DNA from: a virus
Strand: one strand, 5' to 3'
Length of the DNA stretch: 64,000 nt
Virus record (IMG/VR): IMGVR_UViG_3300034062_003925
Coordinates: 1-64,000 of that record
Shown: positions 1-64,000 of the stretch, in pieces
How positions within the stretch are numbered: the first letter of the stretch is position 1
Layout of the letters: each line of letters starts with the position of its first letter
Notes under the pieces: generated by a model
What the model was told of the DNA's origin: nothing
The model's input: only the letters and a program-made list of their open reading frames with translations
Database searches by the model: none
Position numbers and translations under genes: made by a program

Positions 1-815
1 TAGGTGTTAATGTTATCACACAAATTGGTACGGTTTCTTTCTTTGTTAATGGTCCATCAGATTCTGTAAATACAAGTGTTGTTAACTCATTAAGTTGTAT
101 TAATGTTACTGCGGCAATTGGTGGGGCTGCGTCTCCAACAACGGAAGAAGTTAGAAATTTAGTTAGTTTTAATTTTTCAGCACAAAATAGAGCGGTTACT
201 GTAAACGATTACGATTCTTTAATTCGAACAATGCCATCACAATTCGGAGCACCTGCTAAAGCGGCAATTACTGAGGAAAATAATAAGATTAAAATTAAAA
301 TGTTATCTTACGATGATTCGGGTAAATTAACTGAAATCGTGTCGAATACTTTAAAAAATAATGTTGCGAATTACTTATCTAACTATAGAATGATTAATGA
401 TTATATCTCAGTTGAGACTGCGAGTGTTATTGATTTATCTATGAACCTTGACGTTGTTTTAGATAATAGTCAAAATCAAGGGGCGGTAATTTCACAGATT
501 GTTAATATAGTGTCAACTTATTTTGACCCTTCACATAGACAGATGGGTCAAAATGTTTATATTTCAGAAATTAGAAGACAAATACAAAGTGAGAATGGGG
601 TAATCTCGGTTTCAAGTATACAAGTATTCAATAAAGTCGGAGGACAATACTCATCATCTCAAACATCCCAAAAATATTTAGACTCTGAAACACGAGAAAT
701 TGATTTGATTGATGAAACAATTTTTGCCGAACCAAGTCAGACATACCAAGTCAGATTTCCGGGTAAAGACATCAATGTAAGGGTTAAGAATTTAAAAACA
801 GTTAATTTCTCCTGA
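1..815 (+). CDS. Baseplate wedge protein, gp6-like (3' part only)
   Basis: This is the C-terminal part of a gp6-like baseplate wedge protein. The gene starts before the window, and the frame is open from base 3 to TGA at 813, with a second in-frame stop (TAA) directly after. In T4, gp6 dimers build the wedge ring of the baseplate and transmit its opening to the sheath. The segment SAQNRAVTVNDYDSLIR, followed by QFGAP, matches the conserved part of gp6/J-family wedge proteins. The tail of the protein holds two alpha/beta stretches typical of the family end. An ATG at 231 lies inside this conserved part, so it is not the start. It heads the late structural block. The identity is by motif recognition; a more distant gpJ-type wedge protein is the alternative. 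Confidence 0.85.
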   Translation, partial: GVNVITQIGTVSFFVNGPSDSVNTSVVNSLSCINVTAAIGGAASPTTEEVRNLVSFNFSAQNRAVTVNDYDSLIRTMPSQFGAPAKAAITEENNKIKIKMLSYDDSGKLTEIVSNTLKNNVANYLSNYRMINDYISVETASVIDLSMNLDVVLDNSQNQGAVISQIVNIVSTYFDPSHRQMGQNVYISEIRRQIQSENGVISVSSIQVFNKVGGQYSSSQTSQKYLDSETREIDLIDETIFAEPSQTYQVRFPGKDINVRVKNLKTVNFS

Positions 816-866
816 TAATTTATTTTATTAAAAAATGATTTATCTTTTTGAAAGTAGCATATAAAC

Positions 867-873
867 TATTTAT
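867..873 (+). promoter_or_regulatory. TATTTAT motif, candidate late promoter
   Basis: TATTTAT sits 15 bases before the ATG at 889, in the only sizeable gap of this block (74 bases). The same heptamer precedes many leading genes in this window. It has no clear -33 partner, which is like T4 late promoters, whose only core element is an AT-rich -10 box. The promoter role is an inference. Confidence 0.4.
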
Positions 874-888
874 CAAAAAAGATTAATA

Positions 889-3800
889 ATGTCGAATTCA
901 TATAGAATAAGAACTCAAATAGGTGTAGATAAGTCAATTAAGGTTTTAATTGACCAAGAATTTGAATATCTTGAAATTTTATCACTTAAAGTATTACAGA
1001 GTCAAATTTACACAAGACAGTGTTCTGATTACGGAGTAATTATTGGTAGGGTTAGTGCAAATGATGGTTTTGGTATACCTAACGCCAAAGTATCAGTCTT
1101 TATTCCGTTAACTAACGAAGACATCACAAATCCAATCATTTCTGACTTATATCCCTATAAAACTTTATCTGAATTAAATGAAGACGGATATAGATATAAT
1201 TTATTACCATATCTACCGTCATATAGTAATCACTCTCCCACAGGAACTTTTTTCGATAAACATGATGTATTAGTTGACCCGACATTAATTGAAGTTTATG
1301 ACAAGTACTTTAAATATACTGCAAAAACTAACGATAGTGGTGATTACATGATTTTTGGTGTTCCTACTGGGTCACAAACAATCCATGTCGATGTTGATTT
1401 ATCAGATATTGGAGAATTTTCATTATCGCCTCAAGATTTAATTCGGATGGGTGTTGCCACTCCCGCTCAAGTTGCGGGAACAAAGTTTAAAAGTTCTGCT
1501 AATTTAAATGAGTTACCTCAGATTGTCACAATTAACCGTGTTATAGAAGTTGAACCATTATGGGGTCAACCTGAGGTGTGTAATTTAGGTGTGACAAGAA
1601 CCGACTTTGATTTAACTGATGAGGCAAATATTACCATAACTCCAACATCAATTTTTATGGGGTCAATTATATCAAATGCTGAAACTCAATTCCAAAAAAG
1701 AAGTTGTAAACCAAAATTAAAACAAGGTAACTTCTGTAGTTTAGTTGCGGGTCCTGGAGAAATTTTGGCGATAAGACAAACCATTGCTCAAGATATTAAT
1801 GGACAACCTATTTTAGAAACTGTTTCATTAGAAAGTGGAGGACAAGTTATTGATGAAAATGGTACTTGGTTAATAGATGTTCCGATGAATTTGGATTATA
1901 TCATAACAAATGAATTTGGTGAAAGAGTTTTATCGAATGACCCTAATAAAGGTATACCGACTAAAGGAAAGTATCGATTTAAAGTTAAGTGGAATCAATC
2001 ACCTTCATTAAGTGAGGCAATTAAACGAGGTTATTTTTTAGTTCCTAATGTTCGAGAATATGGGTGGACAACTTCTGATACTGACCCATTAAAAACAGGT
2101 ATTGGATATGCCACTGCGATTAAGTCATATGCCTTTAGTTTAGATTGGAATGATTATGCTGACGTACAGGCGGCAATTAATTGTGAGGACACATTTTATG
2201 AGATGTTGTATAACAAAGTGTATACCGTGTCACAGATGATAGACCAATATAGAAAAGGATATCTTCCAAATAGAATGATAACAATAAAAAACATTTTGGA
2301 TGATTCTTGTGAAAGTGAAAATGTTAAATTTCCAACAAACGATTCATTTTTAAGATTTGACATTATATATCTTTTATTTGTTATTATGATGTTTGTTTTT
2401 AAACCTATTCTCATTTTATTATTAATTATTTCACATATTTTAGCTTGGTTATTGAAGTATATTTTAGGGCCAATCTTAGCGGTTGTTGTGGCAATTGTTT
2501 TTAGTATAATCGCCTTTATATGTCCCATTATAAGCGCAATTATAGATGTTATTAATGTTTTTGGTGCGGGTATAGAATTTGGACCTTGTCCCGACTTTAA
2601 AGACATGAAGAATCTAATTAAAAAACTGGTAACTTTATGGAAAACATTTACTCATTTACGTTTACCTAATTTATCTTATCCCGATTGTGAGTTATGTGCG
2701 TGTAAGGAGGGTGATACTATTGATGGAGATGTTCAAGATGATTCCGCTGAAGGAGTTAATACTGAAGAAATTGTTGCTACTTCAGGAATTAATGGTGTTT
2801 TATCTCAATATGATAACGCAACAAATTATAATCTTATTCATTTTGACCCAACTGCTACTTACCCTAACGCATTTACTTCGATGATGTCAGGTAAAGGGAT
2901 TGATACTGTTAACCCTACATCACAGTCATTAGTACCCTCTTTAAAAACTTATGGACAAGACTCAAATGGGGATGATAGATATATGTTCACATCAAGTATT
3001 ACTTTAGCTGAAAGAATAAATTTATTTAATAACAAAGCGAAATACTTTGATGATTTTAGTGGAGTAAACCCTGGTGGTGGGTATAATAGAATTAAAGTTA
3101 CTTTTGACACATCATTAAATGCTTCCGCAACAAAATACCATTATGATAATGTTGTGGTTATCTCATGTCAAGCAAGTCAATTGGCGAATTTTCCTGTGGG
3201 ACAACTCATTTCTTTCCAAGACCCTTCATTATCTCAGGATGTAAATTTAACGGGTTTTACACCTTACAACCAATACGGTACCAGGAGTATTACGGGAACT
3301 TCAATTAATGATTTGCCAGGTAGTACTATTCAAGTAAGTTATGCAAATCCAGACGGAAGTGGTACTATATCACCTCTGAACTCTTTATATCAAATAACCC
3401 AAGACCCGGATGACGCGACTTACGCTAAGTTCCCTATGGACGTAGAATATTTTCAAGTTATTACCGCAATGACCTATAATACTTTTTCAGGAGCATGTAA
3501 TCCTTCCGCAAGTGATTTAAGTCTAAATAAAAGGTATTTGTATAATAATATGACGTTTACATATTTGTCTGCCGATAACTGTGCTCAATATCCATCACCA
3601 TTATATTATAATCCTTTATCAATATTTATTGATGCCGATAAACAAGTTATAGTGATAATGGTTAGAGGGGTTGACCCGTATTCCTCAAGATGTCAGAATA
3701 GTTATGATTTAAGTGTTTTATTAGGATACTCAATGGGAACCGCAGGAAAAACGGTTACAGGCCAGTACAAATTAAATCATCCTATTCAAGGTGGGGTAAA

Positions 3801-5970
3801 ATCGGTTAGACATACAATGACAGGTGATGTTACCTTAATTGATGCGGTAACTTCGGAATATCTTTATTACAAATCGTTCCACTTCCAACCAGCATTATCG
3901 GGACCCGCATCATTTTCGTCATTCACGTCAAATTTCCCAAGTTATTATTCATCGTTGGATAATAGTATACCTACTTTTACACCGTTAAGTGCGCCACAAT
4001 TATCTGTGGCTTGTCAAGATGGATTAGATAATGCTTATTCGATTAAACTATTTGGCAGTCCTTATAATGGTTTCACAATAGAGTGGGATGGTATTAGTGG
4101 TTCTGGTTCGTATTGTTCATCCTCACCTACTAGTCAATATTTTATTTCTTCGGTTAATAGTTACACACCTCCGCCGCCTGATAATAGAGGGTATTTTGAA
4201 AATGAAATCGTTGACGGTGGTTCGGTAATGTTACAAGAAGTCTATATACCTGTAAACAGTATCACACCACCAACAATTATTGGGTATTATTACGCACCAA
4301 GATATTCTGGCACGTATTTTTACAGTAACCTAGGGTCTAGTGGTAGACAAATTATTATGAGGTCTGATAGACTTCCGACATCAACGTTAACCCTTGATAA
4401 TGCGGGTAATAGTTACGCATTACAACAAAACGCTAATTTTTCCGCATACCAAATTGGTGATGATGGAACGGTAACCAATACAGAAGGAATTCAAAGTAAC
4501 ACACCATCTGTCGCTGAGGCAGGACCTGACCCAGTAGATTCATCAACAATGACGGGGTCTGTTTTAGATACGTTTAATTGTAATACAATGATACCGTTAG
4601 GATGTTATAATGACGTTGTACCTAATGAATTTAATTATTATCCGTCACCAAACCCTTGTTATGAAAATGGTACATCAAACAATGAATTAATTATGGAAAA
4701 TGGTTGTTATATAACAATAACAAAAATTTTCTCATCGTTAGGTAAAGATATTAAAATAGTCGCAGAATGGTCATCAAGAATACAAATTACCTTTGGTGCT
4801 TGTAGAGATGTTTGGTCACATATTTTCACAAACAATTGGATTAATGGAACATTATACGCATTCAATATCAAAAACGATAGATTTTTTACAAGTCCTACCT
4901 CAACCCCACCAAACGCTCCTTATAGTGTATATTGTAGGGATACTGTGATTCTACACCCAACAAATAATTTCTATTATAGAAGTAGTCCTTGGGATGGTAC
5001 CAAATTTATTGGGGCGGATGCACCAGACTATTCGGCATATAAAGGGAATGTTAAGAACTTAAAATTTCCAACAACTATTATGGATTTAGGTCCTAGAAGT
5101 CAATTTCTTCAAGAGATTGTTATGTCAGATGATTATGATGGGTACGTTGTTAAGAAAATGGGGTCAACAACTTTTACCGATGTTTCGGAAATACTAAATC
5201 TACTTATTATTAGTCGATTAGCGAGTACAAGTTTTTTGGAACAGTTATTAGGTGCTGGAGGAGGAAACATTCTTTCATATTTTAACCAAAGAACTAAACT
5301 GTTTGTTGATGCGGATTACGCTCAAATGATATCAATAAGTTCAGAGTTAGGTGTTGCGGACTTTGAGTCGGCTAATTATCCGTCAATTATTGGAGCTCAA
5401 GACCCAATTTTCTTTAATGGTGGGGGTGTTGCAGATGGTATTATTGGGATTTTCTTTTCTTCTGACACACAGGTTAGAGATTTTATTAGTCCTAAAAGAA
5501 CCATTATTAATGACTCAGCAATGGTTACCGACACCTGTGCATTCAATTACTTTAATGTGTTTACACAATCCGTACCTTTTTATCAGTGGGAAATAAAAGA
5601 AGGTTCATTTCCGTATAGTATTTTTGGTTCACAAAGTAATGATTGGTACACTAATACTCTAAATACAGAATTTTTTACTCACAAATATCAGACCTTAGAT
5701 AGAATAGAACAAAACTCAAGATACTTTAGAACAAACGGTAGTACTTTAATCAAAGACTATAAAGGATACATTTATTCTGTTGATAGTTTGGGTAATTATA
5801 ACCCTAATTTTACTTCACAAGACCCTAATACCGCTCCATTTAGTAATCCTATTAGTAGAATTATTACTGTAGGTGCTCCATACCACTTTTATTTTGGGCT
5901 TAAAAAAGGTAAAACGTCATTTGATAGGTTTGCAATTAAATGGATTGGATTCGAAATAATAACTGATTAA
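889..5970 (+). CDS. Giant tail/baseplate structural protein with an internal membrane-like segment
   Basis: A 1693-residue protein of the late block, read straight after gp6. The first 400 residues contain carboxypeptidase-regulatory/Ig-like beta modules (for example GVIIGRVSANDGFGIPNAKV, then a second one ending near residue 370). Residues about 487-560 are strikingly hydrophobic, enough for two or three transmembrane helices, and are followed by a Cys-rich stretch (CELCAC). The last 1000 residues are beta-rich, with many Cys, Tyr, Ser and Asn, as in receptor-binding or baseplate-periphery proteins. The next start lies one base after the stop (TAATATG), so the two are co-translated. I do not recognise a named family. 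A virion role follows from position and composition; a membrane-embedded segment in a tail protein is odd. Confidence 0.85.
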   Translation: MSNSYRIRTQIGVDKSIKVLIDQEFEYLEILSLKVLQSQIYTRQCSDYGVIIGRVSANDGFGIPNAKVSVFIPLTNEDITNPIISDLYPYKTLSELNEDGYRYNLLPYLPSYSNHSPTGTFFDKHDVLVDPTLIEVYDKYFKYTAKTNDSGDYMIFGVPTGSQTIHVDVDLSDIGEFSLSPQDLIRMGVATPAQVAGTKFKSSANLNELPQIVTINRVIEVEPLWGQPEVCNLGVTRTDFDLTDEANITITPTSIFMGSIISNAETQFQKRSCKPKLKQGNFCSLVAGPGEILAIRQTIAQDINGQPILETVSLESGGQVIDENGTWLIDVPMNLDYIITNEFGERVLSNDPNKGIPTKGKYRFKVKWNQSPSLSEAIKRGYFLVPNVREYGWTTSDTDPLKTGIGYATAIKSYAFSLDWNDYADVQAAINCEDTFYEMLYNKVYTVSQMIDQYRKGYLPNRMITIKNILDDSCESENVKFPTNDSFLRFDIIYLLFVIMMFVFKPILILLLIISHILAWLLKYILGPILAVVVAIVFSIIAFICPIISAIIDVINVFGAGIEFGPCPDFKDMKNLIKKLVTLWKTFTHLRLPNLSYPDCELCACKEGDTIDGDVQDDSAEGVNTEEIVATSGINGVLSQYDNATNYNLIHFDPTATYPNAFTSMMSGKGIDTVNPTSQSLVPSLKTYGQDSNGDDRYMFTSSITLAERINLFNNKAKYFDDFSGVNPGGGYNRIKVTFDTSLNASATKYHYDNVVVISCQASQLANFPVGQLISFQDPSLSQDVNLTGFTPYNQYGTRSITGTSINDLPGSTIQVSYANPDGSGTISPLNSLYQITQDPDDATYAKFPMDVEYFQVITAMTYNTFSGACNPSASDLSLNKRYLYNNMTFTYLSADNCAQYPSPLYYNPLSIFIDADKQVIVIMVRGVDPYSSRCQNSYDLSVLLGYSMGTAGKTVTGQYKLNHPIQGGVKSVRHTMTGDVTLIDAVTSEYLYYKSFHFQPALSGPASFSSFTSNFPSYYSSLDNSIPTFTPLSAPQLSVACQDGLDNAYSIKLFGSPYNGFTIEWDGISGSGSYCSSSPTSQYFISSVNSYTPPPPDNRGYFENEIVDGGSVMLQEVYIPVNSITPPTIIGYYYAPRYSGTYFYSNLGSSGRQIIMRSDRLPTSTLTLDNAGNSYALQQNANFSAYQIGDDGTVTNTEGIQSNTPSVAEAGPDPVDSSTMTGSVLDTFNCNTMIPLGCYNDVVPNEFNYYPSPNPCYENGTSNNELIMENGCYITITKIFSSLGKDIKIVAEWSSRIQITFGACRDVWSHIFTNNWINGTLYAFNIKNDRFFTSPTSTPPNAPYSVYCRDTVILHPTNNFYYRSSPWDGTKFIGADAPDYSAYKGNVKNLKFPTTIMDLGPRSQFLQEIVMSDDYDGYVVKKMGSTTFTDVSEILNLLIISRLASTSFLEQLLGAGGGNILSYFNQRTKLFVDADYAQMISISSELGVADFESANYPSIIGAQDPIFFNGGGVADGIIGIFFSSDTQVRDFISPKRTIINDSAMVTDTCAFNYFNVFTQSVPFYQWEIKEGSFPYSIFGSQSNDWYTNTLNTEFFTHKYQTLDRIEQNSRYFRTNGSTLIKDYKGYIYSVDSLGNYNPNFTSQDPNTAPFSNPISRIITVGAPYHFYFGLKKGKTSFDRFAIKWIGFEIITD

Positions 5971-5971
5971 T

Positions 5972-7759
5972 ATGGGAAATAGACAAGATATAAGAGTAAT
6001 TTTAGGTTCATTACGATATAAATCCGCACCTAACACAACATTACTGTTCAATGTACCGTTAATACAGACAGCGAAAGAAAATGTTGAGTTCGATAGAAGT
6101 ATTGATGTGGATTTAGAACAGGTTTTTGATGACGAACGACAAAATTCTGATATTATCAGACCTACATGTAAATTTTCACTTTTATTCCAAAACGTGTATT
6201 CAGGATTTACCAACTATCCCCCATTTGAAAATAATTTATATTATTTGAATTCTGCTTCAGCGGCTGCCTTACAATGTCTCAGTGGAGCAACAACAATCTC
6301 ATGGACAGGGGTTCCTCAATACAATGAATTTGATTTTATTAGGACTGATTATAATGTTAGTGGATATACACAACCACCGAACGAACATCTAACTTTTATA
6401 CCAAAAAGTGCATCAAGTTACAATTGGAATTTCTTTGTTAGTTATGGTTATGAAAATGATTATACAAAACCAATGAGGGCTACCGATAAAAAAACTAATA
6501 TTATTTTAAATTGGATTGTTGGTGATGGTATACCGTTTATTATTGAGAATACTGTATATAATGGTAGAAATACCGTTTCATTTAGATGTCCTGTTAAACA
6601 TGGGATGTCGGTTGGAGAATTTGTTAAATTAAGTTTCTCTTATAATGGAACCGACTTATTCCAAATAGATTCTTTAGGGGTTAGTACTTTTGGTAGTGAA
6701 GAATACGTTTTTAATATAATTGATGTTGGATATTTAGGTGGAACTTTTGATGATGGTGTAACGGGAACCGCCAAAAGGGTAATTTTACAAGATAATGAGT
6801 TGGACACCATTTCAACATATTATGTTAGAAAAAATAAAATATTAACAGAATCGGAAAACGCGGTATTAGTTAAAGCTGGATTTGAACAAAATATTTTTGG
6901 AGAAAAGAAAAAATATGAGAGTAGCGGATTTACTCCTGACAAAGTTGCGCGAGTATCGGTTAAAGAAGGGTCACAATCATACACATTATCTTTTAATAAA
7001 GATATTAGAGTTAACCCAATTAGAGATAACCAAAAAAGACCGATTACTGAATTATTCTTTACCGTTATATATAAAGGTTATTTTGGATGGATGTTTGGAA
7101 TACCCAACGGTTCAGGTAGTTATTACGGATTAAAACAAGGTTGGGAATTTAACTTACCACTTAATTCTTTTGGGGCTCCTGATTATTGGTGGAGTAATTC
7201 TAATAGTAATTCGGACACTGATTTTCCTATGGGGTCTTATACAACACCAATTAGTTCTGGGTATGGACCAGCATCAGGACCAATAACTTTTACGTATGTC
7301 GAATCTATTAAAGAGGGAGACATAGTTGATGGTGATTGTTGTGAATGGAATGATTATGACCAAAAAGAAAGAGTAATTTCTAATATATTTCATAAACTAA
7401 CCTTTAATCCTTTTTCATTTAGGATTGGTGTAAATACGGCAAATCAACTTGGGTATTATTATCAACCACATCATGTGTTAACAACAAGAGTTTATTCGGA
7501 TTATATTGAAGATGGTGATATTAGGAGCGTTGTCGGAATTCCGGATTATTCACATTTTTCAACCACCAAAAATTTATTTATATGGAGGGATTTATACCCA
7601 TATGGTTTTGTTGATAGTGGAGGTATTGGAGTTACTTATCCTTTTTTAAACGGTGTTCATTATCCTTTTAAGAATATTATTTTTAGAATAATACCTGAAG
7701 GAACTAATTATAATGAACAGACCATAATCGCAGAACCAACAATAGACCCTTGTGAGTAA
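5972..7759 (+). CDS. Tail/baseplate structural protein
   Basis: A 595-residue beta-rich protein encoded one base after the stop of the giant structural gene and overlapping the next start by 8 bases. It has no signal peptide, membrane helix or catalytic motif. Tyr, Asn, Ser and Gly are frequent, as in its neighbours, and a CC pair occurs in DGDCCEWNDYD near residue 455. The N-terminus RQDIRVILGSLRYKSAPNT looks like an anchoring segment. It does not match a family I can name. Operon position between gp6 and the long fibre-like proteins argues for a baseplate or fibre component. Confidence 0.8.
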   Translation: MGNRQDIRVILGSLRYKSAPNTTLLFNVPLIQTAKENVEFDRSIDVDLEQVFDDERQNSDIIRPTCKFSLLFQNVYSGFTNYPPFENNLYYLNSASAAALQCLSGATTISWTGVPQYNEFDFIRTDYNVSGYTQPPNEHLTFIPKSASSYNWNFFVSYGYENDYTKPMRATDKKTNIILNWIVGDGIPFIIENTVYNGRNTVSFRCPVKHGMSVGEFVKLSFSYNGTDLFQIDSLGVSTFGSEEYVFNIIDVGYLGGTFDDGVTGTAKRVILQDNELDTISTYYVRKNKILTESENAVLVKAGFEQNIFGEKKKYESSGFTPDKVARVSVKEGSQSYTLSFNKDIRVNPIRDNQKRPITELFFTVIYKGYFGWMFGIPNGSGSYYGLKQGWEFNLPLNSFGAPDYWWSNSNSNSDTDFPMGSYTTPISSGYGPASGPITFTYVESIKEGDIVDGDCCEWNDYDQKERVISNIFHKLTFNPFSFRIGVNTANQLGYYYQPHHVLTTRVYSDYIEDGDIRSVVGIPDYSHFSTTKNLFIWRDLYPYGFVDSGGIGVTYPFLNGVHYPFKNIIFRIIPEGTNYNEQTIIAEPTIDPCE

Positions 7760-8564
7760 CAAATTTTTATTTACCATACCAAAAGGAGATAAGTCAATTG
7801 ATTTACCTATCGAAATCAAGTGGGATTTCTATGGTAGAGATGATAGTATTGAACTTTATGAAGAAGAAGTTTTGGTTGATATTATTGGGGTGGCAAAAGA
7901 CTTTGAAATATTAAGATTTAGTCATTCACCATACATCTCGAATCAAAAGACAGAAATTAAATATGATTTTTATTTCTATGATTCTAGTACTCCGGTAAGT
8001 GCGTCAACGGTATCAACTGATTGGGTAAATAGTTATCTATTTCCAAATGCAAACCCTTCAGGCTTTTCAAGCACTCAAATTTATTATTATGAAAAACCGT
8101 TCACTAAATCATTTTTTAAACTTGATTTTTATGACACGAAGGACACCCAAAGCCAAACAAATTATTTTACAATAATAATTCCTGTGCAACAAGGAGCGAC
8201 AGAAAGTGCAAGTATTTCACCATTAAGACCAAATGTTAATATAAGAAAACCGTCATACACCTTAGATTTTGTTGGTGATAAAGAAGGGTTTTTTATTTAT
8301 TGGTTAAAAAATGAGGCGTTTTTAAATATTGATACGTTTTATATGTCCGCTAAATTTTTTGATGGTAGACTTGGTGTTTTTGTCAAGATGATGAATGAAC
8401 CACAATCAGTATTATCTGATAAATTTATATTTGAAAGTAGTCGATATTTTTATAATAAAGTAGTTTTAGATTATACTACAAAAACTTATCAGGTTTTTGA
8501 TTACCTTGATAACCGTATAGGTGCGGGAACACCAATAAAATGGTATGAATATATTAACCCATAA
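7752..8564 (+). CDS. Structural protein, baseplate region, GTG start
   Basis: A 270-residue protein starting at GTG (GTG AGT AAC), which overlaps the last codons of the upstream gene. No ATG near the beginning gives the same frame, and the N-terminal MSNKFLFTIPKGDKSI reads well. It is beta-rich and acidic, with an N-terminal sheet and a C-terminal half resembling a LamG/lectin-like jelly roll (KEGFFIYWLKNEAFLNIDTF, then MSAKFFDGRLGVF). That resemblance is weak. It overlaps the next gene by one base (TAATG). It is probably part of the tail or baseplate, and its specific role is unknown. Confidence 0.78.
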   Translation: MSNKFLFTIPKGDKSIDLPIEIKWDFYGRDDSIELYEEEVLVDIIGVAKDFEILRFSHSPYISNQKTEIKYDFYFYDSSTPVSASTVSTDWVNSYLFPNANPSGFSSTQIYYYEKPFTKSFFKLDFYDTKDTQSQTNYFTIIIPVQQGATESASISPLRPNVNIRKPSYTLDFVGDKEGFFIYWLKNEAFLNIDTFYMSAKFFDGRLGVFVKMMNEPQSVLSDKFIFESSRYFYNKVVLDYTTKTYQVFDYLDNRIGAGTPIKWYEYINP

Positions 8565-9751
8565 TGGACGATAGATATTATAGTATACGAATTTCCCCCG
8601 AAGTTATTAGTGGTGATTTATTTCTTGCACCTTATGATGCTGGCACATCACAATTTAATATAAGTGGTGACCCTTGTTGTGATGTGACAACAACGACTAC
8701 GACTAGTCAATACACAGGTTATACTCGAGTATATTCTGCAATGACTCAAATAGTAACAGGTGGTACGGGAGGAACTTCATTATTGACGGGTTTGACTATC
8801 CCAATATTTCTTAGTGAAACCACAATCGATATTGGGTATTATTCGGTATTTGATGGAATGGTGTTACAAAAAGATACGATGACTAATTTCTTATTTTCCG
8901 CCTCAACCTATGCTCCGAACACATATTATTTTTATAATACTTCAGACACCGAGTTTAAAAAGTATTTGGCCTTTGCAACTTATCAGATTGATTGGGGGGA
9001 TGGTTCCCCACCACAATTGGTTCCTATTACGGCACCCAACTATTATAACCATACTTATGCTTCAAGTGGTGAATATACTATTACAATGTCGGGAATGAGT
9101 CCTTGGGGATATAACGTCATTAAAAAAGATGTTACGGTACCGTTTACAAATGTTATTGCAACTAACCCTAATGGGACGGCTTATTTTACTCCCGCGGGAG
9201 GTAGTTGGTCGGGGACTTCATTGATGTATGATTATTTATTTACGGGTGATTCTAATTGTGATGTGTATGACCAATCAAGTTACAATTACACAACTGTCCC
9301 ATTCTTAATTACTGGATATACCAATTCAACGATAAGTGACCTTGAACAATATGGTAGTAAGTACGACCCAACAAGGTTTGCGGGAAAATATAAGATAGGT
9401 GTTCAGGTAACAGGAACTTCAGGAAATGTTGGGACATTTTTTGGACCATCGGTAGATAACCTATACACCGCCTATACAATTAATGATATTAACTACTATG
9501 ATTATAATGATGGAACCACTGTGTTTACGGTTTATTCTTCAGGAATGACACCCGACATGATGGTTTGTTCAGCAATAACAAAAAATGAAGTATTATTAAA
9601 TGTAATTGATGAAGCAGAAATACAATCCAACGTTTTCATTGAAAGAGGTAAAAACTCAGTGTTAGAAAGACTTGAAAGATTAGGTGAAGTTGATAATGTT
9701 GGTGACCTCGAAAAATACGGATATAAATTTTTTAATGTGATAAAAATATAA
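8564..9751 (+). CDS. Tail protein with PKD domain
   Basis: A 395-residue virion protein. Near residue 43 there is a Thr run (TTTTTT) of the kind used as a linker in the other adhesins here. A PKD/Ig-like domain sits around residues 135-195, with the hallmark WGDGSPP, then HTYASSGEYTITMSG. PKD domains are extracellular beta sandwiches used for protein or glycan contacts, and are common in Bacteroidota surface proteins and phage fibres. The C-terminus is charged and helical (ERLERLGEVDNVGDLEKYG), possibly the point of attachment to the baseplate. The start overlaps the upstream stop by one base. It was probably next to the 10291 gene before the HNH gene inserted between them. Confidence 0.82.
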   Translation: MDDRYYSIRISPEVISGDLFLAPYDAGTSQFNISGDPCCDVTTTTTTSQYTGYTRVYSAMTQIVTGGTGGTSLLTGLTIPIFLSETTIDIGYYSVFDGMVLQKDTMTNFLFSASTYAPNTYYFYNTSDTEFKKYLAFATYQIDWGDGSPPQLVPITAPNYYNHTYASSGEYTITMSGMSPWGYNVIKKDVTVPFTNVIATNPNGTAYFTPAGGSWSGTSLMYDYLFTGDSNCDVYDQSSYNYTTVPFLITGYTNSTISDLEQYGSKYDPTRFAGKYKIGVQVTGTSGNVGTFFGPSVDNLYTAYTINDINYYDYNDGTTVFTVYSSGMTPDMMVCSAITKNEVLLNVIDEAEIQSNVFIERGKNSVLERLERLGEVDNVGDLEKYGYKFFNVIKI

Positions 9752-9757
9752 AAAGGA

Positions 9758-9764
9758 TATTTAT
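9758..9764 (+). promoter_or_regulatory. TATTTAT motif, 4 bases before the HNH start
   Basis: TATTTAT followed by TGTT and then ATG at 9769. If it is a -10-type element, the transcript would begin at about the start codon, giving an autonomous leaderless HNH message. The role is inferred from recurrence of the motif. Confidence 0.4.
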
Positions 9765-9768
9765 TGTT

Positions 9769-10290
9769 ATGAAAGTTTGTACTAAATGTAATATTGAAAA
9801 ATCTTTACCCGAGTTTAATAATCAAAAATTAGGTAAACAGGGTAAACGTTCGTATTGTAAAGTATGCCAATCGATATTAAAAAAGGAATATGATTTAAAA
9901 AATAAAGAAAAGATTTATAAATACCAAGTAGATTATCGCAAAAAAAATCCGACATATAATACTGATTATCAGAAGGAAAGACGGTTTAACGATATAAATT
10001 ATAGATTAATTGGAAATTTAAGAGCAAGAATATGTAATATTATTAAGGGTAAAACAAAAAATACATTAGAATGTATTGGCTTACCCATAACTGATTTAAA
10101 GAAACATCTTGAAAATCAGTTTGTTGATGATATGTCTTGGGATAATTACGGTGAATGGCATATTGACCATATAATACCAATTAGTGTTGGTAAAAATAAA
10201 GAAGAAATTGAAGGACTAAACCACTATTTAAACTTAAGACCATTATGGGCGGAAGAAAATTTAAAGAAGTCAAATAAAATAATTATATAA
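9769..10290 (+). CDS. HNH homing endonuclease
   Basis: A free-standing HNH nuclease of 173 residues inserted between two structural genes. It has an N-terminal zinc knuckle (CTKCNIEKSLPEF, then CKVCQ, residues 4-33), a basic helical DNA-binding middle, and a C-terminal HNH core (MSWDNYGEWHIDHIIPIS, then NLRPLWAEENLKKSNK). The first His and the DH pair of WHIDH and the downstream Asn/His form the beta-beta-alpha metal site. Such genes cleave cognate alleles lacking the insertion and spread by repair. Its stop abuts the next ATG with no gap. Its C-terminal motif is nearly repeated in the fragment at 47874, so relatives of this element have moved within the genome. Confidence 0.9.
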   Translation: MKVCTKCNIEKSLPEFNNQKLGKQGKRSYCKVCQSILKKEYDLKNKEKIYKYQVDYRKKNPTYNTDYQKERRFNDINYRLIGNLRARICNIIKGKTKNTLECIGLPITDLKKHLENQFVDDMSWDNYGEWHIDHIIPISVGKNKEEIEGLNHYLNLRPLWAEENLKKSNKIII

Positions 10291-11199
10291 ATGGCAACAG
10301 GAACCTACGGAACAATAAGACCAGCTGATGTCTCTCCAGAAGATGTAGAGATAATCTTAAATTATACCCCATCGAGGGATGATACAGATAATTTTGTTTT
10401 AACTAAATTAGACGCACCGTCTATCCTAAGACCTTACTTTAATAATGCGAGTACGGGAGGAAACGCTGGTGTTGAGATTTTAGGGGGTTTATATAATTTA
10501 AAATTACCAGCTGACCAATTTAATAAGATTGGTATCTACACTTTATTAATTAGACCCGCTCAAATTAGAACTACAATATTAGATTGCGGTGTTTTATCGG
10601 CATTACCTAATGTCAGAGGAATTGTTATTGATTTAAATTCAGTACCAACTGAATTTAGAAATAAATTTATTAATCAAGGATTAATTGGTTTTAGAATTGA
10701 GTATTTAAACTCAGATGGAACAAAAATCCCTAATTTCTTTAGATTGATAACGTCTTCTTTTTTCTGTGAACCTATCGTACAAAATTTAACAAATACTTCA
10801 CAGAAGGCGATTAGATACCGATATACCGATAATAATACTAATTTAATTTTTTGTACTTTATCACCATCATCGGCACCAACAAATAAGCCAAACGCAATAC
10901 CTTATATAGGACAACCTGACCAAGAGATAACAATAACAAATACGTTCTTTAATCCGATTACTTTGGATATAGAAATTGCTGAACATGACTTCTCAACATT
11001 GGCAATTGCTTTATTTGGTAATCAGACCAAGTCAATTGATGATGGTATTTACACATTATACGACAGTCAAAATAATATTTACAAACAATACAATTTATAT
11101 GAAATTAGAAATCAATTTAATGAGTTGTTATATGAGGTTAGACAAGATAGGAATGATAATATTGATTTTAGTAAAAACTTTACAAACATAACTCAGTAA
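10291..11199 (+). CDS. Tail/baseplate structural protein
   Basis: A 302-residue protein with the N-terminus ATGTYGTIRPADVSPEDVEI and conserved-looking segments GLYNLKLP, YTLLIRPAQIRTTILDCG and NVRGIVIDL. I associate this pattern with a conserved virion protein in the baseplate region of T4-like environmental phages, but I cannot name it. It has no membrane segment or enzyme motif. It starts directly at the stop of the HNH gene and overlaps the next start by one base. The C-terminus (LYEIRNQFNELLYEVRQDRND) is likely a helical contact. Placement between PKD and large fibre-like proteins supports a structural role. Confidence 0.8.
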   Translation: MATGTYGTIRPADVSPEDVEIILNYTPSRDDTDNFVLTKLDAPSILRPYFNNASTGGNAGVEILGGLYNLKLPADQFNKIGIYTLLIRPAQIRTTILDCGVLSALPNVRGIVIDLNSVPTEFRNKFINQGLIGFRIEYLNSDGTKIPNFFRLITSSFFCEPIVQNLTNTSQKAIRYRYTDNNTNLIFCTLSPSSAPTNKPNAIPYIGQPDQEITITNTFFNPITLDIEIAEHDFSTLAIALFGNQTKSIDDGIYTLYDSQNNIYKQYNLYEIRNQFNELLYEVRQDRNDNIDFSKNFTNITQ

Positions 11200-14100
11200 T
11201 GGCAATTAAAAAATATACTTGTCCACCACAGTCTGCAACAGGAGCTGGTACTTTTTCTGACAATTTAGTTGGTTTACAACTTGTTGCGGGAGGAGGTCTT
11301 ACACAAGGTAATTTTGAGTTTACTACATCTACAAATGAAAAAACAAATAGAACTTTTAATACGGGGACTTTTTCTGAACCGATTAATTTAAATTCGTTAG
11401 GAATTGAATCTATTAATCAATCAAAAACTATTGTTGAAAATAATTTTAAGGTTTATCCTAATTTTGATTTAACACAGGTTACGAACTTTACAATGTATGG
11501 TTCTATGGTTAAAAGAATGTCGGCATCTATAACCACAATAATTAGTTATTTCCCGGGAGCGTTAGAATCGACTTTTATGGGAACAAATTATATTACAGGA
11601 CCTACGGCCAATAATATTTTATATAGTAAAACAAACAACGAGACAAGTTTTGATTTAGACTTATCAAGATTACGAAATCCTTTTGATATTGATTTTACCG
11701 TTAATTCGACAAGAAACTTACAATTAAAAGAAATTCAAGTATCTTCTTTACGAGATATGAGAGTAGAATATTTAAAATATTCACTTTACTATAAAGGTGT
11801 TGGTTATAATGTGGTCGGTATTGTGCCGACAACAAGTTTGACAAGTGGAACACTAAAGTTATATGTTTATGGTAATCCATTTTCAGGTAAGACATTTACC
11901 AATGATGATTTAGTAATACGACCAAACGATTTGGAGGTTAATAAAGTATTCAATGAGAATTTAGATGAGGTTGAAAATTTCTTATTAAATAGGAATGTGT
12001 CGCCAAAATATACTGCAACATTTAAAGTGCCAAAAGAAGCTGAGGACGGGAGTTATTATATTCAAAACACAAACATTTCTTGGCCTTTATATGGAGAATG
12101 GAATATTGATATTATAACAAAATCTTTTGAAACATATATCACAACGATAAATAATATTAGTGAATCTTTTGATTTATATAGAACAAATTTAGTATCAAGA
12201 TTTTTAACTACGGGTGCGTTTAAAGAATTTGATACTCCTGACCAAAAGGTTGAAAAAGTGTTACAAATTTACGGTAAAAGTTTTGACGATGTTAAGAAAT
12301 ACATCACCGCATTATCTTATATGACTTCGGTTAATTATAATGTTGGTAATGATATTCCATCACAATTACTTAAGAATCTTGCACAAACTCTTGGGTGGAA
12401 TATAAATATTTCACCAATATCCGAAACAGAATTATTAACCTCAGTATTTGGAACAACAAATAATAACGCTTCGGTTTATCCAGGTATTTCACAACAACAG
12501 ACTCCTGATGAATTAAATTACCAATACTATAGGAACTTGATTTTAAATTCCGCGTTTTTATTTAAATCAAAAGGAACAAGAAAATCAATTGAAATTTTAA
12601 TGAGATTAATTGGTGCTCCTGAGGCATTAGTTGAATTTAATGAGTATGTTTACCTTGCCGACCAAAAAATTAATTTATCACAATTTGATACCCAATTTGC
12701 CCAAATATCAGGAGGAACATATGTGCAACAAATCCCAATTTTAGAAGCGGGGAACATATTCTCAATTTTTGGACAAACCTATACAGGGTTTACAACAACT
12801 GGAGATATTCAAGACGTTAATATTACCCTTGATGAATATCCTATGGATGAATATGGTTACCCAACAACCCCTATTAACTCTGAGAGTTATTTTTTTCAAA
12901 TGGGTAGTGGATGGTTTGAGCAAACACCTCAACATAGGGCACCTGAAAATATTGACCTTACAAATAGTGTTTTTGTTGGTAATAACCCAAATTATCAAAC
13001 AGTATTGTTACCGTATTCGTATGGTCAAGAGTATTTGAATAGATATCGTAAGTTTCCGTTTATGGATTTGGGGTATACATTAAGGGAGACAATTGATAAT
13101 AATAAAAGTTGGGTTAATAATGAGATTGGTATTAGAACAAATCTTGATGGTAACTTTAACGCTAGGTATTATGTTTCAGATGAAAGATTAGTATTAAACG
13201 TTAAAAATGTGGATTTATTCTTAAATCCTGCTCAAGGAATTGCTTACGATATATGGTATATGTCTCAACAGTATAACTATCCAATACCTAATGAAGGGTT
13301 GAATTATGTGCCACCGACACCATGTGACCCAAAACCTTATAGTCCTTATCCAAGTAGAGGTGGGGTGGATTGGACCGAAATTAACCCTCAACCTAAAAGA
13401 AAAACTTTCTTTGAATTTGCCCAAACATTTTGGTTAAATACAATTAATGTTAGAAATAGACAATATTCGTCTAATGGTAAAACAGGTGGTTACCCTACTT
13501 TAGAATCTATTTTTTGGAGATACCTACAATCAAATGAGACCATTGGAATTCCAAACGATAATTTTACGTATAAAACTATGATGGAATATGTTAATGGTTT
13601 GGGTGATTATTGGATACGATTAGTTGAACAAATGGTTCCAGCAACAACAATTTGGAATACCGGAGTTAGACTTGAAAACTCAATCTTTCATAGACAAAAA
13701 TTTGTTTGGAGAAGACAAGAGGGGTGCCAATTAATAAAAATACCTTGTAAACCATGCTCAATCACTTCAGGTTTATTCTCGCATGATTGTCCATTAGAAA
13801 CTGTTGAGTGTCCTATTTATCCATGGACTAATCATCCAACTATAACGACTTTTAACGGAGTTTTAGGACAATTAATGACAAATTATTTAACAGCAAATGG
13901 TTATAATTTAAATGATTGTGATTTTAACGGAATGACTAGTGAATGGTTTGTTGATTTACAAATTGATAATGTAACGGTTGTAAAATATCCATTCTTTAAT
14001 GGTATTGGATATAGTAGCCCAATTTATAGTGTGCCAACAGGAACAACGTATAATGATGGTCTTTTAATTGCTTTAGAGAGTTTAAAAGATTACGGTTATG

Positions 14101-14219
14101 ATTATTATTTAACAACTACTGATACCGTAGTGTTATCTAATCAAGTGTGTACGGTGTCAGAACAAGGTATCAATTTTAAATTGAATATCGGAATAAACTT
14201 TAATATTTTATGTAATTAA
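11199..14219 (+). CDS. Large tail/baseplate structural protein
   Basis: A 1006-residue structural protein, translationally coupled on both sides (TAATG overlaps at 11199 and 14219). It has a Gly- and Thr-rich start, a helical centre (residues about 320-480, with RTNLVSRFLTTGAFKEFDTP and KKYITALSYMTSV, then a conserved-looking SKGTRKSIEILMRLIGAPEAL near 450), and a beta-rich C-terminus with a Cys-rich patch (LIKIPCKPCSITSG). The helical centre looks like a scaffold for multimerisation on the baseplate. I do not recognise a family name. Its place just before the SprB-repeat protein suggests that it carries or anchors that adhesin. Confidence 0.8.
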   Translation: MAIKKYTCPPQSATGAGTFSDNLVGLQLVAGGGLTQGNFEFTTSTNEKTNRTFNTGTFSEPINLNSLGIESINQSKTIVENNFKVYPNFDLTQVTNFTMYGSMVKRMSASITTIISYFPGALESTFMGTNYITGPTANNILYSKTNNETSFDLDLSRLRNPFDIDFTVNSTRNLQLKEIQVSSLRDMRVEYLKYSLYYKGVGYNVVGIVPTTSLTSGTLKLYVYGNPFSGKTFTNDDLVIRPNDLEVNKVFNENLDEVENFLLNRNVSPKYTATFKVPKEAEDGSYYIQNTNISWPLYGEWNIDIITKSFETYITTINNISESFDLYRTNLVSRFLTTGAFKEFDTPDQKVEKVLQIYGKSFDDVKKYITALSYMTSVNYNVGNDIPSQLLKNLAQTLGWNINISPISETELLTSVFGTTNNNASVYPGISQQQTPDELNYQYYRNLILNSAFLFKSKGTRKSIEILMRLIGAPEALVEFNEYVYLADQKINLSQFDTQFAQISGGTYVQQIPILEAGNIFSIFGQTYTGFTTTGDIQDVNITLDEYPMDEYGYPTTPINSESYFFQMGSGWFEQTPQHRAPENIDLTNSVFVGNNPNYQTVLLPYSYGQEYLNRYRKFPFMDLGYTLRETIDNNKSWVNNEIGIRTNLDGNFNARYYVSDERLVLNVKNVDLFLNPAQGIAYDIWYMSQQYNYPIPNEGLNYVPPTPCDPKPYSPYPSRGGVDWTEINPQPKRKTFFEFAQTFWLNTINVRNRQYSSNGKTGGYPTLESIFWRYLQSNETIGIPNDNFTYKTMMEYVNGLGDYWIRLVEQMVPATTIWNTGVRLENSIFHRQKFVWRRQEGCQLIKIPCKPCSITSGLFSHDCPLETVECPIYPWTNHPTITTFNGVLGQLMTNYLTANGYNLNDCDFNGMTSEWFVDLQIDNVTVVKYPFFNGIGYSSPIYSVPTGTTYNDGLLIALESLKDYGYDYYLTTTDTVVLSNQVCTVSEQGINFKLNIGINFNILCN

Positions 14220-17200
14220 TGTCGTGTCTTTTATCATATACTATAAGCATAACAGGTGACTGTTTAAATGATTTATCAGGAGCGTTTAGTCTTGATATCT
14301 TGGGAAGTGCTCCTGACTATACAATACAGTGGATTAGCCCTTATACGGGGACTACATCATTAGGGGTTGGAATAGTTAATTACTCTGAAACAGGGTTATC
14401 AGGAGGAACATATACGTTTAAGATTATTGATAGTTGTTCACCGGCAAATACTGTCTTACCCGTCAATGTTTATATTTCAACAGGAACGTGTGTTAGTATT
14501 GTGAGTCAACAAAATACTTTATGTGGATTAAACAATGGTTCTGTTACCGCAACAACATCTAACTTATATGGAACAGGTAGTTTTTATTTATATGAAATGT
14601 CTGATGGGTATATTACTTCAGGTATTACTTTAAGTTCTTCATATGGTTTTGGAAGTTTATCGGCAGGAACTTATTATGTGGTGGCAAATGACGGTGGTGG
14701 ATGCACAGGTAAATCTGAGACATGTATTATTAAAGATTCATTACCACTTGAAATTGGTTTATACACCGTAAATGATGCGGGTTGTGCGGTTAATTCAGGT
14801 TCTATACATATAACAGGATTAACAGGAACGCCACCTTATACTTATCTATGGTCACCAGGTGGCCAAACAACTCAATCAATAACAGGATTAACCGCGGGAC
14901 CATATATTGTCACAGTAACCGATGGTTCGGGATGTGTGCAAAGTAGTGGAGTAACTGTAACAACAGTTCCTAATGTCGGATTGGGTGCTTTCACGGTTGA
15001 AAGTCCATCTTGTTTTTCTGCCGATGGAGAAGTGACAATAACAATAACAGGTGGAACTGCTCCATATTATTATTCAGGTTCTAATGGGACAGTTGCGGTT
15101 AGTTTTGCAACAACATATACTTTTACGGGATTATCTTCAGGTGTGTTTAGTGTACAAGTAACTGATGCGGGGTTATGTAATTTTACATCATCCACATCAT
15201 TATTAACTCCAGGAGGACTTTCGGTGACCTCGGTCAATATAACTAATTCGGCGTGTAACAATACTTCAGGTAAAATACAAGTAACCATTTTTGGAGGTTC
15301 TGCACCATATACATATACTTTAACAGATTCGTTAGGTAATTCAACAGTAATAACAGGTAGTTTTACTTCATGGACATTTAATGGTTTGTCTTCGGGTAAT
15401 TATACTCTAACAATATCTGATATGGGGCCATGCGTTTTTACACATGCCTATACCATTAATAATGTTGAGTTATTTACGTTATCGGTTGAGACCACTGGTA
15501 CAACTTGTAATTTAAGTGATGGTGCGGTTACTTTGAATATTACTTCAGGAGGAACGGGACCTTATAATTATGAAATTGATGGACAATTTACAATTATAAG
15601 TGATTTATCTTACACATTTACTGATTTACCTTCAGGTAATTATACTGCGACAGTTACCGATAATAATGGTTGTGCGCAAATACTACCATTCACGATAAAC
15701 AACTCAAGTACAGTTGATTTTGTGTTAGTTGGAGGAGACTCTACGGATGGGACTAATGGAACTATCGATACTTTTATTACAAGTGGAGAACCTCCATTTA
15801 TTTTAAATTGGAGTTCAAATGTTAATGGACAAACAGGATTAACAATTAATTCTTTATCCGCAGGAACATATACTCTAACCGTTATTGATGATAATGGGTG
15901 TGTTCAAACAAGAGACATTATAATTAATGGATTCAACGTGATATCTACTTACCAAACATTCAATATTTGTGATGAAGATTTTATGAATACGGGACAAACC
16001 GTTAGAAAAGGTCCTCAACAAATGTTAACTGAAGGATTTTACGATTTAACTAGCGGTGATACTAATTGTTTATTACAACAAACAATATTTTATGCCGAAG
16101 TGACGGTTAGTGGTAATACTCAGACTCAACCTTTTTATACGGGAACAACATTAAATGACTATCCTTTAGATAGTTTGTTTTACGATGTGGTTAAAGAAAT
16201 TTTATTATCTTATGAAGGTGTTGGAGAAGTTCTTTTAGATTATTTAAACAACATAATAACTATCGACACTAACTGTAATTCAAATGTATCGTTAATTGAT
16301 GTGGATGTTAAAATTGACTTAAAAATATCTTACGATATTGATTGTCAAAGTTGTGGGTTACCAACTCCAACTCCAACTCCAACTCCAACTCTAACTCCAA
16401 CACCAACACCAACACCAACTCTAGCAACATTACCAACAGTTACTACTGATGGATATGCAAATTTAGGTAATGGTAGTGCTCAAATAACAGGAACGATAGT
16501 GAGTAATGGAGGGTCAACAATAACCCAAAGAGGTATTGTTTGGGGCACTTCTCCAAATCCTACTATTGCTAATAATATAGTATCTGATGGTTCAGGTAAT
16601 CCTGACGCATTAGGACAATTCATACACACCTATATCATACCGAACCCACATATTCCCGTATATGTAAGAATATATGCTACTAATGCGGTTGGTACATCGT
16701 ATGGTGCTCAAGTTAGTTTTACTATGCCTTGTTTTATTAAAGGAACCAAAATAACTCTAGCAAGCGGACTTAAAAAGAACATAGAAGATATATCTTATGA
16801 AGATTCTCTTTTAGTGTGGAACTTTGATGAAGGAAGATTTGATTCTGCGACCCCTCTTTGGATAATGACTCCAGTACTTACTCAATACGTAAATATTCTC
16901 TTTAGTGATGGTTCAAAACTTGGAATATCCGGACATTTAAATCATGACGGAGGTCACCGTATCTTTAACTTAGATAAGGGAGAATTTACTTACGCCATAC
17001 CTAACGAACATAGCCCTATAGGAACTCGTACATTTAATGATAAAGGAAACATAGTAACAATAGTAGGTAAAGAAGAATCTACCGAGGTTGAAGAAATTTA
17101 TAACGTAGTAACAAACCGTCATCTTAATATATTTGCAGAAGGTATTCTTACTTCACGAAGATTAAATAATCTTTACCCTATCGCGGATATGAAGTTTATT

Positions 17201-17404
17201 AAAGACGAAAGGTCTATTACTTCAATAGAAGAATTTAAAGGTGTTCCTGTTGAATACTATGAAGGTTTAAGATTAGGTGAACAACCACTAGCAACTAACT
17301 CAGAAGGATTCTTAGTAAAAACACCAAAAGAATTGGCCTATACTCTTCCTACTGTCGGTGAGTTAACACAATGGACTGTGGAATTTATAAAGAAAAAGTT
17401 GTAA
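14219..17404 (+). CDS. Tail adhesin: SprB-like repeats, Pro-Thr linker, FN3-like domain, Hint domain
   Basis: A 1061-residue protein. About residues 25-580 carry seven repeats of the SprB type (PF13573), each with a core like GGTAPYxYxW, LSSGxYTVTVTD and NGC. SprB is the mobile surface adhesin of gliding flavobacteria, so the repeats suggest a Bacteroidota surface or glycan contact. A conserved globular part follows, then a (TP)n linker encoded by hexamer repeats at 16361. Next comes a fibronectin-like domain in the style of Bacteroidota secreted proteins (RGIVWGTSPNPT, then VYVRIYATNAVGTSYG). From Cys838 (PCFIKGTKITL, KKNIEDISYEDSLLVWN) to about residue 985 there is a Hint domain. The usual terminal His-Asn of splicing inteins is not seen (SRRLNN instead), so only cleavage at or before Cys838 seems chemically possible. 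A 75-residue tail follows. Confidence 0.85.
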   Translation: MSCLLSYTISITGDCLNDLSGAFSLDILGSAPDYTIQWISPYTGTTSLGVGIVNYSETGLSGGTYTFKIIDSCSPANTVLPVNVYISTGTCVSIVSQQNTLCGLNNGSVTATTSNLYGTGSFYLYEMSDGYITSGITLSSSYGFGSLSAGTYYVVANDGGGCTGKSETCIIKDSLPLEIGLYTVNDAGCAVNSGSIHITGLTGTPPYTYLWSPGGQTTQSITGLTAGPYIVTVTDGSGCVQSSGVTVTTVPNVGLGAFTVESPSCFSADGEVTITITGGTAPYYYSGSNGTVAVSFATTYTFTGLSSGVFSVQVTDAGLCNFTSSTSLLTPGGLSVTSVNITNSACNNTSGKIQVTIFGGSAPYTYTLTDSLGNSTVITGSFTSWTFNGLSSGNYTLTISDMGPCVFTHAYTINNVELFTLSVETTGTTCNLSDGAVTLNITSGGTGPYNYEIDGQFTIISDLSYTFTDLPSGNYTATVTDNNGCAQILPFTINNSSTVDFVLVGGDSTDGTNGTIDTFITSGEPPFILNWSSNVNGQTGLTINSLSAGTYTLTVIDDNGCVQTRDIIINGFNVISTYQTFNICDEDFMNTGQTVRKGPQQMLTEGFYDLTSGDTNCLLQQTIFYAEVTVSGNTQTQPFYTGTTLNDYPLDSLFYDVVKEILLSYEGVGEVLLDYLNNIITIDTNCNSNVSLIDVDVKIDLKISYDIDCQSCGLPTPTPTPTPTLTPTPTPTPTLATLPTVTTDGYANLGNGSAQITGTIVSNGGSTITQRGIVWGTSPNPTIANNIVSDGSGNPDALGQFIHTYIIPNPHIPVYVRIYATNAVGTSYGAQVSFTMPCFIKGTKITLASGLKKNIEDISYEDSLLVWNFDEGRFDSATPLWIMTPVLTQYVNILFSDGSKLGISGHLNHDGGHRIFNLDKGEFTYAIPNEHSPIGTRTFNDKGNIVTIVGKEESTEVEEIYNVVTNRHLNIFAEGILTSRRLNNLYPIADMKFIKDERSITSIEEFKGVPVEYYEGLRLGEQPLATNSEGFLVKTPKELAYTLPTVGELTQWTVEFIKKKL
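16361..16422 (+). repeat. CCAACT/CCAACA hexamer array encoding a Thr-Pro linker
   Basis: About ten tandem hexamers (CCAACT and CCAACA variants, one CTAACT) encode PTPTPTPTLTPTPTPTPTL between the globular part and the FN3-like domain of the adhesin. The repeat is a multiple of three, so slippage would change linker length without breaking the frame. Confidence 0.85.
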
Positions 17405-17411
17405 CTTACTC

Positions 17412-17894
17412 ATGAAAATTCTCTTTCTTGACCATCAAGGAGTAATATACTTAGGGAAAGCGATTTGGCCAGATGGTAAACCAATACTCTTAGATTTTGA
17501 CCAAGGGGCGGTTAGTATTCTTAATGAAATAATAAGAGAGGTGGATTGTGAAATAGTTATCTCTTCTGATTGGAAAACGTGGGCAGATTTACCTAAAATG
17601 AAATCCTTTTATATTAAACAGGGAATAATAAAATCTCCAATCGGATATACGCCAATAACTAATATTAAGTATTTAGACGATATTGCTTATTTAAGAGCTA
17701 AGGAGATAAAAAAGTGGTTAGATTCTACAGGGAATATTACATCTTGGGTTGCAATAGACGACCTTGATATGGGAAAACATCTATCAAACTTTGTTTGGAT
17801 TGAGGATTCAAAAAAGGGTATAAAGGAGGAAGGAATAAAGAAAAGGATAATAGATTATTTATATAAATTCACCGAAACCCCCGGACATCTTTAG
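17412..17894 (+). CDS. HAD-like phosphatase/nucleotidase of the Swiss-army-knife RNA-repair type
   Basis: A 160-residue HAD-fold protein. Motif I is FLDHQGVIY (Asp7), motif II is VISSDWK, and the acidic motif near the end is WVAIDDLDM. The ISSxW and AIDD signature resembles HAD domains associated with RNA repair (HAD_SAK type), which act as 5' or 2',3' phosphatases. The second Asp of the usual DxD motif is Gln here (DHQ), which would impair general acid catalysis by the classical mechanism. The gene follows the adhesin after 7 bases. A phosphatase with altered chemistry or a binding protein are both possible; the fold assignment is moderate. Confidence 0.72.
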   Translation: MKILFLDHQGVIYLGKAIWPDGKPILLDFDQGAVSILNEIIREVDCEIVISSDWKTWADLPKMKSFYIKQGIIKSPIGYTPITNIKYLDDIAYLRAKEIKKWLDSTGNITSWVAIDDLDMGKHLSNFVWIEDSKKGIKEEGIKKRIIDYLYKFTETPGHL

Positions 17895-17918
17895 TGGTTG
17901 GGATGAAAGGTGAGTGAT

Positions 17919-17950
17919 ATAACCCCCAAAGGGTTATTTGATTTGTTTTT
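17919..17950 (+). terminator. Possible terminator after the late block
   Basis: A 7-bp stem ATAACCC/GGGTTAT with a 5-base loop, followed by a T-rich run (TTGATTTGTTTTTT). It also contains the stop codon of the small minus-strand gene, so it could serve both directions. The stem is short and the T tract is broken by G and A. Confidence 0.4.
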
Positions 17951-18107
17951 TACTTAAATTACCATAAAGTCTCATTAGTTTAAGGGACTCTTTATAGTTT
18001 TTTTCTAATCTATCTAATTCTTTTTCGCTAACCCCTTTTTCAGCTGCTTCATCAAAAGCTCTTTGAGATTCAACAACTAATTTAGAAATTGTTTTAAGTA
18101 GTTTCAT
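17934..18107 (-). CDS. Small helical protein (57 aa)
   Basis: A minus-strand gene of 57 codons, lying alone between two plus-strand genes. It is charged and helical throughout (VVESQRAFDEAAEKGVSEKE, then YKESLKLMRLYG). A TATTTAT box lies 5 bases before the ATG on this strand, the same spacing as upstream of several plus-strand genes, and the stop falls in a hairpin. Codon use is like that of its neighbours. No family is recognised. The promoter-like box and clean coding pattern are the reasons for calling it. Confidence 0.65.
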   Translation of the reverse strand: MKLLKTISKLVVESQRAFDEAAEKGVSEKELDRLEKNYKESLKLMRLYGNLSKKQIK

Positions 18108-18112
18108 ATCTA

Positions 18113-18119
18113 ATAAATA
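18113..18119 (-). promoter_or_regulatory. TATTTAT motif on the minus strand
   Basis: TATTTAT (ATAAATA on the plus strand) is 5 bases before the start at 18107. It is the same arrangement as at 19163 and 20605 on the other strand. Confidence 0.4.
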
Positions 18120-18148
18120 TATACCAACACACCATTTATTAAAATTTA

Positions 18149-19159
18149 ATGTTTAATATATTTAAAACAAACTCTATTATGACTCAAGATTTAGTATTTG
18201 TAACCGCACAACCTGATGTCCCATATTTTCATTGGCAAGTCAAAGTATATTCATACAATTTTATAGAAATGGGTATCGACCCTAGTCAAATCCATGTAAT
18301 TTTTGCAATGGTTAATGGTAATACAGAACCAACAAAAGAATCTTTAGAACTTAAATCTATGGGAATTAATGTTCACCATTATTTAGATGCTCGACATCAA
18401 AAACATTACATCCCGAACATTAAACCATTTTTAATTTATAAATGGTTAGAACAATTTCCTGAATTTGGAAAATGTTTTTTCTTACATGATGCGGACATTA
18501 TTTTTAGGGAACTACCTGACTTCGAAAGTTTGTTATCTGACGATATAACCTATTTATCCGACACTGTCGGATACATTGGTTACAACTACATTAATGACTG
18601 TTGTATTCGATACGAGAAACATCACCCGACCTCTGATAAGGGACAATTGATTCAAGAGATGGTGGATGTTGTTGGAGTATCGGTTGATTGTGTTAAATGT
18701 AATCAAGAAAACTCAGGTGGAGGTCAATATATTATAAAAAACACTGATTCGTTTATATGGAATAAAATTTATGAAGATTGCACTCCATTATATGACCAAA
18801 TGATGAGTTACCAAAAAAGATTCCCAATAAGTCCGGGAGAGATACAGTTTTGGACTGCTGAGATGTGGTCTTTATTGTGGAATCTTTGGTACTTTGGGAT
18901 TGAAACAAAAATAACAAATGAATTGGGGTTTTCTTGGGCAACTGATAATGTTAATATTTATGAGAAACAACCCATATTACATATGGCGGGAGTAACTCAC
19001 GATTTAAAGGGCTCCAAGTTCTATAAGGGAGAGTTCATCAACGTCAATCCTTTAAATAAATTAAAAGAAGATATGAATTATTTTGATTTTGTTGATACTA
19101 ATAGTTCAACAATAAAATACGTTGAGATAATGAAAAGGATTGTAAAAAATCAATTGTAA
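18149..19159 (+). CDS. GT-A-type glycosyltransferase-like protein
   Basis: A protein of up to 336 residues with a nucleotide-sugar-transferase look. It has an N-terminal Rossmann-like strand (DLVFVTAQPDVPYFHWQ), a DxD-type metal motif FLHDADIIF near residue 115, and a late His motif (PILHMAGVTHD). DxD motifs bind the metal that holds the UDP/GDP sugar. It lies between a HAD-like gene and the adhesins, so it may decorate fibres or host glycans. The start is uncertain: ATG 18149 has an ATTTATT box 8 bases upstream, but a second Met at 18179 (MTQDLVF) begins exactly at the conserved-looking core and may be the true start. Fold by motif; substrate unknown. Confidence 0.78.
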   Translation: MFNIFKTNSIMTQDLVFVTAQPDVPYFHWQVKVYSYNFIEMGIDPSQIHVIFAMVNGNTEPTKESLELKSMGINVHHYLDARHQKHYIPNIKPFLIYKWLEQFPEFGKCFFLHDADIIFRELPDFESLLSDDITYLSDTVGYIGYNYINDCCIRYEKHHPTSDKGQLIQEMVDVVGVSVDCVKCNQENSGGGQYIIKNTDSFIWNKIYEDCTPLYDQMMSYQKRFPISPGEIQFWTAEMWSLLWNLWYFGIETKITNELGFSWATDNVNIYEKQPILHMAGVTHDLKGSKFYKGEFINVNPLNKLKEDMNYFDFVDTNSSTIKYVEIMKRIVKNQL

Positions 19160-19162
19160 ATG

Positions 19163-19169
19163 TATTTAT
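19163..19169 (+). promoter_or_regulatory. TATTTAT motif, 5 bases before ATG 19175
   Basis: TATTTAT, five bases, ATG. It lies in the 15-base gap between the glycosyltransferase and the adhesin gene. Confidence 0.42.
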
Positions 19170-19174
19170 CGTAA

Positions 19175-20590
19175 ATGAGTAATAAGTCCCCATATAAAAT
19201 GACTGGTGAAACATCTTGTCTAACAACAGGTGTTAACGATTGTAATGTTATCACATTATTTCAAATGGGTGTTGAATGTAACGTATCACACCCAACATTA
19301 CCCGAATCGACTGACGGAATAGCTTCGTTAACAATAACAGGTGGGACTCCTCCATATACTATTATTTGGTTGAATGGGGGAATTGGTCCGATTATTTATA
19401 ATTTAAGTGCGGGGTCATACGGAGCAACGGTTGTAGATTATTACGGAGATTTTACGGCAAATACGACATGTATTTTGACAGGAGTAACCCCAACTACAAC
19501 TACAACAAGTACTAGTACAACTTCACCATATCCTAATGAATACGAATTATGTATGGTTACAAACATGTTAGTACAAGGGGTTTATGTGGAAACACAAACA
19601 CATTTTAACCCAAATGGAATTTATGATGGAAAACCGGCATGGATTTCTGACGACAGTCAACAAGCAATAATTTGGGATACATCTCAATCACAATGGTTAG
19701 TGTCCGCTGCAACACCAACTCTATATGTGATATCGAATTTAAATCCGACATATCCACCGATTTACGGTAGTTGGTTCCTAATTGGTAATACGGGTAGCGT
19801 TATTGTTTATGAAGGTCTTTGTCAATCATTACCTGTTGAAGGTAAACTTAAACTTGGAGAAGGAATTACTCCGTTAACTATGAATGTGACCAAAAATCAA
19901 ACTATTTGTGGATGTGATGGAGGGATTACAATAACTGCAAATGGGGGTACACCACCGTATACGTATTCTATAGATGCAGGATTGACATATAAAAATATGC
20001 CAATTTTTAATAATTTATGTTCTGGGACGTATAATGTTCTTGTTGTTGATGATAGTGGAATTATTACTAGTTCAAGTATTATTCTTAACTCACCATCAAA
20101 ACCTACAACATATAATGTTAGTTTAAATACAACATCAAAAACAGTTGAAATATCAAATAATAGTGTTACAAAACAATATGAGACGACTATTAAAATAACC
20201 CCACCACTACCTGACGGAGTGTCTTTAACGTTTAATATTACTCATTTAAATGTTTCAAAATCATCACCAAATTCAGAATCGGCAACATTTCAAAGTGATA
20301 GTGATTTAGTTATAAACGGAGATTCTCTTGAACCAATTGTGGGGTTTGATGAGTCAGAAACAAAAAGTATAATACCTGGGTGTCAATCAAATGATGTTTA
20401 TGTTTATTCAAATTCAGAACAATGGACTCAAGTCATTATCACTAACGCGGATATTTTAAGTTTAACTACAATAACTTCTGTAACAAAAAATGAATCAATT
20501 AATTGTTATATTGGGACGAGCGATGAAAAATATTCAATAACGAATTTAAAATTATCAGGTTGTAATTGTTGTACCGTAATTACTACATAA
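19175..20590 (+). CDS. Modular adhesin/fibre protein with SprB-like modules
   Basis: A 471-residue protein built of modules. The first SprB-like repeat is near residues 50-90 (ITGGTPPYTIIWLNGG, then YNLSAGSYGATVVD). A Thr/Ser linker (TTTTTSTSTTS) follows. Next is a module with NGIYDGKPAWI and IIWDTSQSQWLVS, whose pattern (YDG, W, IxY/W, W) recurs in the minus-strand protein at 24056. A second SprB-like repeat starts near residue 250 (ANGGTPPYTYSIDAG, then GTYNVLVVDDSG), and the end is beta-rich with CNCCTV. No enzyme motif is present. It is probably a receptor-binding accessory protein of the virion. Confidence 0.8.
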   Translation: MSNKSPYKMTGETSCLTTGVNDCNVITLFQMGVECNVSHPTLPESTDGIASLTITGGTPPYTIIWLNGGIGPIIYNLSAGSYGATVVDYYGDFTANTTCILTGVTPTTTTTSTSTTSPYPNEYELCMVTNMLVQGVYVETQTHFNPNGIYDGKPAWISDDSQQAIIWDTSQSQWLVSAATPTLYVISNLNPTYPPIYGSWFLIGNTGSVIVYEGLCQSLPVEGKLKLGEGITPLTMNVTKNQTICGCDGGITITANGGTPPYTYSIDAGLTYKNMPIFNNLCSGTYNVLVVDDSGIITSSSIILNSPSKPTTYNVSLNTTSKTVEISNNSVTKQYETTIKITPPLPDGVSLTFNITHLNVSKSSPNSESATFQSDSDLVINGDSLEPIVGFDESETKSIIPGCQSNDVYVYSNSEQWTQVIITNADILSLTTITSVTKNESINCYIGTSDEKYSITNLKLSGCNCCTVITT

Positions 20591-20604
20591 AAAAGAAATA
20601 TACA

Positions 20605-20611
20605 TATTTAT
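20605..20611 (+). promoter_or_regulatory. TATTTAT motif, 5 bases before ATG 20617
   Basis: TATTTAT, AGTCA, ATG. Spacing is identical to the box before 19175. Confidence 0.42.
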
Positions 20612-20616
20612 AGTCA

Positions 20617-23151
20617 ATGGGATTTATAATAAAAAATACTGCAGGGTTAATTAATACAAGATTAACCGATATTGGACGAGAAAAATTGTCACAAGGAAAT
20701 TTTAACATCTCCTATTTCCAAGTTGGAGATAGTGAGGTCTCATACAATACCTTACCAACAAGTTATAATCAATTTGATACTGTAATATTAGAGCCGAGCT
20801 TCAATGCTCAAAATTCAAGTGGGATTCCAGAATCAAATAAAAGTAATGTAAAATATCCTTATTATGTTGATGGGAGAGCGGGTAATACTTATGGAATTCC
20901 TTTTATGGATTCTCAAGTAAGTCCTGTATTTAATAGAGCGGTAATGAGAGGGTTCTTTACTGGTAACACAAGTGCTGAGACAATTAGTTGGAGTGCGTTA
21001 ACTAACAATTTTTACGCTATCAATGCTAACTACGTTGTTCAGATGAACTCATTAGTTGGAACCAATAAAATTACTCTTATTAGTAATCCAAGTAATCCTG
21101 ATTCAGTTAGAGAGCCTGCTATTGGAGATATTATCACAATTTATTATGATGGTAAAGGTATGGATAATTGTATTTGTTTAAATCTCCCGACACCGACACC
21201 AACACCAACAATCTCAGTGACGCCTTCGGTAAGTCCTCAAAGTGGTTCAACACCAACACCTACGCCAACATCATCTAATTCGTTCCCTTGTGATTCACCA
21301 ACACCTACTCCTACACCGTCTAAAACTCCTTGTTTAACACCGTCAACAAGTAGAGCATGTCCACTACCATCACCACCTGATTGTTTGGTTGATATGAGTA
21401 GTTGTTACTCAATGTTAACATATAAAATTGTTAACATTTGTTTGGGTGAGATAACATTAGATAGACCTACACCTAATTTTATAAATGTAACAAGCGTTTG
21501 TTATGGTAGAGTGATAGTTTATCCTCCTAACATGACAACGATATACGATAGTATTACACCTAGCCGTCATTGGAATGACAATGTCATTAATTTTGAATCA
21601 GTTTGTTATACTGACGAGTTTGATGTTAAAGTTTGGAATATGAATATTCCATGGTCAGAAAATCCTGCAGGTCTAATCTCATCAATCAGTAAAGACTATA
21701 CTAATTTTGGTTCTGTCGCTTACTTAGGGGCTAAAGAATACTTTGGATATGCGTCAAGTAGTGGACAAACAGATAGTAGTTCAGTGTATTATTTTAACTC
21801 TTTTGGAGATAAAATTAATGTGTTACCTGAACAACAAAAGGCGATTGGAATTATCCATTATACAAACCAAACGGTGGATTTATTCTACGGTGAAAAATTT
21901 GCATTGGAACCATTTGACCCATCAAATCCTGCTGATACTACGGGAGAGGCGAGAAACTTTAAAGTACATATCCCTTGGTTAATGTGGCATAAAAATCCTG
22001 ATTGTTGTAATGGTCAAACATTTTGGGTTGACCCTCCAGGATTTGAAGATTTAAATCTTTTCCAAGTTCAATACCTTCAGTCAACTAAGAATGTTGATAT
22101 GAATAACCCTGGTATGAGATATTACCATCTATGGGACACAAACGCAAATGCTAACGGTATTCCTAATAGAGTTGGTAAAGTATTCCCTGATGATAAGTTG
22201 GTTATTATTGATGATGAGGAAATCATTGCAGCAATGTCCTACAAATCAAATAGAAATTGGACAATACCATCACCTAAGATATCATTAATTACTCCAAACA
22301 CTTGTGGTAACGATAGTTCAACAGTTACGGGTATATTAACAGGTTTAACAGAATCGTTGTATGTCACATATAGATTAAGTAATACAGATTTATTTACCGA
22401 TTCATTACATTGTAATTATTATTCGTTTATTCAAGGACCTAATATTGATTGTACTACGATTACATCCCAAAATGTTGCGGTTAGATTCGGTGGGGAATTT
22501 GGTTGTTTAAATCAATCTTATTATCCTACAACGACTACAACAACAAGTTATAATCCTACAACGACTACAACAACAATTTATAATCCTGTAACTACAACAA
22601 CAACATCAATATGTCCGATATACTGTGACGTAACTCAAGGATTCTTGGCTAATAAATTTGAGATTCTTTGTCAAAAAGTTGTTGGTAATGAGAGACCTAA
22701 CTCTTCTGAGTGGGTTGCTATTGATTTCACAAGTCAGTTATCATCAACAATGGTTAATGGTTATATCACCCAAGAAGGGTTGACGGGTAATACATTTGTT
22801 ATCACCCAACAAGAGTATGACAATGCTCCGGCATATAACTTAAACACTTACATTCCATTAACACCTGTAGGATATACAGGAACTTCTTTGAATTTTGGTG
22901 ATGAGTATTATTTCTATGGTTCTTTGGAAACTGACATCCAAGCAACTATCTATGAAATGAAATATAAGATTAATTTAGGTCAAGCGGAATTTCAAACAAC
23001 ATCGAATCCGACATGGACAAGTGGTAAACCTACTTTCGTAAGTGAAATAGGGCTTTACGATTCGAACAAAAATCTTATGATTATATCAAAAATGCAATCA
23101 CCCGTTTTAAGACAAGGTATTCAGCAGTTTTTGATTAAATTCGATATTTAA
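20617..23151 (+). CDS. Tail fibre/adhesin with Pro-Thr and Thr linkers
   Basis: An 844-residue protein with what looks like conserved ends and a variable middle. The N-terminus (NTAGLINTRLTDIGREKL, then FQVGDSEVSY) is a typical virion-attachment segment. Residues about 190-245 form a Pro/Thr/Ser linker (PTPTPT, STPTPTPTSS). The central domain (residues about 250-620) is beta-rich. Around residue 636 comes a three-fold 10-residue repeat of NPTTTTTT type. The C-terminus (SEIGLYDSNKNLMIISKM, RQGIQQFLIKFDI) looks like a conserved fibre-tip or assembly domain. It ends the late adhesin block; the resolvase gene follows after 3 bases. The fibre call is from composition and architecture. Confidence 0.82.
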   Translation: MGFIIKNTAGLINTRLTDIGREKLSQGNFNISYFQVGDSEVSYNTLPTSYNQFDTVILEPSFNAQNSSGIPESNKSNVKYPYYVDGRAGNTYGIPFMDSQVSPVFNRAVMRGFFTGNTSAETISWSALTNNFYAINANYVVQMNSLVGTNKITLISNPSNPDSVREPAIGDIITIYYDGKGMDNCICLNLPTPTPTPTISVTPSVSPQSGSTPTPTPTSSNSFPCDSPTPTPTPSKTPCLTPSTSRACPLPSPPDCLVDMSSCYSMLTYKIVNICLGEITLDRPTPNFINVTSVCYGRVIVYPPNMTTIYDSITPSRHWNDNVINFESVCYTDEFDVKVWNMNIPWSENPAGLISSISKDYTNFGSVAYLGAKEYFGYASSSGQTDSSSVYYFNSFGDKINVLPEQQKAIGIIHYTNQTVDLFYGEKFALEPFDPSNPADTTGEARNFKVHIPWLMWHKNPDCCNGQTFWVDPPGFEDLNLFQVQYLQSTKNVDMNNPGMRYYHLWDTNANANGIPNRVGKVFPDDKLVIIDDEEIIAAMSYKSNRNWTIPSPKISLITPNTCGNDSSTVTGILTGLTESLYVTYRLSNTDLFTDSLHCNYYSFIQGPNIDCTTITSQNVAVRFGGEFGCLNQSYYPTTTTTTSYNPTTTTTTIYNPVTTTTTSICPIYCDVTQGFLANKFEILCQKVVGNERPNSSEWVAIDFTSQLSSTMVNGYITQEGLTGNTFVITQQEYDNAPAYNLNTYIPLTPVGYTGTSLNFGDEYYFYGSLETDIQATIYEMKYKINLGQAEFQTTSNPTWTSGKPTFVSEIGLYDSNKNLMIISKMQSPVLRQGIQQFLIKFDI
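22523..22605 (+). repeat. 30-base tandem repeat (about 3 copies) encoding Thr-run linkers
   Basis: AATCCTACAACGACTACAAC recurs with a 30-base period (copies near 22524, 22554 and 22584), giving NPTTTTTT blocks. The first two copies are nearly identical and the third has drifted, as expected for recent tandem duplication in a fibre gene. Confidence 0.8.
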
Positions 23152-23154
23152 CAT

Positions 23155-23757
23155 ATGAAAAAATCTATTAAAGAAAGTCCTAAGGTTCTTGGACTTGATG
23201 TATCGACCCGAACGATTGGATGGGCGTTATTTGACATTGGGAACCAAGAGTTACTTGAGCTTACACACATATCACCTATACCAAAGCCAAAGGAAGATAA
23301 TAAAATAAAAGAATTACTTCTTAAGAGTGAAATCTTTAAAACCAAACTTTTAGATTATAAAGGATTGGGTATTACAAAGGTTATCATTGAGGAACCTTTA
23401 ATGAATAGTAATAATGTGTACACCATACAAACGTTGTTAAGATTCAATACATTAGTTACCAAACAAATCTATGATGTATTAGGTATTGTGCCCGACTATA
23501 TCTCAACATACAACTCAAGAAAATTTGCTTTCCCTGAATTAGTTAGAGAGAATGACAAAGGTAAACATGTGTTATTCGGAGGATTACCAAAAGACATTGA
23601 TAAGAAACAAATCATTTGGGATTTAGTTGCCAAAAGAGAACCACAAATTGTTTGGAGTTATACAAAAAACAATACTCTTAAGAAAGAGAATTTTGACCAA
23701 TCAGATGCTTATTGTTGTGTTCTTGGTTTTATGAATCAAGAAGGTCTTTGGAGGTAA
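23155..23757 (+). CDS. RuvC-like Holliday-junction resolvase
   Basis: A 200-residue RNase H-fold nuclease. The catalytic acidic residues are visible: Asp15 in LGLDVSTRTIGWALF, Glu in VIIEEPL (about residue 79), and a late Asp in DQSDAYCCVLGF. This order (D, E, D) is that of RuvC and its phage relatives, which cut four-way junctions so that branched replicating DNA can be packaged. It is the last plus-strand gene before a strong terminator and starts 3 bases after the fibre gene, so it is late-transcribed, consistent with a packaging-stage role like that of T4 gp49 (not homologous). Confidence in the fold is high. Confidence 0.88.
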   Translation: MKKSIKESPKVLGLDVSTRTIGWALFDIGNQELLELTHISPIPKPKEDNKIKELLLKSEIFKTKLLDYKGLGITKVIIEEPLMNSNNVYTIQTLLRFNTLVTKQIYDVLGIVPDYISTYNSRKFAFPELVRENDKGKHVLFGGLPKDIDKKQIIWDLVAKREPQIVWSYTKNNTLKKENFDQSDAYCCVLGFMNQEGLWR

Positions 23758-23783
23758 TATCGGTTAAGTGAATTATAAATTGG

Positions 23784-23814
23784 AATATCGTCTTTTTAGA
23801 CGATATTTTTTTTT
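23784..23814 (+). terminator. Strong intrinsic terminator
   Basis: A perfect 10-bp stem AATATCGTCT/AGACGATATT with a TTTT loop and a 7-T run. It closes the plus-strand late block and shields the minus-strand adhesin cassette. On the minus strand the hairpin lacks a T tail. Confidence 0.88.
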
Positions 23815-23818
23815 AGGG

Positions 23819-24046
23819 TTAACAATTAAATATTTCAAATCGCTCACACCCATCATCAGTTATTATTTTAATCCCAACTGCTGGTGCCGTATTAAATTGA
23901 GGTGGAAGAAAAATTGTATTTGTTGGTGGAACAGTTGTTACAATAGTTGCGATTATTACACAGTTATTACCGTATACATCACAAGCGTAAATCGAATACG
24001 GAATTGTTATACTACCTGTTATGACTGTTAATTCTATTGATGTCAT
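23819..24046 (-). CDS. Small Ig-like/Cys-containing adhesin module
   Basis: A 75-residue beta-rich protein at the end of the minus-strand cassette. Pattern: ITGSITIPYSIYACD near the start, FLPPQF in the middle, and a C-terminal IKIITDDGCERFEIF. The same order (ITG, Y-x-CD, F-x-(L/I)P, (I/V)D-x-(D/N)-(G/N)-C) occurs in the 72-residue protein encoded at the other end of the cassette (26035-26253), so the two are paralogous or share a fold. The core resembles a shortened SprB-type repeat. The start lies 9 bases after the stop of the 660-residue gene. Probably a virion surface accessory; function unknown. Confidence 0.72.
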   Translation of the reverse strand: MTSIELTVITGSITIPYSIYACDVYGNNCVIIATIVTTVPPTNTIFLPPQFNTAPAVGIKIITDDGCERFEIFNC

Positions 24047-24055
24047 TTCTTTATA

Positions 24056-26038
24056 TTATGATGAACATGATGCACAATTACCAAGTAATGTTACGGTTAT
24101 TATGTTAGTTGAACTATTAATGAATGGTGTTGTTAATGAACAGAATGGTAGTGTTGTTGTGTAATCATTAATTACCATAACCTGTCCTAAGTTATCGCAA
24201 TCAATGTAACTCATATATACTGAGGAGAATTCTGAACCTTGTCCATTTATAGGACCACCATTTGATACTGTATAACAATTACATGTTAATGGTGGACATA
24301 CATCATTAGAACATATATCAAGTTTTGTAATACTATATGGGTTTAAACTAGTTGTTGTTGGTAATGTTAAAGAACAAACATATGTTGGTATTGTTTTTTG
24401 GCTTATTGCACTTGTTCCCAACCCATTACAATCAAAATAATTAAATATTGTTTGTGCATTCGCAATTAATTCGTAACAAAAACAAGGTGTTCCACTTGGA
24501 GTTGGTGTCATTGTTGGGGTTGGAGTTGGTGTAGGACTTGGTATTACAACACATGAAACACATTCACCTAAGTTAGAATAACCTGTTGGACCTTCAACTA
24601 ATTCAATTGTATTAACACCAATAATATTATCGTTTATACCTACAAATGAAATACACTTAAGTACATCGTCAACATATGCTTTAAAAATCATGAACTCAGT
24701 TAAAGTACCTCCAGAAGGAGTTGGTACTAATTCTGTTGTGTAATACATCATACCTGTAACACAGTCTTGGAATTGTTTACTACTTGGACAACCAATATGA
24801 CCATCAAGTGTGGTAAAAGAAACGTCACCCAATACATTACAAGGTCTTATTATGATGGGTGATGATGATGGTGTTACTGTTGGAGTTGGAGTAGGTGTCG
24901 GGCTATAAGTATCGATTGTTGCGTCAACACCAACCATTGAACAATAATTTGTTGAACTTGGTGTTACGGTCATTGTTGGGGTGATAGATGGTGTTGGGGT
25001 TGGTGATGGGGTTGGTTCTGCCATACAATCAAATATTGCATCAAAATCAAAATTTATACAGGCGGCAGTTGTTGTTGTGGTTGTTGGACACGACCCCGAA
25101 AAGAAAATTTCTTCACATAAGTCAGGACAGATTGAAAAACACGGTGATTTACCTGATAGTTTAGGTTCACCACCTAAACTGTCTGATAAACACCATTGTT
25201 TATCTATTGTGTTATAGTAGATAAACCAAAGTCCTGAACCACTAATCCAATAGGAATAACCATCATAGTTACCGTCTAAGGTGTAGTTATCGTCATATTC
25301 GTTACCTGTGTTGGTTATACAATAAGCAGGACAAGGGCCGCAAACTTCTGTAGTTGAACAAGGGCCTAAATCGGTAACAGTAGTTGATTGATTTGTTTTT
25401 AATGGTAATTCTACGGAACAAATATAGTTATTTAACCCATAAAAAGTTTGGCCAGATGGGTTTCCGTCACAATCAACATAAGACACGTAATCACCGGCCT
25501 CATCTACTACATCTATTTGGTAACATTTACAACAAGGAACACAACCCACTCCCTTTGTTACCCATGATGTAAGACAGGCTGTACAATTGTTAAATAACAA
25601 TGAATATTCTAAATAAACTTGGTTACCTAAAGCGTTTAGAATGTTACTTTCAATACTAACAAATGTGTAACAACCTTTAACTAAGGTGTTGTTGATAGTA
25701 CAATCGTTAGCATTTGTTAATTCGGTTACGCAAATAGTATTACCTGTTTGTCCTGATGTAAGGGTTGTGGTATCACCTAAAATATAAAAAACATCATTTG
25801 TGCAACAACTACTAAATGAGAACGCTCGGGTATTTCCAGAGTATGTTGTTACATTGGTAAAGGCTGGATTTGGGACAAAAGTTGTTGAATCGGCGGTTAT
25901 ATAGTATTTGGTACTTCCACTAGGAAGAGTATCACCACTAAGAACAGTTACGCTACACGGATTACCATTACAATCTGTGAAATTTTGGGTTATTGGTGAA
26001 GATGTTGCATTAGTTAATCTATAGGAATAACAACTCAT
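24056..26038 (-). CDS. Cys-rich modular adhesin (660 aa)
   Basis: A long minus-strand protein with at least four copies of a Cys-rich module. The copies have a C-x-C-Y or SCYSY start, a central DCNG/DCDG/DCDN, and later a (V/F)CSL(T/E) strand: residues about 1-50, 170-230, 520-575 and 590-655. A separate part near residues 245-300 (NYDGYSYWISGSG, IYYNTIDKQWCLS) repeats the YDG-W-W module of the 19175 protein. Modules are joined by TTTTTT and PTPTPT linkers. No signal peptide is seen, as expected for a virion component. Its start overlaps the stop of the upstream small gene (ATGA). The opposite strand and shared modules suggest an exchangeable adhesin cassette. Function inferred. Confidence 0.8.
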   Translation of the reverse strand: MSCYSYRLTNATSSPITQNFTDCNGNPCSVTVLSGDTLPSGSTKYYITADSTTFVPNPAFTNVTTYSGNTRAFSFSSCCTNDVFYILGDTTTLTSGQTGNTICVTELTNANDCTINNTLVKGCYTFVSIESNILNALGNQVYLEYSLLFNNCTACLTSWVTKGVGCVPCCKCYQIDVVDEAGDYVSYVDCDGNPSGQTFYGLNNYICSVELPLKTNQSTTVTDLGPCSTTEVCGPCPAYCITNTGNEYDDNYTLDGNYDGYSYWISGSGLWFIYYNTIDKQWCLSDSLGGEPKLSGKSPCFSICPDLCEEIFFSGSCPTTTTTTAACINFDFDAIFDCMAEPTPSPTPTPSITPTMTVTPSSTNYCSMVGVDATIDTYSPTPTPTPTVTPSSSPIIIRPCNVLGDVSFTTLDGHIGCPSSKQFQDCVTGMMYYTTELVPTPSGGTLTEFMIFKAYVDDVLKCISFVGINDNIIGVNTIELVEGPTGYSNLGECVSCVVIPSPTPTPTPTMTPTPSGTPCFCYELIANAQTIFNYFDCNGLGTSAISQKTIPTYVCSLTLPTTTSLNPYSITKLDICSNDVCPPLTCNCYTVSNGGPINGQGSEFSSVYMSYIDCDNLGQVMVINDYTTTLPFCSLTTPFINSSTNIITVTLLGNCASCSS

Positions 26039-26253
26039 AATAAACTTAGGTTTTCAATTACAGTACAATTATTGTTATCAACAATTTTTAAATTAAAGTC
26101 GTTTTGACTTGATATTATGGATGGAATTTCGAATACATATGGTGTTGACGAAATTGTGTCAATATATATACATGTTGTAATCGGATTATCACATAAATAA
26201 ACATCAAATGGTGACGACCCCGTAATTGTGTTGATTGTAATGTCTGTGGGCAT
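26035..26253 (-). CDS. Small Ig-like adhesin module (first gene of the minus cassette)
   Basis: A 72-residue protein starting at MPTDITINTITGSSPF. A longer frame to ATG 26307 exists, but a TATTTAT box lies inside that extension, 14 bases before the chosen ATG, which argues for the shorter form. Pattern: ITGSSPFDVYLCD, FEIPSII, LKIVDNNNCTV, matching the 23819 protein and a degenerate SprB-type repeat. Its stop overlaps the start of the 660-residue adhesin. Probably a structural accessory of the virion. Confidence 0.7.
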   Translation of the reverse strand: MPTDITINTITGSSPFDVYLCDNPITTCIYIDTISSTPYVFEIPSIISSQNDFNLKIVDNNNCTVIENLSLL

Positions 26254-26267
26254 TTTATTCTTTTTAG

Positions 26268-26274
26268 ATAAATA
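26268..26274 (-). promoter_or_regulatory. TATTTAT motif on the minus strand before the adhesin cassette
   Basis: Minus-strand TATTTATCTAAAAAGA, 14 bases before the ATG at 26253. It is very like the arrangement TATTTATCAAAAAAGA before the giant structural gene at 889; the two share about 15 of 16 bases. Confidence 0.5.
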
Positions 26275-26323
26275 TAATGAACCTATAAAACTTGTGAAGA
26301 TTGACAACTATTATTATATTTCT

Positions 26324-26330
26324 TATTTTT
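26324..26330 (+). promoter_or_regulatory. TATTTTT box, 5 bases before ATG 26336
   Basis: A one-mismatch version of the TATTTAT box at the same 5-base spacing. A weaker host-type alternative also exists here: TTG at 26292, 20 bases, TATATTTC at 26315. Either would start the replication block. Confidence 0.3.
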
Positions 26331-26335
26331 AATCC

Positions 26336-27235
26336 ATGTCTGATGATAAAGAAATACTATTAGAGATTTTACACGAAATTTTGGGTGACCCTGAAAAAGT
26401 CTATGATTCAAAATTGCAATACGGATATAATTGTCCCGAATGTGGTTTAGAAGAGAGGAAAGGTAATTTAGAAGTTTCGTTAGAAAAACATTTGTTTCAT
26501 TGTTGGGCGTGTGGAGACATAAATGGGACTCACGGAACTCTTGGTAAGTTGATTGATAAGTATGGTAATAAAAAACAAAAGAAAATTTACAACCTACTTC
26601 AACCCGAAGAACAAAAACCAAAAGAAAAACAAAAAAACAAATTAAAATTACCTGAAGGATTTACCCAATTTAAAGATAGTAGTTTGGTATATCCTATTCG
26701 TAGACAGGCATATAATTATTTAATTAAGCGTGGAATTACTGATAATATTATTGAGAAGTATGGTATAGGTTTTTGTGATAAGGGTTCGTTCTCAGGTAGG
26801 ATTATAATCCCATCTTATAATAATAAGAATCAATTAAATTATTTTATTGCCAGAAGTTGGGACCCAAATAGTCGTGCCAAATACAAAAACCCTGAGTGTC
26901 CTAAAGATGAGATAATTTTTTTTGAGAATATGATTAATTGGGATGAAGACATTTATCTTTGTGAGGGTGCGTTTGATGCGATATTTCTACCAAATAGTAT
27001 CGCTATGTTGGGTAAACATATGTCTGACTTATTATTAACCACTTTATATGAGAAAGCAAACGGTAATATCGTTCTTTGTTTGGATAGTGATGCGTTCCAA
27101 GATGCGGTTAAACTATATCATAATTTAAATGGGGGTAGATTATACGGTAAAATTAAAATAATAAAATTAACAGGTGATTCTGATGTTGCTGATTTAAAGG
27201 GGCAGATTGATGATTACTATATAACAATAAGATAA
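26336..27235 (+). CDS. DNA primase, DnaG/gp61-like
   Basis: A 299-residue primase. An N-terminal zinc finger is made by CPEC (residues 33-36) and HCWAC (55-59), and recognises the priming site. A TOPRIM domain follows, with LCEGAFDAIF (catalytic Glu) near residue 205 and the acidic pair in LCLDSDAFQDA near 245, which bind the metals for primer synthesis. At about 300 residues it is much shorter than bacterial DnaG (about 600) and near T4 gp61 in size, without a helicase-binding C-terminus. It overlaps the next gene by one base. It heads the recombination and replication operon, divergent from the adhesin cassette. Confidence 0.88.
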   Translation: MSDDKEILLEILHEILGDPEKVYDSKLQYGYNCPECGLEERKGNLEVSLEKHLFHCWACGDINGTHGTLGKLIDKYGNKKQKKIYNLLQPEEQKPKEKQKNKLKLPEGFTQFKDSSLVYPIRRQAYNYLIKRGITDNIIEKYGIGFCDKGSFSGRIIIPSYNNKNQLNYFIARSWDPNSRAKYKNPECPKDEIIFFENMINWDEDIYLCEGAFDAIFLPNSIAMLGKHMSDLLLTTLYEKANGNIVLCLDSDAFQDAVKLYHNLNGGRLYGKIKIIKLTGDSDVADLKGQIDDYYITIR

Positions 27236-28092
27236 TGGATTTAAATAAGACTGCGAACGAGATTCGTGACATATTACAAAAAAGAAGAGAAGAGTTAGAA
27301 TTAACATTTGTTGAAGATACTCACACCTATTATATGAAGGATGAAACCGGAGTAATCCGAAGTGATTATCCATCTGTTAGTAAGGTGATGAAATATTTTT
27401 ACGAAGAGTTTGATAGTGAAGGTATTTCATTAAAGAAGGCTAAGGGAGACCCCGAAGTTCAACGACAATTACTTGATGAATGGAAAGCTGCTGGAGATTA
27501 TTCAACCAATATGGGAAGTAGGGTTCATTACCTGTTGGAAAAGAAAACTATTGAAATGTTTGGTTCTTATAAAGAAGTAAGACAACCCATTTTTGAGTGT
27601 GATTTTACCCAAATACTTAAAAGTGACTCTATGGTTTCTGCCGGAACTGATTATTTGAATCTTATGGTTGAAAGAGGGGCGGTTTTACTTGATACGGAGA
27701 TTGTATTAGGTGACCCAGAACTGGCCTACACTGGACAACCTGACAAGGTATGGTTAATTATGAATAAGGAAAAAACTGAGGTTGGTTTAATGATAACAGA
27801 TTGGAAAAGTAATAAAAAAAAGAACTTTGAAGAGAGTCATTTTACGACAAGAATGAAATATCCCTTCCAAAAACACCCAAACAATGCTTTAGGGCATTAT
27901 TTTACACAATTACCGTTTTATGGGAAATTATTACTTAAAATGTTACAAGGTTCCAAATATGAGAATATCAAACTTTATGGTTGTATTATAGTTCTTGTTA
28001 AAGACACTGGTGACTATGAGGAATTCCGAGTTCCAAAAGAAGTTCAACAAACCATAATGGATATGGATATGAAAAAGTATTTGACTAAGTAA
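27235..28092 (+). CDS. PD-(D/E)XK exonuclease, RecB/Cas4-like
   Basis: A 285-residue nuclease of the PD-(D/E)XK fold. Seen in order: YPSVSKVMK near residue 44, GSRVHYLLE (the conserved GxxxH region) near 95, Glu in LLDTEIVLGD, Asp in GQPDKVW, and DWKSNK near 188 (the D/E-X-K core). The Gln/Tyr-rich helix LPFYGKLLLKML corresponds to the QxxxY motif of RecB-type nucleases. It likely acts as a 5'-3' or ssDNA exonuclease in recombination or host DNA degradation, next to the primase and upstream of gp46/47. It is coupled to the primase by a one-base overlap. The family call is strong; polarity is unknown. Confidence 0.85.
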   Translation: MDLNKTANEIRDILQKRREELELTFVEDTHTYYMKDETGVIRSDYPSVSKVMKYFYEEFDSEGISLKKAKGDPEVQRQLLDEWKAAGDYSTNMGSRVHYLLEKKTIEMFGSYKEVRQPIFECDFTQILKSDSMVSAGTDYLNLMVERGAVLLDTEIVLGDPELAYTGQPDKVWLIMNKEKTEVGLMITDWKSNKKKNFEESHFTTRMKYPFQKHPNNALGHYFTQLPFYGKLLLKMLQGSKYENIKLYGCIIVLVKDTGDYEEFRVPKEVQQTIMDMDMKKYLTK

Positions 28093-28114
28093 AACCAAAT
28101 GACTATATTTTAGT

Positions 28115-28207
28115 ATGGAAAATGATATAACAATTACGTGGGTATATACCACAACTTGGGATAATAATTTCTCAAAAGGATTAAAAATAAATTATATAAT
28201 TAAATAA
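28115..28207 (+). CDS. Possible 30-residue peptide gene
   Basis: A short frame (ATG 28115 to TAA 28207) that ends one base before the zinc-ribbon gene and fills the only gap here. The peptide is Trp/Thr-rich (ITWVYTTTWDNNF). Tight spacing and lack of alternative content favour translation, perhaps as a leader coupled to the next gene. It could also be non-coding; no family is recognised. Confidence 0.35.
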   Translation: MENDITITWVYTTTWDNNFSKGLKINYIIK

Positions 28208-28208
28208 G

Positions 28209-28418
28209 ATGGACGATATTTTAAAACCAAAAATTGACCTAAAACAACAACCAACGGTTGAGTGTGAGAAATGTAACTCAAAATACTTTAAAGAAGTTAT
28301 ATTGATAAAAAAAGTAAGTAAAATATTAACAGGTAGTTCAGAAGATACTCTTGTCCCATTTCCAACATATATGTGTAGTGGATGTGGTCATGTTAATCCT
28401 GAATTTGAATTATTCTAA
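28209..28418 (+). CDS. Small zinc-ribbon protein
   Basis: 69 residues with two CxxC pairs (CEKCNSKYF near residue 20 and CSGCGHVNPEF near residue 58), enough for one four-Cys zinc ribbon. Such small ribbons in phages often bind nucleic acid or RNA polymerase. It sits in the replication block between the exonuclease and a gene of unknown role. Function inferred only from the zinc motif. Confidence 0.75.
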   Translation: MDDILKPKIDLKQQPTVECEKCNSKYFKEVILIKKVSKILTGSSEDTLVPFPTYMCSGCGHVNPEFELF

Positions 28419-28433
28419 ATTTTAATATGTAAA

Positions 28434-28673
28434 ATGATAAATCACAAACAATTTTATAGTTGGTTAGAGGGTTACTTATACGGTAAACTTGAAAATAAAC
28501 ACATCGACATTACCCCGATAGTTGAAAAAATGGGGGAGGTGAAAGATGACTTTGACCTTGAGAAATTCTCTAAATTGTCAAAAACTCAACAACAATATTT
28601 TAATCCTATCTCAGTACCTTTAACAACTAAGGACGATGATGATTTAGGTAGACCACCAAAAATAGTGATGTAA
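28434..28673 (+). CDS. Hypothetical acidic protein (79 aa)
   Basis: A 79-residue protein with an amphipathic N-terminus (HKQFYSWLEGYLYGKLE) and an acidic C-terminus (TTKDDDDLGRPPKIV). No catalytic or binding motif is evident. It is in the plus-strand replication operon, 15 bases after the zinc-ribbon gene, and no separate promoter is seen. Not recognised; WLEGYL-type starts occur in small phage proteins of unknown role. Confidence 0.72.
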   Translation: MINHKQFYSWLEGYLYGKLENKHIDITPIVEKMGEVKDDFDLEKFSKLSKTQQQYFNPISVPLTTKDDDDLGRPPKIVM

Positions 28674-28720
28674 TATGAATCAATGATTTGATTGATAAAA
28701 GAAAATAAATAATAAAAAAT

Positions 28721-29671
28721 ATGAAATTAAAAGAATTTTTAGAAGTAGCTTTAATTAGTAAAAAAGATAATCCAATGTTAACCAATGACAAGTTTACTGA
28801 TGAGACTTGTTTTTATGGTAATGAATTGGATAAATATAAAAACATAATTAAAGAATGTGATGAATTTGCTAAATGCGATTCGTTAGATATTTTAACGATG
28901 CCGTTGGTTAAAGGTAAAAATGGCGAAATTTACACAACTAACACTATTAAACTTTCTGATTTAACAGAATTTAAAGGTAGATGTTATCTATTATCGTTAG
29001 GTTTAACTCCTGAAATGTATGACCCAAGTCGATTACTTAAACCTGTTAAGAATGGTGCTGCTATGGGTCCGACAATTTATGATATTGACACATTTGAACC
29101 AAGAAAACATATTTTATTAACTTGGTCACCTGAAATGGCTCAAGACGTGTCTGGTGCTAATGATGAATTAACATTAAGAAATGACATTCATAAGTTATTG
29201 GATGATGTTTTGGATAACCCTGAAGAATACAAAACTAAAGGACTTAGAGGTGTTTTGGTAAGAGGGTTATTTGAGGTGATAGACAACAATGATGGGTCTG
29301 AAATTAACAGAAACGTTTATGGTGTAGATTTAACTGTGAATAAACCTGAAGATGTTGGTTATAAAGTATTTTATTTAGAAACAAATGTGATTAAACCTGG
29401 TGAAATTGAATTGAGGTTAAATAATAAAATTATCCCATCACATTTAAAAGATAAATTTATTGATGAGGTTGGAACTGACCCTAAGATAATCACTGAGAAA
29501 ATAATTGATGAGTTTTTGGAAAATCAAGGGATTAATCGTTATACGGGTAGACTTGCGGAAATATTAAAAAAAGGTAAGGAAGTTGAAGACAAGATTTATG
29601 AAGTTGAAAAATATCACAAAGAAGTGAAAAAAATGATGAAACTTAAAAAAGAAAGTAAAAAATATGATTAA
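28721..29671 (+). CDS. Hypothetical protein next to gp47 (316 aa)
   Basis: A 316-residue soluble protein, mixed alpha/beta with a strongly charged helical end (KKGKEVEDKIYEVEKYHKEV). Segments that look conserved are PMLTNDKFTDETCFYG, PTIYDIDTFEPRKHILLTWS and LRGVLVRGLFEVID. It overlaps the gp47-like gene by 8 bases, so it is probably translated with it and may belong to the recombination machinery. I do not recognise the family. A C-terminal coiled coil could provide partner binding. Confidence 0.75.
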   Translation: MKLKEFLEVALISKKDNPMLTNDKFTDETCFYGNELDKYKNIIKECDEFAKCDSLDILTMPLVKGKNGEIYTTNTIKLSDLTEFKGRCYLLSLGLTPEMYDPSRLLKPVKNGAAMGPTIYDIDTFEPRKHILLTWSPEMAQDVSGANDELTLRNDIHKLLDDVLDNPEEYKTKGLRGVLVRGLFEVIDNNDGSEINRNVYGVDLTVNKPEDVGYKVFYLETNVIKPGEIELRLNNKIIPSHLKDKFIDEVGTDPKIITEKIIDEFLENQGINRYTGRLAEILKKGKEVEDKIYEVEKYHKEVKKMMKLKKESKKYD

Positions 29672-30446
29672 GACCATTTGTCATTTTAGTGATTTACATC
29701 TAAAATTATTCAAAGACCACGACCTTTATAGGTTAATACTCAATGATATGTTAGAAAAATTTAGAGAGATTAAACCTTGTAGAATAGTCTTTACTGGTGA
29801 CCTACTTCACTCAAAAAATCAATTAAGTCCGGAAGTTATTGAAATCGCGTCTTGGGTATTAACGGAATGTTCTTTAATTGCTAAAACAATACTTATACCT
29901 GGAAATCATGATGCCTTAATTAATAATAATGATAGATTGGATAGTATAAGTCCTATTGTTGATAATTTGAATAATCCAAATATTGTTTATTACAAGAACA
30001 GAGGTGTCTATGAGGATGAAAATGTGTCTTGGTGTGTGTATTCACAATTTCAAGGGAATGTTCCTCCTGAAATTAATACGGCGGTTGGATTTAAGATTGG
30101 ATTGTTTCATGACCCGGTGGCGGGGTTAACTACGGATTTAGGTTTTGATTTTGGCTCACATGCTTATGATGTTGAAAAATTTAATGGGTTAGACCTTGTT
30201 CTATGTGGAGATGTTCATAAACGTTCTGTTTTTAACATCCCAAATGGTAAGAGGGGTGTCATGATAGGTTCATGTTTGCAACAAAATTTTGGGGAAACTG
30301 TTACTAAACACGGGTTCGGAATCTACAATTTAGAATCAGATGAATATTCATTTGTTGATTTACATAATCCAAAGCCGTATCTTTCATTTAAAATAAAATC
30401 ATTTGAGGATATTATAGATGGAAAAGAAAAACTCACAAATGTATAA
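29664..30446 (+). CDS. 47: Recombination nuclease subunit, gp47/SbcD/Mre11-like
   Basis: A 260-residue metallophosphoesterase. The five signature blocks are present: FSDLHLKL (Asp10, His12), FTGDLLHSKN, IPGNHDAL, LFHDPVAG, and LCGDVHKR, the last taking the place of the usual GHxH. With the gp46-like ATPase it forms the SbcCD/Mre11-Rad50 complex that resects DNA ends for recombination-dependent replication and attacks host DNA. Usual gp47 proteins run to about 340 residues, so the C-terminal capping domain is short. It overlaps the repeat-rich coiled-coil gene by 29 bases. Its partner gene lies 1.8 kb downstream. Confidence 0.9.
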   Translation: MIKTICHFSDLHLKLFKDHDLYRLILNDMLEKFREIKPCRIVFTGDLLHSKNQLSPEVIEIASWVLTECSLIAKTILIPGNHDALINNNDRLDSISPIVDNLNNPNIVYYKNRGVYEDENVSWCVYSQFQGNVPPEINTAVGFKIGLFHDPVAGLTTDLGFDFGSHAYDVEKFNGLDLVLCGDVHKRSVFNIPNGKRGVMIGSCLQQNFGETVTKHGFGIYNLESDEYSFVDLHNPKPYLSFKIKSFEDIIDGKEKLTNV

Positions 30447-31089
30447 TATTGATATTAAAAATACCAAAGAAATCTATGATTTTTGTTTGTTAAACAAGAT
30501 TATGGATATTGATGGATTTATTAATAAATGTTTTAAGAAAGGTTTTAATTTAGAAAAATATGGTATCATTGGTGAGGTTGATAATGAAGTAAAAGAAATC
30601 ATTGTTGAAAAACGGGTGGAGGTTCCTGTTGAGGTTATTGTGGAAAAAATCGTTGAAATCATTAAAGAAGTTCCCACACCCCCCACGGAAGTTAAAGTTA
30701 TTGAGTATGTTGATAGAGAGGTTATTAAAGAGATAAAAGTGGAAGTTCCTGTCGAAAAAATAGTATATATTTACGACAAAAAAGAAGAAAATTCTGTCAC
30801 AAATATAGGAAAGATTTGTGACAATCCTGAACCGATTATTATTGAGAAGATTGTTGAGGTTGAGAAGATTGTTGAAGTGGAAAAGATTGTTGAGGTGATT
30901 AAAGAAGTTGGTGTGTCTAACGATAAAGTGGTGATGTTACAAGATACCTTGAATAAATTAAGAAAAGAACTTACAGATAAAAATACAAAAATACAAGAAC
31001 TTGAGGGGACTATCAAACAATTAGAACAACTAAACATAAATCAAGGTGCGGTCTATATGAAAGGGTCGAACCTAACAAAAAACATATAA
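30418..31089 (+). CDS. Coiled-coil protein with EKIVEV repeats
   Basis: A 223-residue protein. The N-terminal 50 residues are globular (KEIYDFCLLNKIMDIDGF). The middle is made of Val/Glu/Lys repeats (VEVPVEVIVEKIVEI, VEKIVEVEKIVEV), which form a beta or coiled rod, and the C-terminus is a leucine-heptad coiled coil (LNKLRKELTDKNTKIQELEG). It starts inside the 3' end of gp47, so it is translationally coupled. The repeats are visible at DNA level at 30844. A scaffold or tether linked to the gp46/47 complex is possible; no family identified. Confidence 0.75.
   Translation: MEKKNSQMYNIDIKNTKEIYDFCLLNKIMDIDGFINKCFKKGFNLEKYGIIGEVDNEVKEIIVEKRVEVPVEVIVEKIVEIIKEVPTPPTEVKVIEYVDREVIKEIKVEVPVEKIVYIYDKKEENSVTNIGKICDNPEPIIIEKIVEVEKIVEVEKIVEVIKEVGVSNDKVVMLQDTLNKLRKELTDKNTKIQELEGTIKQLEQLNINQGAVYMKGSNLTKNI
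30844..30897 (+). repeat. 18-base tandem repeat, three copies
   Basis: The unit GAGAAGATTGTTGAGGTT is present three times with two or three substitutions per later copy, encoding EKIVEV three times. It keeps the frame and marks recent expansion of the rod. Confidence 0.85.
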
Positions 31090-31092
31090 ATT

Positions 31093-31443
31093 ATGACAAT
31101 TAACATTTTAACTTGGTTCATTTTAAGTTACGGACTTATGAACATTATGGTCTTCGGAAGTATTTTCCAAGGATTAAGAGATTTTTTTAATAAATGGGGA
31201 GAAAATCCATATACACCATTTCAATTTGTTGGTAAATTTATTTCAGGTATATTAACCTGTCCCATGTGTTTTGGTTTCCATGGCGGTTGGTTTTTATCAT
31301 TAGTGGTATTCTCTCCATCTATGGTATTATTTGGATTGCCATTATGGTGTGGATGGTTTTTTGATGGTATATTATCATCAGGAGCTGTGTGGGCGATAAA
31401 CGCAATTGTAGAATGGTTTGAAGAAAACAAACCAACAAAATAA
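31093..31443 (+). CDS. Membrane protein, DUF1360-like
   Basis: A 116-residue integral membrane protein with three hydrophobic segments: residues about 3-25 (LTWFILSYGLMNIMVFG), about 65-85 (GGWFLSLVVFSPSMVLFG) and about 88-108. Between the first and second lies LTCPMCFGFHGGW, the C-x2-C plus F/W pattern typical of the small phage and Bacillus DUF1360-type membrane proteins. Its role is unknown. It lies within the gp47-gp46 interval, an unexpected place for a membrane protein; perhaps it is involved in membrane association of replication. Confidence 0.75.
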   Translation: MTINILTWFILSYGLMNIMVFGSIFQGLRDFFNKWGENPYTPFQFVGKFISGILTCPMCFGFHGGWFLSLVVFSPSMVLFGLPLWCGWFFDGILSSGAVWAINAIVEWFEENKPTK

Positions 31444-31450
31444 TAAATCT

Positions 31451-31966
31451 ATGTCAAAACTAACTGACTTTGTTTTAAAACGATTACAAGAAAACATTAA
31501 ACAACGATGGGTCATTGAATCCAATACATTTTTTAGTTTACTTGAAAATATGGGTATTATTAATGATGAAGATTTATTGGTAGACATCTTTGAATTTTTG
31601 GAGAACGAAAACGTTGATGTTCACTTTAATAGTACTGGTGACCATGTGAGGTTCGAACAATATAAACGAATTGAGGTAAAGACCAAATTTAATAAAGGAA
31701 TTGGTATTGCCCAAGACGGGATTAAAAACTTCATAAAGACGGTGGATAATTTTAAACCAACCATGGATGATACTTTTATGAAGGTATACATGACTGATGA
31801 TGACGAAGAACAAATGGAGATTAATAAACACATGAGTACTTTGGATAATAATATTGAATTATTCAGAAAAAAATTCGAACAAGAAAAATATCAAAAACAC
31901 CAAGACAAGTTAAGAGAGTTATCAACTGAAGAATTAATAGAACAATTAACAAATAATACAATATAA
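31451..31966 (+). CDS. Hypothetical charged protein (171 aa)
   Basis: Starts at ATG 31451 (MSKLTDFVLKRLQENIKQRW), 7 bases after the membrane-protein stop. A longer frame from 31418 would overlap the upstream gene and adds only low-complexity residues. It has an N-terminal helical bundle, a central KRIEVKTKFNKGIGIAQDG, and a C-terminal coiled coil ending in LSTEELIEQLTNNT. No recognised family. It sits in the operon just before gp46. Confidence 0.75.
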   Translation: MSKLTDFVLKRLQENIKQRWVIESNTFFSLLENMGIINDEDLLVDIFEFLENENVDVHFNSTGDHVRFEQYKRIEVKTKFNKGIGIAQDGIKNFIKTVDNFKPTMDDTFMKVYMTDDDEEQMEINKHMSTLDNNIELFRKKFEQEKYQKHQDKLRELSTEELIEQLTNNTI

Positions 31967-31967
31967 C

Positions 31968-32210
31968 ATGGGTAAAGCATCAAAGGCTCACAGAGCAAAA
32001 ATCGCAAAAAGAAACGAGAACATTAGACTCGAAAAAAAACAAACGGAGAAAAAATATCTTCAAATGATGGAACAACAACTACAAGCGTTTCAAAACAAAT
32101 TTTCAGGATTAACTGAAAATGATGAATTAAGTGCCGAGAACATTATTGATGTTCTTAGTAACGAAGAGGTTACCCCAACTGAAGACCAAGTTTCGGAGTT
32201 AGAGAAATAA
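31968..32210 (+). CDS. Small basic/helical protein (80 aa)
   Basis: 80 residues with a strongly basic N-terminus (GKASKAHRAKIAKRNENIR) that could bind nucleic acid, followed by a Gln-rich helix and an acidic end. It is separated by one base from both neighbours, so it is part of the gp46 translation unit. No family is recognised. The bipartite charge resembles small DNA-binding accessory proteins. Confidence 0.75.
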   Translation: MGKASKAHRAKIAKRNENIRLEKKQTEKKYLQMMEQQLQAFQNKFSGLTENDELSAENIIDVLSNEEVTPTEDQVSELEK

Positions 32211-32211
32211 A

Positions 32212-34584
32212 ATGGATTTGTTCAATCCCCCAATAGAATTTAATTATAAAATAATGAATAAAGAATTAGAGTTTGAAACTTTAGATAATCCATATGTGCA
32301 AGTTGTATGGGATGACTACGCTGAAAATTTTACTCAAGAGAAGATTAAAAGCGTTAGACATTACTTTCAAAAGAAATATAACACGACTAATGTAAATGTT
32401 ATTACTAAGACCAAGGCTAGTGATGATGTTACTCACACAGTCGATATCTCTTTTAATATCTTGGACAAGAATTATCAGTCCGAATTAGTTAAAACATATT
32501 TAACCTCCAAATCTTTAGAGAAATATTTTGATGAGGTTATTCATCTTGACGGGATTGTTGACAATAAATTATTAGTTAATAACAATGAAGTCAGTCCGTT
32601 TAAACGATGGTTCATTAAGAACATTGAGTTCTCAAATTTCCTTTCATATGGTGAGAATCAAAAATTGGATTTTGAAAAATGTGATGGGATTTCTGTTGTT
32701 GAGTCTAATCCGCCCAATTTTGGGGGAAAAACAGTCCTAACGGTGGATTTACTATTGTTCTTATTTTTTAATGAGACAACTAAAACATCCAAAGCCGAAG
32801 AAGTGTTCAATCGATTTACCGATAAGAACAAAGTATCCGTTAAGGGGGAAATTATTATCGATGGTGATGAATACATCATTGTTAGAAACATTGAGAGAAA
32901 AAAATCTAAGGCAGGTGAGTGGAATGTTAAGACTGAATTGGACTTCTTTAAAAAGTTGTTTGACGGTAGTTTACAAAACTTTACTGGAGAACAAAGACGA
33001 GAAACTGAGGCGTTCATTAAAACGTCTATTGGGTCTAAAGAAGATTTCTTAATGACAATCTTAACTACCGCGACTAACTTGGAAGATTTGATTGATTCTA
33101 AACCAACGGCTCGAGGACAAGTATTGTCAAGATTTATGGGATTGGACTTCCTTAAGAAGAAAGAAGATGCTGGTAAAGAAATTTATAGTGATTTCTCCAA
33201 ATCAATGATGTCTAACATCTATAGTAGTGAGAAGTTAAAAACGGATAATGAGGATTATAATTCTAAAATAGTTGAATTAAATGAAGAAAACCAACGACTA
33301 CAAAAAGATTTAATTGATGTTCAAGACCGAATCATTAAAGGTCAGGAATACAGAGATAATTTATTGAAAAGTAAACATACTGACATTGATAAAGAAATTA
33401 GTTTACTTTCTCCTGATAAAGTAACTACGGATATAATAACTCTTAAAAGTCAAAGACAAGGTGTTGAAAAACAATTATCTGAGATAAAGGTTGTGGAACC
33501 ATCCTCTTTTTATCATGAGGATGAACACGATAAAGTTAAGGAAGACTACAATGAGGAGTATAAGAAAAAAGTTGATGTTGACCATAAGATAAAAACTATT
33601 GAGGATTTAAAAAGTTCTGTTGACGGTGGAATCAAATGTGAACATTGTGGAATTGATTTAATGATGGCATCAATTACCCAATCTAAAATAGCCGAACTTG
33701 ACGGATATATCATGCAAAAAGACCAAATTTCGGGGTTAATGCAGGATTTATCCGTCAAAGAACAAGGTTTCGTACACCTTAAAAAAGAGTTTGATGAGTA
33801 TGAGAAAAACAAATTAATCAAAGAAAAATATGAACTTAGTATCGAAGGATTTGATTTAAAAATTAAAGGACTTCAAGAGAAGTTAACGAAATATAATGAA
33901 TTACAAGATAAAATAACATCTAACGAAAAAATTGAAACCCAATTAATTAAGGCGGGGTTACGTTTAGATGACCTCGATGTTGAAAAAAATAACACAACTA
34001 AAAAAATAAACAGTAACGATTATCAAATTCAAACGTTTAAAGATAAGATTGAACAAAATCTAAAAACAATTGTTAAGATTGGTGAAGAAGCTGAACGAGA
34101 AAAAATATACAAAATATACTTGGAGATATATGGTAAAAATGGGGTATCAAAAATGATTATGAAAACCATGATGCCATTAATCAATTCTGAATTACAAAGA
34201 TTGTTAGAGGACAGTTCTCACTTCAGATTGGAAGTTAACATTAATGATAAGAATGAGGTTGAGTTCTTGATGATTGATAATAATACCCAAGTGGAAAAAC
34301 TGATGGCGTCAGGTTCAGGTTACGAAAGAACCATTGCGTCTTTAGCGTTAAGAGCAGTGTTAAGTAAAATTTGTTCATTACCAAAACCAAATATCGTAGT
34401 GTTTGACGAAATATTTGGAAAAATATCAAATGATAATTTGGACATGGTTGCAGAATTTTTCACTAAGATTAAAGAATATTTCGAGAAAATTTTTGTTATT
34501 ACACATAATCCTTTGGTAACTAATTGGGCTGATAATGTTGTTAAAATCAAAAAAGAGGATAATGTCAGTTTTGTCTCACAATAA
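32212..34584 (+). CDS. 46: Recombination ATPase subunit, gp46/SbcC/Rad50-like
   Basis: A 790-residue SMC-type ATPase. An extra 150-residue N-terminal part precedes the ATPase core (FLSYGENQKLDFEKCDG). The P-loop is NPPNFGGKTVL near residue 170; it keeps GKT but lacks the first Gly of the usual GxxxxGKT. Long coiled coils flank a zinc hook CEHC near 476, with the ABC signature SGSGYERT near 700 and Walker B IVVFDEIFGK near 727. With gp47 it tethers and resects DNA ends. It is much longer than T4 gp46 (about 560), through the N-terminal extension and longer coils. The zinc hook shows a canonical dimerisation mode. Confidence 0.92.
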   Translation: MDLFNPPIEFNYKIMNKELEFETLDNPYVQVVWDDYAENFTQEKIKSVRHYFQKKYNTTNVNVITKTKASDDVTHTVDISFNILDKNYQSELVKTYLTSKSLEKYFDEVIHLDGIVDNKLLVNNNEVSPFKRWFIKNIEFSNFLSYGENQKLDFEKCDGISVVESNPPNFGGKTVLTVDLLLFLFFNETTKTSKAEEVFNRFTDKNKVSVKGEIIIDGDEYIIVRNIERKKSKAGEWNVKTELDFFKKLFDGSLQNFTGEQRRETEAFIKTSIGSKEDFLMTILTTATNLEDLIDSKPTARGQVLSRFMGLDFLKKKEDAGKEIYSDFSKSMMSNIYSSEKLKTDNEDYNSKIVELNEENQRLQKDLIDVQDRIIKGQEYRDNLLKSKHTDIDKEISLLSPDKVTTDIITLKSQRQGVEKQLSEIKVVEPSSFYHEDEHDKVKEDYNEEYKKKVDVDHKIKTIEDLKSSVDGGIKCEHCGIDLMMASITQSKIAELDGYIMQKDQISGLMQDLSVKEQGFVHLKKEFDEYEKNKLIKEKYELSIEGFDLKIKGLQEKLTKYNELQDKITSNEKIETQLIKAGLRLDDLDVEKNNTTKKINSNDYQIQTFKDKIEQNLKTIVKIGEEAEREKIYKIYLEIYGKNGVSKMIMKTMMPLINSELQRLLEDSSHFRLEVNINDKNEVEFLMIDNNTQVEKLMASGSGYERTIASLALRAVLSKICSLPKPNIVVFDEIFGKISNDNLDMVAEFFTKIKEYFEKIFVITHNPLVTNWADNVVKIKKEDNVSFVSQ

Positions 34585-34585
34585 T

Positions 34586-34616
34586 TTTGTAGAACCATAA
34601 AAGAATAGTACATTTG
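34586..34616 (+). promoter_or_regulatory. Host-type (Bacteroidota) promoter
   Basis: TTTG at 34586-34589, 19 bases, then TACATTTG at 34609-34616. This is an exact fit to the Bacteroidota primary-sigma consensus (TTTG, 19-21 bases, TAnnTTTG). Transcription would start at about 34621-34624, so the ATG at 34621 would be at or before the start of the message and ATG 34636 is favoured. Confidence 0.75.
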
Positions 34617-34635
34617 TGGAATGAAATATAAATAT

Positions 34636-35190
34636 ATGAAATACATATTATTCCTTTTTGCGAAACACAAAGAACAAGAAAAATTCGTAACAATTTTGGG
34701 TGAAGAAATTGTTACATTAACTGACTCAACTGACGTACAATATTATTTTGGTTCTGAATCCGCAATAATTACTTTCAATTCACTTGAAAGTTTGGATAGT
34801 ATTAAAGATTTTTTTCAATTTATGTTGGGAGCATCAGAAATTGTTTATTTCTTATCCCCGTACGAACCTGACAAAATGTCATATTGGTTGGATAGAAGTG
34901 TGGAGAAACATCTTTTTAATCCTGACAAAACAGGTATAATTGTTGAAAATACTAAAGAAGAACAGGTTGAGGTACAAAAATTGTTCATTAGAGAACTTGA
35001 AAATGGTTTAGATTCTTTATTAAAAGAAATAATCAATCAAGATGAAGATGATATATTAAAAGAAATAAACTATAAAGATAAACCTAAAGTAAAAACTTTA
35101 GACCAACTTTTAGATAAAATAATTGACGAGGGTTACCCCTCTTTGTGCGACTCTGAAATAAAATTACTTAACGAATACTCTAAAAAATAA
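34636..35190 (+). CDS. Hypothetical protein with DUF6576-like C-terminal tail
   Basis: A 184-residue protein directly before the sigma factor. Its start is set at the second in-frame ATG (MKYILFLFAKHKEQ), because a host-type promoter ends only 4 bases before the first ATG (34621). The N-terminal half is alpha/beta. The last 28 residues (LDQLLDKIIDEGYPSLCDSE, then LLNEYSK) match the short LDxLLDKI-GYxSL-LxxxSK tail found at the end of many Bacteroidota proteins (DUF6576). That tail points to host-lineage sequence. Its role is unknown. Promoter and location suggest an early or middle gene co-transcribed with sigma. Confidence 0.75.
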   Translation: MKYILFLFAKHKEQEKFVTILGEEIVTLTDSTDVQYYFGSESAIITFNSLESLDSIKDFFQFMLGASEIVYFLSPYEPDKMSYWLDRSVEKHLFNPDKTGIIVENTKEEQVEVQKLFIRELENGLDSLLKEIINQDEDDILKEINYKDKPKVKTLDQLLDKIIDEGYPSLCDSEIKLLNEYSKK

Positions 35191-35192
35191 AT

Positions 35193-35993
35193 ATGAAAGA
35201 CAAAAACACAGGAATTATAATTAATCAAGAAGAAATTCAGCACTATCTTAAGGACATCCGTAGGATAAAAGTTATGACCCCACAACGAGAAAAAGAATTA
35301 GCGGGGATGATGAAGTCAGGAACATTGACAGACTCTCAAAAAGAGAAGGTTCATAAAGAGTTGCTTGAGGGTAATTTACGATTTGTAATTACGGTCGCAA
35401 AACAGTATCAAAACCAAGGGTTGGATTTCCCTGATTTAATTGCTGAAGGGAATTTTGGGTTAATGAAGGCGATTAAAAACTTTGATTGGAATAAAGATTT
35501 AAGATTTATCTCTTATGCTGTTTGGTGGGTTAAACAATCAATCTTACAGTCACTGAATGACAACGCGAGAACCATTCGACTTCCTGTTAATGTAGTACAA
35601 GACTTACACAGAGCCAAAAAAGCGATAGAATCTAATGGTGGGGATTTAGATGCCAAATTCCAAGGACTACCATCAATGATTTACCTTGATATAGATATTA
35701 ATGAAGAAGGTGATACATTATTCGACATCATTAAAAATAAAGACGCGGATATGCCTGACGAAGTATTCAACAGTAAGGATTTGTTAAAGTCTAAGTTAAT
35801 TGGTTTATTAAATTCGTTAGATGACCGAGAAAAGGTTATTATTGAGGATTATTTTGGTATCTCTGGGTCACCAAGAACTTTAGAGGATATTGGTGGAGAT
35901 TTCAGTCTTACGAAAGAGAGGGTCAGACAGATAAAAGAAAAGGCACTACGAAAATTAAGGAATGATAGTTCGGTGTTATTCGACTACATGTAA
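35193..35993 (+). CDS. Phage sigma factor of the sigma-70 family
   Basis: A 266-residue sigma factor, 2 bases after the preceding stop. It has region 1.2-like INQEEIQHYLKDIRRIKVMT, region 2.1-2.4 (EGNLRFVITVAKQYQNQGLD, then GLMKAIKNFDWNKDLRFISY and VWWVKQSI), a short linker instead of a full region 3, and region 4 with a helix-turn-helix (LEDIGGDFSLTKERVRQIKE). The layout is that of Bacteroidota primary sigma with region 3 mostly reduced, much more complete than T4 gp55. It probably redirects host RNA polymerase to phage promoters, possibly the TATTTAT boxes. A strong terminator follows. Confidence 0.93.
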   Translation: MKDKNTGIIINQEEIQHYLKDIRRIKVMTPQREKELAGMMKSGTLTDSQKEKVHKELLEGNLRFVITVAKQYQNQGLDFPDLIAEGNFGLMKAIKNFDWNKDLRFISYAVWWVKQSILQSLNDNARTIRLPVNVVQDLHRAKKAIESNGGDLDAKFQGLPSMIYLDIDINEEGDTLFDIIKNKDADMPDEVFNSKDLLKSKLIGLLNSLDDREKVIIEDYFGISGSPRTLEDIGGDFSLTKERVRQIKEKALRKLRNDSSVLFDYM

Positions 35994-36001
35994 AAAAGTT
36001 T

Positions 36002-36035
36002 AAAACCTTCTATTTATTATAATAGAAGGTTTTTT
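36002..36035 (+). terminator. Strong intrinsic terminator after the sigma gene
   Basis: A 13-bp perfect stem (AAAACCTTCTATT/AATAGAAGGTTTT) with a 6-base loop and a 6-T run. It ends the 26336-35993 transcription unit. Confidence 0.9.
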
Positions 36036-36054
36036 ACTTTTATAGAAAAATATT

Positions 36055-36384
36055 ATGAAAAAAATTATTGAATTTGTTAAAAATTATAAGATACATATCT
36101 TAGCGTCTTTGTTGGTCATTTTCTTCTTCCGTTCATGCTCCAAGTCAAGTGAGGTTAGAAAACTAGAAAAATCTAAAACCAAAACCACTGAAGTTATCGA
36201 TAGTTTGACAACAGTTATAAAAGGTCAGAAAGACACTATTAATAATATTTCTGAAGTCATTAGAGTTGAAAAAATCAAAATTCATACCGAATACGATAAC
36301 TACATTTCATCTAAAAATAGAGGAGAACAATTAATGGAATTACATAAGATTGTTAAACAAAATCTTAAAAACTTAGAAAAATGA
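36055..36384 (+). CDS. Small membrane-anchored protein, spanin-like position
   Basis: 109 residues: one N-terminal transmembrane helix (ILASLLVIFFFRSCSKSS, residues 15-30), then a long periplasmic-type coiled coil (VRKLEKSKTKTTEVIDSLTT, IRVEKIKIHTEY). A single N-terminal anchor plus coiled coil is the layout of inner-membrane spanins (Rz-like). The Cys after the membrane segment (FRSC) could also be lipid-modified, but a cleavable signal is not clear. It is coupled to the next membrane gene by an ATGA overlap and lies close to the amidase, so a lysis role is plausible but not shown. Confidence 0.7.
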   Translation: MKKIIEFVKNYKIHILASLLVIFFFRSCSKSSEVRKLEKSKTKTTEVIDSLTTVIKGQKDTINNISEVIRVEKIKIHTEYDNYISSKNRGEQLMELHKIVKQNLKNLEK

Positions 36385-37088
36385 AAAAAATTTGGGAATG
36401 GATTAAATTAAATCCGAATAGAGCCATGTTTTTGGTTCCAATACTTTTAGTAGCGGGTATTTCAATTTCACACGTTGTTTCTTGGTATAATCTTGCAAAT
36501 CCAATAAGTTGGGCTATCTACCTATCTATCGCAATTGAGATTGGTGCGATGACTGCATTGGTTGCCGCAACTAACAAGATTAAAGGAGGGGTATGGTTTA
36601 TGTTTGGGTTAGTGACCTTTATTCAAATGATAGGGAACATATTCTTTTCCTATAAAGAAATTGACGCCAATGGAGATTTATTTAAATCATGGGTTGAATT
36701 AACATCACCTGTTTGGGATGCGTTTGGAACGGACATAACTGATGTTATTTCACTTAAAAGATGGTTGGCGTTTTTGGAAGGCGGATTATTACCTATCATT
36801 TCATTAACATCTTTACACTTTTTTATTAAATATGAAGATGATAAACCTGACTCTACAACCGTACATGATACCGTACATGATACTCCCAAAGTTGAATCAG
36901 AGACTCAAATAACTGATTTGGTGGATGATTTGGATGGGAAGGCGGAAATAGGTGAGATAATGGATGAGGAATCATTAAGATACTTTGACATCCAAGAAAA
37001 TCTAATATCTAATATCACAACAACAACAACCAATGATGGGGTTAGAAGATTAACCTATAGTAAACCAGTTAATTTAATAAACCTTTAA
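36381..37088 (+). CDS. Multi-pass membrane protein, holin candidate
   Basis: 235 residues with four hydrophobic segments: about 15-35 (AMFLVPILLVAGISISHVV), 43-65 (AIYLSIAIEIGAMTALVAAT), 70-90 (VWFMFGLVTFIQMIGNIFF) and 130-148 (LLPIISLTSLHFF). An acidic soluble tail follows, with Thr runs (TTTTT) and VHDTVHDT. It is directly upstream of the endolysin gene and coupled to a spanin-like gene, so holin or antiholin is the natural guess. The four-helix size is large for a holin, and another membrane function is possible. Confidence 0.72.
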   Translation: MKKIWEWIKLNPNRAMFLVPILLVAGISISHVVSWYNLANPISWAIYLSIAIEIGAMTALVAATNKIKGGVWFMFGLVTFIQMIGNIFFSYKEIDANGDLFKSWVELTSPVWDAFGTDITDVISLKRWLAFLEGGLLPIISLTSLHFFIKYEDDKPDSTTVHDTVHDTPKVESETQITDLVDDLDGKAEIGEIMDEESLRYFDIQENLISNITTTTTNDGVRRLTYSKPVNLINL

Positions 37089-37098
37089 GTTATGTTAA

Positions 37099-37704
37099 AT
37101 GGTCGATATAATAAAATATGGGAACTTTAAACCGTTAGGTAAACAGAAAAAGAAACATCAAATTATTCTTTCTCACACCTCAAGAAACGTTGAAAATTAT
37201 TTACAATCTTTAAAATTTAGGTATAACGGGAAAAACCCTAAGATTCCGAATTACGTTATTACCAAAGAAGGTAAGGTATTAAACCTACTTTCAAACACCG
37301 AACACTCAAAATTCTTATCCGAAACTAATGTAAATCAAAATTCAGTGGTTATTGTATTGGAAAATTTAGGGTGGTTACAAAAAGAACCGCTAAAAGATTA
37401 TTACGTTAACTGGATTGGCGATATTTATAAAGGTAATGTGTTCGAAAAAAAATGGAGAGATTATTTCTTTTGGGAACCATACACAGAAAAACAAATAGAT
37501 TCTACAGTTATTTTATGTAAAATGTTGTTTAATGAGTTGGGGATAAAGGATAATGTTATTGGACATAATACGAGAATAAATGGTATTGAAAAGTTTGAAG
37601 GAGTGGTAACCAAAAGTAATTTTGATTCTAATTTTACCGATGTTAGTCCGGCCTTTAATTTTGAAAAATTTTTAAAAAAAATAGAAAATGAACAACTCAC
37701 ATGA
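37099..37704 (+). CDS. N-acetylmuramoyl-L-alanine amidase (endolysin), AmpD/Amidase_2 type
   Basis: A 201-residue amidase. The zinc ligands fit the AmpD scheme: His26 (IILSHTSRN), His156 (NVIGHNTRI) and Asp181 in TDVSPAFNFEKF. The enzyme cuts the bond between MurNAc and the L-Ala of the stem peptide to lyse the host. There is no signal peptide, so a holin must release it, in agreement with the membrane protein gene just upstream. There is no separate cell-wall-binding domain. It ends with two consecutive TGA codons and overlaps the next start by 17 bases. Confidence 0.85.
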   Translation: MVDIIKYGNFKPLGKQKKKHQIILSHTSRNVENYLQSLKFRYNGKNPKIPNYVITKEGKVLNLLSNTEHSKFLSETNVNQNSVVIVLENLGWLQKEPLKDYYVNWIGDIYKGNVFEKKWRDYFFWEPYTEKQIDSTVILCKMLFNELGIKDNVIGHNTRINGIEKFEGVVTKSNFDSNFTDVSPAFNFEKFLKKIENEQLT

Positions 37705-38299
37705 TGAAATAAAAAACTTATTGAAGGCGTCAAGAACTATGCTTTCTAACTCTGAGACATTAAAAGAATCCATAAGTATTAAGAAACAGTATGGTATCTT
37801 AACTGAACAAGATGTTAATATGACATCTGGTGATATAACTAAAAAATTTAATGTTGGTGATGAGATAGAAACTGCTATTAATTATGATAATGACGAAAAA
37901 ACTCCTGAGAAAGATAAATCACAAGGATATAGAATTTCAGGGGGTATTTTGGTGTTACACGGAAAAACCCAAACTGAATTAGAATTAACCACTGATGAAA
38001 AAATCGCCTTTCAGGAAACCATGGATGAATTTGTTACTGAAGTATCTGACTTAGTGGATTTTAATAAGTTAAACGTCTACCCAAATAATATTGAGTGGTC
38101 AGGTAAAATTATCGACTTTGATGTTGAATTTACATATTCAATTGGAGAAGAGAATGGTATTTATATTGATGGTGAAATGATGAAAATGGATGATAAGTTT
38201 ATTGAGTTTGTTACAAAACTAAAGTCTTATTATGAAAAATTTAAATCAAAGTGGGCAACAATATTAGCATCAAGAAAGAAAACTAAAAAAACAGACTAA
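37688..38299 (+). CDS. Hypothetical protein of the lysis/virion block (203 aa)
   Basis: Begins inside the end of the amidase gene and ends one base into the next start, so it is tightly coupled. The N-terminus has a helical leader (HDEIKNLLKASRTMLSNSET, then KKQYGILTEQ) with a LTEQ motif like the leader peptides of other proteins here (see findings). The rest is alpha/beta, with a charged Lys-rich end. Not recognised. The leader suggests a virion-packaged protein rather than a lysis protein. Confidence 0.72.
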   Translation: MNNSHDEIKNLLKASRTMLSNSETLKESISIKKQYGILTEQDVNMTSGDITKKFNVGDEIETAINYDNDEKTPEKDKSQGYRISGGILVLHGKTQTELELTTDEKIAFQETMDEFVTEVSDLVDFNKLNVYPNNIEWSGKIIDFDVEFTYSIGEENGIYIDGEMMKMDDKFIEFVTKLKSYYEKFKSKWATILASRKKTKKTD

Positions 38300-38931
38300 T
38301 GATATATTTTTTAAAAAAATTAGATTTAAAAACAATATTAATCTTGGTATTAATTATTGTTATCTTATTAATGAGGGCGTGCACCTCAACAGTAAAACCT
38401 AAAAAAGGGGGAACAATTAAAGTTAATGGTAAAAAATACGTTGTGGTTAAACATGACATTGATACGGTATATAAACCCGTAAAACAAGTTGTTTATAGAC
38501 CGGGTGAGGTTATTTTTGTTGATAAACCTGTTTATGTAAAAGTGCCTACTAATGTTGATACTGTGGCAATCTTACGAGATTATTATACCAAATATCCTTA
38601 TAAAGATACGGTTAAACTTACTGAGGGATTAGGGTTTATTACAATTAACGATACCATATTTAAAAATAAAATTTTAAATAGAACATTTGTTTCACATGTA
38701 AATAAAATAACAATTAAAGAAACATTGTATTTAGAACAACCACCTAAAGTTATGGTATTTATTGGTGGAGTTGCTGGATTCGACAAAGTCAATATAGTAA
38801 ATTTTGTTGGACCATCTCTACTAATTAAAGATAAAAAAGATAAGGTATATTCAATTGGGATTGGATACAGTAATGCAAAAACCGTTTCAATCCAAGGAGG
38901 TATTTATTGGAAGATTAAATTAAAAAAATAA
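38299..38931 (+). CDS. Membrane-anchored protein with beta-barrel-like C-terminus
   Basis: 210 residues. Residues 10-27 are a transmembrane segment (LKTILILVLIIVILLMRACT) ending in MRAC, the same helix-then-R-x-C pattern as the 36055 protein. A Val/Tyr/Pro-rich region (VDKPVYVKVPTN) and a C-terminus of alternating strands (VMVFIGGVAGFDK, YSIGIGYSN, VSIQGGIYW) follow. Two anchored proteins around an endolysin fit an inner/outer spanin pair or a unimolecular spanin. That role is inferred from the layout only. Confidence 0.7.
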   Translation: MIYFLKKLDLKTILILVLIIVILLMRACTSTVKPKKGGTIKVNGKKYVVVKHDIDTVYKPVKQVVYRPGEVIFVDKPVYVKVPTNVDTVAILRDYYTKYPYKDTVKLTEGLGFITINDTIFKNKILNRTFVSHVNKITIKETLYLEQPPKVMVFIGGVAGFDKVNIVNFVGPSLLIKDKKDKVYSIGIGYSNAKTVSIQGGIYWKIKLKK

Positions 38932-38932
38932 G

Positions 38933-39178
38933 ATGGCGTTAACTGATACCGATAAAAAACAAATTGAAGTAATAATTCGTAAAGAAATTAAAGATTTCAT
39001 GGGGAATAATACTATGAAACAATACGAAGATAAACTAATGGATACCTTATCAAAAGAGATTAGACGAGGAAAACTTGAAGGGGATGTTAAAGACATTGTT
39101 ATTCGAGTTTTCAGTGAATTTTATCAATTTATGTATACTCAGAGAGGGTATTGGGCACCTAGATTAAAAAACGCTTAA
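38933..39178 (+). CDS. Small conserved-looking helical protein (81 aa)
   Basis: An 81-residue helical protein: KKQIEVIIRKEIKDFMGNN, then VIRVFSEFYQFMYTQRGYW and a terminal APRLKNA. The last 30 residues look strongly conserved in type (aromatic-rich, VFxEFYxFMxxxR), as in structural connector proteins, but I cannot name it. It is 1 base from both neighbours and at the start of the block of probable virion-interior proteins. Confidence 0.75.
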   Translation: MALTDTDKKQIEVIIRKEIKDFMGNNTMKQYEDKLMDTLSKEIRRGKLEGDVKDIVIRVFSEFYQFMYTQRGYWAPRLKNA

Positions 39179-39179
39179 T

Positions 39180-40106
39180 ATGAAAATCAACGAAAATTTA
39201 ACTACAAATTTAAAAATTACCATGAATAAAAGATTTGGTGAAACTGGTGGTGTTGACCCTGTCGAAAGAATGCAAAATCAAAACGATTTTAACAACGCTC
39301 TTGGAAGTCTTGGTGAAAATAAAGATAAAAACAAAAAAGAACAAGTGATTAAACGAAAAATAAAAAGAGGAGTATCTGACAAAATAGTTGGAACACCTAA
39401 ATTAGATAAACCTATTGGAAAGATGTATAGTTTTATCGGTGGAGAATCTAAAGAATCAACAGGTTCAGGTTCTGCGGGAGGATACTCGGCACCACTATTT
39501 TCGGTCACTAAAAAAGAAATGGAAGAGATGAAACAAACATCCTTCAAAGCTCCAAAGTTAACCATGTTCTCAGACGAGGCTCCAAAACCAATAAAGTCTA
39601 TGAATGAGTCATGTTGGAAAGGGTATAAACAAAATGGTATGAAAGACAAGAACGGTAAAAAAGTTCCTAATTGTGTTCCTATCAAAGAAAGTGAAGAAGT
39701 TGAAGAAAAATGGTCTAAGAAATATAAAGACAGTATTGATTGTGATAATCCAAAAGGGTTTAGTCAAAAGGCTCACTGTCAAGGAAAAGTTAAAAAAGTT
39801 GAAACTAAAGAAGCGACTGGTTCGGCCTCCTCAGGGTCTTATGTAACAACTGCCGCTTGGGCGAAATCAACCAATAAAAAAGATTGGAGAGGTAAATCTA
39901 AAACTCAAATCCCTGGAGGAAAGTTTGTTCAAGTAAAAGAGAAATGTAAAAAATTCCCATATTGTAATCAGGGGGATATTAAAGCCTTGAACATATTTGA
40001 GAATGAAACCTTTAAAAAAGTAATTAAAAATATAAGTGAGAAACACGGAATTAGTGAAAATGTTATTAAATCCATCTTGTCTTATGAATATTATAATGTC
40101 AAATAA
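39180..40106 (+). CDS. Probable virion protein with repeated Cys/Lys motifs
   Basis: A 308-residue basic, low-complexity protein with three short Cys motifs: SCWKGYKQNGMKDKNGKKV-PNC near residue 145, KYKDSIDCDNPKGFSQKAHC near 185, and CKKFPYCNQGDI near 260. I know the NPKGFSQKAHC and CWKGY-PNC patterns from unassigned proteins of environmental T4-like phages, where they recur in otherwise unrelated sequences. The end is helical (KKVIKNISEKHGISENV). The N-terminus is MKINENLTTNLKITMNKRF. Probably packaged in the head. Function unknown. Confidence 0.72.
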   Translation: MKINENLTTNLKITMNKRFGETGGVDPVERMQNQNDFNNALGSLGENKDKNKKEQVIKRKIKRGVSDKIVGTPKLDKPIGKMYSFIGGESKESTGSGSAGGYSAPLFSVTKKEMEEMKQTSFKAPKLTMFSDEAPKPIKSMNESCWKGYKQNGMKDKNGKKVPNCVPIKESEEVEEKWSKKYKDSIDCDNPKGFSQKAHCQGKVKKVETKEATGSASSGSYVTTAAWAKSTNKKDWRGKSKTQIPGGKFVQVKEKCKKFPYCNQGDIKALNIFENETFKKVIKNISEKHGISENVIKSILSYEYYNVK

Positions 40107-40117
40107 AAATTTTAAGA

Positions 40118-40124
40118 TATTTAT
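40118..40124 (+). promoter_or_regulatory. TATTTAT motif, 15 bases before ATG 40140
   Basis: Same heptamer and same 15-base spacing as the box before the giant structural gene at 889. Confidence 0.45.
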
Positions 40125-40139
40125 TAAATAAAAAGTAAC

Positions 40140-41627
40140 ATGAAAAAAATTAACAGCACATATATTGATAACTTAGTGAGTAAAATTATCAATGAAACTT
40201 TAGAAGGTAGAGCGAATAGTTTAGTTTCTAAAATAAATGAGTTAGGTGGAATGGATGATGACCATCGTAAGTCTGATAAACCTAACTTATCAAAAATGAC
40301 TGATAAAGAAATCGAGAACTTATTAAAGAAACCTGTTAGAGGTGGAATGAGTTCTGACGATGAAGAGAAATGGAATGAACTTGATGAAGAATCTGAAGTT
40401 TGTGAATGTGGTGGAGGTATGTATGAAGGTGAATGTATGGAATGTGGTAAATCATATATGGATGAAGATATCTATGATGTATCCAAAAACTTTCCTAAAA
40501 AACAATCGTTCGATTATGTCCAAGAAGAAGATGATGTTGATTTTGAAGAGGAAAAATCTGAAAAAGAAGAGGAAAATAGTGAATTTTGTAGATATCAGAA
40601 AAAAATGTTCGGACCTGAAGATGAGAGATACCAAGAAAAATGTTTAGGTATGGAAATGAATATGAATGAAAGATTACGAGGTAATCAAAAAAAAATTGAT
40701 AAGAACAAAAACAATAAGATTGATGCGGAAGACTTCAGAATGTTGAGAAAAGGTGGAGAAACGGATGAACAATGGCAAGCTTTAGCTGCGGATATGGCAG
40801 TTGCAGCGGCACCATCGGTTGCTACTTGGGCATTAGATAAAGCGTTTGGTGAAAGTAATGAAAGTAAGAAAAAATTTCCTGATTTGAGTGGTGACGGTAA
40901 AGTAACTCGTAAAGATGTATTAATGGGTAGAGGTGTTAAATTAAAAAAATCTCTTAAGTTATCTGAATCAGAAATGATTGATTTGATTGAAAAAATTGTA
41001 TTAGAGGACAAAGTAAAATCTAATATTAAAAATTTAACCGAACCTAAAGGATTAACCACATATAAAAGAGCGTTTAAAGGTTCTGGTAAAGAGAATGATG
41101 ATTATATCAAATCTGTTGCTAAGAAAATGAAAGAATACTTAAAAGACGGTTCTAAAGGGGATTACGAAACAAACCCTAAACATTTCCCAAAAAGTAATGG
41201 TGGATTAGCAAAAATGAAAAAAATGGCTTACGAAGTTTCTAAAGATGGTGAAGAATTTTTGGATGATTACATGAGACCTGGTATGGAAAATCTTGATTAC
41301 GATGAAATACATCCCAATGAAGATTGGATGAAAGATAATATCGAAGGGTCTTCAAGAACAGGTAATAATCCTGAATGGATAAATGCTGAAAAAACTGAAT
41401 TAGGGGCAAAACTTAATAAAAAACGAAAAGAAAATAAATTTGCTAAAGCTAAAAGAATGGCGGCAAATAAATCACCCCAACCTGTCGTTACAGATAAACC
41501 AGGTCAAGAGTCAGGAAAAGGGTTAGACATTAAAGTTGAATCAACTGAATCAAAAACAGATAAGAAGTTAAATGAAGAATTTGAAAAAATGAAATCATTA
41601 ATTTCATACGATAGAAAGACTCAGTAA
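40140..41627 (+). CDS. Acidic virion-interior-type protein with EF-hand-like loops and Cys cluster
   Basis: A 495-residue, highly charged protein. Residues 88-102 hold a Cys cluster (CECGGGMYEGECMECG). Two calcium-loop-like segments follow: DKNKNNKIDAED (187-198) and DLSGDGKVTRKD (248-259), both matching the DxDxDG-type EF-hand/dockerin loop. Around 222-230 there is an Ala-rich hydrophobic stretch (AVAAAPSVATWAL). LKLSESEMIDLIEKIVLED (about 272-290) repeats the LTES-type leader seen at the N-termini of other proteins, here internally, which suggests a fusion or an internal cleavage site. It has its own TATTTAT box and ends in a terminator. Likely a head-internal or scaffold protein. Confidence 0.75.
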   Translation: MKKINSTYIDNLVSKIINETLEGRANSLVSKINELGGMDDDHRKSDKPNLSKMTDKEIENLLKKPVRGGMSSDDEEKWNELDEESEVCECGGGMYEGECMECGKSYMDEDIYDVSKNFPKKQSFDYVQEEDDVDFEEEKSEKEEENSEFCRYQKKMFGPEDERYQEKCLGMEMNMNERLRGNQKKIDKNKNNKIDAEDFRMLRKGGETDEQWQALAADMAVAAAPSVATWALDKAFGESNESKKKFPDLSGDGKVTRKDVLMGRGVKLKKSLKLSESEMIDLIEKIVLEDKVKSNIKNLTEPKGLTTYKRAFKGSGKENDDYIKSVAKKMKEYLKDGSKGDYETNPKHFPKSNGGLAKMKKMAYEVSKDGEEFLDDYMRPGMENLDYDEIHPNEDWMKDNIEGSSRTGNNPEWINAEKTELGAKLNKKRKENKFAKAKRMAANKSPQPVVTDKPGQESGKGLDIKVESTESKTDKKLNEEFEKMKSLISYDRKTQ

Positions 41628-41655
41628 TATACATTTAAATAATAGTTATTATATT

Positions 41656-41690
41656 TTCTCCATAAGACATTTCTTATGGAGAATTTTTTT
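41656..41690 (+). terminator. Intrinsic terminator overlapping a start codon
   Basis: An 11-bp stem TTCTCCATAAG/CTTATGGAGAA with a 6-base loop, then 7 T. The right arm contains the ATG of the next gene (41676). Confidence 0.85.
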
Positions 41691-42143
41691 AATTATATAA
41701 CAAAACCATTAACCCCCGAAGAGGTAGACCTTTGGTTCAGGAGTAATAATATTATTCCCGAAAAATTGGAATTATTTTCTGATTTTAGTCACTCATTGAA
41801 TATTTTAATAGTTGACACTTATTTAGGGGAACCACCAAAATCAAATGAAACTAAAATAACTTTAAGTGAGGATGATAATCAACGACACTTTGAATGGTGT
41901 TGGAATAAAATCATTGACAATTTTAAAAAGGAAGAATTAATTTTTGAATATGATGGTGAACATTTTGATTATTTCAAGTCATTCTTTGATGAAATTTTTT
42001 ATAATCAGAAAGATGAAAAGATTAGAAAATCTATCGGAAGTTTTTTCAGTGATTTATTTGACACAAAAAAACCCTTCACTAAATCTGATATTGATATGAT
42101 ATCTTCAATTTATAAGATGTTGGATAAACATATGAAAAAATAA
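41676..42143 (+). CDS. Hypothetical protein (155 aa), start inside a terminator hairpin
   Basis: A 155-residue soluble acidic protein with an N-terminus FNYITKPLTPEEVDLWFRSN, then NIIPEKLELFSDFSHSLN. This is a pattern I associate with unnamed phage proteins of Bacteroidota viruses. No catalytic motif. The ATG lies in the right arm of a strong terminator hairpin, and no other Met occurs before residue 145, so either translation starts in the hairpin on read-through messages or a non-AUG start is used. This gives a way to tie its expression to read-through. Function unknown. Confidence 0.72.
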   Translation: MENFFNYITKPLTPEEVDLWFRSNNIIPEKLELFSDFSHSLNILIVDTYLGEPPKSNETKITLSEDDNQRHFEWCWNKIIDNFKKEELIFEYDGEHFDYFKSFFDEIFYNQKDEKIRKSIGSFFSDLFDTKKPFTKSDIDMISSIYKMLDKHMKK

Positions 42144-42219
42144 AAAAAATATGTGTATTGTTTACTATAGAGTAAAAAAAGTTTACTTTATCAGTAATAA
42201 AATTAATAAATAAAATCAA

Positions 42220-42402
42220 ATGGAAACATTAGAAAAAATTAAAACAATGACAGAAGAATTGTCGGCTAATACCACAAAATTCTTCAAAGGGAATAAAAGC
42301 GCTGGAACTCGTGCTAGAAAAACTGCACAAGTGTTAAAAGACTTATTACAAACTTTGAGAAAAGAAATTTTGGAAGAAAACAAAAGTGCCGATAATGAAT
42401 AA
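42220..42402 (+). CDS. Histone H1-like DNA-binding protein (Hc1-type)
   Basis: A 60-residue protein matching the short histone-H1-like proteins of Bacteroidota: an N-terminal helix (LEKIKTMTEELSANTTKFF), the signature KGNKSAGTRARKTAQVLKDL near residues 24-43, and a Lys/Glu helix. In the host such proteins bind and compact DNA. The phage copy may bind phage or host DNA, or mimic the host protein. It is coupled to the next membrane gene by an overlap (ATGAATAA). The family call is good because KGNKxAGTRARK is diagnostic. Confidence 0.82.
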   Translation: METLEKIKTMTEELSANTTKFFKGNKSAGTRARKTAQVLKDLLQTLRKEILEENKSADNE

Positions 42403-42583
42403 TTTAGATAGTATATTTTTATTTATATTTATCTTTTCGGTATTAACCGTGGTAAGAACGGTTTTTAGGTTTGTAAGTGCCCTATCACAATCACCACCAA
42501 CTAAATTGGTGTTAAGTGGAAGGGAACTTATATCCTTAGGATTGGCGGTTACCTACACCTTAACTTATTTAATACAAAATTAA
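42395..42583 (+). CDS. Small membrane protein (62 aa)
   Basis: Begins at ATG 42395, overlapping the end of the histone-like gene. Two hydrophobic segments: residues 3-20 (SIFLFIFIFSVLTVVRTV) and 45-58 (LISLGLAVTYTLTYL). Two-helix proteins of this size can be holins or superinfection factors. It is not near the endolysin, so I do not assign a role. Confidence 0.68.
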   Translation: MNNLDSIFLFIFIFSVLTVVRTVFRFVSALSQSPPTKLVLSGRELISLGLAVTYTLTYLIQN

Positions 42584-42585
42584 TT

Positions 42586-43020
42586 ATGAGCTTATATAAA
42601 GAATTCTCGATACTATTTCCTTACCTACAGTCTGTTAGGAAAATTAAAACTTATCTAACTTTTGATGTTAGTTTTCCAAATACGTGGAAACTACCTAAGA
42701 AATTTGTAAATGAGGAAAAAGTTATGGAACAAACTACAACAATACCAAATGAAAGATTATTTTCGTTTGTGTCAGAAATAACTGAAGAAGATGTTGAAAA
42801 AGTTTCCGGTAATATTCAAAATATTATAAAATACAATCTTGAAAGAGAGGAAAAAGAAAAACTATTTGACTCAAAGGTGAATGAGTTAAAAATGATATTT
42901 GAAAAACAAAACTTAAGTAATTTAAAAAGTTTACACTTTGATATTAAACAAAATAAAATAGAATTAGTTGACAATGAAGAAGAACTTGATACAACTGGAG
43001 TGGTTGGAAAAGGAGAATAG
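42586..43020 (+). CDS. Hypothetical protein (144 aa)
   Basis: A 144-residue protein, N-terminal half aromatic and beta-like (FPYLQSVRKIKTYLTFDVSF, then PNTWKLPKKF), and a C-terminal charged coiled coil. It overlaps the next gene by 47 bases. Not recognised. The N-terminal part resembles unnamed proteins of Bacteroidota phages that start with F-P-x-L-x-S-(V/I)-R-K-(I/L). Confidence 0.7.
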   Translation: MSLYKEFSILFPYLQSVRKIKTYLTFDVSFPNTWKLPKKFVNEEKVMEQTTTIPNERLFSFVSEITEEDVEKVSGNIQNIIKYNLEREEKEKLFDSKVNELKMIFEKQNLSNLKSLHFDIKQNKIELVDNEEELDTTGVVGKGE

Positions 43021-43162
43021 AAAAGACCAAATATTACTTGAAAAAAGTAAATTAGATTTAATTAAGGAAATCAAAAAACATAAAAAAGAGGAATTAATTC
43101 CTAAAAAAGAAAATATAAAATTAAGTCTATGGAAAAGAATAAAGAAGGTGTTAATGGGGTGA
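42974..43162 (+). CDS. Small basic coiled-coil protein (62 aa)
   Basis: Begins at ATG 42974 inside the preceding gene (47-base overlap), in another frame. Very Lys/Glu-rich (KSKLDLIKEIKKHKKEELIP), ending with an amphipathic basic helix (LWKRIKKVLMG) that could bind membrane or nucleic acid. It overlaps the next gene by 34 bases. The chain of overlaps favours real translation; no family known. Confidence 0.6.
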   Translation: MKKNLIQLEWLEKENRKDQILLEKSKLDLIKEIKKHKKEELIPKKENIKLSLWKRIKKVLMG

Positions 43163-43395
43163 TACAAAGATTTGCGGTATTATCGGACTCATTAGTTGAT
43201 ATATTTCCTAAGGCAAAATCTGTTGTTGTGTTTTGTTTAAATGATGAAGATTTTAATAGAACCAAAGCCCAAGTAAATAATTTTGATAATAATACTACTC
43301 AATTTAAAATTGATATTTCAGGAACTGAATTTATTTTTTTGAAGGATAAGTTGTTGAACTCCTCTGAAGATAAGATTTCTCAAACCCCATTTTAA
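43129..43395 (+). CDS. Hypothetical protein (88 aa)
   Basis: An 88-residue alpha/beta protein (FAVLSDSLVDIFPKAKSVVV, then TEFIFLKDKLL). Its last 65 bases are antisense to the end of the minus-strand gene 43331-43978. The start overlaps the preceding gene. Not recognised. Confidence 0.65.
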   Translation: MEKNKEGVNGVIQRFAVLSDSLVDIFPKAKSVVVFCLNDEDFNRTKAQVNNFDNNTTQFKIDISGTEFIFLKDKLLNSSEDKISQTPF

Positions 43396-43978
43396 CTAGT
43401 AGTTCATAAAGATATTTTCTTTGAGGGGTTGAGTAATCCTTTACTAGTAAACAATCCTTTCTACCATCATCATTAAATTTTTTTGTTAAAATATCGATAA
43501 ATCTTTCAGATTCGTCAGATGTTTTTAATGTAAATAAATTAAATTTGTCATCGTTTTGTACGATGATTTTGTTATTTAGTTTCGATATTAACTTAAATCC
43601 TGTATGGTCTAAGTATTGTTTAATGAACTGACGTGTATCAATCTTTTTATTTGTTGTATAATCTAAAAACAATTCCTCAATTCGATATCTTGTAATATTA
43701 ATCATAGTAAGTTCAGAGTCATCTAAAGAGACTTTAACTTGTCTTCCATAATCATCTTTCATATATAAAGATGAGGGGAACGATGAGGACCGTTCGACTA
43801 ATGATAGTTCATATTCTGATACTACACCATTTTCCATAACTTTATCATAAATCACCTCATCACTTTCTTTAACAAGTAATTTATAATACTCAAAAGCCTT
43901 TTTATGTGTCTTGAATTTATTGATTATTTTCTTTTTTACTTTATTCTTAAATAGAATAACCTGATAGGTATCATTCAT
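43331..43978 (-). CDS. Hypothetical minus-strand protein (215 aa)
   Basis: A lone minus-strand gene, convergent with and overlapping the plus-strand gene ending at 43395, and divergent from dnaJ. Charged alpha/beta protein: N-terminal YQVILFKNKVKKKIINKFKT resembles a phage YxVxLFxx plus lysine domain, middle SLYMKDDYGRQVKVSL, C-terminal LLVKMGFEKSYLQRS. No motif suggests an enzyme. It may be an independently transcribed early gene. The overlapping antisense 3' ends could let the two messages regulate each other. Confidence 0.75.
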   Translation of the reverse strand: MNDTYQVILFKNKVKKKIINKFKTHKKAFEYYKLLVKESDEVIYDKVMENGVVSEYELSLVERSSSFPSSLYMKDDYGRQVKVSLDDSELTMINITRYRIEELFLDYTTNKKIDTRQFIKQYLDHTGFKLISKLNNKIIVQNDDKFNLFTLKTSDESERFIDILTKKFNDDGRKDCLLVKDYSTPQRKYLYELLVKMGFEKSYLQRSSTTYPSKK

Positions 43979-44025
43979 TATGATTAATAATTATAAAATA
44001 ATAAAAATAATATATAGATAAGTAA

Positions 44026-44952
44026 ATGAATACAGAAAATTTTTATCAAGTGTTGGGTGTCGATGAAAAAGCGACACAAGAAGAAATTAAAAAGTCCTAT
44101 AGAAAAATGGCGATTGAACATCACCCTGACAAAGGTGGGAATGAAGAAACGTTTAAAAAAATATCCGAAGCTTATGATACGTTAGGTGACGAGAATAAAA
44201 GAAGACAATACGATAATCAAAAAAATAATCCATTTGGAGGTTTTGGTGGTGGAAATCCTTTTGAAGATTTCTTTAATTCTGGTTACCAATCTAGACGAAG
44301 AACCGCACCTGATAGTGTTATCGATATAACTGTTGGCACATTAGAATCATTTAATGGTTCCGATAAGATTATTACATATAGTCGAAAACACGGTTGTAAT
44401 ACTTGTAATGGAACGGGTGGAGATAAAAAAACATGTATTAAGTGTAATGGTGGTGGATATACTACTGTGACGATGGGAACAGGTTTATTTACTCAAGTGT
44501 TCAGACAACCATGTAATGATTGTAGAGGTGAAGGACAAGTCTTTAAAACAAGATGTGGGGTTTGTAATGGGAGTGCGACAATGACTGAAATGGAAACCAT
44601 TAAAATAAAGTTACCTCATGGTGTGGATGACGGACAGTTCTTCAAGATGCAAGGTAAGGGAGACTACAATAACGGTGTTTATGGTAATTTAGTTATAAGA
44701 GTTAAAATGGTGCCCGAAGGTAACTTTGAGAAGAGTGAGAATGATTTGGTATATAATGCGTTTTTAACTTTGGAGGATTTAAGTAAGGACAATTTAGAAA
44801 TACCACATCCATCTGGAAACATATTGATTAATTTACCCGAAGATTTTGATACGTCAAAACCCTTAAGAGTTAAATCGAAAGGGTTTAAAAGTAATGGTGT
44901 TGGGGATTTGTTTGTTAAGTTATTTGTGAAGTTTAAAAGGTCTAAAAATTAG
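44026..44952 (+). CDS. dnaJ: DnaJ-type co-chaperone
   Basis: 308 residues, DnaJ family type I. J domain: residues 4-65 with HPD at 33-35 (EHHPDKGGN), which stimulates host DnaK. A Gly/Phe-rich linker follows ([16 protein letters not shown]). The zinc domain has four motifs: CNTCNGTG (about 124), [16 protein letters not shown], and CGVCNGSA (degenerate in the last two positions). A C-terminal substrate domain is present but short, so the usual dimerisation tail is missing (bacterial DnaJ is about 370 residues). It may recruit host DnaK to virion assembly or replication. The 3' end overlaps the convergent gene by 11 bases. Confidence 0.93.
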
Positions 44953-45085
44953 ACATAATTTCACCGATTAATTTAACTGTACCGTAAATTGACGCAAATA
45001 ATATATAGAATGATACTATAATCATTGTCCAGTGCATACCTGATAATCCTTTTTTACATGTTTTACATTCTTCTTTATTTTCCAT
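44942..45085 (-). CDS. Small membrane protein with CxxC (47 aa)
   Basis: A minus-strand gene convergent with dnaJ (11-base overlap). It starts at the second in-frame ATG ([16 protein letters not shown]). A CKTC pair is followed by one transmembrane helix ([20 protein letters not shown]). The pattern (short Cys head plus a helix ending SIYGT) recurs in flavobacterial phage proteins of unknown role. A weak hairpin, GTCTAA/TTAGAC, covers both stop codons. Confidence 0.65.
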
Positions 45086-45190
45086 TTGTTTCTTTTTTAT
45101 AATAATATAGGAGATTTTGGATTTTATCAATAAAATTGTCGGAATTATTTATTTTTGACACACTTTTCTTATTTTTTGGGATATATTATC

Positions 45191-46024
45191 ATGAATAAAA
45201 TAATCAATTTCACACCAACAGGAACACAAACGACAAGAGATAATTCTTTTGCTCCGTTATTACCATCTGAAATAATTGATGAGGTTCATGAGGCGTATGA
45301 ATATGGTATTACGATGGTGCATATTCACGCCAGAGACCCTGAGACATTAAATAATAGTAGTGACAAAAATCACTATAGACCCATTATAGAAGGGATTAGA
45401 AAACATTGTCCTGATTTATCTATATGTGTATCTTTAACTGGTAGATTCGAACCAAATATTGACAGAAGGACTGAAGTCTTAGAATTACTTCCCGATATGG
45501 GGTCATTAACCATGTCCTCATTAAATTTCCCGACAGGTGAATCAATTAATTCTCCTGATACTATTTTGAAATTAATCCAAAAAATGGATGAATTTGGTGT
45601 TATTCCTGAAATCGAATGTTTTGATTCAGGAATGTTAAACTACACCAATTATTTGATTAAAAAAGGTGTCTTAACGGGTCCTCATTACATTAATGTTATA
45701 TTGGGTAATATGTATAACGCACAATCAGATGTTGCATCACTCAATTCGATAATTCAAAATAAACCTAATAATAGTTTATTATGTTTGGGTGGTATAGGTA
45801 AAGAACAATTGTCGTCTAATCTGTTAGGTTTATTATATGCTGACGGAATTAGAATTGGTTTGGAGGATAATTTATACTACACAGATAAAGTCAAAACAAC
45901 TAATGTTAAATTATTACAAAGAATTCGTAAGATAATGGACGAAATGGGATTGGGTGTTATATCTCCATTAAATTTTAAAAACTTAGGTTATGGAAATAGA
46001 AAAATTAACAATACTTGGATTTAG
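45191..46024 (+). CDS. BKACE/DUF849-type beta-keto acid cleavage enzyme
   Basis: A 277-residue TIM-barrel enzyme of the BKACE (DUF849) family. The start is at ATG 45191 (MNKIINFTPTGTQ); an upstream TTG would add only a low-quality stretch. Seen: VHIHARD (zinc ligands His44 and His46), a mid-barrel PEIECFD, GGIGKEQL and a late RIGLEDNLYY. These Zn enzymes condense a beta-keto acid with acetyl-CoA and release acetoacetate plus a new CoA ester. It overlaps the acyltransferase gene by 35 bases, so CoA ester supply for an acyl transfer is possible. Substrate unknown. A C-terminal part is slightly short compared with bacterial members of about 300 residues. Confidence 0.85.
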   Translation: MNKIINFTPTGTQTTRDNSFAPLLPSEIIDEVHEAYEYGITMVHIHARDPETLNNSSDKNHYRPIIEGIRKHCPDLSICVSLTGRFEPNIDRRTEVLELLPDMGSLTMSSLNFPTGESINSPDTILKLIQKMDEFGVIPEIECFDSGMLNYTNYLIKKGVLTGPHYINVILGNMYNAQSDVASLNSIIQNKPNNSLLCLGGIGKEQLSSNLLGLLYADGIRIGLEDNLYYTDKVKTTNVKLLQRIRKIMDEMGLGVISPLNFKNLGYGNRKINNTWI

Positions 46025-46631
46025 TGAGGCGACATTAACAATGTTATTAGATATTTTGAATTCAAAAGGTCTTTATCCATCCATTGAAATCATCAATAAC
46101 TTGGGATTATTACCAACAAAAAAATACGAACATCCCAAGTTCAATATCGAAATTATTAATGATGTGGATATCAATAACAAAATGGTTACCTTGGGAGTTG
46201 GTAAGGTTAAAATGAGAAAAATAGTTAGTAATGTATTCGAGGTAAATAAAGACACTCTTTTGGTTAACCTAATATCGGATAACTCTGATATATCTCAGAC
46301 AGTTAAATTAGGTAGGGGGATAGTTGTTAATACTTTGGTAAGTATTGCTGGTCACACAACGATTGGTGATTTTGTATTTATTAATAGAAATGTTAGTATT
46401 GGTCATCATACCGTAATTGGTGAATACACAACAATAAATCCTGGTGTTAATATCGCTGGTAATGTAGTAATTGGTGAAGGTTGTCAAATTGGTATTGGAA
46501 CAAATATTATTGATGGTATTAAGATTGGTAATAATACCATTATTGGTGCGGGTTCAGTAGTTACTAAAGACATTCCTGACAATGTGGTTGCATATGGAAA
46601 CCCTTGTAAAATAATTAGAAAAAATGGCTGA
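45990..46631 (+). CDS. NeuD-like hexapeptide-repeat acyltransferase
   Basis: 213 residues. The N-terminal Rossmann-like domain (LTILGFSEATLTMLLDILNS) is followed by a left-handed beta helix: VNTLVSIAGHTTIGD, NRNVSIGHHTVIG, NPGVNIAGNVVIGEGCQIG, ending IGAGSVVTKDIPDN and VAYGNPCKII. This is the NeuD/PglD architecture, which transfers an acetyl or other acyl group from CoA to a sugar amine. Catalytic His candidates are in SIGHHTVIG. It overlaps the upstream BKACE gene by 35 bases and the aminotransferase by 8, giving an obvious path from amine to acylated amino sugar. Confidence 0.87.
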   Translation: MEIEKLTILGFSEATLTMLLDILNSKGLYPSIEIINNLGLLPTKKYEHPKFNIEIINDVDINNKMVTLGVGKVKMRKIVSNVFEVNKDTLLVNLISDNSDISQTVKLGRGIVVNTLVSIAGHTTIGDFVFINRNVSIGHHTVIGEYTTINPGVNIAGNVVIGEGCQIGIGTNIIDGIKIGNNTIIGAGSVVTKDIPDNVVAYGNPCKIIRKNG

Positions 46632-47253
46632 AGGGGTATATAAAATAACTGAGGAGTTTGAAAAAAAGATTTCCGATTATACTGGTGCTCCATATGTGGT
46701 GACTGTTGACAATCAAAGCAATGCGTTGTTTTTGTCATTATATTATGAAAACATAAAAGGAAAAGAAATTGAAATCCCTAACAGGACATACCCATCAGTA
46801 CCTTGTGAAATTATACATGCTGGTGGTAAAGTTAAATTTTATAAAATTGATGGTGAAAAATTGAAGGGGGCTTATCAGTTAAAACCAACAAAAGTATGGG
46901 ATTCGGCATTAAGATTTACCGCTAATATGTTTATACCTAATACGCATATGTGTATTTCATTTACGGGGCCATATAAACATTTAAAACTATCAAAAGGTGG
47001 GGCAATACTAACCGATGATATTAAGGCATATGAATGGTTTAAACGGGCTAGGTTTAGTGGTCGTGGAGAATGTTCTTATCACGATGATGAATTTTATATG
47101 TTAGGTTGGAATTTTTATATGATGCCTGAATTATCGGCTAGAGGTTTATTAATGATGAATCAATTTTATGATTATGATGGTAATAAAAAGATGAATGATG
47201 ATATTGAATTACCATATCCTGATTTATCTAAGTTTAAAATATATACACAATGA
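46624..47253 (+). CDS. Short DegT/DnrJ/EryC1-like sugar aminotransferase
   Basis: 209 residues, PLP fold type I. Recognisable DegT blocks: VTVDNQSNALFLSL (for SGTxAL), IPNRTYPSVPCEIIHAGGKV, KVWDSALRF (PLP-binding Asp), CISFTGPYKHLKLSKGGAIL (catalytic Lys probably in GPYK), and LGWNFYMMPELSARGLL. It ends soon after this, so the C-terminal small domain of the usual 370-residue enzymes is absent. Either it is a minimal or inactive form, or the small domain is supplied otherwise. It overlaps both neighbours (8 and 4 bases). Role: transamination of a keto-sugar, by family. Confidence 0.8.
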   Translation: MAEGVYKITEEFEKKISDYTGAPYVVTVDNQSNALFLSLYYENIKGKEIEIPNRTYPSVPCEIIHAGGKVKFYKIDGEKLKGAYQLKPTKVWDSALRFTANMFIPNTHMCISFTGPYKHLKLSKGGAILTDDIKAYEWFKRARFSGRGECSYHDDEFYMLGWNFYMMPELSARGLLMMNQFYDYDGNKKMNDDIELPYPDLSKFKIYTQ

Positions 47254-47873
47254 AATTACACATTATAACCCCACTTTATCGTTTTAATTTATTAGAACAA
47301 GTTTATAATTCAATACTCATAAATGACGATATAACTTGGCATATCTCAAAATCAAATAAACGAGAAGAATTGGATTATGATTTTTTAAAAAAAGATAATA
47401 GAATTAGATTATATAATGTTGATTGTGAAGATACTGATACAACTTCTAAAAGAAACGCCGTTTTTGATAATATTAAAGATGGGTATTTTTGTTTATTAGA
47501 CGATGATACTATTTTTCACGAAAATATGTATATGAAATATGTTGATTGTGTAGAACATAATTTTATTGGGATGTTAATAGGTGAACAATTAAATTACTGC
47601 GGAAAATTAAGATTAATAGCAAGTAAACCTGTTTTTAATAAAATTGATACTGGAAACGTTTTATCACACTATTCATGTCTTAAAGAACTTAGATGGCCTT
47701 CAAAGCACATTGAAGGAAAAAATCATAAGGACTTTTTATTTTGGGATTCGGTATATGAATTTTATGGGAAAAAATGCGGAATATGGAATCAACCAATATC
47801 CTATTATAATAAATTAAAAACAAATCCTGTTAATCAGGAATATGGAAAAAAATTTACAGATAGAATATCTTGA
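47250..47873 (+). CDS. GT2-like glycosyltransferase with replaced C-terminus
   Basis: 207 residues. N-terminal KLHIITPLYRFNLLEQVYNS and CLLDDDTIFHENMYM (DDD metal motif, near residue 85) mark a GT-A family 2-like transferase. The start overlaps the aminotransferase stop (ATGA). The last residues (QEYGKKFTDRIS) and the 43 codons after the in-frame TGA read as the end of an HNH endonuclease, so the natural C-terminus was replaced by recombination with, or decay of, an HNH gene. The GT part up to about residue 195 (IWNQPISYYNKL) looks whole, but activity is uncertain. It probably attaches the amino sugar made by the three upstream enzymes. Confidence 0.8.
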   Translation: MKLHIITPLYRFNLLEQVYNSILINDDITWHISKSNKREELDYDFLKKDNRIRLYNVDCEDTDTTSKRNAVFDNIKDGYFCLLDDDTIFHENMYMKYVDCVEHNFIGMLIGEQLNYCGKLRLIASKPVFNKIDTGNVLSHYSCLKELRWPSKHIEGKNHKDFLFWDSVYEFYGKKCGIWNQPISYYNKLKTNPVNQEYGKKFTDRIS

Positions 47874-48005
47874 GATAATTGGGGTGAGTGGCATATTGAC
47901 CATATAAAACCTGTCTCAAAGTTTGATAAATCAGAAAAAATATCTATTATTAACTCGTTAGATAATCAACAACCATTATGGACGGTAGATAATTTAAAAA
48001 AATAA
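47874..48005 (+). pseudogene. HNH endonuclease C-terminal fragment
   Basis: 43 codons in the same frame as the glycosyltransferase, directly after its TGA: DNWGEWHIDHIKPVSKF, then NQQPLWTVDNLKK and TAA. It mirrors the intact HNH protein at 9769 (DNYGEWHIDHIIPIS, LRPLWAEENLKK). In the intact gene the residue just before DNYG is Trp (MSWDNYG). Here the codon at that place is TGA (RIS-TGA-DNWG), so a TGG to TGA change is the simplest explanation. No start codon or zinc knuckle remains, so it is a remnant. Confidence 0.8.
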
Positions 48006-48016
48006 AATAATATAAT

Positions 48017-48871
48017 ATGTGTGTATCCTATGTAGGTGGTAAATCTAAAATTGCTCCACAATTAATAATTCCAAATATACCTAAAGACATTGAGACATTT
48101 GTCGAGTCGTTTAGCGGTCAATTTTGGACGTTTTTTAAAATGAATTTAGAGGATTACCCAAATCTTAAAACGGTAGTCTATAATGATTTTAATCCATTGA
48201 ACTATAATATGTATCAATGTTTACAGAAGAACCATCAAAGATTACTTGAAGAATGTGAAAAATTAGTGGTTCAAGAAAAGGAGGTTTTTCCGACTAATCC
48301 GATTTGTGGTGAACAATTTGTCAGGTTTCAGTCTGAAATATTTGATGAAAGTTTCAGAGTAGAGGATTACGATTATGTTGTTGCCGCAAAATATATTTAC
48401 GTTTTAACTCAAGTGTTTTCGGGGTCAAATCCTTCTAAATCAAAGTTTATTGATTTAAAAGGTAAATACCATTCAAAATTTACTTCATTTAAAAATAAAT
48501 TAAAAAAACCTGAGTGGCAAAAAATGTTTGAAAGAATTACTTTCGTTGAAAATATGGATTTTCAAGAGGTGATTGAGAAATATGACGCTCCGACAACTTA
48601 TTTTTATGTTGACCCGCCGTATTATATTGTTGGAGAAGGGAATTATTATTCTAACCACGATTTTGGAAGACAAGACCACGAAAGATTGGCGAATTGTTTA
48701 AAAAGTATTAAAGGGAGGTTCTCATTATCGTATTATGATTTTCCAATATTATCTGAATGGTTTCCTAAAGACCAATATAAGTGGGAGACAAAGGAATTTG
48801 CTAAGGCTGCTGCTGCAAAAAAAGGTAAACCTCAAACTATGGGAGAAGAACTTTTAATAATGAACTACTAA
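48017..48871 (+). CDS. D12-class N6-adenine DNA methyltransferase (Dam-like)
   Basis: 284 residues. SYVGGKSKIAPQLI near the start is the AdoMet-binding motif (for Y-x-GGK), NDFNPLNYNMYQ corresponds to the second conserved block, and TYFYVDPPYYIVGEGNYYSN near residue 195-215 is the DPPY catalytic motif with Dam-type order. It methylates adenine N6, protecting phage DNA from restriction or marking it. No paired restriction gene is adjacent. It starts 11 bases after the HNH remnant. The second methyltransferase at 60240 is of another class. Confidence 0.87.
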   Translation: MCVSYVGGKSKIAPQLIIPNIPKDIETFVESFSGQFWTFFKMNLEDYPNLKTVVYNDFNPLNYNMYQCLQKNHQRLLEECEKLVVQEKEVFPTNPICGEQFVRFQSEIFDESFRVEDYDYVVAAKYIYVLTQVFSGSNPSKSKFIDLKGKYHSKFTSFKNKLKKPEWQKMFERITFVENMDFQEVIEKYDAPTTYFYVDPPYYIVGEGNYYSNHDFGRQDHERLANCLKSIKGRFSLSYYDFPILSEWFPKDQYKWETKEFAKAAAAKKGKPQTMGEELLIMNY

Positions 48872-48898
48872 AAAATTGGATTATTTCTTTTCACCTAA

Positions 48899-48905
48899 TA
48901 TTTAT
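48899..48905 (+). promoter_or_regulatory. TATTTAT motif, 19 bases before ATG 48925
   Basis: Same heptamer in the 53-base gap before the LRR protein, with TTG 20 bases further upstream. Candidate late promoter. Confidence 0.42.
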
Positions 48906-48924
48906 ATAATAAAAAACCTGTAAA

Positions 48925-50310
48925 ATGAGAATTACATCACTATTATCTAATTTAATCTTGGAACAATCAAGATTTCAAGTATTATTTGACAAAATGGTTA
49001 AGCCGCCTGTTAGTCCTGATAAGAAAAAGACTAAGGCAAAAGGTTTAATGGACTTCGAAACATTAAAAACAATTATATTTGCTGACCCAACAACTAAAGC
49101 TCCTGAAGGATTTAACGTTGAAGGTGCTACAGAAAATGATATGGAACCTGTCAAAGTTGGAAAATATGCTCAATGGTTATTGAAAAACTTTGTTAATCCT
49201 AGTATGTCTGAATTAGAATTACCTGCGGACCAAGAAATTGACCGTGATAGTAAAGTATATAAAAACGCTACTATGGAATTCAGAAAATTGTTCCTTGAGG
49301 ATTTATATAAGACTACTGATGATTTGAAAAAATTTGAAAGAGCGAAAGCGTATCTTCCACAAGAACAAAGAGATATTAATAAGTTCACACCAAGAACTTT
49401 ATTTGATACGTTACAAAATTTCCAAATCCCCGAAAAGAAAAAAGCGGAGATGGAGAAAAAAGAAGCTAAGAAATCGAGAGAAGGATTCAATCACGCGGGT
49501 GGTGAGATTATTTACGAAGGTCCTAAGTGGACAATGATTCGTATTAAGGACCAAGGTCAAGTTGGTAAAGATGCTGCTATTTATTATGGTGGTTTCCATG
49601 AATATGACCAAGGAGAATCAAGATGGTGTACATCATCACCAGGTTTATCTTATTTCAACGGATACATTAAAGATGGTCCATTATATGTAATATTCCCTAA
49701 CGATGATAAAGGGTTAGTTGGTAAAAAGACAGGATTACCTCAAGAGAGATTCCAATTCCATTTTCCATCAAATCAATATATGGATAGACATGATAGACAA
49801 ATCAATCTTGTTGAATATCTAAACGGACCTATGTCTGATTTAAAAGAGTTCTTTAAACCTGAGTTCGCAAAAGGTTTGGTTAACGCAGCTGGTACTAAAG
49901 TTGAAATTAACTATCCTGACAGTTCGGCAGGTAAATTCGTTGCGTTATACGGATTTGATGATTTATTCGACAGTTTACCTCAAAATATTGAACATTTATT
50001 GATTAATAATAAATCTAAAGAAGATATTGCGTTAGTTGTACCTGAGTCATTAGGTCGATTTACATCATTACAAGCGTTGTTATTACAAAATATTGTTAAG
50101 TCATTACCTGAAAGTATTGGTAAATTAACTAACTTAAATTTCTTAGCTTTACCTAATAACAAACACTTAGTTTCATTACCTGTTGGAATCGGTAATATTG
50201 ATGGGTTAGCTTTTATTAACTTGAAAGACAGTAACCCTAATGTTAAGATACCACCAGCATTACAAGAAAAATTAAGTAATGAAGGTAATGGATTTTATTA
50301 TGTGACTTAA
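48925..50310 (+). CDS. Leucine-rich-repeat protein with WCT-type domain
   Basis: 461 residues. A short N-terminal leader (ITSLLSNLILEQS) resembles the LTES leaders of other proteins. A helical region follows, then a central domain with GESRWCTSSPGLSYFNGYI and GPLYVIFPND (about residues 232-255). This pattern occurs in unassigned phage proteins and loosely resembles PcfJ-type domains. The last 110 residues are leucine-rich repeats (LPESIGKLTNLNFLALPNN, then LPVGIGNIDGLAFINL), each about 23 residues, as in LRR surface or effector proteins. It could be packaged and injected, with the LRR binding a host target. No enzyme activity can be named. Confidence 0.78.
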   Translation: MRITSLLSNLILEQSRFQVLFDKMVKPPVSPDKKKTKAKGLMDFETLKTIIFADPTTKAPEGFNVEGATENDMEPVKVGKYAQWLLKNFVNPSMSELELPADQEIDRDSKVYKNATMEFRKLFLEDLYKTTDDLKKFERAKAYLPQEQRDINKFTPRTLFDTLQNFQIPEKKKAEMEKKEAKKSREGFNHAGGEIIYEGPKWTMIRIKDQGQVGKDAAIYYGGFHEYDQGESRWCTSSPGLSYFNGYIKDGPLYVIFPNDDKGLVGKKTGLPQERFQFHFPSNQYMDRHDRQINLVEYLNGPMSDLKEFFKPEFAKGLVNAAGTKVEINYPDSSAGKFVALYGFDDLFDSLPQNIEHLLINNKSKEDIALVVPESLGRFTSLQALLLQNIVKSLPESIGKLTNLNFLALPNNKHLVSLPVGIGNIDGLAFINLKDSNPNVKIPPALQEKLSNEGNGFYYVT

Positions 50311-50339
50311 TTTTAATACCTTTATAAAAAAGTAGTGTT

Positions 50340-50630
50340 ATGAGTAATATTGATATTAATATATATGTAAACCAATTGATAACTTTTTTTGATAAGAATC
50401 CTAATGATTTAATCGACCTTATTGGTGATTTATTGAAAGAATCTTTTTATGAAAAAGTTAGGGAACAATGTATAAAGAATAGTGAAGTTGGTGATGAAGT
50501 TTCATTAACTCAGAAACAGATTATCAATATTGTTGTTGAACTTAAAAAGGTTAAGTCAATTGAGTATGATAAAACCAAATTACATAGTATCGTACAAGAA
50601 ACCAAATTCGGTTCAATTTTTTTAAATTAG
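50340..50630 (+). CDS. Hypothetical helical protein (96 aa)
   Basis: 96 residues, mainly helical (VNQLITFFDKNPNDLIDLIG, then LTQKQIINIVVELKKVKSIE). No known motif. It precedes the host-type promoter at 50632, so it ends the preceding unit. Not recognised. Confidence 0.7.
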   Translation: MSNIDINIYVNQLITFFDKNPNDLIDLIGDLLKESFYEKVREQCIKNSEVGDEVSLTQKQIINIVVELKKVKSIEYDKTKLHSIVQETKFGSIFLN

Positions 50631-50631
50631 T

Positions 50632-50662
50632 TTTGTTTTAATTGAAAATTAGTGTATTTTTG
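50632..50662 (+). promoter_or_regulatory. Host-type (Bacteroidota) promoter
   Basis: TTTG at 50632, 19 bases, TATTTTTG at 50655-50662: an exact consensus fit. The message would begin near 50667-50670, so translation starts at ATG 50688 (or 50691) about 20 bases later. A TTG-type frame from 50652 is excluded because it lies before the transcript start. Confidence 0.78.
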
Positions 50663-50687
50663 TATTCTAATATTAAAACAGAAACAT

Positions 50688-51443
50688 ATGATGACTATCG
50701 AACAAATTAAATCTACCGCACCTGCAATCTTCTCAACCACACCATCACCTAAAATGTCCGACAAGTATGTTTTCGTACCTACCATGGATATCTTGGAGAA
50801 CTTCCAAAAACAAGGGTGGGAACTTTCATCTGTAAAACAAACTGGCCGTAAGGTTCACGGTGTCCACGAACTAAGACTTCGTAATGGAGAACTTCCAAAA
50901 GTTGGGGACTGTTTGGTTGAGGCAATCATCCGTAATTCACATAATGGTATGGCTACCTTCTCTGTAAGTGCTGGACTTCATAGATTGGTTTGTAGTAACG
51001 GTTTAACTGTTCCTACGTCACTTTCAGAATCATTTAACCTTAGACACCAAAGATTCAATTTGGATGAGGTAAAACAACTTACAGATAGTTTTGCGGGACG
51101 TTTACCACTTATCCAATCATCGGTTGACCGAATGATGAGTAAGGAGTTAACAACACCTGAAAAAATTAAGTTTGTTAAACAAGCAATCAATGTCCGTTGG
51201 AAAACTGGTACAGTACCGGCAAGTTTGGATGTTATGGCAATCATGTATCCTAAACGAGAAGAGGACAACAAGAACGACCTATGGACAGTATTCAACGTGA
51301 TTCAAGAGAACTTTATTAGTGGTGGTCTTGAATACAAATCAAATCGTGGGAGAACCACAACATTGAAAGGATTAAAAGATATTATGGTGGTTAATAAAAT
51401 TAACACCAAACTTTGGGAGCTAGCTGAACAATTTTCATATTAA
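50688..51443 (+). CDS. DUF932-family phage/plasmid protein
   Basis: 251 residues. The start is decided by the promoter at 50632. The pattern is DUF932: SDKYVFVPTMDILENFQKQG near residue 25, LRNGELPKVGDCLVEAIIRN and FSVSAGLHRLVCSNGLTVP near 90-115, then a helical C-terminus. The family is widespread in phages and plasmids and of unknown biochemical role, and is often highly expressed early. Codon use here is biased toward C-ending codons (GGA, CGT, ACC) compared with neighbours, in keeping with strong early expression or acquisition. It has its own promoter and terminator, making it a single-gene early unit. Confidence 0.85.
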   Translation: MMTIEQIKSTAPAIFSTTPSPKMSDKYVFVPTMDILENFQKQGWELSSVKQTGRKVHGVHELRLRNGELPKVGDCLVEAIIRNSHNGMATFSVSAGLHRLVCSNGLTVPTSLSESFNLRHQRFNLDEVKQLTDSFAGRLPLIQSSVDRMMSKELTTPEKIKFVKQAINVRWKTGTVPASLDVMAIMYPKREEDNKNDLWTVFNVIQENFISGGLEYKSNRGRTTTLKGLKDIMVVNKINTKLWELAEQFSY

Positions 51444-51448
51444 TACAA

Positions 51449-51472
51449 GGAGGGGAGTTTCCCCTCCATTTT
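51449..51472 (+). terminator. Intrinsic terminator of the DUF932 unit
   Basis: A 7-bp GC-rich stem GGAGGGG/CCCCTCC with a 5-base loop, followed by ATTTTAT. The stem is strong although the T run is short. Confidence 0.7.
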
Positions 51473-51482
51473 ATAATTACCT

Positions 51483-53255
51483 ATGGCGGATATATATAAA
51501 TTTACACATTCTATTTATACTACAAATATGTTTAAAAACTATAATGAGTATAACGAAAACCTTGAGACTGAGGAGTTTAGTGTTGAGAATGAGGATAACC
51601 TTTTTGGCATGCCTGTGGTTAAAACGAGAGACAGTGAGATGTATAGTTCAAAACATCCTAAATGGACTTTTGATAAATCGTTATATACTGAGGAAGATTT
51701 TGTTGAAAACTATGGTAATCCTATGGCATCTGTTAACATTTATCGACCAACAGTTGTTGTAACTAAAGATGATAAGAAAGTTGCGATTAAATTTTTTGAA
51801 TATCAAAGAACTCGGATGCGGGGTAAACCTTATTTCAGAGTGTCGACCAAGGTAAAGTACATAACATTCAATTACATAACTCATTCCCTATATTCTGGAC
51901 ATATAATTAATTACCATAAGAAAAGGAAGTTCACTAAAAGAGTTAAACGTAATTGTTTTTATGATGGTTCTCTTAATGGAATGTTGGGTGTATTGTCTAA
52001 TATGGTTAGATTTGTCTTAGAAAAGACTCCTGAACTATTAATTAATAATACTGTTGTAAACGATGTGATTACACATTTTATAGACAACATCCCTAATACT
52101 GAGAAATATAAAATGTATACACCTAATGAGGTTTTATTTAAACTGTATTTAGATGGACATAAAATAAAATCCCCAAATAATTGGAATACATTTATTAACA
52201 TTTATCCTCAACCTAAAAAGAAAGATTATGTTAAACATAAATTGAAGTTCATGGATGCGTTTATGTTTATTCATGGGTTACAGGGTGATAAGATTAAGAG
52301 AGTATTACATAAGGTTACTGACATTAAAGGCTTGGAGTTTTTCAAGTTTACGAATGATTTTTTTGGTAAGGAATTCATGGCGTCTCAAGACGATAAATTA
52401 ATCCAAGATATTGTTGAATGTAACCTATATATTAACGGAGGAATGACGGGGTATTTAAAAAACTTATCTAAGAGAGAGAAAAATAATTCTTTTGAGGTGT
52501 TTAAACAAGTTCTACGTGGTGATGTGGATATAAACACATACTATGACCATTTTAGAATGATAAACCAATTACGTCAATTTGAACCTGTTAAGTGGGATGC
52601 TAAAGACTACGACAGTTTTACAAATGAACATATGGTTTTGAGTGATAAGATTTCTTTTTACACTAAGGGAACATTCGAAAGAATATATGGTGAAGAGTTT
52701 ACAAATAGAGTGCAAGAACCTCTTAATATTGATGGTGTTACCTATTATCCAGTATTATTAAAAACGTCTGAGGAGTATAATATGGAGTCTTTTATACAAT
52801 CTAACTGTGTTAAAGGATATGTTGACAGAGCACCGTCACTAATCATTTCTTTTAGAGAAGGTAGTCAAGATTCTAAAGTAAGGGCGACAATTGAATTTAC
52901 TATTTCTGAGGAGAATAAGTTAAAACGTATACAAACTTTAGGTAGGTTTAATAAAGGGTTAGATGATGAATGGAAAAAACCCTTAATAATGTTGGATTTA
53001 AAAATAGGTAAATTAATGTCGGCCAAATTATTTGAATTACCTGGTGTTATTTTAAAAATTGGTTATAAGGAATTTAAATCGGGGTCACATTTTGTTGATA
53101 AACCACACTACCTATTCAACGGGTCACAACCAACAAAAGTATTGGATTGGGAAGACCCAAGAATAAACAACAGACCGACTAATAACTATGGAAACCTACC
53201 ATTTCCTCAAATTTTGGAAGAACCTTTACCTTTATTAGAAAATGATTTAGATTAA
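51483..53255 (+). CDS. PcfJ-like protein
   Basis: 590 residues. The C-terminal part shows the PcfJ-like pattern: MESFIQSNCVKGYVDRAPSL, LIISFREGSQ, RATIEFTISEENKLKRIQTL, then a DDEWKKPL helix (about 430-510). The N-terminal half has no recognised domain (basic, YRPTVVVTKDDKKVAIKF then IKFFEYQRTRMR). PcfJ-like proteins are found in phages and conjugative elements, and their function is not known. It starts 11 bases after the terminator hairpin, with no clear promoter between, so it may be expressed by read-through. Confidence 0.75.
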   Translation: MADIYKFTHSIYTTNMFKNYNEYNENLETEEFSVENEDNLFGMPVVKTRDSEMYSSKHPKWTFDKSLYTEEDFVENYGNPMASVNIYRPTVVVTKDDKKVAIKFFEYQRTRMRGKPYFRVSTKVKYITFNYITHSLYSGHIINYHKKRKFTKRVKRNCFYDGSLNGMLGVLSNMVRFVLEKTPELLINNTVVNDVITHFIDNIPNTEKYKMYTPNEVLFKLYLDGHKIKSPNNWNTFINIYPQPKKKDYVKHKLKFMDAFMFIHGLQGDKIKRVLHKVTDIKGLEFFKFTNDFFGKEFMASQDDKLIQDIVECNLYINGGMTGYLKNLSKREKNNSFEVFKQVLRGDVDINTYYDHFRMINQLRQFEPVKWDAKDYDSFTNEHMVLSDKISFYTKGTFERIYGEEFTNRVQEPLNIDGVTYYPVLLKTSEEYNMESFIQSNCVKGYVDRAPSLIISFREGSQDSKVRATIEFTISEENKLKRIQTLGRFNKGLDDEWKKPLIMLDLKIGKLMSAKLFELPGVILKIGYKEFKSGSHFVDKPHYLFNGSQPTKVLDWEDPRINNRPTNNYGNLPFPQILEEPLPLLENDLD

Positions 53256-53259
53256 TAAT

Positions 53260-53571
53260 ATGGAAACTATACCAAAACATTGTATCGATATTTTTATAGA
53301 TAAGTTTAAATCTTATCCCTCGGTTATCGAACTTAACCTAAGTAAGACTAGAGAATCAATCAATAAGTTTTTAAGTAAGTCTGAGTTAGTTTGGATTAAC
53401 GAATTTATAGGTGATGATAATAAAAAACATACGAAAGAAAAATTTGTAATTTACGATTCAACAGGAATCATGATATATATAAATGAAGAGTTAACTCTAT
53501 TTATCTTAACCACAATTGATAGATATGAAGTGGCTGAATTCTCAATACAAACATTAAAAAGATTAAAATAA
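53260..53571 (+). CDS. Hypothetical protein (103 aa)
   Basis: 103 residues, alpha/beta: CIDIFIDKFKSYPSVIELNL, ELVWINEFIGDDNKKHTKEK, LFILTTIDRYEVAEFS. It lies four bases after the PcfJ-like gene and four before thioredoxin. No motif. Not recognised. Confidence 0.7.
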   Translation: METIPKHCIDIFIDKFKSYPSVIELNLSKTRESINKFLSKSELVWINEFIGDDNKKHTKEKFVIYDSTGIMIYINEELTLFILTTIDRYEVAEFSIQTLKRLK

Positions 53572-53575
53572 TATT

Positions 53576-53899
53576 ATGGAAATTACTAGTGAAGAATTAA
53601 AACAAAAAATTGAAAATGGGGAAAAGTTAATGGTTGACTTCTGGGCCCCATGGTGTGGACCATGCCGTGTAATGAAACCTATGTTTGAAAAAGTTTCGGA
53701 ACAATACAGAAATGAAAATTCGGAAGTTCAATTATTCACATTAAATGTTGAAGAGAATAAAGAATTTTCATCATCGTTAGGTATTAGAGCAATTCCTACG
53801 GTAAAATTATTTTCAGGTGGTAAAGAAGTTCATACTCAATCAGGTATTCAAATGGAACCACAAATTAAACAATTAATAAACAATTTAATCAATGGATAA
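53576..53899 (+). CDS. Thioredoxin
   Basis: 107 residues, complete thioredoxin fold with the catalytic WCGPC (Cys27, Cys30) in MVDFWAPWCGPCRVMK, the cis-Pro in AIPTVKLF (about 77) and a terminal helix. It reduces disulfides, for example in phage or host ribonucleotide reductase. It overlaps the glutaredoxin-like gene by 8 bases, so a redox pair is co-translated. The start and length are normal for the family. Confidence 0.94.
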   Translation: MEITSEELKQKIENGEKLMVDFWAPWCGPCRVMKPMFEKVSEQYRNENSEVQLFTLNVEENKEFSSSLGIRAIPTVKLFSGGKEVHTQSGIQMEPQIKQLINNLING

Positions 53900-54176
53900 T
53901 TTAGTAATATTGTATACCATGAAAGGGTGTCCTTTTTGTGATATGATGAAAGAACAATTAGTTGAGGAAAACATTGAATATTATGAACGTGATATTGATG
54001 AACATGATGAAGAACATAAACTATTTGTTGAGGTAACAGGTAGTGATTATGTTCCGGCATTTATGATTGTGGAGGGTCATGAGAGTGAGATACCTATATC
54101 ACACGTCTTCGCTCCTGAGATACACTTCAATGAAATTACTGAAGGAGTTGAAATTATTAAAAAATATATGTTGTAA
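53892..54176 (+). CDS. Glutaredoxin-like protein
   Basis: 94 residues, with the CPFC active site (Cys13, Cys16) in LYTMKGCPFCDMMK and the cis-Pro in YVPAFMIV. ERDIDEHDEEH is more acidic than in usual glutaredoxins. The C-terminus FNEITEGVEIIKKYML completes the fold. It probably supplies electrons to a reductase with its thioredoxin partner. Reductant preference (glutathione is not common in Bacteroidota) is unclear, so it may function with thioredoxin reductase. Confidence 0.88.
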   Translation: MDNLVILYTMKGCPFCDMMKEQLVEENIEYYERDIDEHDEEHKLFVEVTGSDYVPAFMIVEGHESEIPISHVFAPEIHFNEITEGVEIIKKYML

Positions 54177-54193
54177 CCTTTTAAATAATTAAG

Positions 54194-54724
54194 ATGACCC
54201 TTAATTTTAATAAAAATGGAGTTACCCATACGCCATTAAATCAATGGGAATTATCTGATGGGACTTTTTTAGTAATTTATCAAGGTAGTCGAGGAGATAA
54301 CCCTGAGTTAGATTTTATTATCAAATATAAATCAACAAAGATAAAGTCACGTTTACGGGCGCCATCTCACACACATTGGATTGTTGACCTAATCGTTAAG
54401 TCTGAATATTCTCCTAGTGACATCTCTAACTACATTAAAGAATGGATTGAGATTTACGATAAGGTCGAACCGTTTTCAACTAAAGAAGAACGAAATGAAT
54501 ATAAACTTCTTTATAATGAATATTTCACTGAGAAGTATGATTTGTTAGATAATACGGGAGCGTTTAGTATAGAGTTCTTATCAGGATTAATGGAGTTGTT
54601 CATCAAGTGTGAGAAACAAACTAAAAATGCTTTCATGTTTAAAAATCTATTAAACTTAATGAAGGAATATTGTGATGGGACTAAGGATTTCTATCAGGTT
54701 ATTTCTTATTCTAAACGAGTTTAA
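54194..54724 (+). CDS. Hypothetical protein (176 aa)
   Basis: 176 residues: N-terminal beta strands (WELSDGTFLVIYQGSRGDNP, LDFIIKYKSTKIKSRLRAPS, then HTHWIVDLIVK), and a helical C-terminus (FLSGLMELFIKCEKQTKNAF). The RAPSHTHWIVDL stretch is distinctive but I cannot place it. Its TAA and the stop of the convergent minus-strand gene overlap within the palindrome TTAA. Not recognised. Confidence 0.72.
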   Translation: MTLNFNKNGVTHTPLNQWELSDGTFLVIYQGSRGDNPELDFIIKYKSTKIKSRLRAPSHTHWIVDLIVKSEYSPSDISNYIKEWIEIYDKVEPFSTKEERNEYKLLYNEYFTEKYDLLDNTGAFSIEFLSGLMELFIKCEKQTKNAFMFKNLLNLMKEYCDGTKDFYQVISYSKRV

Positions 54725-55557
54725 AATAAGACTATATCTGAACTTCTATCTTTAACTAACCACGGCTTGGAAAATAATTGAGTCTCAATTTCTGTGGTTA
54801 AATTATAGTCCTCTAAAAACATACTTTGGAACTTCCCAAGATTAAAATCAAATACATCTAAAATTAAAGATTTGATTTTTTCTTTACTATAAATTGAGTT
54901 TGAATTAACTGAAATGATTAAATCTTCATCATCGTTTTTTTGTTTTGTAATCATAAACTCCATTCTATCGGTTGCTAACGAAGCAAAGAGGTGATTACAA
55001 ACATATTCAGAATAAAATAATTCCAACCTGCCCATATTCAAACTATATCCGTATGGAAACTCTGATGATACTGACATAAATTCTGTGGTGTTATATGTGT
55101 CTAAGTTTGTGTAGTTATAAGGATAATCAAACTCTAACTCAAGTCGGTTAGTATAATTAATTGAATTAAGGTGACTCTGTTTATAATGACTTTCTAATCC
55201 ACTTCTTACTTGATTAATAGTATGTTGATGATATAATGGTCTCTCACTATTATAAAGGTCAAAATAGTGGTCTAATTGACCAATAGGTTCTTTGTATTCA
55301 ATGATGTCTATAAGGTTAATCTGTTTAACTCCTAAAGAAGTTAAGACCTCTTTGTTTTCTTTGTAAAAAGATTCTTTGATTACCGATAAGTCTAATATTT
55401 TATCTGAGTTGGTATTACCATTGACAACATAAAATGTTTTAAAGTCGGTTACCTGTAATCGGGTTGTTTTTGATTTATCTATTTGACTTAAAATATAATC
55501 GGCTAATTTGTTAACAATACCTCTTCTTGAATTTGGGTTAATATATCTCATACACAT
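54721..55557 (-). CDS. Hypothetical minus-strand protein (278 aa)
   Basis: 278 residues, start at ATG 55557 (RYINPNSRRGIVNKLADYIL). Alternating helix and strand, with ITKQKNDDEDLIISVNSNSI near 210 and FLEDYNLTTEIETQLFSKPW near the end. NPNSRRGIVNKLADYIL plus FKTFYVVNGNTNSD is a distinctive start that I cannot attach to a family. It and the small MCGC gene form a second minus-strand island. Function unknown. Confidence 0.75.
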   Translation of the reverse strand: MCMRYINPNSRRGIVNKLADYILSQIDKSKTTRLQVTDFKTFYVVNGNTNSDKILDLSVIKESFYKENKEVLTSLGVKQINLIDIIEYKEPIGQLDHYFDLYNSERPLYHQHTINQVRSGLESHYKQSHLNSINYTNRLELEFDYPYNYTNLDTYNTTEFMSVSSEFPYGYSLNMGRLELFYSEYVCNHLFASLATDRMEFMITKQKNDDEDLIISVNSNSIYSKEKIKSLILDVFDFNLGKFQSMFLEDYNLTTEIETQLFSKPWLVKDRSSDIVLF

Positions 55558-55607
55558 TTATTATGTGAAATTAATAGTTAAAAAAAAGACAATGTTAAAT
55601 AGATTAT

Positions 55608-55633
55608 AAAAAAAAAGAGGGATAAACCCTCTT
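55608..55633 (-). terminator. Intrinsic terminator on the minus strand
   Basis: A 7-bp stem AAGAGGG/CCCTCTT with a 5-base loop, preceded on the plus strand by nine A (nine T on the minus strand after the stem). It ends the small minus-strand gene at 55656-55799, upstream of the 54721 gene. Confidence 0.8.
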
Positions 55634-55655
55634 CAATTCTGATAATGTAACAATA

Positions 55656-55799
55656 TTACTTTTTATTGTAATACTTCTCAACTACTTTCTTGATTGACTC
55701 TTGAATAGTAGGGGATTTAACTTGTTGAGATTGGCTAGGTTGAGCACTTTGTGCTGGTTTAGCCTGAGTTCCATTATTTTTGTTTTTACATCCGCACAT
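55656..55799 (-). CDS. Small Cys-start protein (47 aa)
   Basis: 47 residues on the minus strand: MCGCKNKNN, then a Gln/Ser/Pro-rich linker (QAKPAQSAQPSQSQQ) and an amphipathic helix (SIKKVVEKYYNKK). It starts with two Cys two residues apart, a form I associate with unnamed small phage proteins. It has a double TATTTAT box 40 bases upstream and its own terminator, which supports real expression. Function unknown. Confidence 0.68.
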   Translation of the reverse strand: MCGCKNKNNGTQAKPAQSAQPSQSQQVKSPTIQESIKKVVEKYYNKK

Positions 55800-55838
55800 G
55801 GTAAATTATTTTTAAAGGTTTATTTTTAGTTTTATTAT

Positions 55839-55849
55839 ATAAATAAATA
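55839..55849 (-). promoter_or_regulatory. Double TATTTAT box on the minus strand
   Basis: TATTTATTTAT on the minus strand, with two overlapping copies of the heptamer, 40 bases before the start of the 47-residue gene. Confidence 0.4.
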
Positions 55850-55902
55850 TCTCCAATAATCTTAATTTGTAAATAAAATCAATTATTTTATTAATTACAA
55901 GG

Positions 55903-55909
55903 TATTTAT
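55903..55909 (+). promoter_or_regulatory. TATTTAT motif, 4 bases before ATG 55914
   Basis: TATTTAT, TAAT, ATG. The gene behind it carries the clearest LTES leader. Confidence 0.45.
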
Positions 55910-55913
55910 TAAT

Positions 55914-57326
55914 ATGAGAAAAAAAATCATACTAACTGAAAGTAAACTACGTAAGATAGTTAGGAATATAGTTGAACAGGTAGAAGACGAGTTTTATAAA
56001 ATAAGTCCTGAAGAGTATGTGGAGTTAATGAAGTTATCTGGGTATCATGGGAAAGGAATTAGTAAGTTACCAAAGTTCCAAGGTAAACCATTATGGATAA
56101 CAGGAGATTTAAACCTTAGTCATACACCAACGGATTCCTTAGGTAATGTTGGATATATTGAAGGTTCGTTAAATATTGCTAATACAAACATATCAGATAT
56201 TTCAGGTATAGAGGTGAAAAGATATGTTTGGGATAGTGACACACCAATCGAAAGAAAAAGAAAGGCTCGTGAATTAGCCATAAAAATGGCGGATGGTGAG
56301 GAAAGAAGACAGAATAATGAATGGTCGATAGATGATATGGATGATGAAGGTCTTAAAGCCAATGCGTTATTTAAATGGTTAGTAAGTGAAGGTGAGATTA
56401 AAGAGTTGGACGATGAACAAAAAGAAACACTTAAAAATTTAAAGATTGAATTAGAACGATTAACTGAGGAATACGACAAAGAAGAGGAGTCTGATAGATA
56501 TAATCAATTGAATGATAGGATTAGTGAGATTGAAGATGAAATAAGTGAATTGGAAGAAGACACTGCGGATGTTTATAATATATTTCCAACCACATATAAG
56601 TTCTATGGTATGGGACAATTTGAGGTTATTGGTGTGGATGACTTAGTGAATAGAATGTATACTGTAGGTACGGACTCGGAAATGGAAGAAGGGGCTTTAG
56701 ATTACGCTGAAGGGTTTGTTGATGAGGTAGGTGTCGAAGGATTAAATAAAAGTTTTATTGAAGACCATATTGATACAGATTATCTTAAAAGTTATGTTGA
56801 AGATTATTATGAGGATGATATTTGGCAAAATCCTGATGTATACTTTAATGATGATGATTTTGAACTAACTACAGAACAAGAAGAACGACAAGAACATTTG
56901 GAAACTTATATTGAAGAGTTAGACGAATATATTGAAAGAATGGAAGAACAACAATCTGATTTAGAGGATGAGATTGAAGATGCTGACGAATATTCACAAA
57001 GACATGATGAGATTCAAAAAATGATTGATGACGCGACAGAGAATCGTGATAAAGCCCAAGATGAATTAGATAATATTGAACCAGATAAAGAACCAACTCA
57101 AGAAATGGTTGACAAAGTTGTTGAGGGTAGAGTTAATGATGCGTTGTATAACCCAATATCGTTTATTAATGACTGGGGTTTAGATATTAAAAATTTTATT
57201 GATGAAAAAGAATTAGCTCAAGCGTTAGTTGATACTGATGGATGGGGGGTTATGAATGGTTATGATGGTAGTTACGATTCGGAAAGTTTTAACGGTGAAA
57301 CATATTATATCATGAGAGTTGAGTAA
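55914..57326 (+). CDS. Acidic coiled-coil protein with LTES leader
   Basis: 470 residues, very acidic. Leader: KKIILTESKLRKIVRNIVEQ (residues 3-22), matching the N-terminus of the 61157 protein. Then a Leu-rich repeat-like strand region (PLWITGDLNLSHTPTDSLGN, then IEGSLNIANTNISDI), long coiled coils (KETLKNLKIELERLTEEYDK; EQEERQEHLETYIEELDEYI), and a compact alpha/beta end. I recognise the leader type from unassigned phage proteins but not a function. A packaged protein cleaved after the leader (for example after EQ) is the hypothesis. Confidence 0.78.
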   Translation: MRKKIILTESKLRKIVRNIVEQVEDEFYKISPEEYVELMKLSGYHGKGISKLPKFQGKPLWITGDLNLSHTPTDSLGNVGYIEGSLNIANTNISDISGIEVKRYVWDSDTPIERKRKARELAIKMADGEERRQNNEWSIDDMDDEGLKANALFKWLVSEGEIKELDDEQKETLKNLKIELERLTEEYDKEEESDRYNQLNDRISEIEDEISELEEDTADVYNIFPTTYKFYGMGQFEVIGVDDLVNRMYTVGTDSEMEEGALDYAEGFVDEVGVEGLNKSFIEDHIDTDYLKSYVEDYYEDDIWQNPDVYFNDDDFELTTEQEERQEHLETYIEELDEYIERMEEQQSDLEDEIEDADEYSQRHDEIQKMIDDATENRDKAQDELDNIEPDKEPTQEMVDKVVEGRVNDALYNPISFINDWGLDIKNFIDEKELAQALVDTDGWGVMNGYDGSYDSESFNGETYYIMRVE

Positions 57327-57350
57327 CTCTATTTATTTATTGTAAAACTT

Positions 57351-57357
57351 TATTTAT
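57351..57357 (+). promoter_or_regulatory. TATTTAT motif, 14 bases before ATG 57372
   Basis: The last of three heptamer copies (57330, 57334 and 57351) in the 45-base gap before the 57372 gene. Confidence 0.4.
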
Positions 57358-57371
57358 ATTTTTTTAGTAAA

Positions 57372-58163
57372 ATGAGTATGGTTAGAAAAAATAAATTAAA
57401 GTTTGTGATGGATACAGATTGGTTATTTGAAGGAGTTATCGATTCCGAACAAAAACAATATATCTTACTTGGATATTTCCAAAAACTAAATAAAAATCTT
57501 GAGGAGATGAAGGTGTACCCTATGTTCACCGAACTATCCCTACATTTAGGGAATATACAAACTTTACTTAATCAAAATCAAATTTTATATACTGAAAAAA
57601 TTTTATCGTCCTTTGACGATGAGTTAATGTTATCTGACCTTAAGGTTAAGAATATTCCTGTCATGGCTGAAGATGAGTTTTTGGAATATCAAAAGATTCT
57701 AAAATATAGTCACCCAAAATTACTGGATTATTTTGGAATAACTAAGTCAATATGGTCTATTGTGTACGACTCAATAAATATTAATGTTAAAAAAAACAAG
57801 AACAATTTAGAATCAAAAATTGGATTTTTTTACTATAAGACTAAAGAAGTCTTATATGTTTGGAGATATAATACAAGAAAAATGTCCAAAACAGATATAC
57901 AAAGTAAAACATTTTTGAAATTAATATATCAAGGTAAAGAAGATGATTTGACAATTAACGATATTATCCTTAATTTTTTATCAACTAAAGAAAAAGTTAA
58001 GACCCATAAATTTCCATTATTTGAAGTTTTGTGTGATGAGATATTCCCTTTAGAGGAAACACTGGTTCCGATATTCAAAAGGAAGATTATGTCTTACATT
58101 ATTCAGACAGTTAAAAAAGAAAATAATCAAACTAAAAAAATATTATTAAATGGGGTTCAATAA
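57372..58163 (+). CDS. Hypothetical protein (263 aa)
   Basis: 263 residues, mixed alpha/beta: KLKFVMDTDWLFEGVIDSEQ, then YILLGYFQKLNKNLEEMKVY, IGFFYYKTKEVLYVWRYNTR, FPLFEVLCDEIFPLEETLVP. It starts with an AT-rich leader of TATTTAT copies. No active-site motif. It overlaps the next gene by 14 bases, so the two are coupled. I do not recognise the family, although MDTDWLFEGVIDSE-like starts occur in unnamed Bacteroidota phage proteins. Confidence 0.72.
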   Translation: MSMVRKNKLKFVMDTDWLFEGVIDSEQKQYILLGYFQKLNKNLEEMKVYPMFTELSLHLGNIQTLLNQNQILYTEKILSSFDDELMLSDLKVKNIPVMAEDEFLEYQKILKYSHPKLLDYFGITKSIWSIVYDSININVKKNKNNLESKIGFFYYKTKEVLYVWRYNTRKMSKTDIQSKTFLKLIYQGKEDDLTINDIILNFLSTKEKVKTHKFPLFEVLCDEIFPLEETLVPIFKRKIMSYIIQTVKKENNQTKKILLNGVQ

Positions 58164-58347
58164 AAGAATTGTTACATTAGAAAATATAAAAGAATTTTTA
58201 AAAAACGAATATTCGTTATCAAAAGTTTTTTCTGCCGATGCTTTAATCTTTACTGATGATGCGTCCACAAAAATATTCAAACTATATGAAAAAGGTGTTG
58301 AAGATAAAGAAATTTTAAAAATGATTGAGAATGGAGAAATTGTTTAA
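58150..58347 (+). CDS. Small hypothetical protein (65 aa)
   Basis: 65 residues starting within the end of the 57372 gene: MGFNKRIVTLENIKEFL, then KIFKLYEKGVEDKEILKMIE. Helical. Overlaps the next gene as well. Not recognised; the coupled order suggests a small accessory protein. Confidence 0.65.
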   Translation: MGFNKRIVTLENIKEFLKNEYSLSKVFSADALIFTDDASTKIFKLYEKGVEDKEILKMIENGEIV

Positions 58348-58519
58348 TACTAAATTACTTTTTTCAAAATTAAGACAACCATTGGATTTGAAATTTATCA
58401 GTTCTAATATCTTAAAGACGAATCAATTTGAGGCTAAAGAATATTTGGATGGTTTGGTTGAAGATGGAATCCTTAGTAAAGAAAATAATTACTACACTAT
58501 AAAAAATAAAAACAAATGA
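58331..58519 (+). CDS. Winged-helix-like small protein (62 aa)
   Basis: 62 residues starting at ATG 58331 inside the preceding gene. SSNILKTNQFEAKEYLDGLV followed by DGILSKENNYYTIKNK looks like a winged helix-turn-helix of the MarR/ArsR size, the last part being the beta wing. It directly precedes and overlaps (4 bases) the glutamine synthetase gene, so it may regulate that gene, but no binding site was identified. Weak fold call. Confidence 0.55.
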   Translation: MEKLFNTKLLFSKLRQPLDLKFISSNILKTNQFEAKEYLDGLVEDGILSKENNYYTIKNKNK

Positions 58520-59634
58520 CAAAAATTGAATACATATGGCTTGATGGTTATACGCCTGAACCAAATTTAAGAAGTAAAATTAAAGTTGTTGAAGAACAAA
58601 ACTGTGAATTACATAAAATTCCTGAATGTAATTTTGATGGGTCATCAACACTACAGGCGGAAGATAATAATTCTGATTGTATTTTAAAACCTGTGAGAGT
58701 TTATTGGACAAATGTTGACACATCTAAAATATACGTTTTATGTGAGGTTATGAATCCTGATGGGACTCCTCACGAAACTAATAGAAGAGCACAGTTAGGT
58801 GACGAAGATAATGATATGTGGTTTGGATTTGAACAAGAATATTTTATCCGTGAAGGTAAAAACAAACCAGTGTTAGGACATAGTGAAGGGTTGATTGAAG
58901 GTCAAGGAAAATACTATTGCGGTGTAGGTTCTAATGTTGTTGGTAGAGATATTGTTGAAGAGCACATGGATTTATGTTTAAATATGGGAATCACCATTAC
59001 AGGTGTGAACGCTGAAGTGGCTTTAGGACAATGGGAATATCAAGTATTCTCAAAAGGTAAATTAAAGGCTGGTGACGACCTTTGGATGTCGAGATATCTA
59101 ATGGAAAAACTATCTGAGAAATATGGATATTATATTGAATACCATCCTAAACCGATTAGACATGGTGAATGGAATGGGTCAGGATTACACACAAACTTTT
59201 CGACAGATATAATGAGAAATAAGGGTGGGGAGGAATACTTCAACGTAATATTTAATTCTTTGGAATCAAGAAGATATCAACATATTGAAGTTTATGGTTC
59301 AGATAATGAACTAAGACTTACAGGTAAATACGAAACACAATCAATTGATAAGTTCAGTTGGGGGATTAGTGACCGAGGAGCATCTATCCGAGTTCCTGTG
59401 TCAACGGCTAAAGAGTGGAAAGGTTATATTGAAGATAGAAGACCAGCATCAAATGCAAACCCTTATGACATAGTTAAAGTTATTTCTGAAACGATTGATA
59501 TGGCTAACGAACTTCTCGCAACAACCCACAACATGTATAGTAATGTTAGTGTTAAAAACTTTGATGAGGTTGCTAAAAAATACAATGGAATCCTTACTAC
59601 CGAAGAATTATTAAACGAATATAAAAAAGATTAA
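58516..59634 (+). CDS. glnA: Glutamine synthetase, GSII-type
   Basis: A 372-residue full-length glutamine synthetase. Diagnostic blocks: IEYIWLDGYTPEPNLRSKIK (GSII start), CNFDGSSTLQAE, GFEQEYFIREG, YYCGVGSNVVGRDIVEEHMD, GVNAEVALGQWEYQ, IEYHPKPIRHGEWNGSGLHT, WGISDRGASIRVP, and RRPASNANPYDIV. These include the metal and ATP binding residues (the Glu of FEQEYF and AEV, His of GSGLHT, Arg of RRPASNANP). It makes glutamine from glutamate, ammonia and ATP. The type is common in Bacteroidota and eukaryotes. No adenylylation loop or N-terminal extension is seen. It is an auxiliary metabolic gene, likely to boost glutamine for nucleotide synthesis. It overlaps the upstream gene by 4 bases. Confidence 0.95.
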   Translation: MTKIEYIWLDGYTPEPNLRSKIKVVEEQNCELHKIPECNFDGSSTLQAEDNNSDCILKPVRVYWTNVDTSKIYVLCEVMNPDGTPHETNRRAQLGDEDNDMWFGFEQEYFIREGKNKPVLGHSEGLIEGQGKYYCGVGSNVVGRDIVEEHMDLCLNMGITITGVNAEVALGQWEYQVFSKGKLKAGDDLWMSRYLMEKLSEKYGYYIEYHPKPIRHGEWNGSGLHTNFSTDIMRNKGGEEYFNVIFNSLESRRYQHIEVYGSDNELRLTGKYETQSIDKFSWGISDRGASIRVPVSTAKEWKGYIEDRRPASNANPYDIVKVISETIDMANELLATTHNMYSNVSVKNFDEVAKKYNGILTTEELLNEYKKD

Positions 59635-59636
59635 AT

Positions 59637-60029
59637 ATGGAAAAATTTAAACATTTTGTGCCTTTTCAGCCTTTAATGGAAAATAGATGGATTATTAAAA
59701 CTCACCCAATAAACATTAACCCGTACTTGTTTAGAAAGTATAAGATGTATAATGAAGGAGAATCAATCGTATTCAAAACTGAGTTTTTTGAAACGGTTAC
59801 AGACTCATATAACCCAAAAGAATTATTGGAGATTACTGATATAACCTTAGAGTATTTAGACCCAACAGGAGTTGTTGTTGGAGGATTAAAAATGATTGTT
59901 AAGGGTATTAACTTTGAAAGAAAACATTCTTATTCTGGTGACGACTTGATGATAACAAAACTTAGAGTTATTATTGGTGAGACAGATTTATTATTAGAAC
60001 CAATTAGTTATGGAGAACCAAAAAAATAA
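59637..60029 (+). CDS. Hypothetical phage protein (130 aa), possibly virion
   Basis: 130 residues, beta-rich: PFQPLMENRWIIKTHP, NPYLFRKYKMYNEGESIVFK, then ITDITLEYLDPTGVVVGGLK and MIVKGINFERKHSY. This order (RW-x-I, YLFRKYKMYNEG, EYLDPTG, G-L-x-x-x-VKG) is a conserved-looking set reminiscent of small tail-tube-type beta barrels, but the match is by eye only. It starts two bases after GS and overlaps the next gene by 20 bases. A metabolic or virion role remains open. Confidence 0.7.
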   Translation: MEKFKHFVPFQPLMENRWIIKTHPININPYLFRKYKMYNEGESIVFKTEFFETVTDSYNPKELLEITDITLEYLDPTGVVVGGLKMIVKGINFERKHSYSGDDLMITKLRVIIGETDLLLEPISYGEPKK

Positions 60030-60243
60030 AGAACAAGTAGACCACCCGAGTCATTATGGGGGAAAAAATAATGAATATGAAGCCATTAAGGTTATTGATG
60101 CTTGGAACTTGGGATTCTCACTTGGGAATACTGTGAAGTATATTTCAAGAGCAGGGAAAAAAGAAACAGATAAAGAGTTACAAGATTTGAAAAAGGCTTT
60201 ATGGTATTTAGAACATCACATTAAAACATTAGAAAAGAAATGA
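60010..60243 (+). CDS. DUF3310 (SaV-like) small protein
   Basis: 77 residues with the full DUF3310 pattern: VDHPSHYGGKNNEYEAIKVI, DAWNLGFSLGNTVKYISRAG, then ELQDLKKALWYLEHHI. This family is common in phages of many hosts and is a helical protein of unknown function, often linked to nucleotide metabolism. It begins inside the preceding gene (20-base overlap) and overlaps the methyltransferase start by 4 bases. Confidence 0.87.
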   Translation: MENQKNKEQVDHPSHYGGKNNEYEAIKVIDAWNLGFSLGNTVKYISRAGKKETDKELQDLKKALWYLEHHIKTLEKK

Positions 60244-61106
60244 TAGAAAATTATACGGGTAAAGTTATTAATGGTGATTGTATTGACATAATGTCAAAAA
60301 TGCCGATAAACTCAATTGACTTAATTGTGACTAGTTGTCCTTATGGTGTTGGGATTAATTATGATGTTCATAATGATGATGTATATTTTGATGAATATCT
60401 AAAATTTACTAAAGAATGGTTAACTGAAGCGTATCAGTTATTAAAAGACGATGGTAGAATTGCGTTAAATATCCCCTACGAAATAAATAGACAAGATAAA
60501 GGTGGTAGAATTTTCTTTTGTTCTGAAGTCTATCAAGTTATGAAAAGAATTGGTTATAAGTTCTTCGGTATCGTTGACCTTGAGGAAGACAGTCCCCATA
60601 GAAGTAAGACGACTGCTTGGGGTAGTTGGATGAGTCCATCCAGCCCTTATATTTATAACCCAAAAGAGTGTGTTATATTAGCCTACAAACATAAACATAT
60701 TAAGACTGTTAAGGGAGAACCCCAATGGAAGGGAGTTCCAACTGATATTGAACAAGAGGATGGAACAATTAAGAAAAAAGTTGTTTATGAGGATGTGGAT
60801 AAGAAAGAGTTTATGGAATTGGTGTTTGGGCAATGGAAATATTTTGCTGACACTAAATCCTTAACCAAGGCAACATTCTCAATGGATATCCCTACAAGGG
60901 CGATTAAGATATTATCTTATAAGAATGATATTGTTCTTGACCCATTCAACGGAAGTGGAACGTCATGTGTTGCTGCTGAGATATTAGATAGGAGATGGAT
61001 TGGGATTGAATTAAGTCCTGATTATTGTGAAATATCTCGTAAACGAATACAAGCATTTGTTGATGATAAAAAACAAAGTAAATTAGTTTTTGAAGAAGGG
61101 GTTTAA
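60240..61106 (+). CDS. Beta-class DNA methyltransferase (N4-cytosine or N6-adenine)
   Basis: 288 residues. Motif order is beta class (catalytic motif first): TSCPYGVGIN (31-40) is motif IV with SCPY in place of S/DPPY, and DPFNGSGTSCVAAEI (from about 234) is the AdoMet motif I. IGIELSPDYCEI is the usual region after it. The SxPY form points to N4-methylcytosine, but the Cys replacing the first Pro is unusual and may affect activity. The gene is coupled to DUF3310 and ends in a terminator. It probably protects DNA from host restriction. The target sequence is unknown. Confidence 0.87.
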   Translation: MIENYTGKVINGDCIDIMSKMPINSIDLIVTSCPYGVGINYDVHNDDVYFDEYLKFTKEWLTEAYQLLKDDGRIALNIPYEINRQDKGGRIFFCSEVYQVMKRIGYKFFGIVDLEEDSPHRSKTTAWGSWMSPSSPYIYNPKECVILAYKHKHIKTVKGEPQWKGVPTDIEQEDGTIKKKVVYEDVDKKEFMELVFGQWKYFADTKSLTKATFSMDIPTRAIKILSYKNDIVLDPFNGSGTSCVAAEILDRRWIGIELSPDYCEISRKRIQAFVDDKKQSKLVFEEGV

Positions 61107-61121
61107 TCAACCCCTTTTTTT
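61096..61121 (+). terminator. Intrinsic terminator after the methyltransferase gene
   Basis: An 8-bp stem AAGGGGTT/AACCCCTT with a 5-base loop and a 7-T run. The stop codon of the methyltransferase is in the loop. Confidence 0.87.
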
Positions 61122-61132
61122 ATTTTCTATGA

Positions 61133-61139
61133 TATTTAT
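61133..61139 (+). promoter_or_regulatory. TATTTAT motif, 17 bases before ATG 61157
   Basis: Directly after a terminator and before a protein with an LTES leader, so a new (late) transcription start here is plausible. Confidence 0.45.
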
Positions 61140-61156
61140 AAATAAAAATATATCAT

Positions 61157-62299
61157 ATGAATAAATTATCACTTACCGAATCGGAACTAAAAGAAACGAT
61201 GGTTAAAATATACAAAGAAGAACAAATAAAACTTCTTGACGAAAAATGGAATAAATTATCAGGAATTGATAGACAATTTGTTCTTGAATTTTTAAAAGTA
61301 ATTTACCCTGAAAAGGCTATGTTGGTCACCGAATCTCGTTGGTATAATACAGTTGGGGATATTGTGGGTATTTTTGACCCTACAGGTGTTGTGGATATTG
61401 TTAATGGAATTAGTTATTGGAGACAAGGAGATAAATTATTTGCAATTTTATCTTGGGTATCAGCAGTACCATATTTAGGAGATTTACTTGCAAAACCTGT
61501 TGTGGGTGTTATGAAAATAGGTGGAAGTGCATCCAAAGCGTTTAAAGCCGCAACAATCGCAGGAGATGCTACCAAAATGGCTAAGACCGCAAAAATGGCG
61601 GGTGGACCTATTGCCAAATTAGTTGAGAAGGTTCCTTCTTGGGGAAGTAAATTAATTGCGATGTTAAGAGCTTCTGTTGGAAGAGTACCATTATTAGGTA
61701 CTGGATTAGTAAAAACTGTTGAAGAGTTTGTTAGTATTTTTGGTAAAGCAAGTAAAGAAATGAAAGCGTCTACCGAAATTACAGGTAAACTTATGGCTAA
61801 AGGTGAGGCGGCGTTAACTAAATCTGAAAAAGAATTATTAGCAACCGAGTTAAAGAAACAAAGTTCATTTAGAGGTTTCAGAGACTATAAAGGTGAAGGA
61901 CAAAGTTTTGCAAATAAATATATTTCGGGTGGTATGGGTAGACTTTGGGGTAACAGAGCAACAAGGTCACTTATGAGAAGAACAAAATGGTATTTAGGAT
62001 TGTTAGATTTTTTAGGGGTTGCTAATTTTGTTGGTCCTGATGAGTTAGAAGAACAATATGGTAATTTACAAGGTAGAGTTGATGAATACGAAAAAACTAA
62101 TCAAGCCCAACAATACGCACAAGAAGATTTAGGTCAAGGAGAGGTTTCCCCACCACCTCCACCGACATCATCAACATCATCAACGTCACCTCAATCTTCA
62201 GGAGGTGGAGGAGGAGGGTTAGACCCAGTATCTGCCTTAGCATCATTATTCGGAGGTGGGGGAGGAACTGCGAGTAAAGTTATTGGAGCGTTAATATAA
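61157..62299 (+). CDS. Hydrophobic pre-toxin-like protein with LTES leader
   Basis: 380 residues. Leader: NKLSLTESELKETMVKIYKE (2-21). Residues about 65-125 are hydrophobic and Gly/Pro-rich (VGDIVGIFDPTGVVDIVNG, then LFAILSWVSAVPYLGDLL), resembling the pre-toxin (PT-TG) region of polymorphic toxins and pore-type proteins. Amphipathic Ala/Lys helices follow (AFKAATIAGDATKMAKTAKM). The end has a Pro/Ser/Gly-rich tail (SPPPPPTSSTSST, then two GGGGGG runs) and a last helix (LDPVSALASLFGG). No nuclease or protease motif. A membrane-active, virion-delivered protein is the hypothesis; a structural protein is the alternative. Confidence 0.72.
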   Translation: MNKLSLTESELKETMVKIYKEEQIKLLDEKWNKLSGIDRQFVLEFLKVIYPEKAMLVTESRWYNTVGDIVGIFDPTGVVDIVNGISYWRQGDKLFAILSWVSAVPYLGDLLAKPVVGVMKIGGSASKAFKAATIAGDATKMAKTAKMAGGPIAKLVEKVPSWGSKLIAMLRASVGRVPLLGTGLVKTVEEFVSIFGKASKEMKASTEITGKLMAKGEAALTKSEKELLATELKKQSSFRGFRDYKGEGQSFANKYISGGMGRLWGNRATRSLMRRTKWYLGLLDFLGVANFVGPDELEEQYGNLQGRVDEYEKTNQAQQYAQEDLGQGEVSPPPPPTSSTSSTSPQSSGGGGGGLDPVSALASLFGGGGGTASKVIGALI

Positions 62300-62300
62300 T

Positions 62301-63707
62301 ATGAAAAAGTTAATTAAAGAAAGTGGGTTACGAGATATTAATCTACTAGCTAAAAGATATCCTAAAGCGGAGATTTATTTCCATCAAGATTTAGATGGTG
62401 TTACTACCGCAATTGCGATGAAAAAATATCTTGAGGACAACGGGGTTAAAGTAGTTGATGCCCATGTCATCCAATACGGGGACAAAGAATTTTCCGTTAA
62501 AAAGAATGATGCTCAGGGAGATACAATGCCAGTCCTTGTTGATTTTGCTCACGGTAAACCAATGTTTGTTATTCATACTGACCATCATGATAGACAAGCG
62601 GGAGCTGAGGACACAAAATCAGTATCATTTAGACACTCAAGGTCCAACGTAGAGACAATTTCCCAAGTGGTATCACCAAGAGAAATATTCCCAAGTAGTG
62701 ATATCTTATTAATTTCGACTGTAGATTCCGCAAACTTTGCAATGAATGATATTTCTGTTGACCAAGTTATTAATTACTTATTTAAGTTAGATAAAGATTC
62801 GTCTTTAACCAAAAACAAAATGGCTTTAGGTTTGGTCGCAAATAAATTGTTATTGGCCTTTAAAAACAAACCAGGGTTTTTAGAAGAACTCGTATTAAAA
62901 TGTTCACCATCTTTAATGAATATATTACAAAACATTAAAAGAATTATGGTTGAGAAAGGTTATGCAAAAATACCTGAATTACAAAAGAATAAAGAAACCT
63001 ATATCAATCAAATGAAAACCAATCCGAATGTTAAAGTTGAGGGTAACATTATTGTTCAATACGGTGGTGGGAATATGATGAAGCCAGGGTCTTATGATAG
63101 ATACACCCCATTCAAAAATAATCCTGAAGCGGATTTTATTGTTATTGCTTGGCCGTTAGGTTTGGTACAAGCGTCTTGTAATCCTTATAAGAAAGAAAGA
63201 GAATTAAAGGGGGTTAACTTAGGAGAAATTGCCCAAGAAGTACTTTCAAAGTGGGAAGGTAGTTTAAAAGAAAAAGAAATCCCATTATCAACAATTAAGT
63301 GGATATCGGAAAGGTCAAAAGGTTTTGGACCGGAGTCTGTCGGTTTTACATTTAAAGACTTTGTTGCTTTATATGGTAACAAATACAAAACAATGGACAA
63401 CGGTAAAGAAACATTAACTCATATTGGTAAAATGATGGAAAAACCTTTTACCGAATTATCTGAGGAGGAAAAAGAGATGTTAGATAAGATTACAATTAAT
63501 GCTTGGGATTTGATTCAGGCTAACAGTGGGGGTCATAAATGTATCACTAACATTTCGGGTTTAAGTTATCTTGGAAGGTCAAAAAGACCACCGGCAGGAG
63601 CTTATAAATATGATTCTGAGAGCGAAGACTCACCATATGTTAAATTCACAAAAATGATTCAGAATGAATTTGTGAGAGTTTTACAAAGTAAGATTAATAA
63701 CGGATAA
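62301..63707 (+). CDS. DHH-family phosphoesterase (RecJ/nanoRNase-like) with LIKES leader
   Basis: 468 residues. All DHH blocks are present: FHQDLDGVTTAIAM (Asp30, Asp32), VLVDFAHG, TDHHDRQ (Asp94-His95-His96) and ISTVDSANF (about Asp140). The DHHA1-like C-terminal pocket has NSGGHKCITNISG. Such Mn enzymes degrade short RNA or cyclic dinucleotides, or act as 5'-3' exonucleases; length and arrangement fit NrnA/GdpP-type phosphodiesterases better than full RecJ. The N-terminus KKLIKESGLRDI is like the leaders of its neighbours. It starts one base after the 61157 stop, so the pair is co-expressed. Substrate is not determined by sequence. Confidence 0.85.
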   Translation: MKKLIKESGLRDINLLAKRYPKAEIYFHQDLDGVTTAIAMKKYLEDNGVKVVDAHVIQYGDKEFSVKKNDAQGDTMPVLVDFAHGKPMFVIHTDHHDRQAGAEDTKSVSFRHSRSNVETISQVVSPREIFPSSDILLISTVDSANFAMNDISVDQVINYLFKLDKDSSLTKNKMALGLVANKLLLAFKNKPGFLEELVLKCSPSLMNILQNIKRIMVEKGYAKIPELQKNKETYINQMKTNPNVKVEGNIIVQYGGGNMMKPGSYDRYTPFKNNPEADFIVIAWPLGLVQASCNPYKKERELKGVNLGEIAQEVLSKWEGSLKEKEIPLSTIKWISERSKGFGPESVGFTFKDFVALYGNKYKTMDNGKETLTHIGKMMEKPFTELSEEEKEMLDKITINAWDLIQANSGGHKCITNISGLSYLGRSKRPPAGAYKYDSESEDSPYVKFTKMIQNEFVRVLQSKINNG

Positions 63708-63721
63708 AATCATCCATAATA

Positions 63722-64000
63722 ATGAAATATATAATAACGGAAAATAAGTTAAACAATGTCGTGTTAAGTTGGATGAACAAAAACTTTGGTTTAGACCAGT
63801 TAGAAATTGTTAAATCTGAAAAATATCCTAATTCAATTTTTTTTAAAAAAAATGGAGAAGTTGTGATGGAGCAGGATAAAAAAAATAAAGATTTTTTGTT
63901 TGATTATGATGAAATTTGGTCATTTTTTGAATCGTTTTTTGGTATGGAATACCAAGAAATACAGGAATTTCTGAGTTACTGGTTGGAAGAGACTCTCAAA
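63722..64000 (+). CDS. Hypothetical protein with N-terminal leader, cut by window end
   Basis: An open frame from ATG 63722 to the window edge (93 codons seen). The start (KYIITENKLNNVVLSWMNKN) again has the I-I-T-E-N/S-x-L leader form. Then an acidic, aromatic-rich region follows (FDYDEIWSFFESFFGMEYQE). No domain recognised in the visible part. Probably continues the unit of 61157 and 62301. Confidence 0.7.
   Translation, partial: MKYIITENKLNNVVLSWMNKNFGLDQLEIVKSEKYPNSIFFKKNGEVVMEQDKKNKDFLFDYDEIWSFFESFFGMEYQEIQEFLSYWLEETLK

Follow-up and report, generated by a model that had tools for sequence, protein, structure and literature searches.

What might a phage do with four overlapping genes that resemble a pathway for an acylated amino sugar, and where would the acyl group come from? 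The genes occupy positions 45191–47873 of the window, a 64,000-nucleotide stretch of an IMG/VR virus record (IMGVR_UViG_3300034062_003925). The full record is 74,966 bases long, contains primase, SbcCD-like, and sigma-factor genes, and is from a tailed phage. An earlier note, made from the sequence alone, had named the four products as a BKACE, a NeuD-like acyltransferase, a DegT protein, and a glycosyltransferase (GT). These assignments hold, with Pfam profiles for three of the products and a predicted GT-A fold for the GT. The features are listed in Table 1.

Table 1. Features of the cassette and its 3’ edge, in window positions.
Feature	Position	Strand	Basis
BKACE (DUF849, PF05853), 277 aa	45191..46024	+	Pfam E=8.7e-62
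NeuD/PglD/PerB-like left-handed beta-helix acyltransferase (LbH), 213 aa	45990..46631	+	Hexapep 4e-17
Minimal DegT-type PLP protein, 209 aa	46624..47253	+	Pfam DegT 5.8e-13
Small soluble GT-A glycosyltransferase, 207 aa	47250..47873	+	Predicted fold, DDD motif
Probable HNH endonuclease remnant through GT stop	47817..48005	+	Translation WHIDHIKPVSKF, weak Pfam HNH

Consecutive genes overlap by 35 (BKACE/LbH), 8 (LbH/DegT), and 4 (DegT/GT) bases. The BKACE ORF begins at the ATG at 45191, with no need for the mechanically assigned TTG start at 45155. Purifying selection acts on all four genes (dN/dS 0.08–0.24). This selection and the recurrence of the genes in relatives argue that the cassette is not a chance assembly, and the dN/dS values rule out passenger or decaying genes. 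A promoter and terminator scan returned hits no more numerous than in shuffled sequences.

We favor, at a probability of roughly 0.55, reading the cassette as a phage glycan-acylation operon, in which a host keto-sugar is aminated, N-acylated, and transferred. The host would make a 4-keto (or 3-keto) 6-deoxy nucleotide sugar, and the minimal DegT-type PLP enzyme would aminate it. BKACE would convert a beta-keto acid and acetyl-CoA to an acyl-CoA with release of acetoacetate, and the LbH would use this acyl-CoA to acylate the sugar amine. The small GT-A enzyme would move the acylated sugar onto a growing glycan. From the protein families, their sites, and the gene linkage described below, we infer the supply of acyl-CoA by BKACE to the LbH, the transaminase role of the minimal DegT, the kind of acyl group, and the acceptor.

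The BKACE matches Pfam PF05853 over residues 4–260 with 209 bits against a cut-off of 24.8, and its best NCBIfam score is 171 bits against a cut-off of 382. Alignment with Kce places Zn ligands at H44, H46, and E225 and catalytic residues at E142, R221, D226, and S81. The Kce counterparts of H44, H46, E225, E142, R221, and D226 are His46/48, Glu230, Glu143, Arg226, and Asp231. E142 also aligns with E171 of BKACE15, the catalytic base of that enzyme (PMC11961710). These active-site residues are invariant or nearly so among 49 phage and cellular members, and the gene has a dN/dS of 0.10–0.14. A degraded BKACE active site, which the earlier note had named as evidence that would count against its proposal, is ruled out by the conservation of all key residues.

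BKACEs convert beta-keto acids to CoA esters (PMC11961710), while the DUF849 member BsfD performs C-acetyl transfer and not CoA-ester formation (PMC12871164). Following PMC12871164, Phe in place of Tyr145 of Kce (Phe144 here) was considered as a marker of divergent chemistry, but it was rejected as diagnostic because Phe is also present in 31 of the 32 generic BKACEs sampled. The phage BKACE shares with Kce and BKACE15 the TIM-barrel family, the Zn ligands, and the catalytic Glu and Arg, but it falls in a separate clade that is linked to polysaccharide genes and has characteristic residues at two positions. Position 83 is S/T in this clade and Gly in 31 of 32 other BKACEs. Position 13 is Gln in 53 of 55 viral BKACEs, V/I/L in the cellular part of the clade, and Glu (Glu14) in Kce. 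These differences suggest that the substrate of the phage BKACE probably differs from that of other BKACEs.

The LbH scores 146 bits against TIGR03570 (NeuD/PglB/VioB acetyltransferases), for which the cut-off is 160.8. By this score it is related to the curated subfamily, yet lies outside it. Its closest solved relative by profile is the perosamine N-acetyltransferase PerB (1.8e-32). Residue H139 is invariant in 31 sequences and is presumably at the position of the catalytic His of PglD.

The DegT-type protein matches Pfam PF01041 with 49 bits against a cut-off of 19.8. It is 209 aa in length, compared with about 370 aa for a normal member; the C-terminal domain is absent and the middle is shortened. 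The claim that it is a DegT aminotransferase stands as to family and retained PLP residues, but the protein is a half-size form and not the normal enzyme. T55, Y56, D93, S112, K118, and N163 are invariant in an alignment of 31 sequences. From family knowledge and an alignment with the full DegT of a related viral contig (L005), we take K118, D93, the stacking aromatic Y56, S112, and N163 to be the residues that hold PLP. The AF2 model has a pLDDT of 91 and a pTM of 0.89, and Foldseek matches it to sugar aminotransferases with a TM of 0.64 on the query and 0.38 on the target. Perosamine synthase is among the closest solved relatives. The full-length DegT fold with a C-terminal small domain was not found in the 209-aa protein. 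The absent domain and the target TM indicate a DegT-like function at most, rather than a canonical PF01041 member.

The small size raises a second reading, in which the minimal DegT serves as a PLP dehydrase like ColD or E1, a racemase, or a structural protein instead of a transaminase, and the amino sugar that the LbH acylates comes from the host. The missing domain is one reason to consider it, as the C-terminal domain of DegT enzymes normally helps form the active site, and we know of no activity for a DegT protein of such small size. The ColD and E1 dehydrases are also among the Foldseek matches, and about 12 of the 55 viral contigs with BKACE and LbH have no DegT of any kind nearby. E1 and ColD, however, have His where DegT transaminases have the PLP lysine, and in this protein the lysine, the aspartate, and the aromatic stacking residue are all invariant in 31 sequences. 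In addition, a full DegT occupies the slot of the minimal DegT in contigs L005 and L019. We consider this second reading improbable and retain transamination as the candidate role.

The GT falls below the Pfam cut-off for Glycos_transf_2 (PF00535; E=0.044, 14.2 bits against 23.3). Its AF2 model has a pLDDT of 91, the best Foldseek matches are SpsA and other GT-A enzymes (E=6e-10), and the DDD motif is invariant in 21 sequences. The predicted GT-A fold and the invariant motif rescue the sub-threshold Pfam match as a GT, and the predicted fold is assigned with confidence to GT-A, near SpsA. No relative of this GT was found in INPHARED. Homology to relatives stops at about residue 189, and the last 18 or so residues are not shared. 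The translation of the frame that continues past the GT stop (TGA, 47871–47873) looks like the last part of an HNH endonuclease (Pfam HNH E=0.0046, 17.5 bits, below the cut-off of 21.4). This probable remnant is outside the pathway and may point to a homing element that once bordered the cassette.

Two scans yielded 55 viral contigs with a BKACE 62–94% identical to that of the phage, except for a truncated copy at 54%. A member of the same LbH family is close to BKACE in all 55 contigs and nearly always overlaps it. A short DegT is present in 40 contigs, and a full DegT replaces it in two (L005 and L019). The GT family of the cassette is present in 23, and another GT-like gene is located just upstream in 30. 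WbqC and a sulfotransferase occur in five contigs each (by Pfam, one representative of each). The distance matrices of BKACE and LbH are correlated (r=0.76, p=0.001), whereas those of BKACE and the short DegT are weakly so (r=0.19). The difference suggests that the BKACE-LbH pair and the short DegT are separate modules, exchanged separately.

A tree was constructed with 45 distinct viral BKACEs, drawn from phage-type peptide patterns and excluding loci L280–L291. They form one clade with support of 100/100 beside Bacteroidota sequences. A scan with a cellular-type BKACE turned up further viral BKACEs, and a single viral acquisition was rejected on that ground. The sequences indicate that BKACE probably entered viruses at least twice. 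No BKACE of this type was found in the 50,697 phage records of INPHARED.

In a second viral group (L280–L283, three near-identical), the gene after BKACE encodes a GNAT acyltransferase. Pfam Acetyltransf_9 is just above its cut-off in the representative tested (L281). The pair is flanked by two tail-like genes of about 1,200–1,300 codons, one with a SPRY domain. The same BKACE-GNAT order is seen in L013, which is labeled as a Thermoplasmata (archaeal) MAG and, given its phage-like look, may be viral. An acyltransferase partner in this group too argues that BKACE feeds acylation.

These neighborhoods bear on simple N-acetylation, the alternative in which the LbH uses acetyl-CoA and BKACE works elsewhere, for example in acetoacetate/acetyl-CoA metabolism or in BsfD-like beta-dicarbonyl chemistry. 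Such an enzyme would be in keeping with PerB, PglD, and VioB, as most characterized LbH sugar acyltransferases are acetyltransferases, and the chemistry of DUF849 does diverge in BsfD (PMC12871164). Short DegT-LbH pairs without BKACE are also far more common than those with it: among the 69 distinct loci in the best 80 of at least 598 short-DegT loci (L198–L277), an LbH is within 4.5 kb in 61 and BKACE in six. Against it, none of the 55 viral contigs has BKACE but no LbH, the distances of the two covary, and in the second virus group BKACE is likewise paired with an acyltransferase. We therefore give simple N-acetylation only a small chance and favor acylation with a BKACE-derived acyl-CoA.

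The minimal DegT itself was confirmed in at least 598 IMG/VR stretches by the viral contig scan, a spread that would make the synthesis or editing of amino sugars common among phages. In the cultured Flavobacterium phage immuto, a short DegT (70% identity) precedes an LbH and an epimerase within a cluster of GT genes. A 29% relative is located within a GT cluster of a Synechococcus phage. Locus L279 (Synechococcus phage S-SCSM2R, 225862–238443) contains a distant minimal DegT, a radical SAM enzyme, 2OG oxygenases, an inosamine amidinotransferase, and several GTs. Among 395 Bacteroidota genomes, only G300 has a short-DegT match at E<=1e-10, and a profile search of 198 Bacteroidota genomes gave none at E<=1e-20. 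The order at the G300 locus is BKACE-LbH-GT2-short DegT. Its short DegT (L089; G300:C1, 11652–12293) is on a 3.15-Mb contig with ordinary-looking neighbors.

Cellular relatives of BKACE, at 38–50% identity, occur in Bacteroidota, Bacillota, Planctomycetota, and Pseudomonadota. The cellular clade members sit in surface-polysaccharide loci. An LbH is within 6 kb of BKACE in 18 of 27 cellular clade members and in 0 of 32 other BKACEs (Fisher p=7e-9); these counts refer to the 72-row clade that holds the viral BKACEs and are approximate, because genomes were sampled, loci were cut at about 6 kb, and ORFs were mechanical. Five of the nine members without an LbH form a separate subgroup with a 450-aa frame (L094–L098), and contig ends cut off three more (L007, L011, and L013). 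FdtA, DegT, LbH, and BKACE are found together in L090, L093, L158, and L160, with FdtA Pfam E-values of 1.7e-35, 4.6e-24, 2.4e-35, and 5.2e-43, respectively. The linkage of the clade to LbH genes, and in these four loci to FdtA and a full DegT, is what would be expected if BKACE supplied the acyl group of an N-acylated amino sugar.

The suggestion that bacterial counterparts occur in surface-sugar loci is thus borne out, as BKACEs of the same clade adjoin LbH genes there. The proposal that the phage set makes and attaches an N-acylated amino sugar fares well as to the kind of product, given the cellular clade with LbH and the four loci with FdtA and DegT, but the set is not self-sufficient. 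No match to the epimerase/dehydratase family (PF01370) was found in the 75-kb record, which may be incomplete, and no FdtA was seen among the phage proteins scanned. The keto-sugar must therefore come from the host or from an unseen gene.

As for the acceptor, we lean slightly toward a phage structural protein over host LPS. The lean comes from the soluble proteins of the cassette (maximum 19-residue hydropathy of 1.31, with no membrane protein among the four), from the failure to recognize a flippase, polymerase, or acyl-carrier gene nearby or among the scanned proteins, and from the BKACE-acyltransferase pair of L280–L283 between large tail-like genes. The same observations count against host-surface remodeling, in which the acylated sugar would be placed on host LPS or capsule and block superinfection, and which differs from the favored reading in the acceptor only. 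The cellular homologs in surface-polysaccharide loci do speak for remodeling, and the pelagimyophage authors proposed such a change of the host surface for their own GT genes (PMC7029224). We judge it somewhat unlikely. Of virion, host surface, and DNA, the last is the least likely target. DNA hypermodification is weakly disfavored because no match to the thymidylate-synthase/hydroxymethylase family was found in the phage.

The cassette can be compared with several known systems. The Fdt/Qdt pathways to dTDP-Fuc3NAc and dTDP-Qui3NAc (FdtA isomerase, FdtB DegT transaminase, FdtC/QdtC acetyltransferase) likewise combine a DegT with an LbH N-acyltransferase, and the four cellular loci above unite their genes with BKACE. 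The phage differs in having no detected FdtA or dehydratase, a DegT of half the size, and an added BKACE as the presumed acyl donor. The perosamine pathway (PerA transaminase, PerB N-acetyltransferase) supplies the closest solved relative of the LbH, but PerA is a full enzyme of about 370 aa, unlike the minimal DegT, and to our knowledge the pathway has no BKACE. Phage sugar cassettes are already known. The marine phage islands of pelagimyophages, cyanophages, and immuto have a similar, variable content of GT, methyltransferase, DegT, and LbH genes; the present cassette differs in its BKACE, of which no counterpart was found among the INPHARED phages.

No paper combining 3-keto-5-aminohexanoate cleavage enzymes with polysaccharide biosynthesis was found in the literature searched, subscription literature lying outside it. 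BKACE-fed acylation and the minimal DegT appear undescribed there, and their novelty is provisional. A broader proposal, at slightly less than even odds, is that glycan N-acylation in both bacteria and phages draws on an undescribed BKACE clade as its dedicated source of acyl-CoA, and that phages combine this clade with a minimal DegT of about 200 aa, an unusually small fold-type-I sugar aminotransferase found in hundreds of viral genomes. The known roles of BKACE enzymes are mainly catabolic. If the tie to surface-sugar loci is true, the clade would have an anabolic role, and new N-acyl sugars would be expected in bacteria as well as on phages. Should the minimal DegT be active, it would show how little of the fold suffices and provide a small enzyme for study. 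The cultured pair of Flavobacterium LMO8 and immuto offers a system in which the minimal DegT-LbH part can be tested directly.

Other genes in the window were also identified. Upstream of the cassette are a 215-aa gene on the minus strand (43331–43978) whose product weakly matches BstA abortive-infection proteins (PHROG E=0.011), and a DnaJ with J, zinc-finger, and C-terminal domains (44026–44952); a DnaK-like gene is present in the relative contig L005. Two DNA methyltransferase genes are located at 48017–48871 and 60240–61106 (D12 class; PHROG DNA methyltransferase). Directly 3’ of the first is a gene for a 461-aa protein with a leucine-rich-repeat-like C-terminus (48925–50310). A glutamine synthetase of 372 aa is encoded on the plus strand at 58516–59634 (Pfam Gln-synt_C 1.7e-20, Gln-synt_N 2.8e-10), 11 kb from the cassette, and could provide the amino donor for a transaminase.
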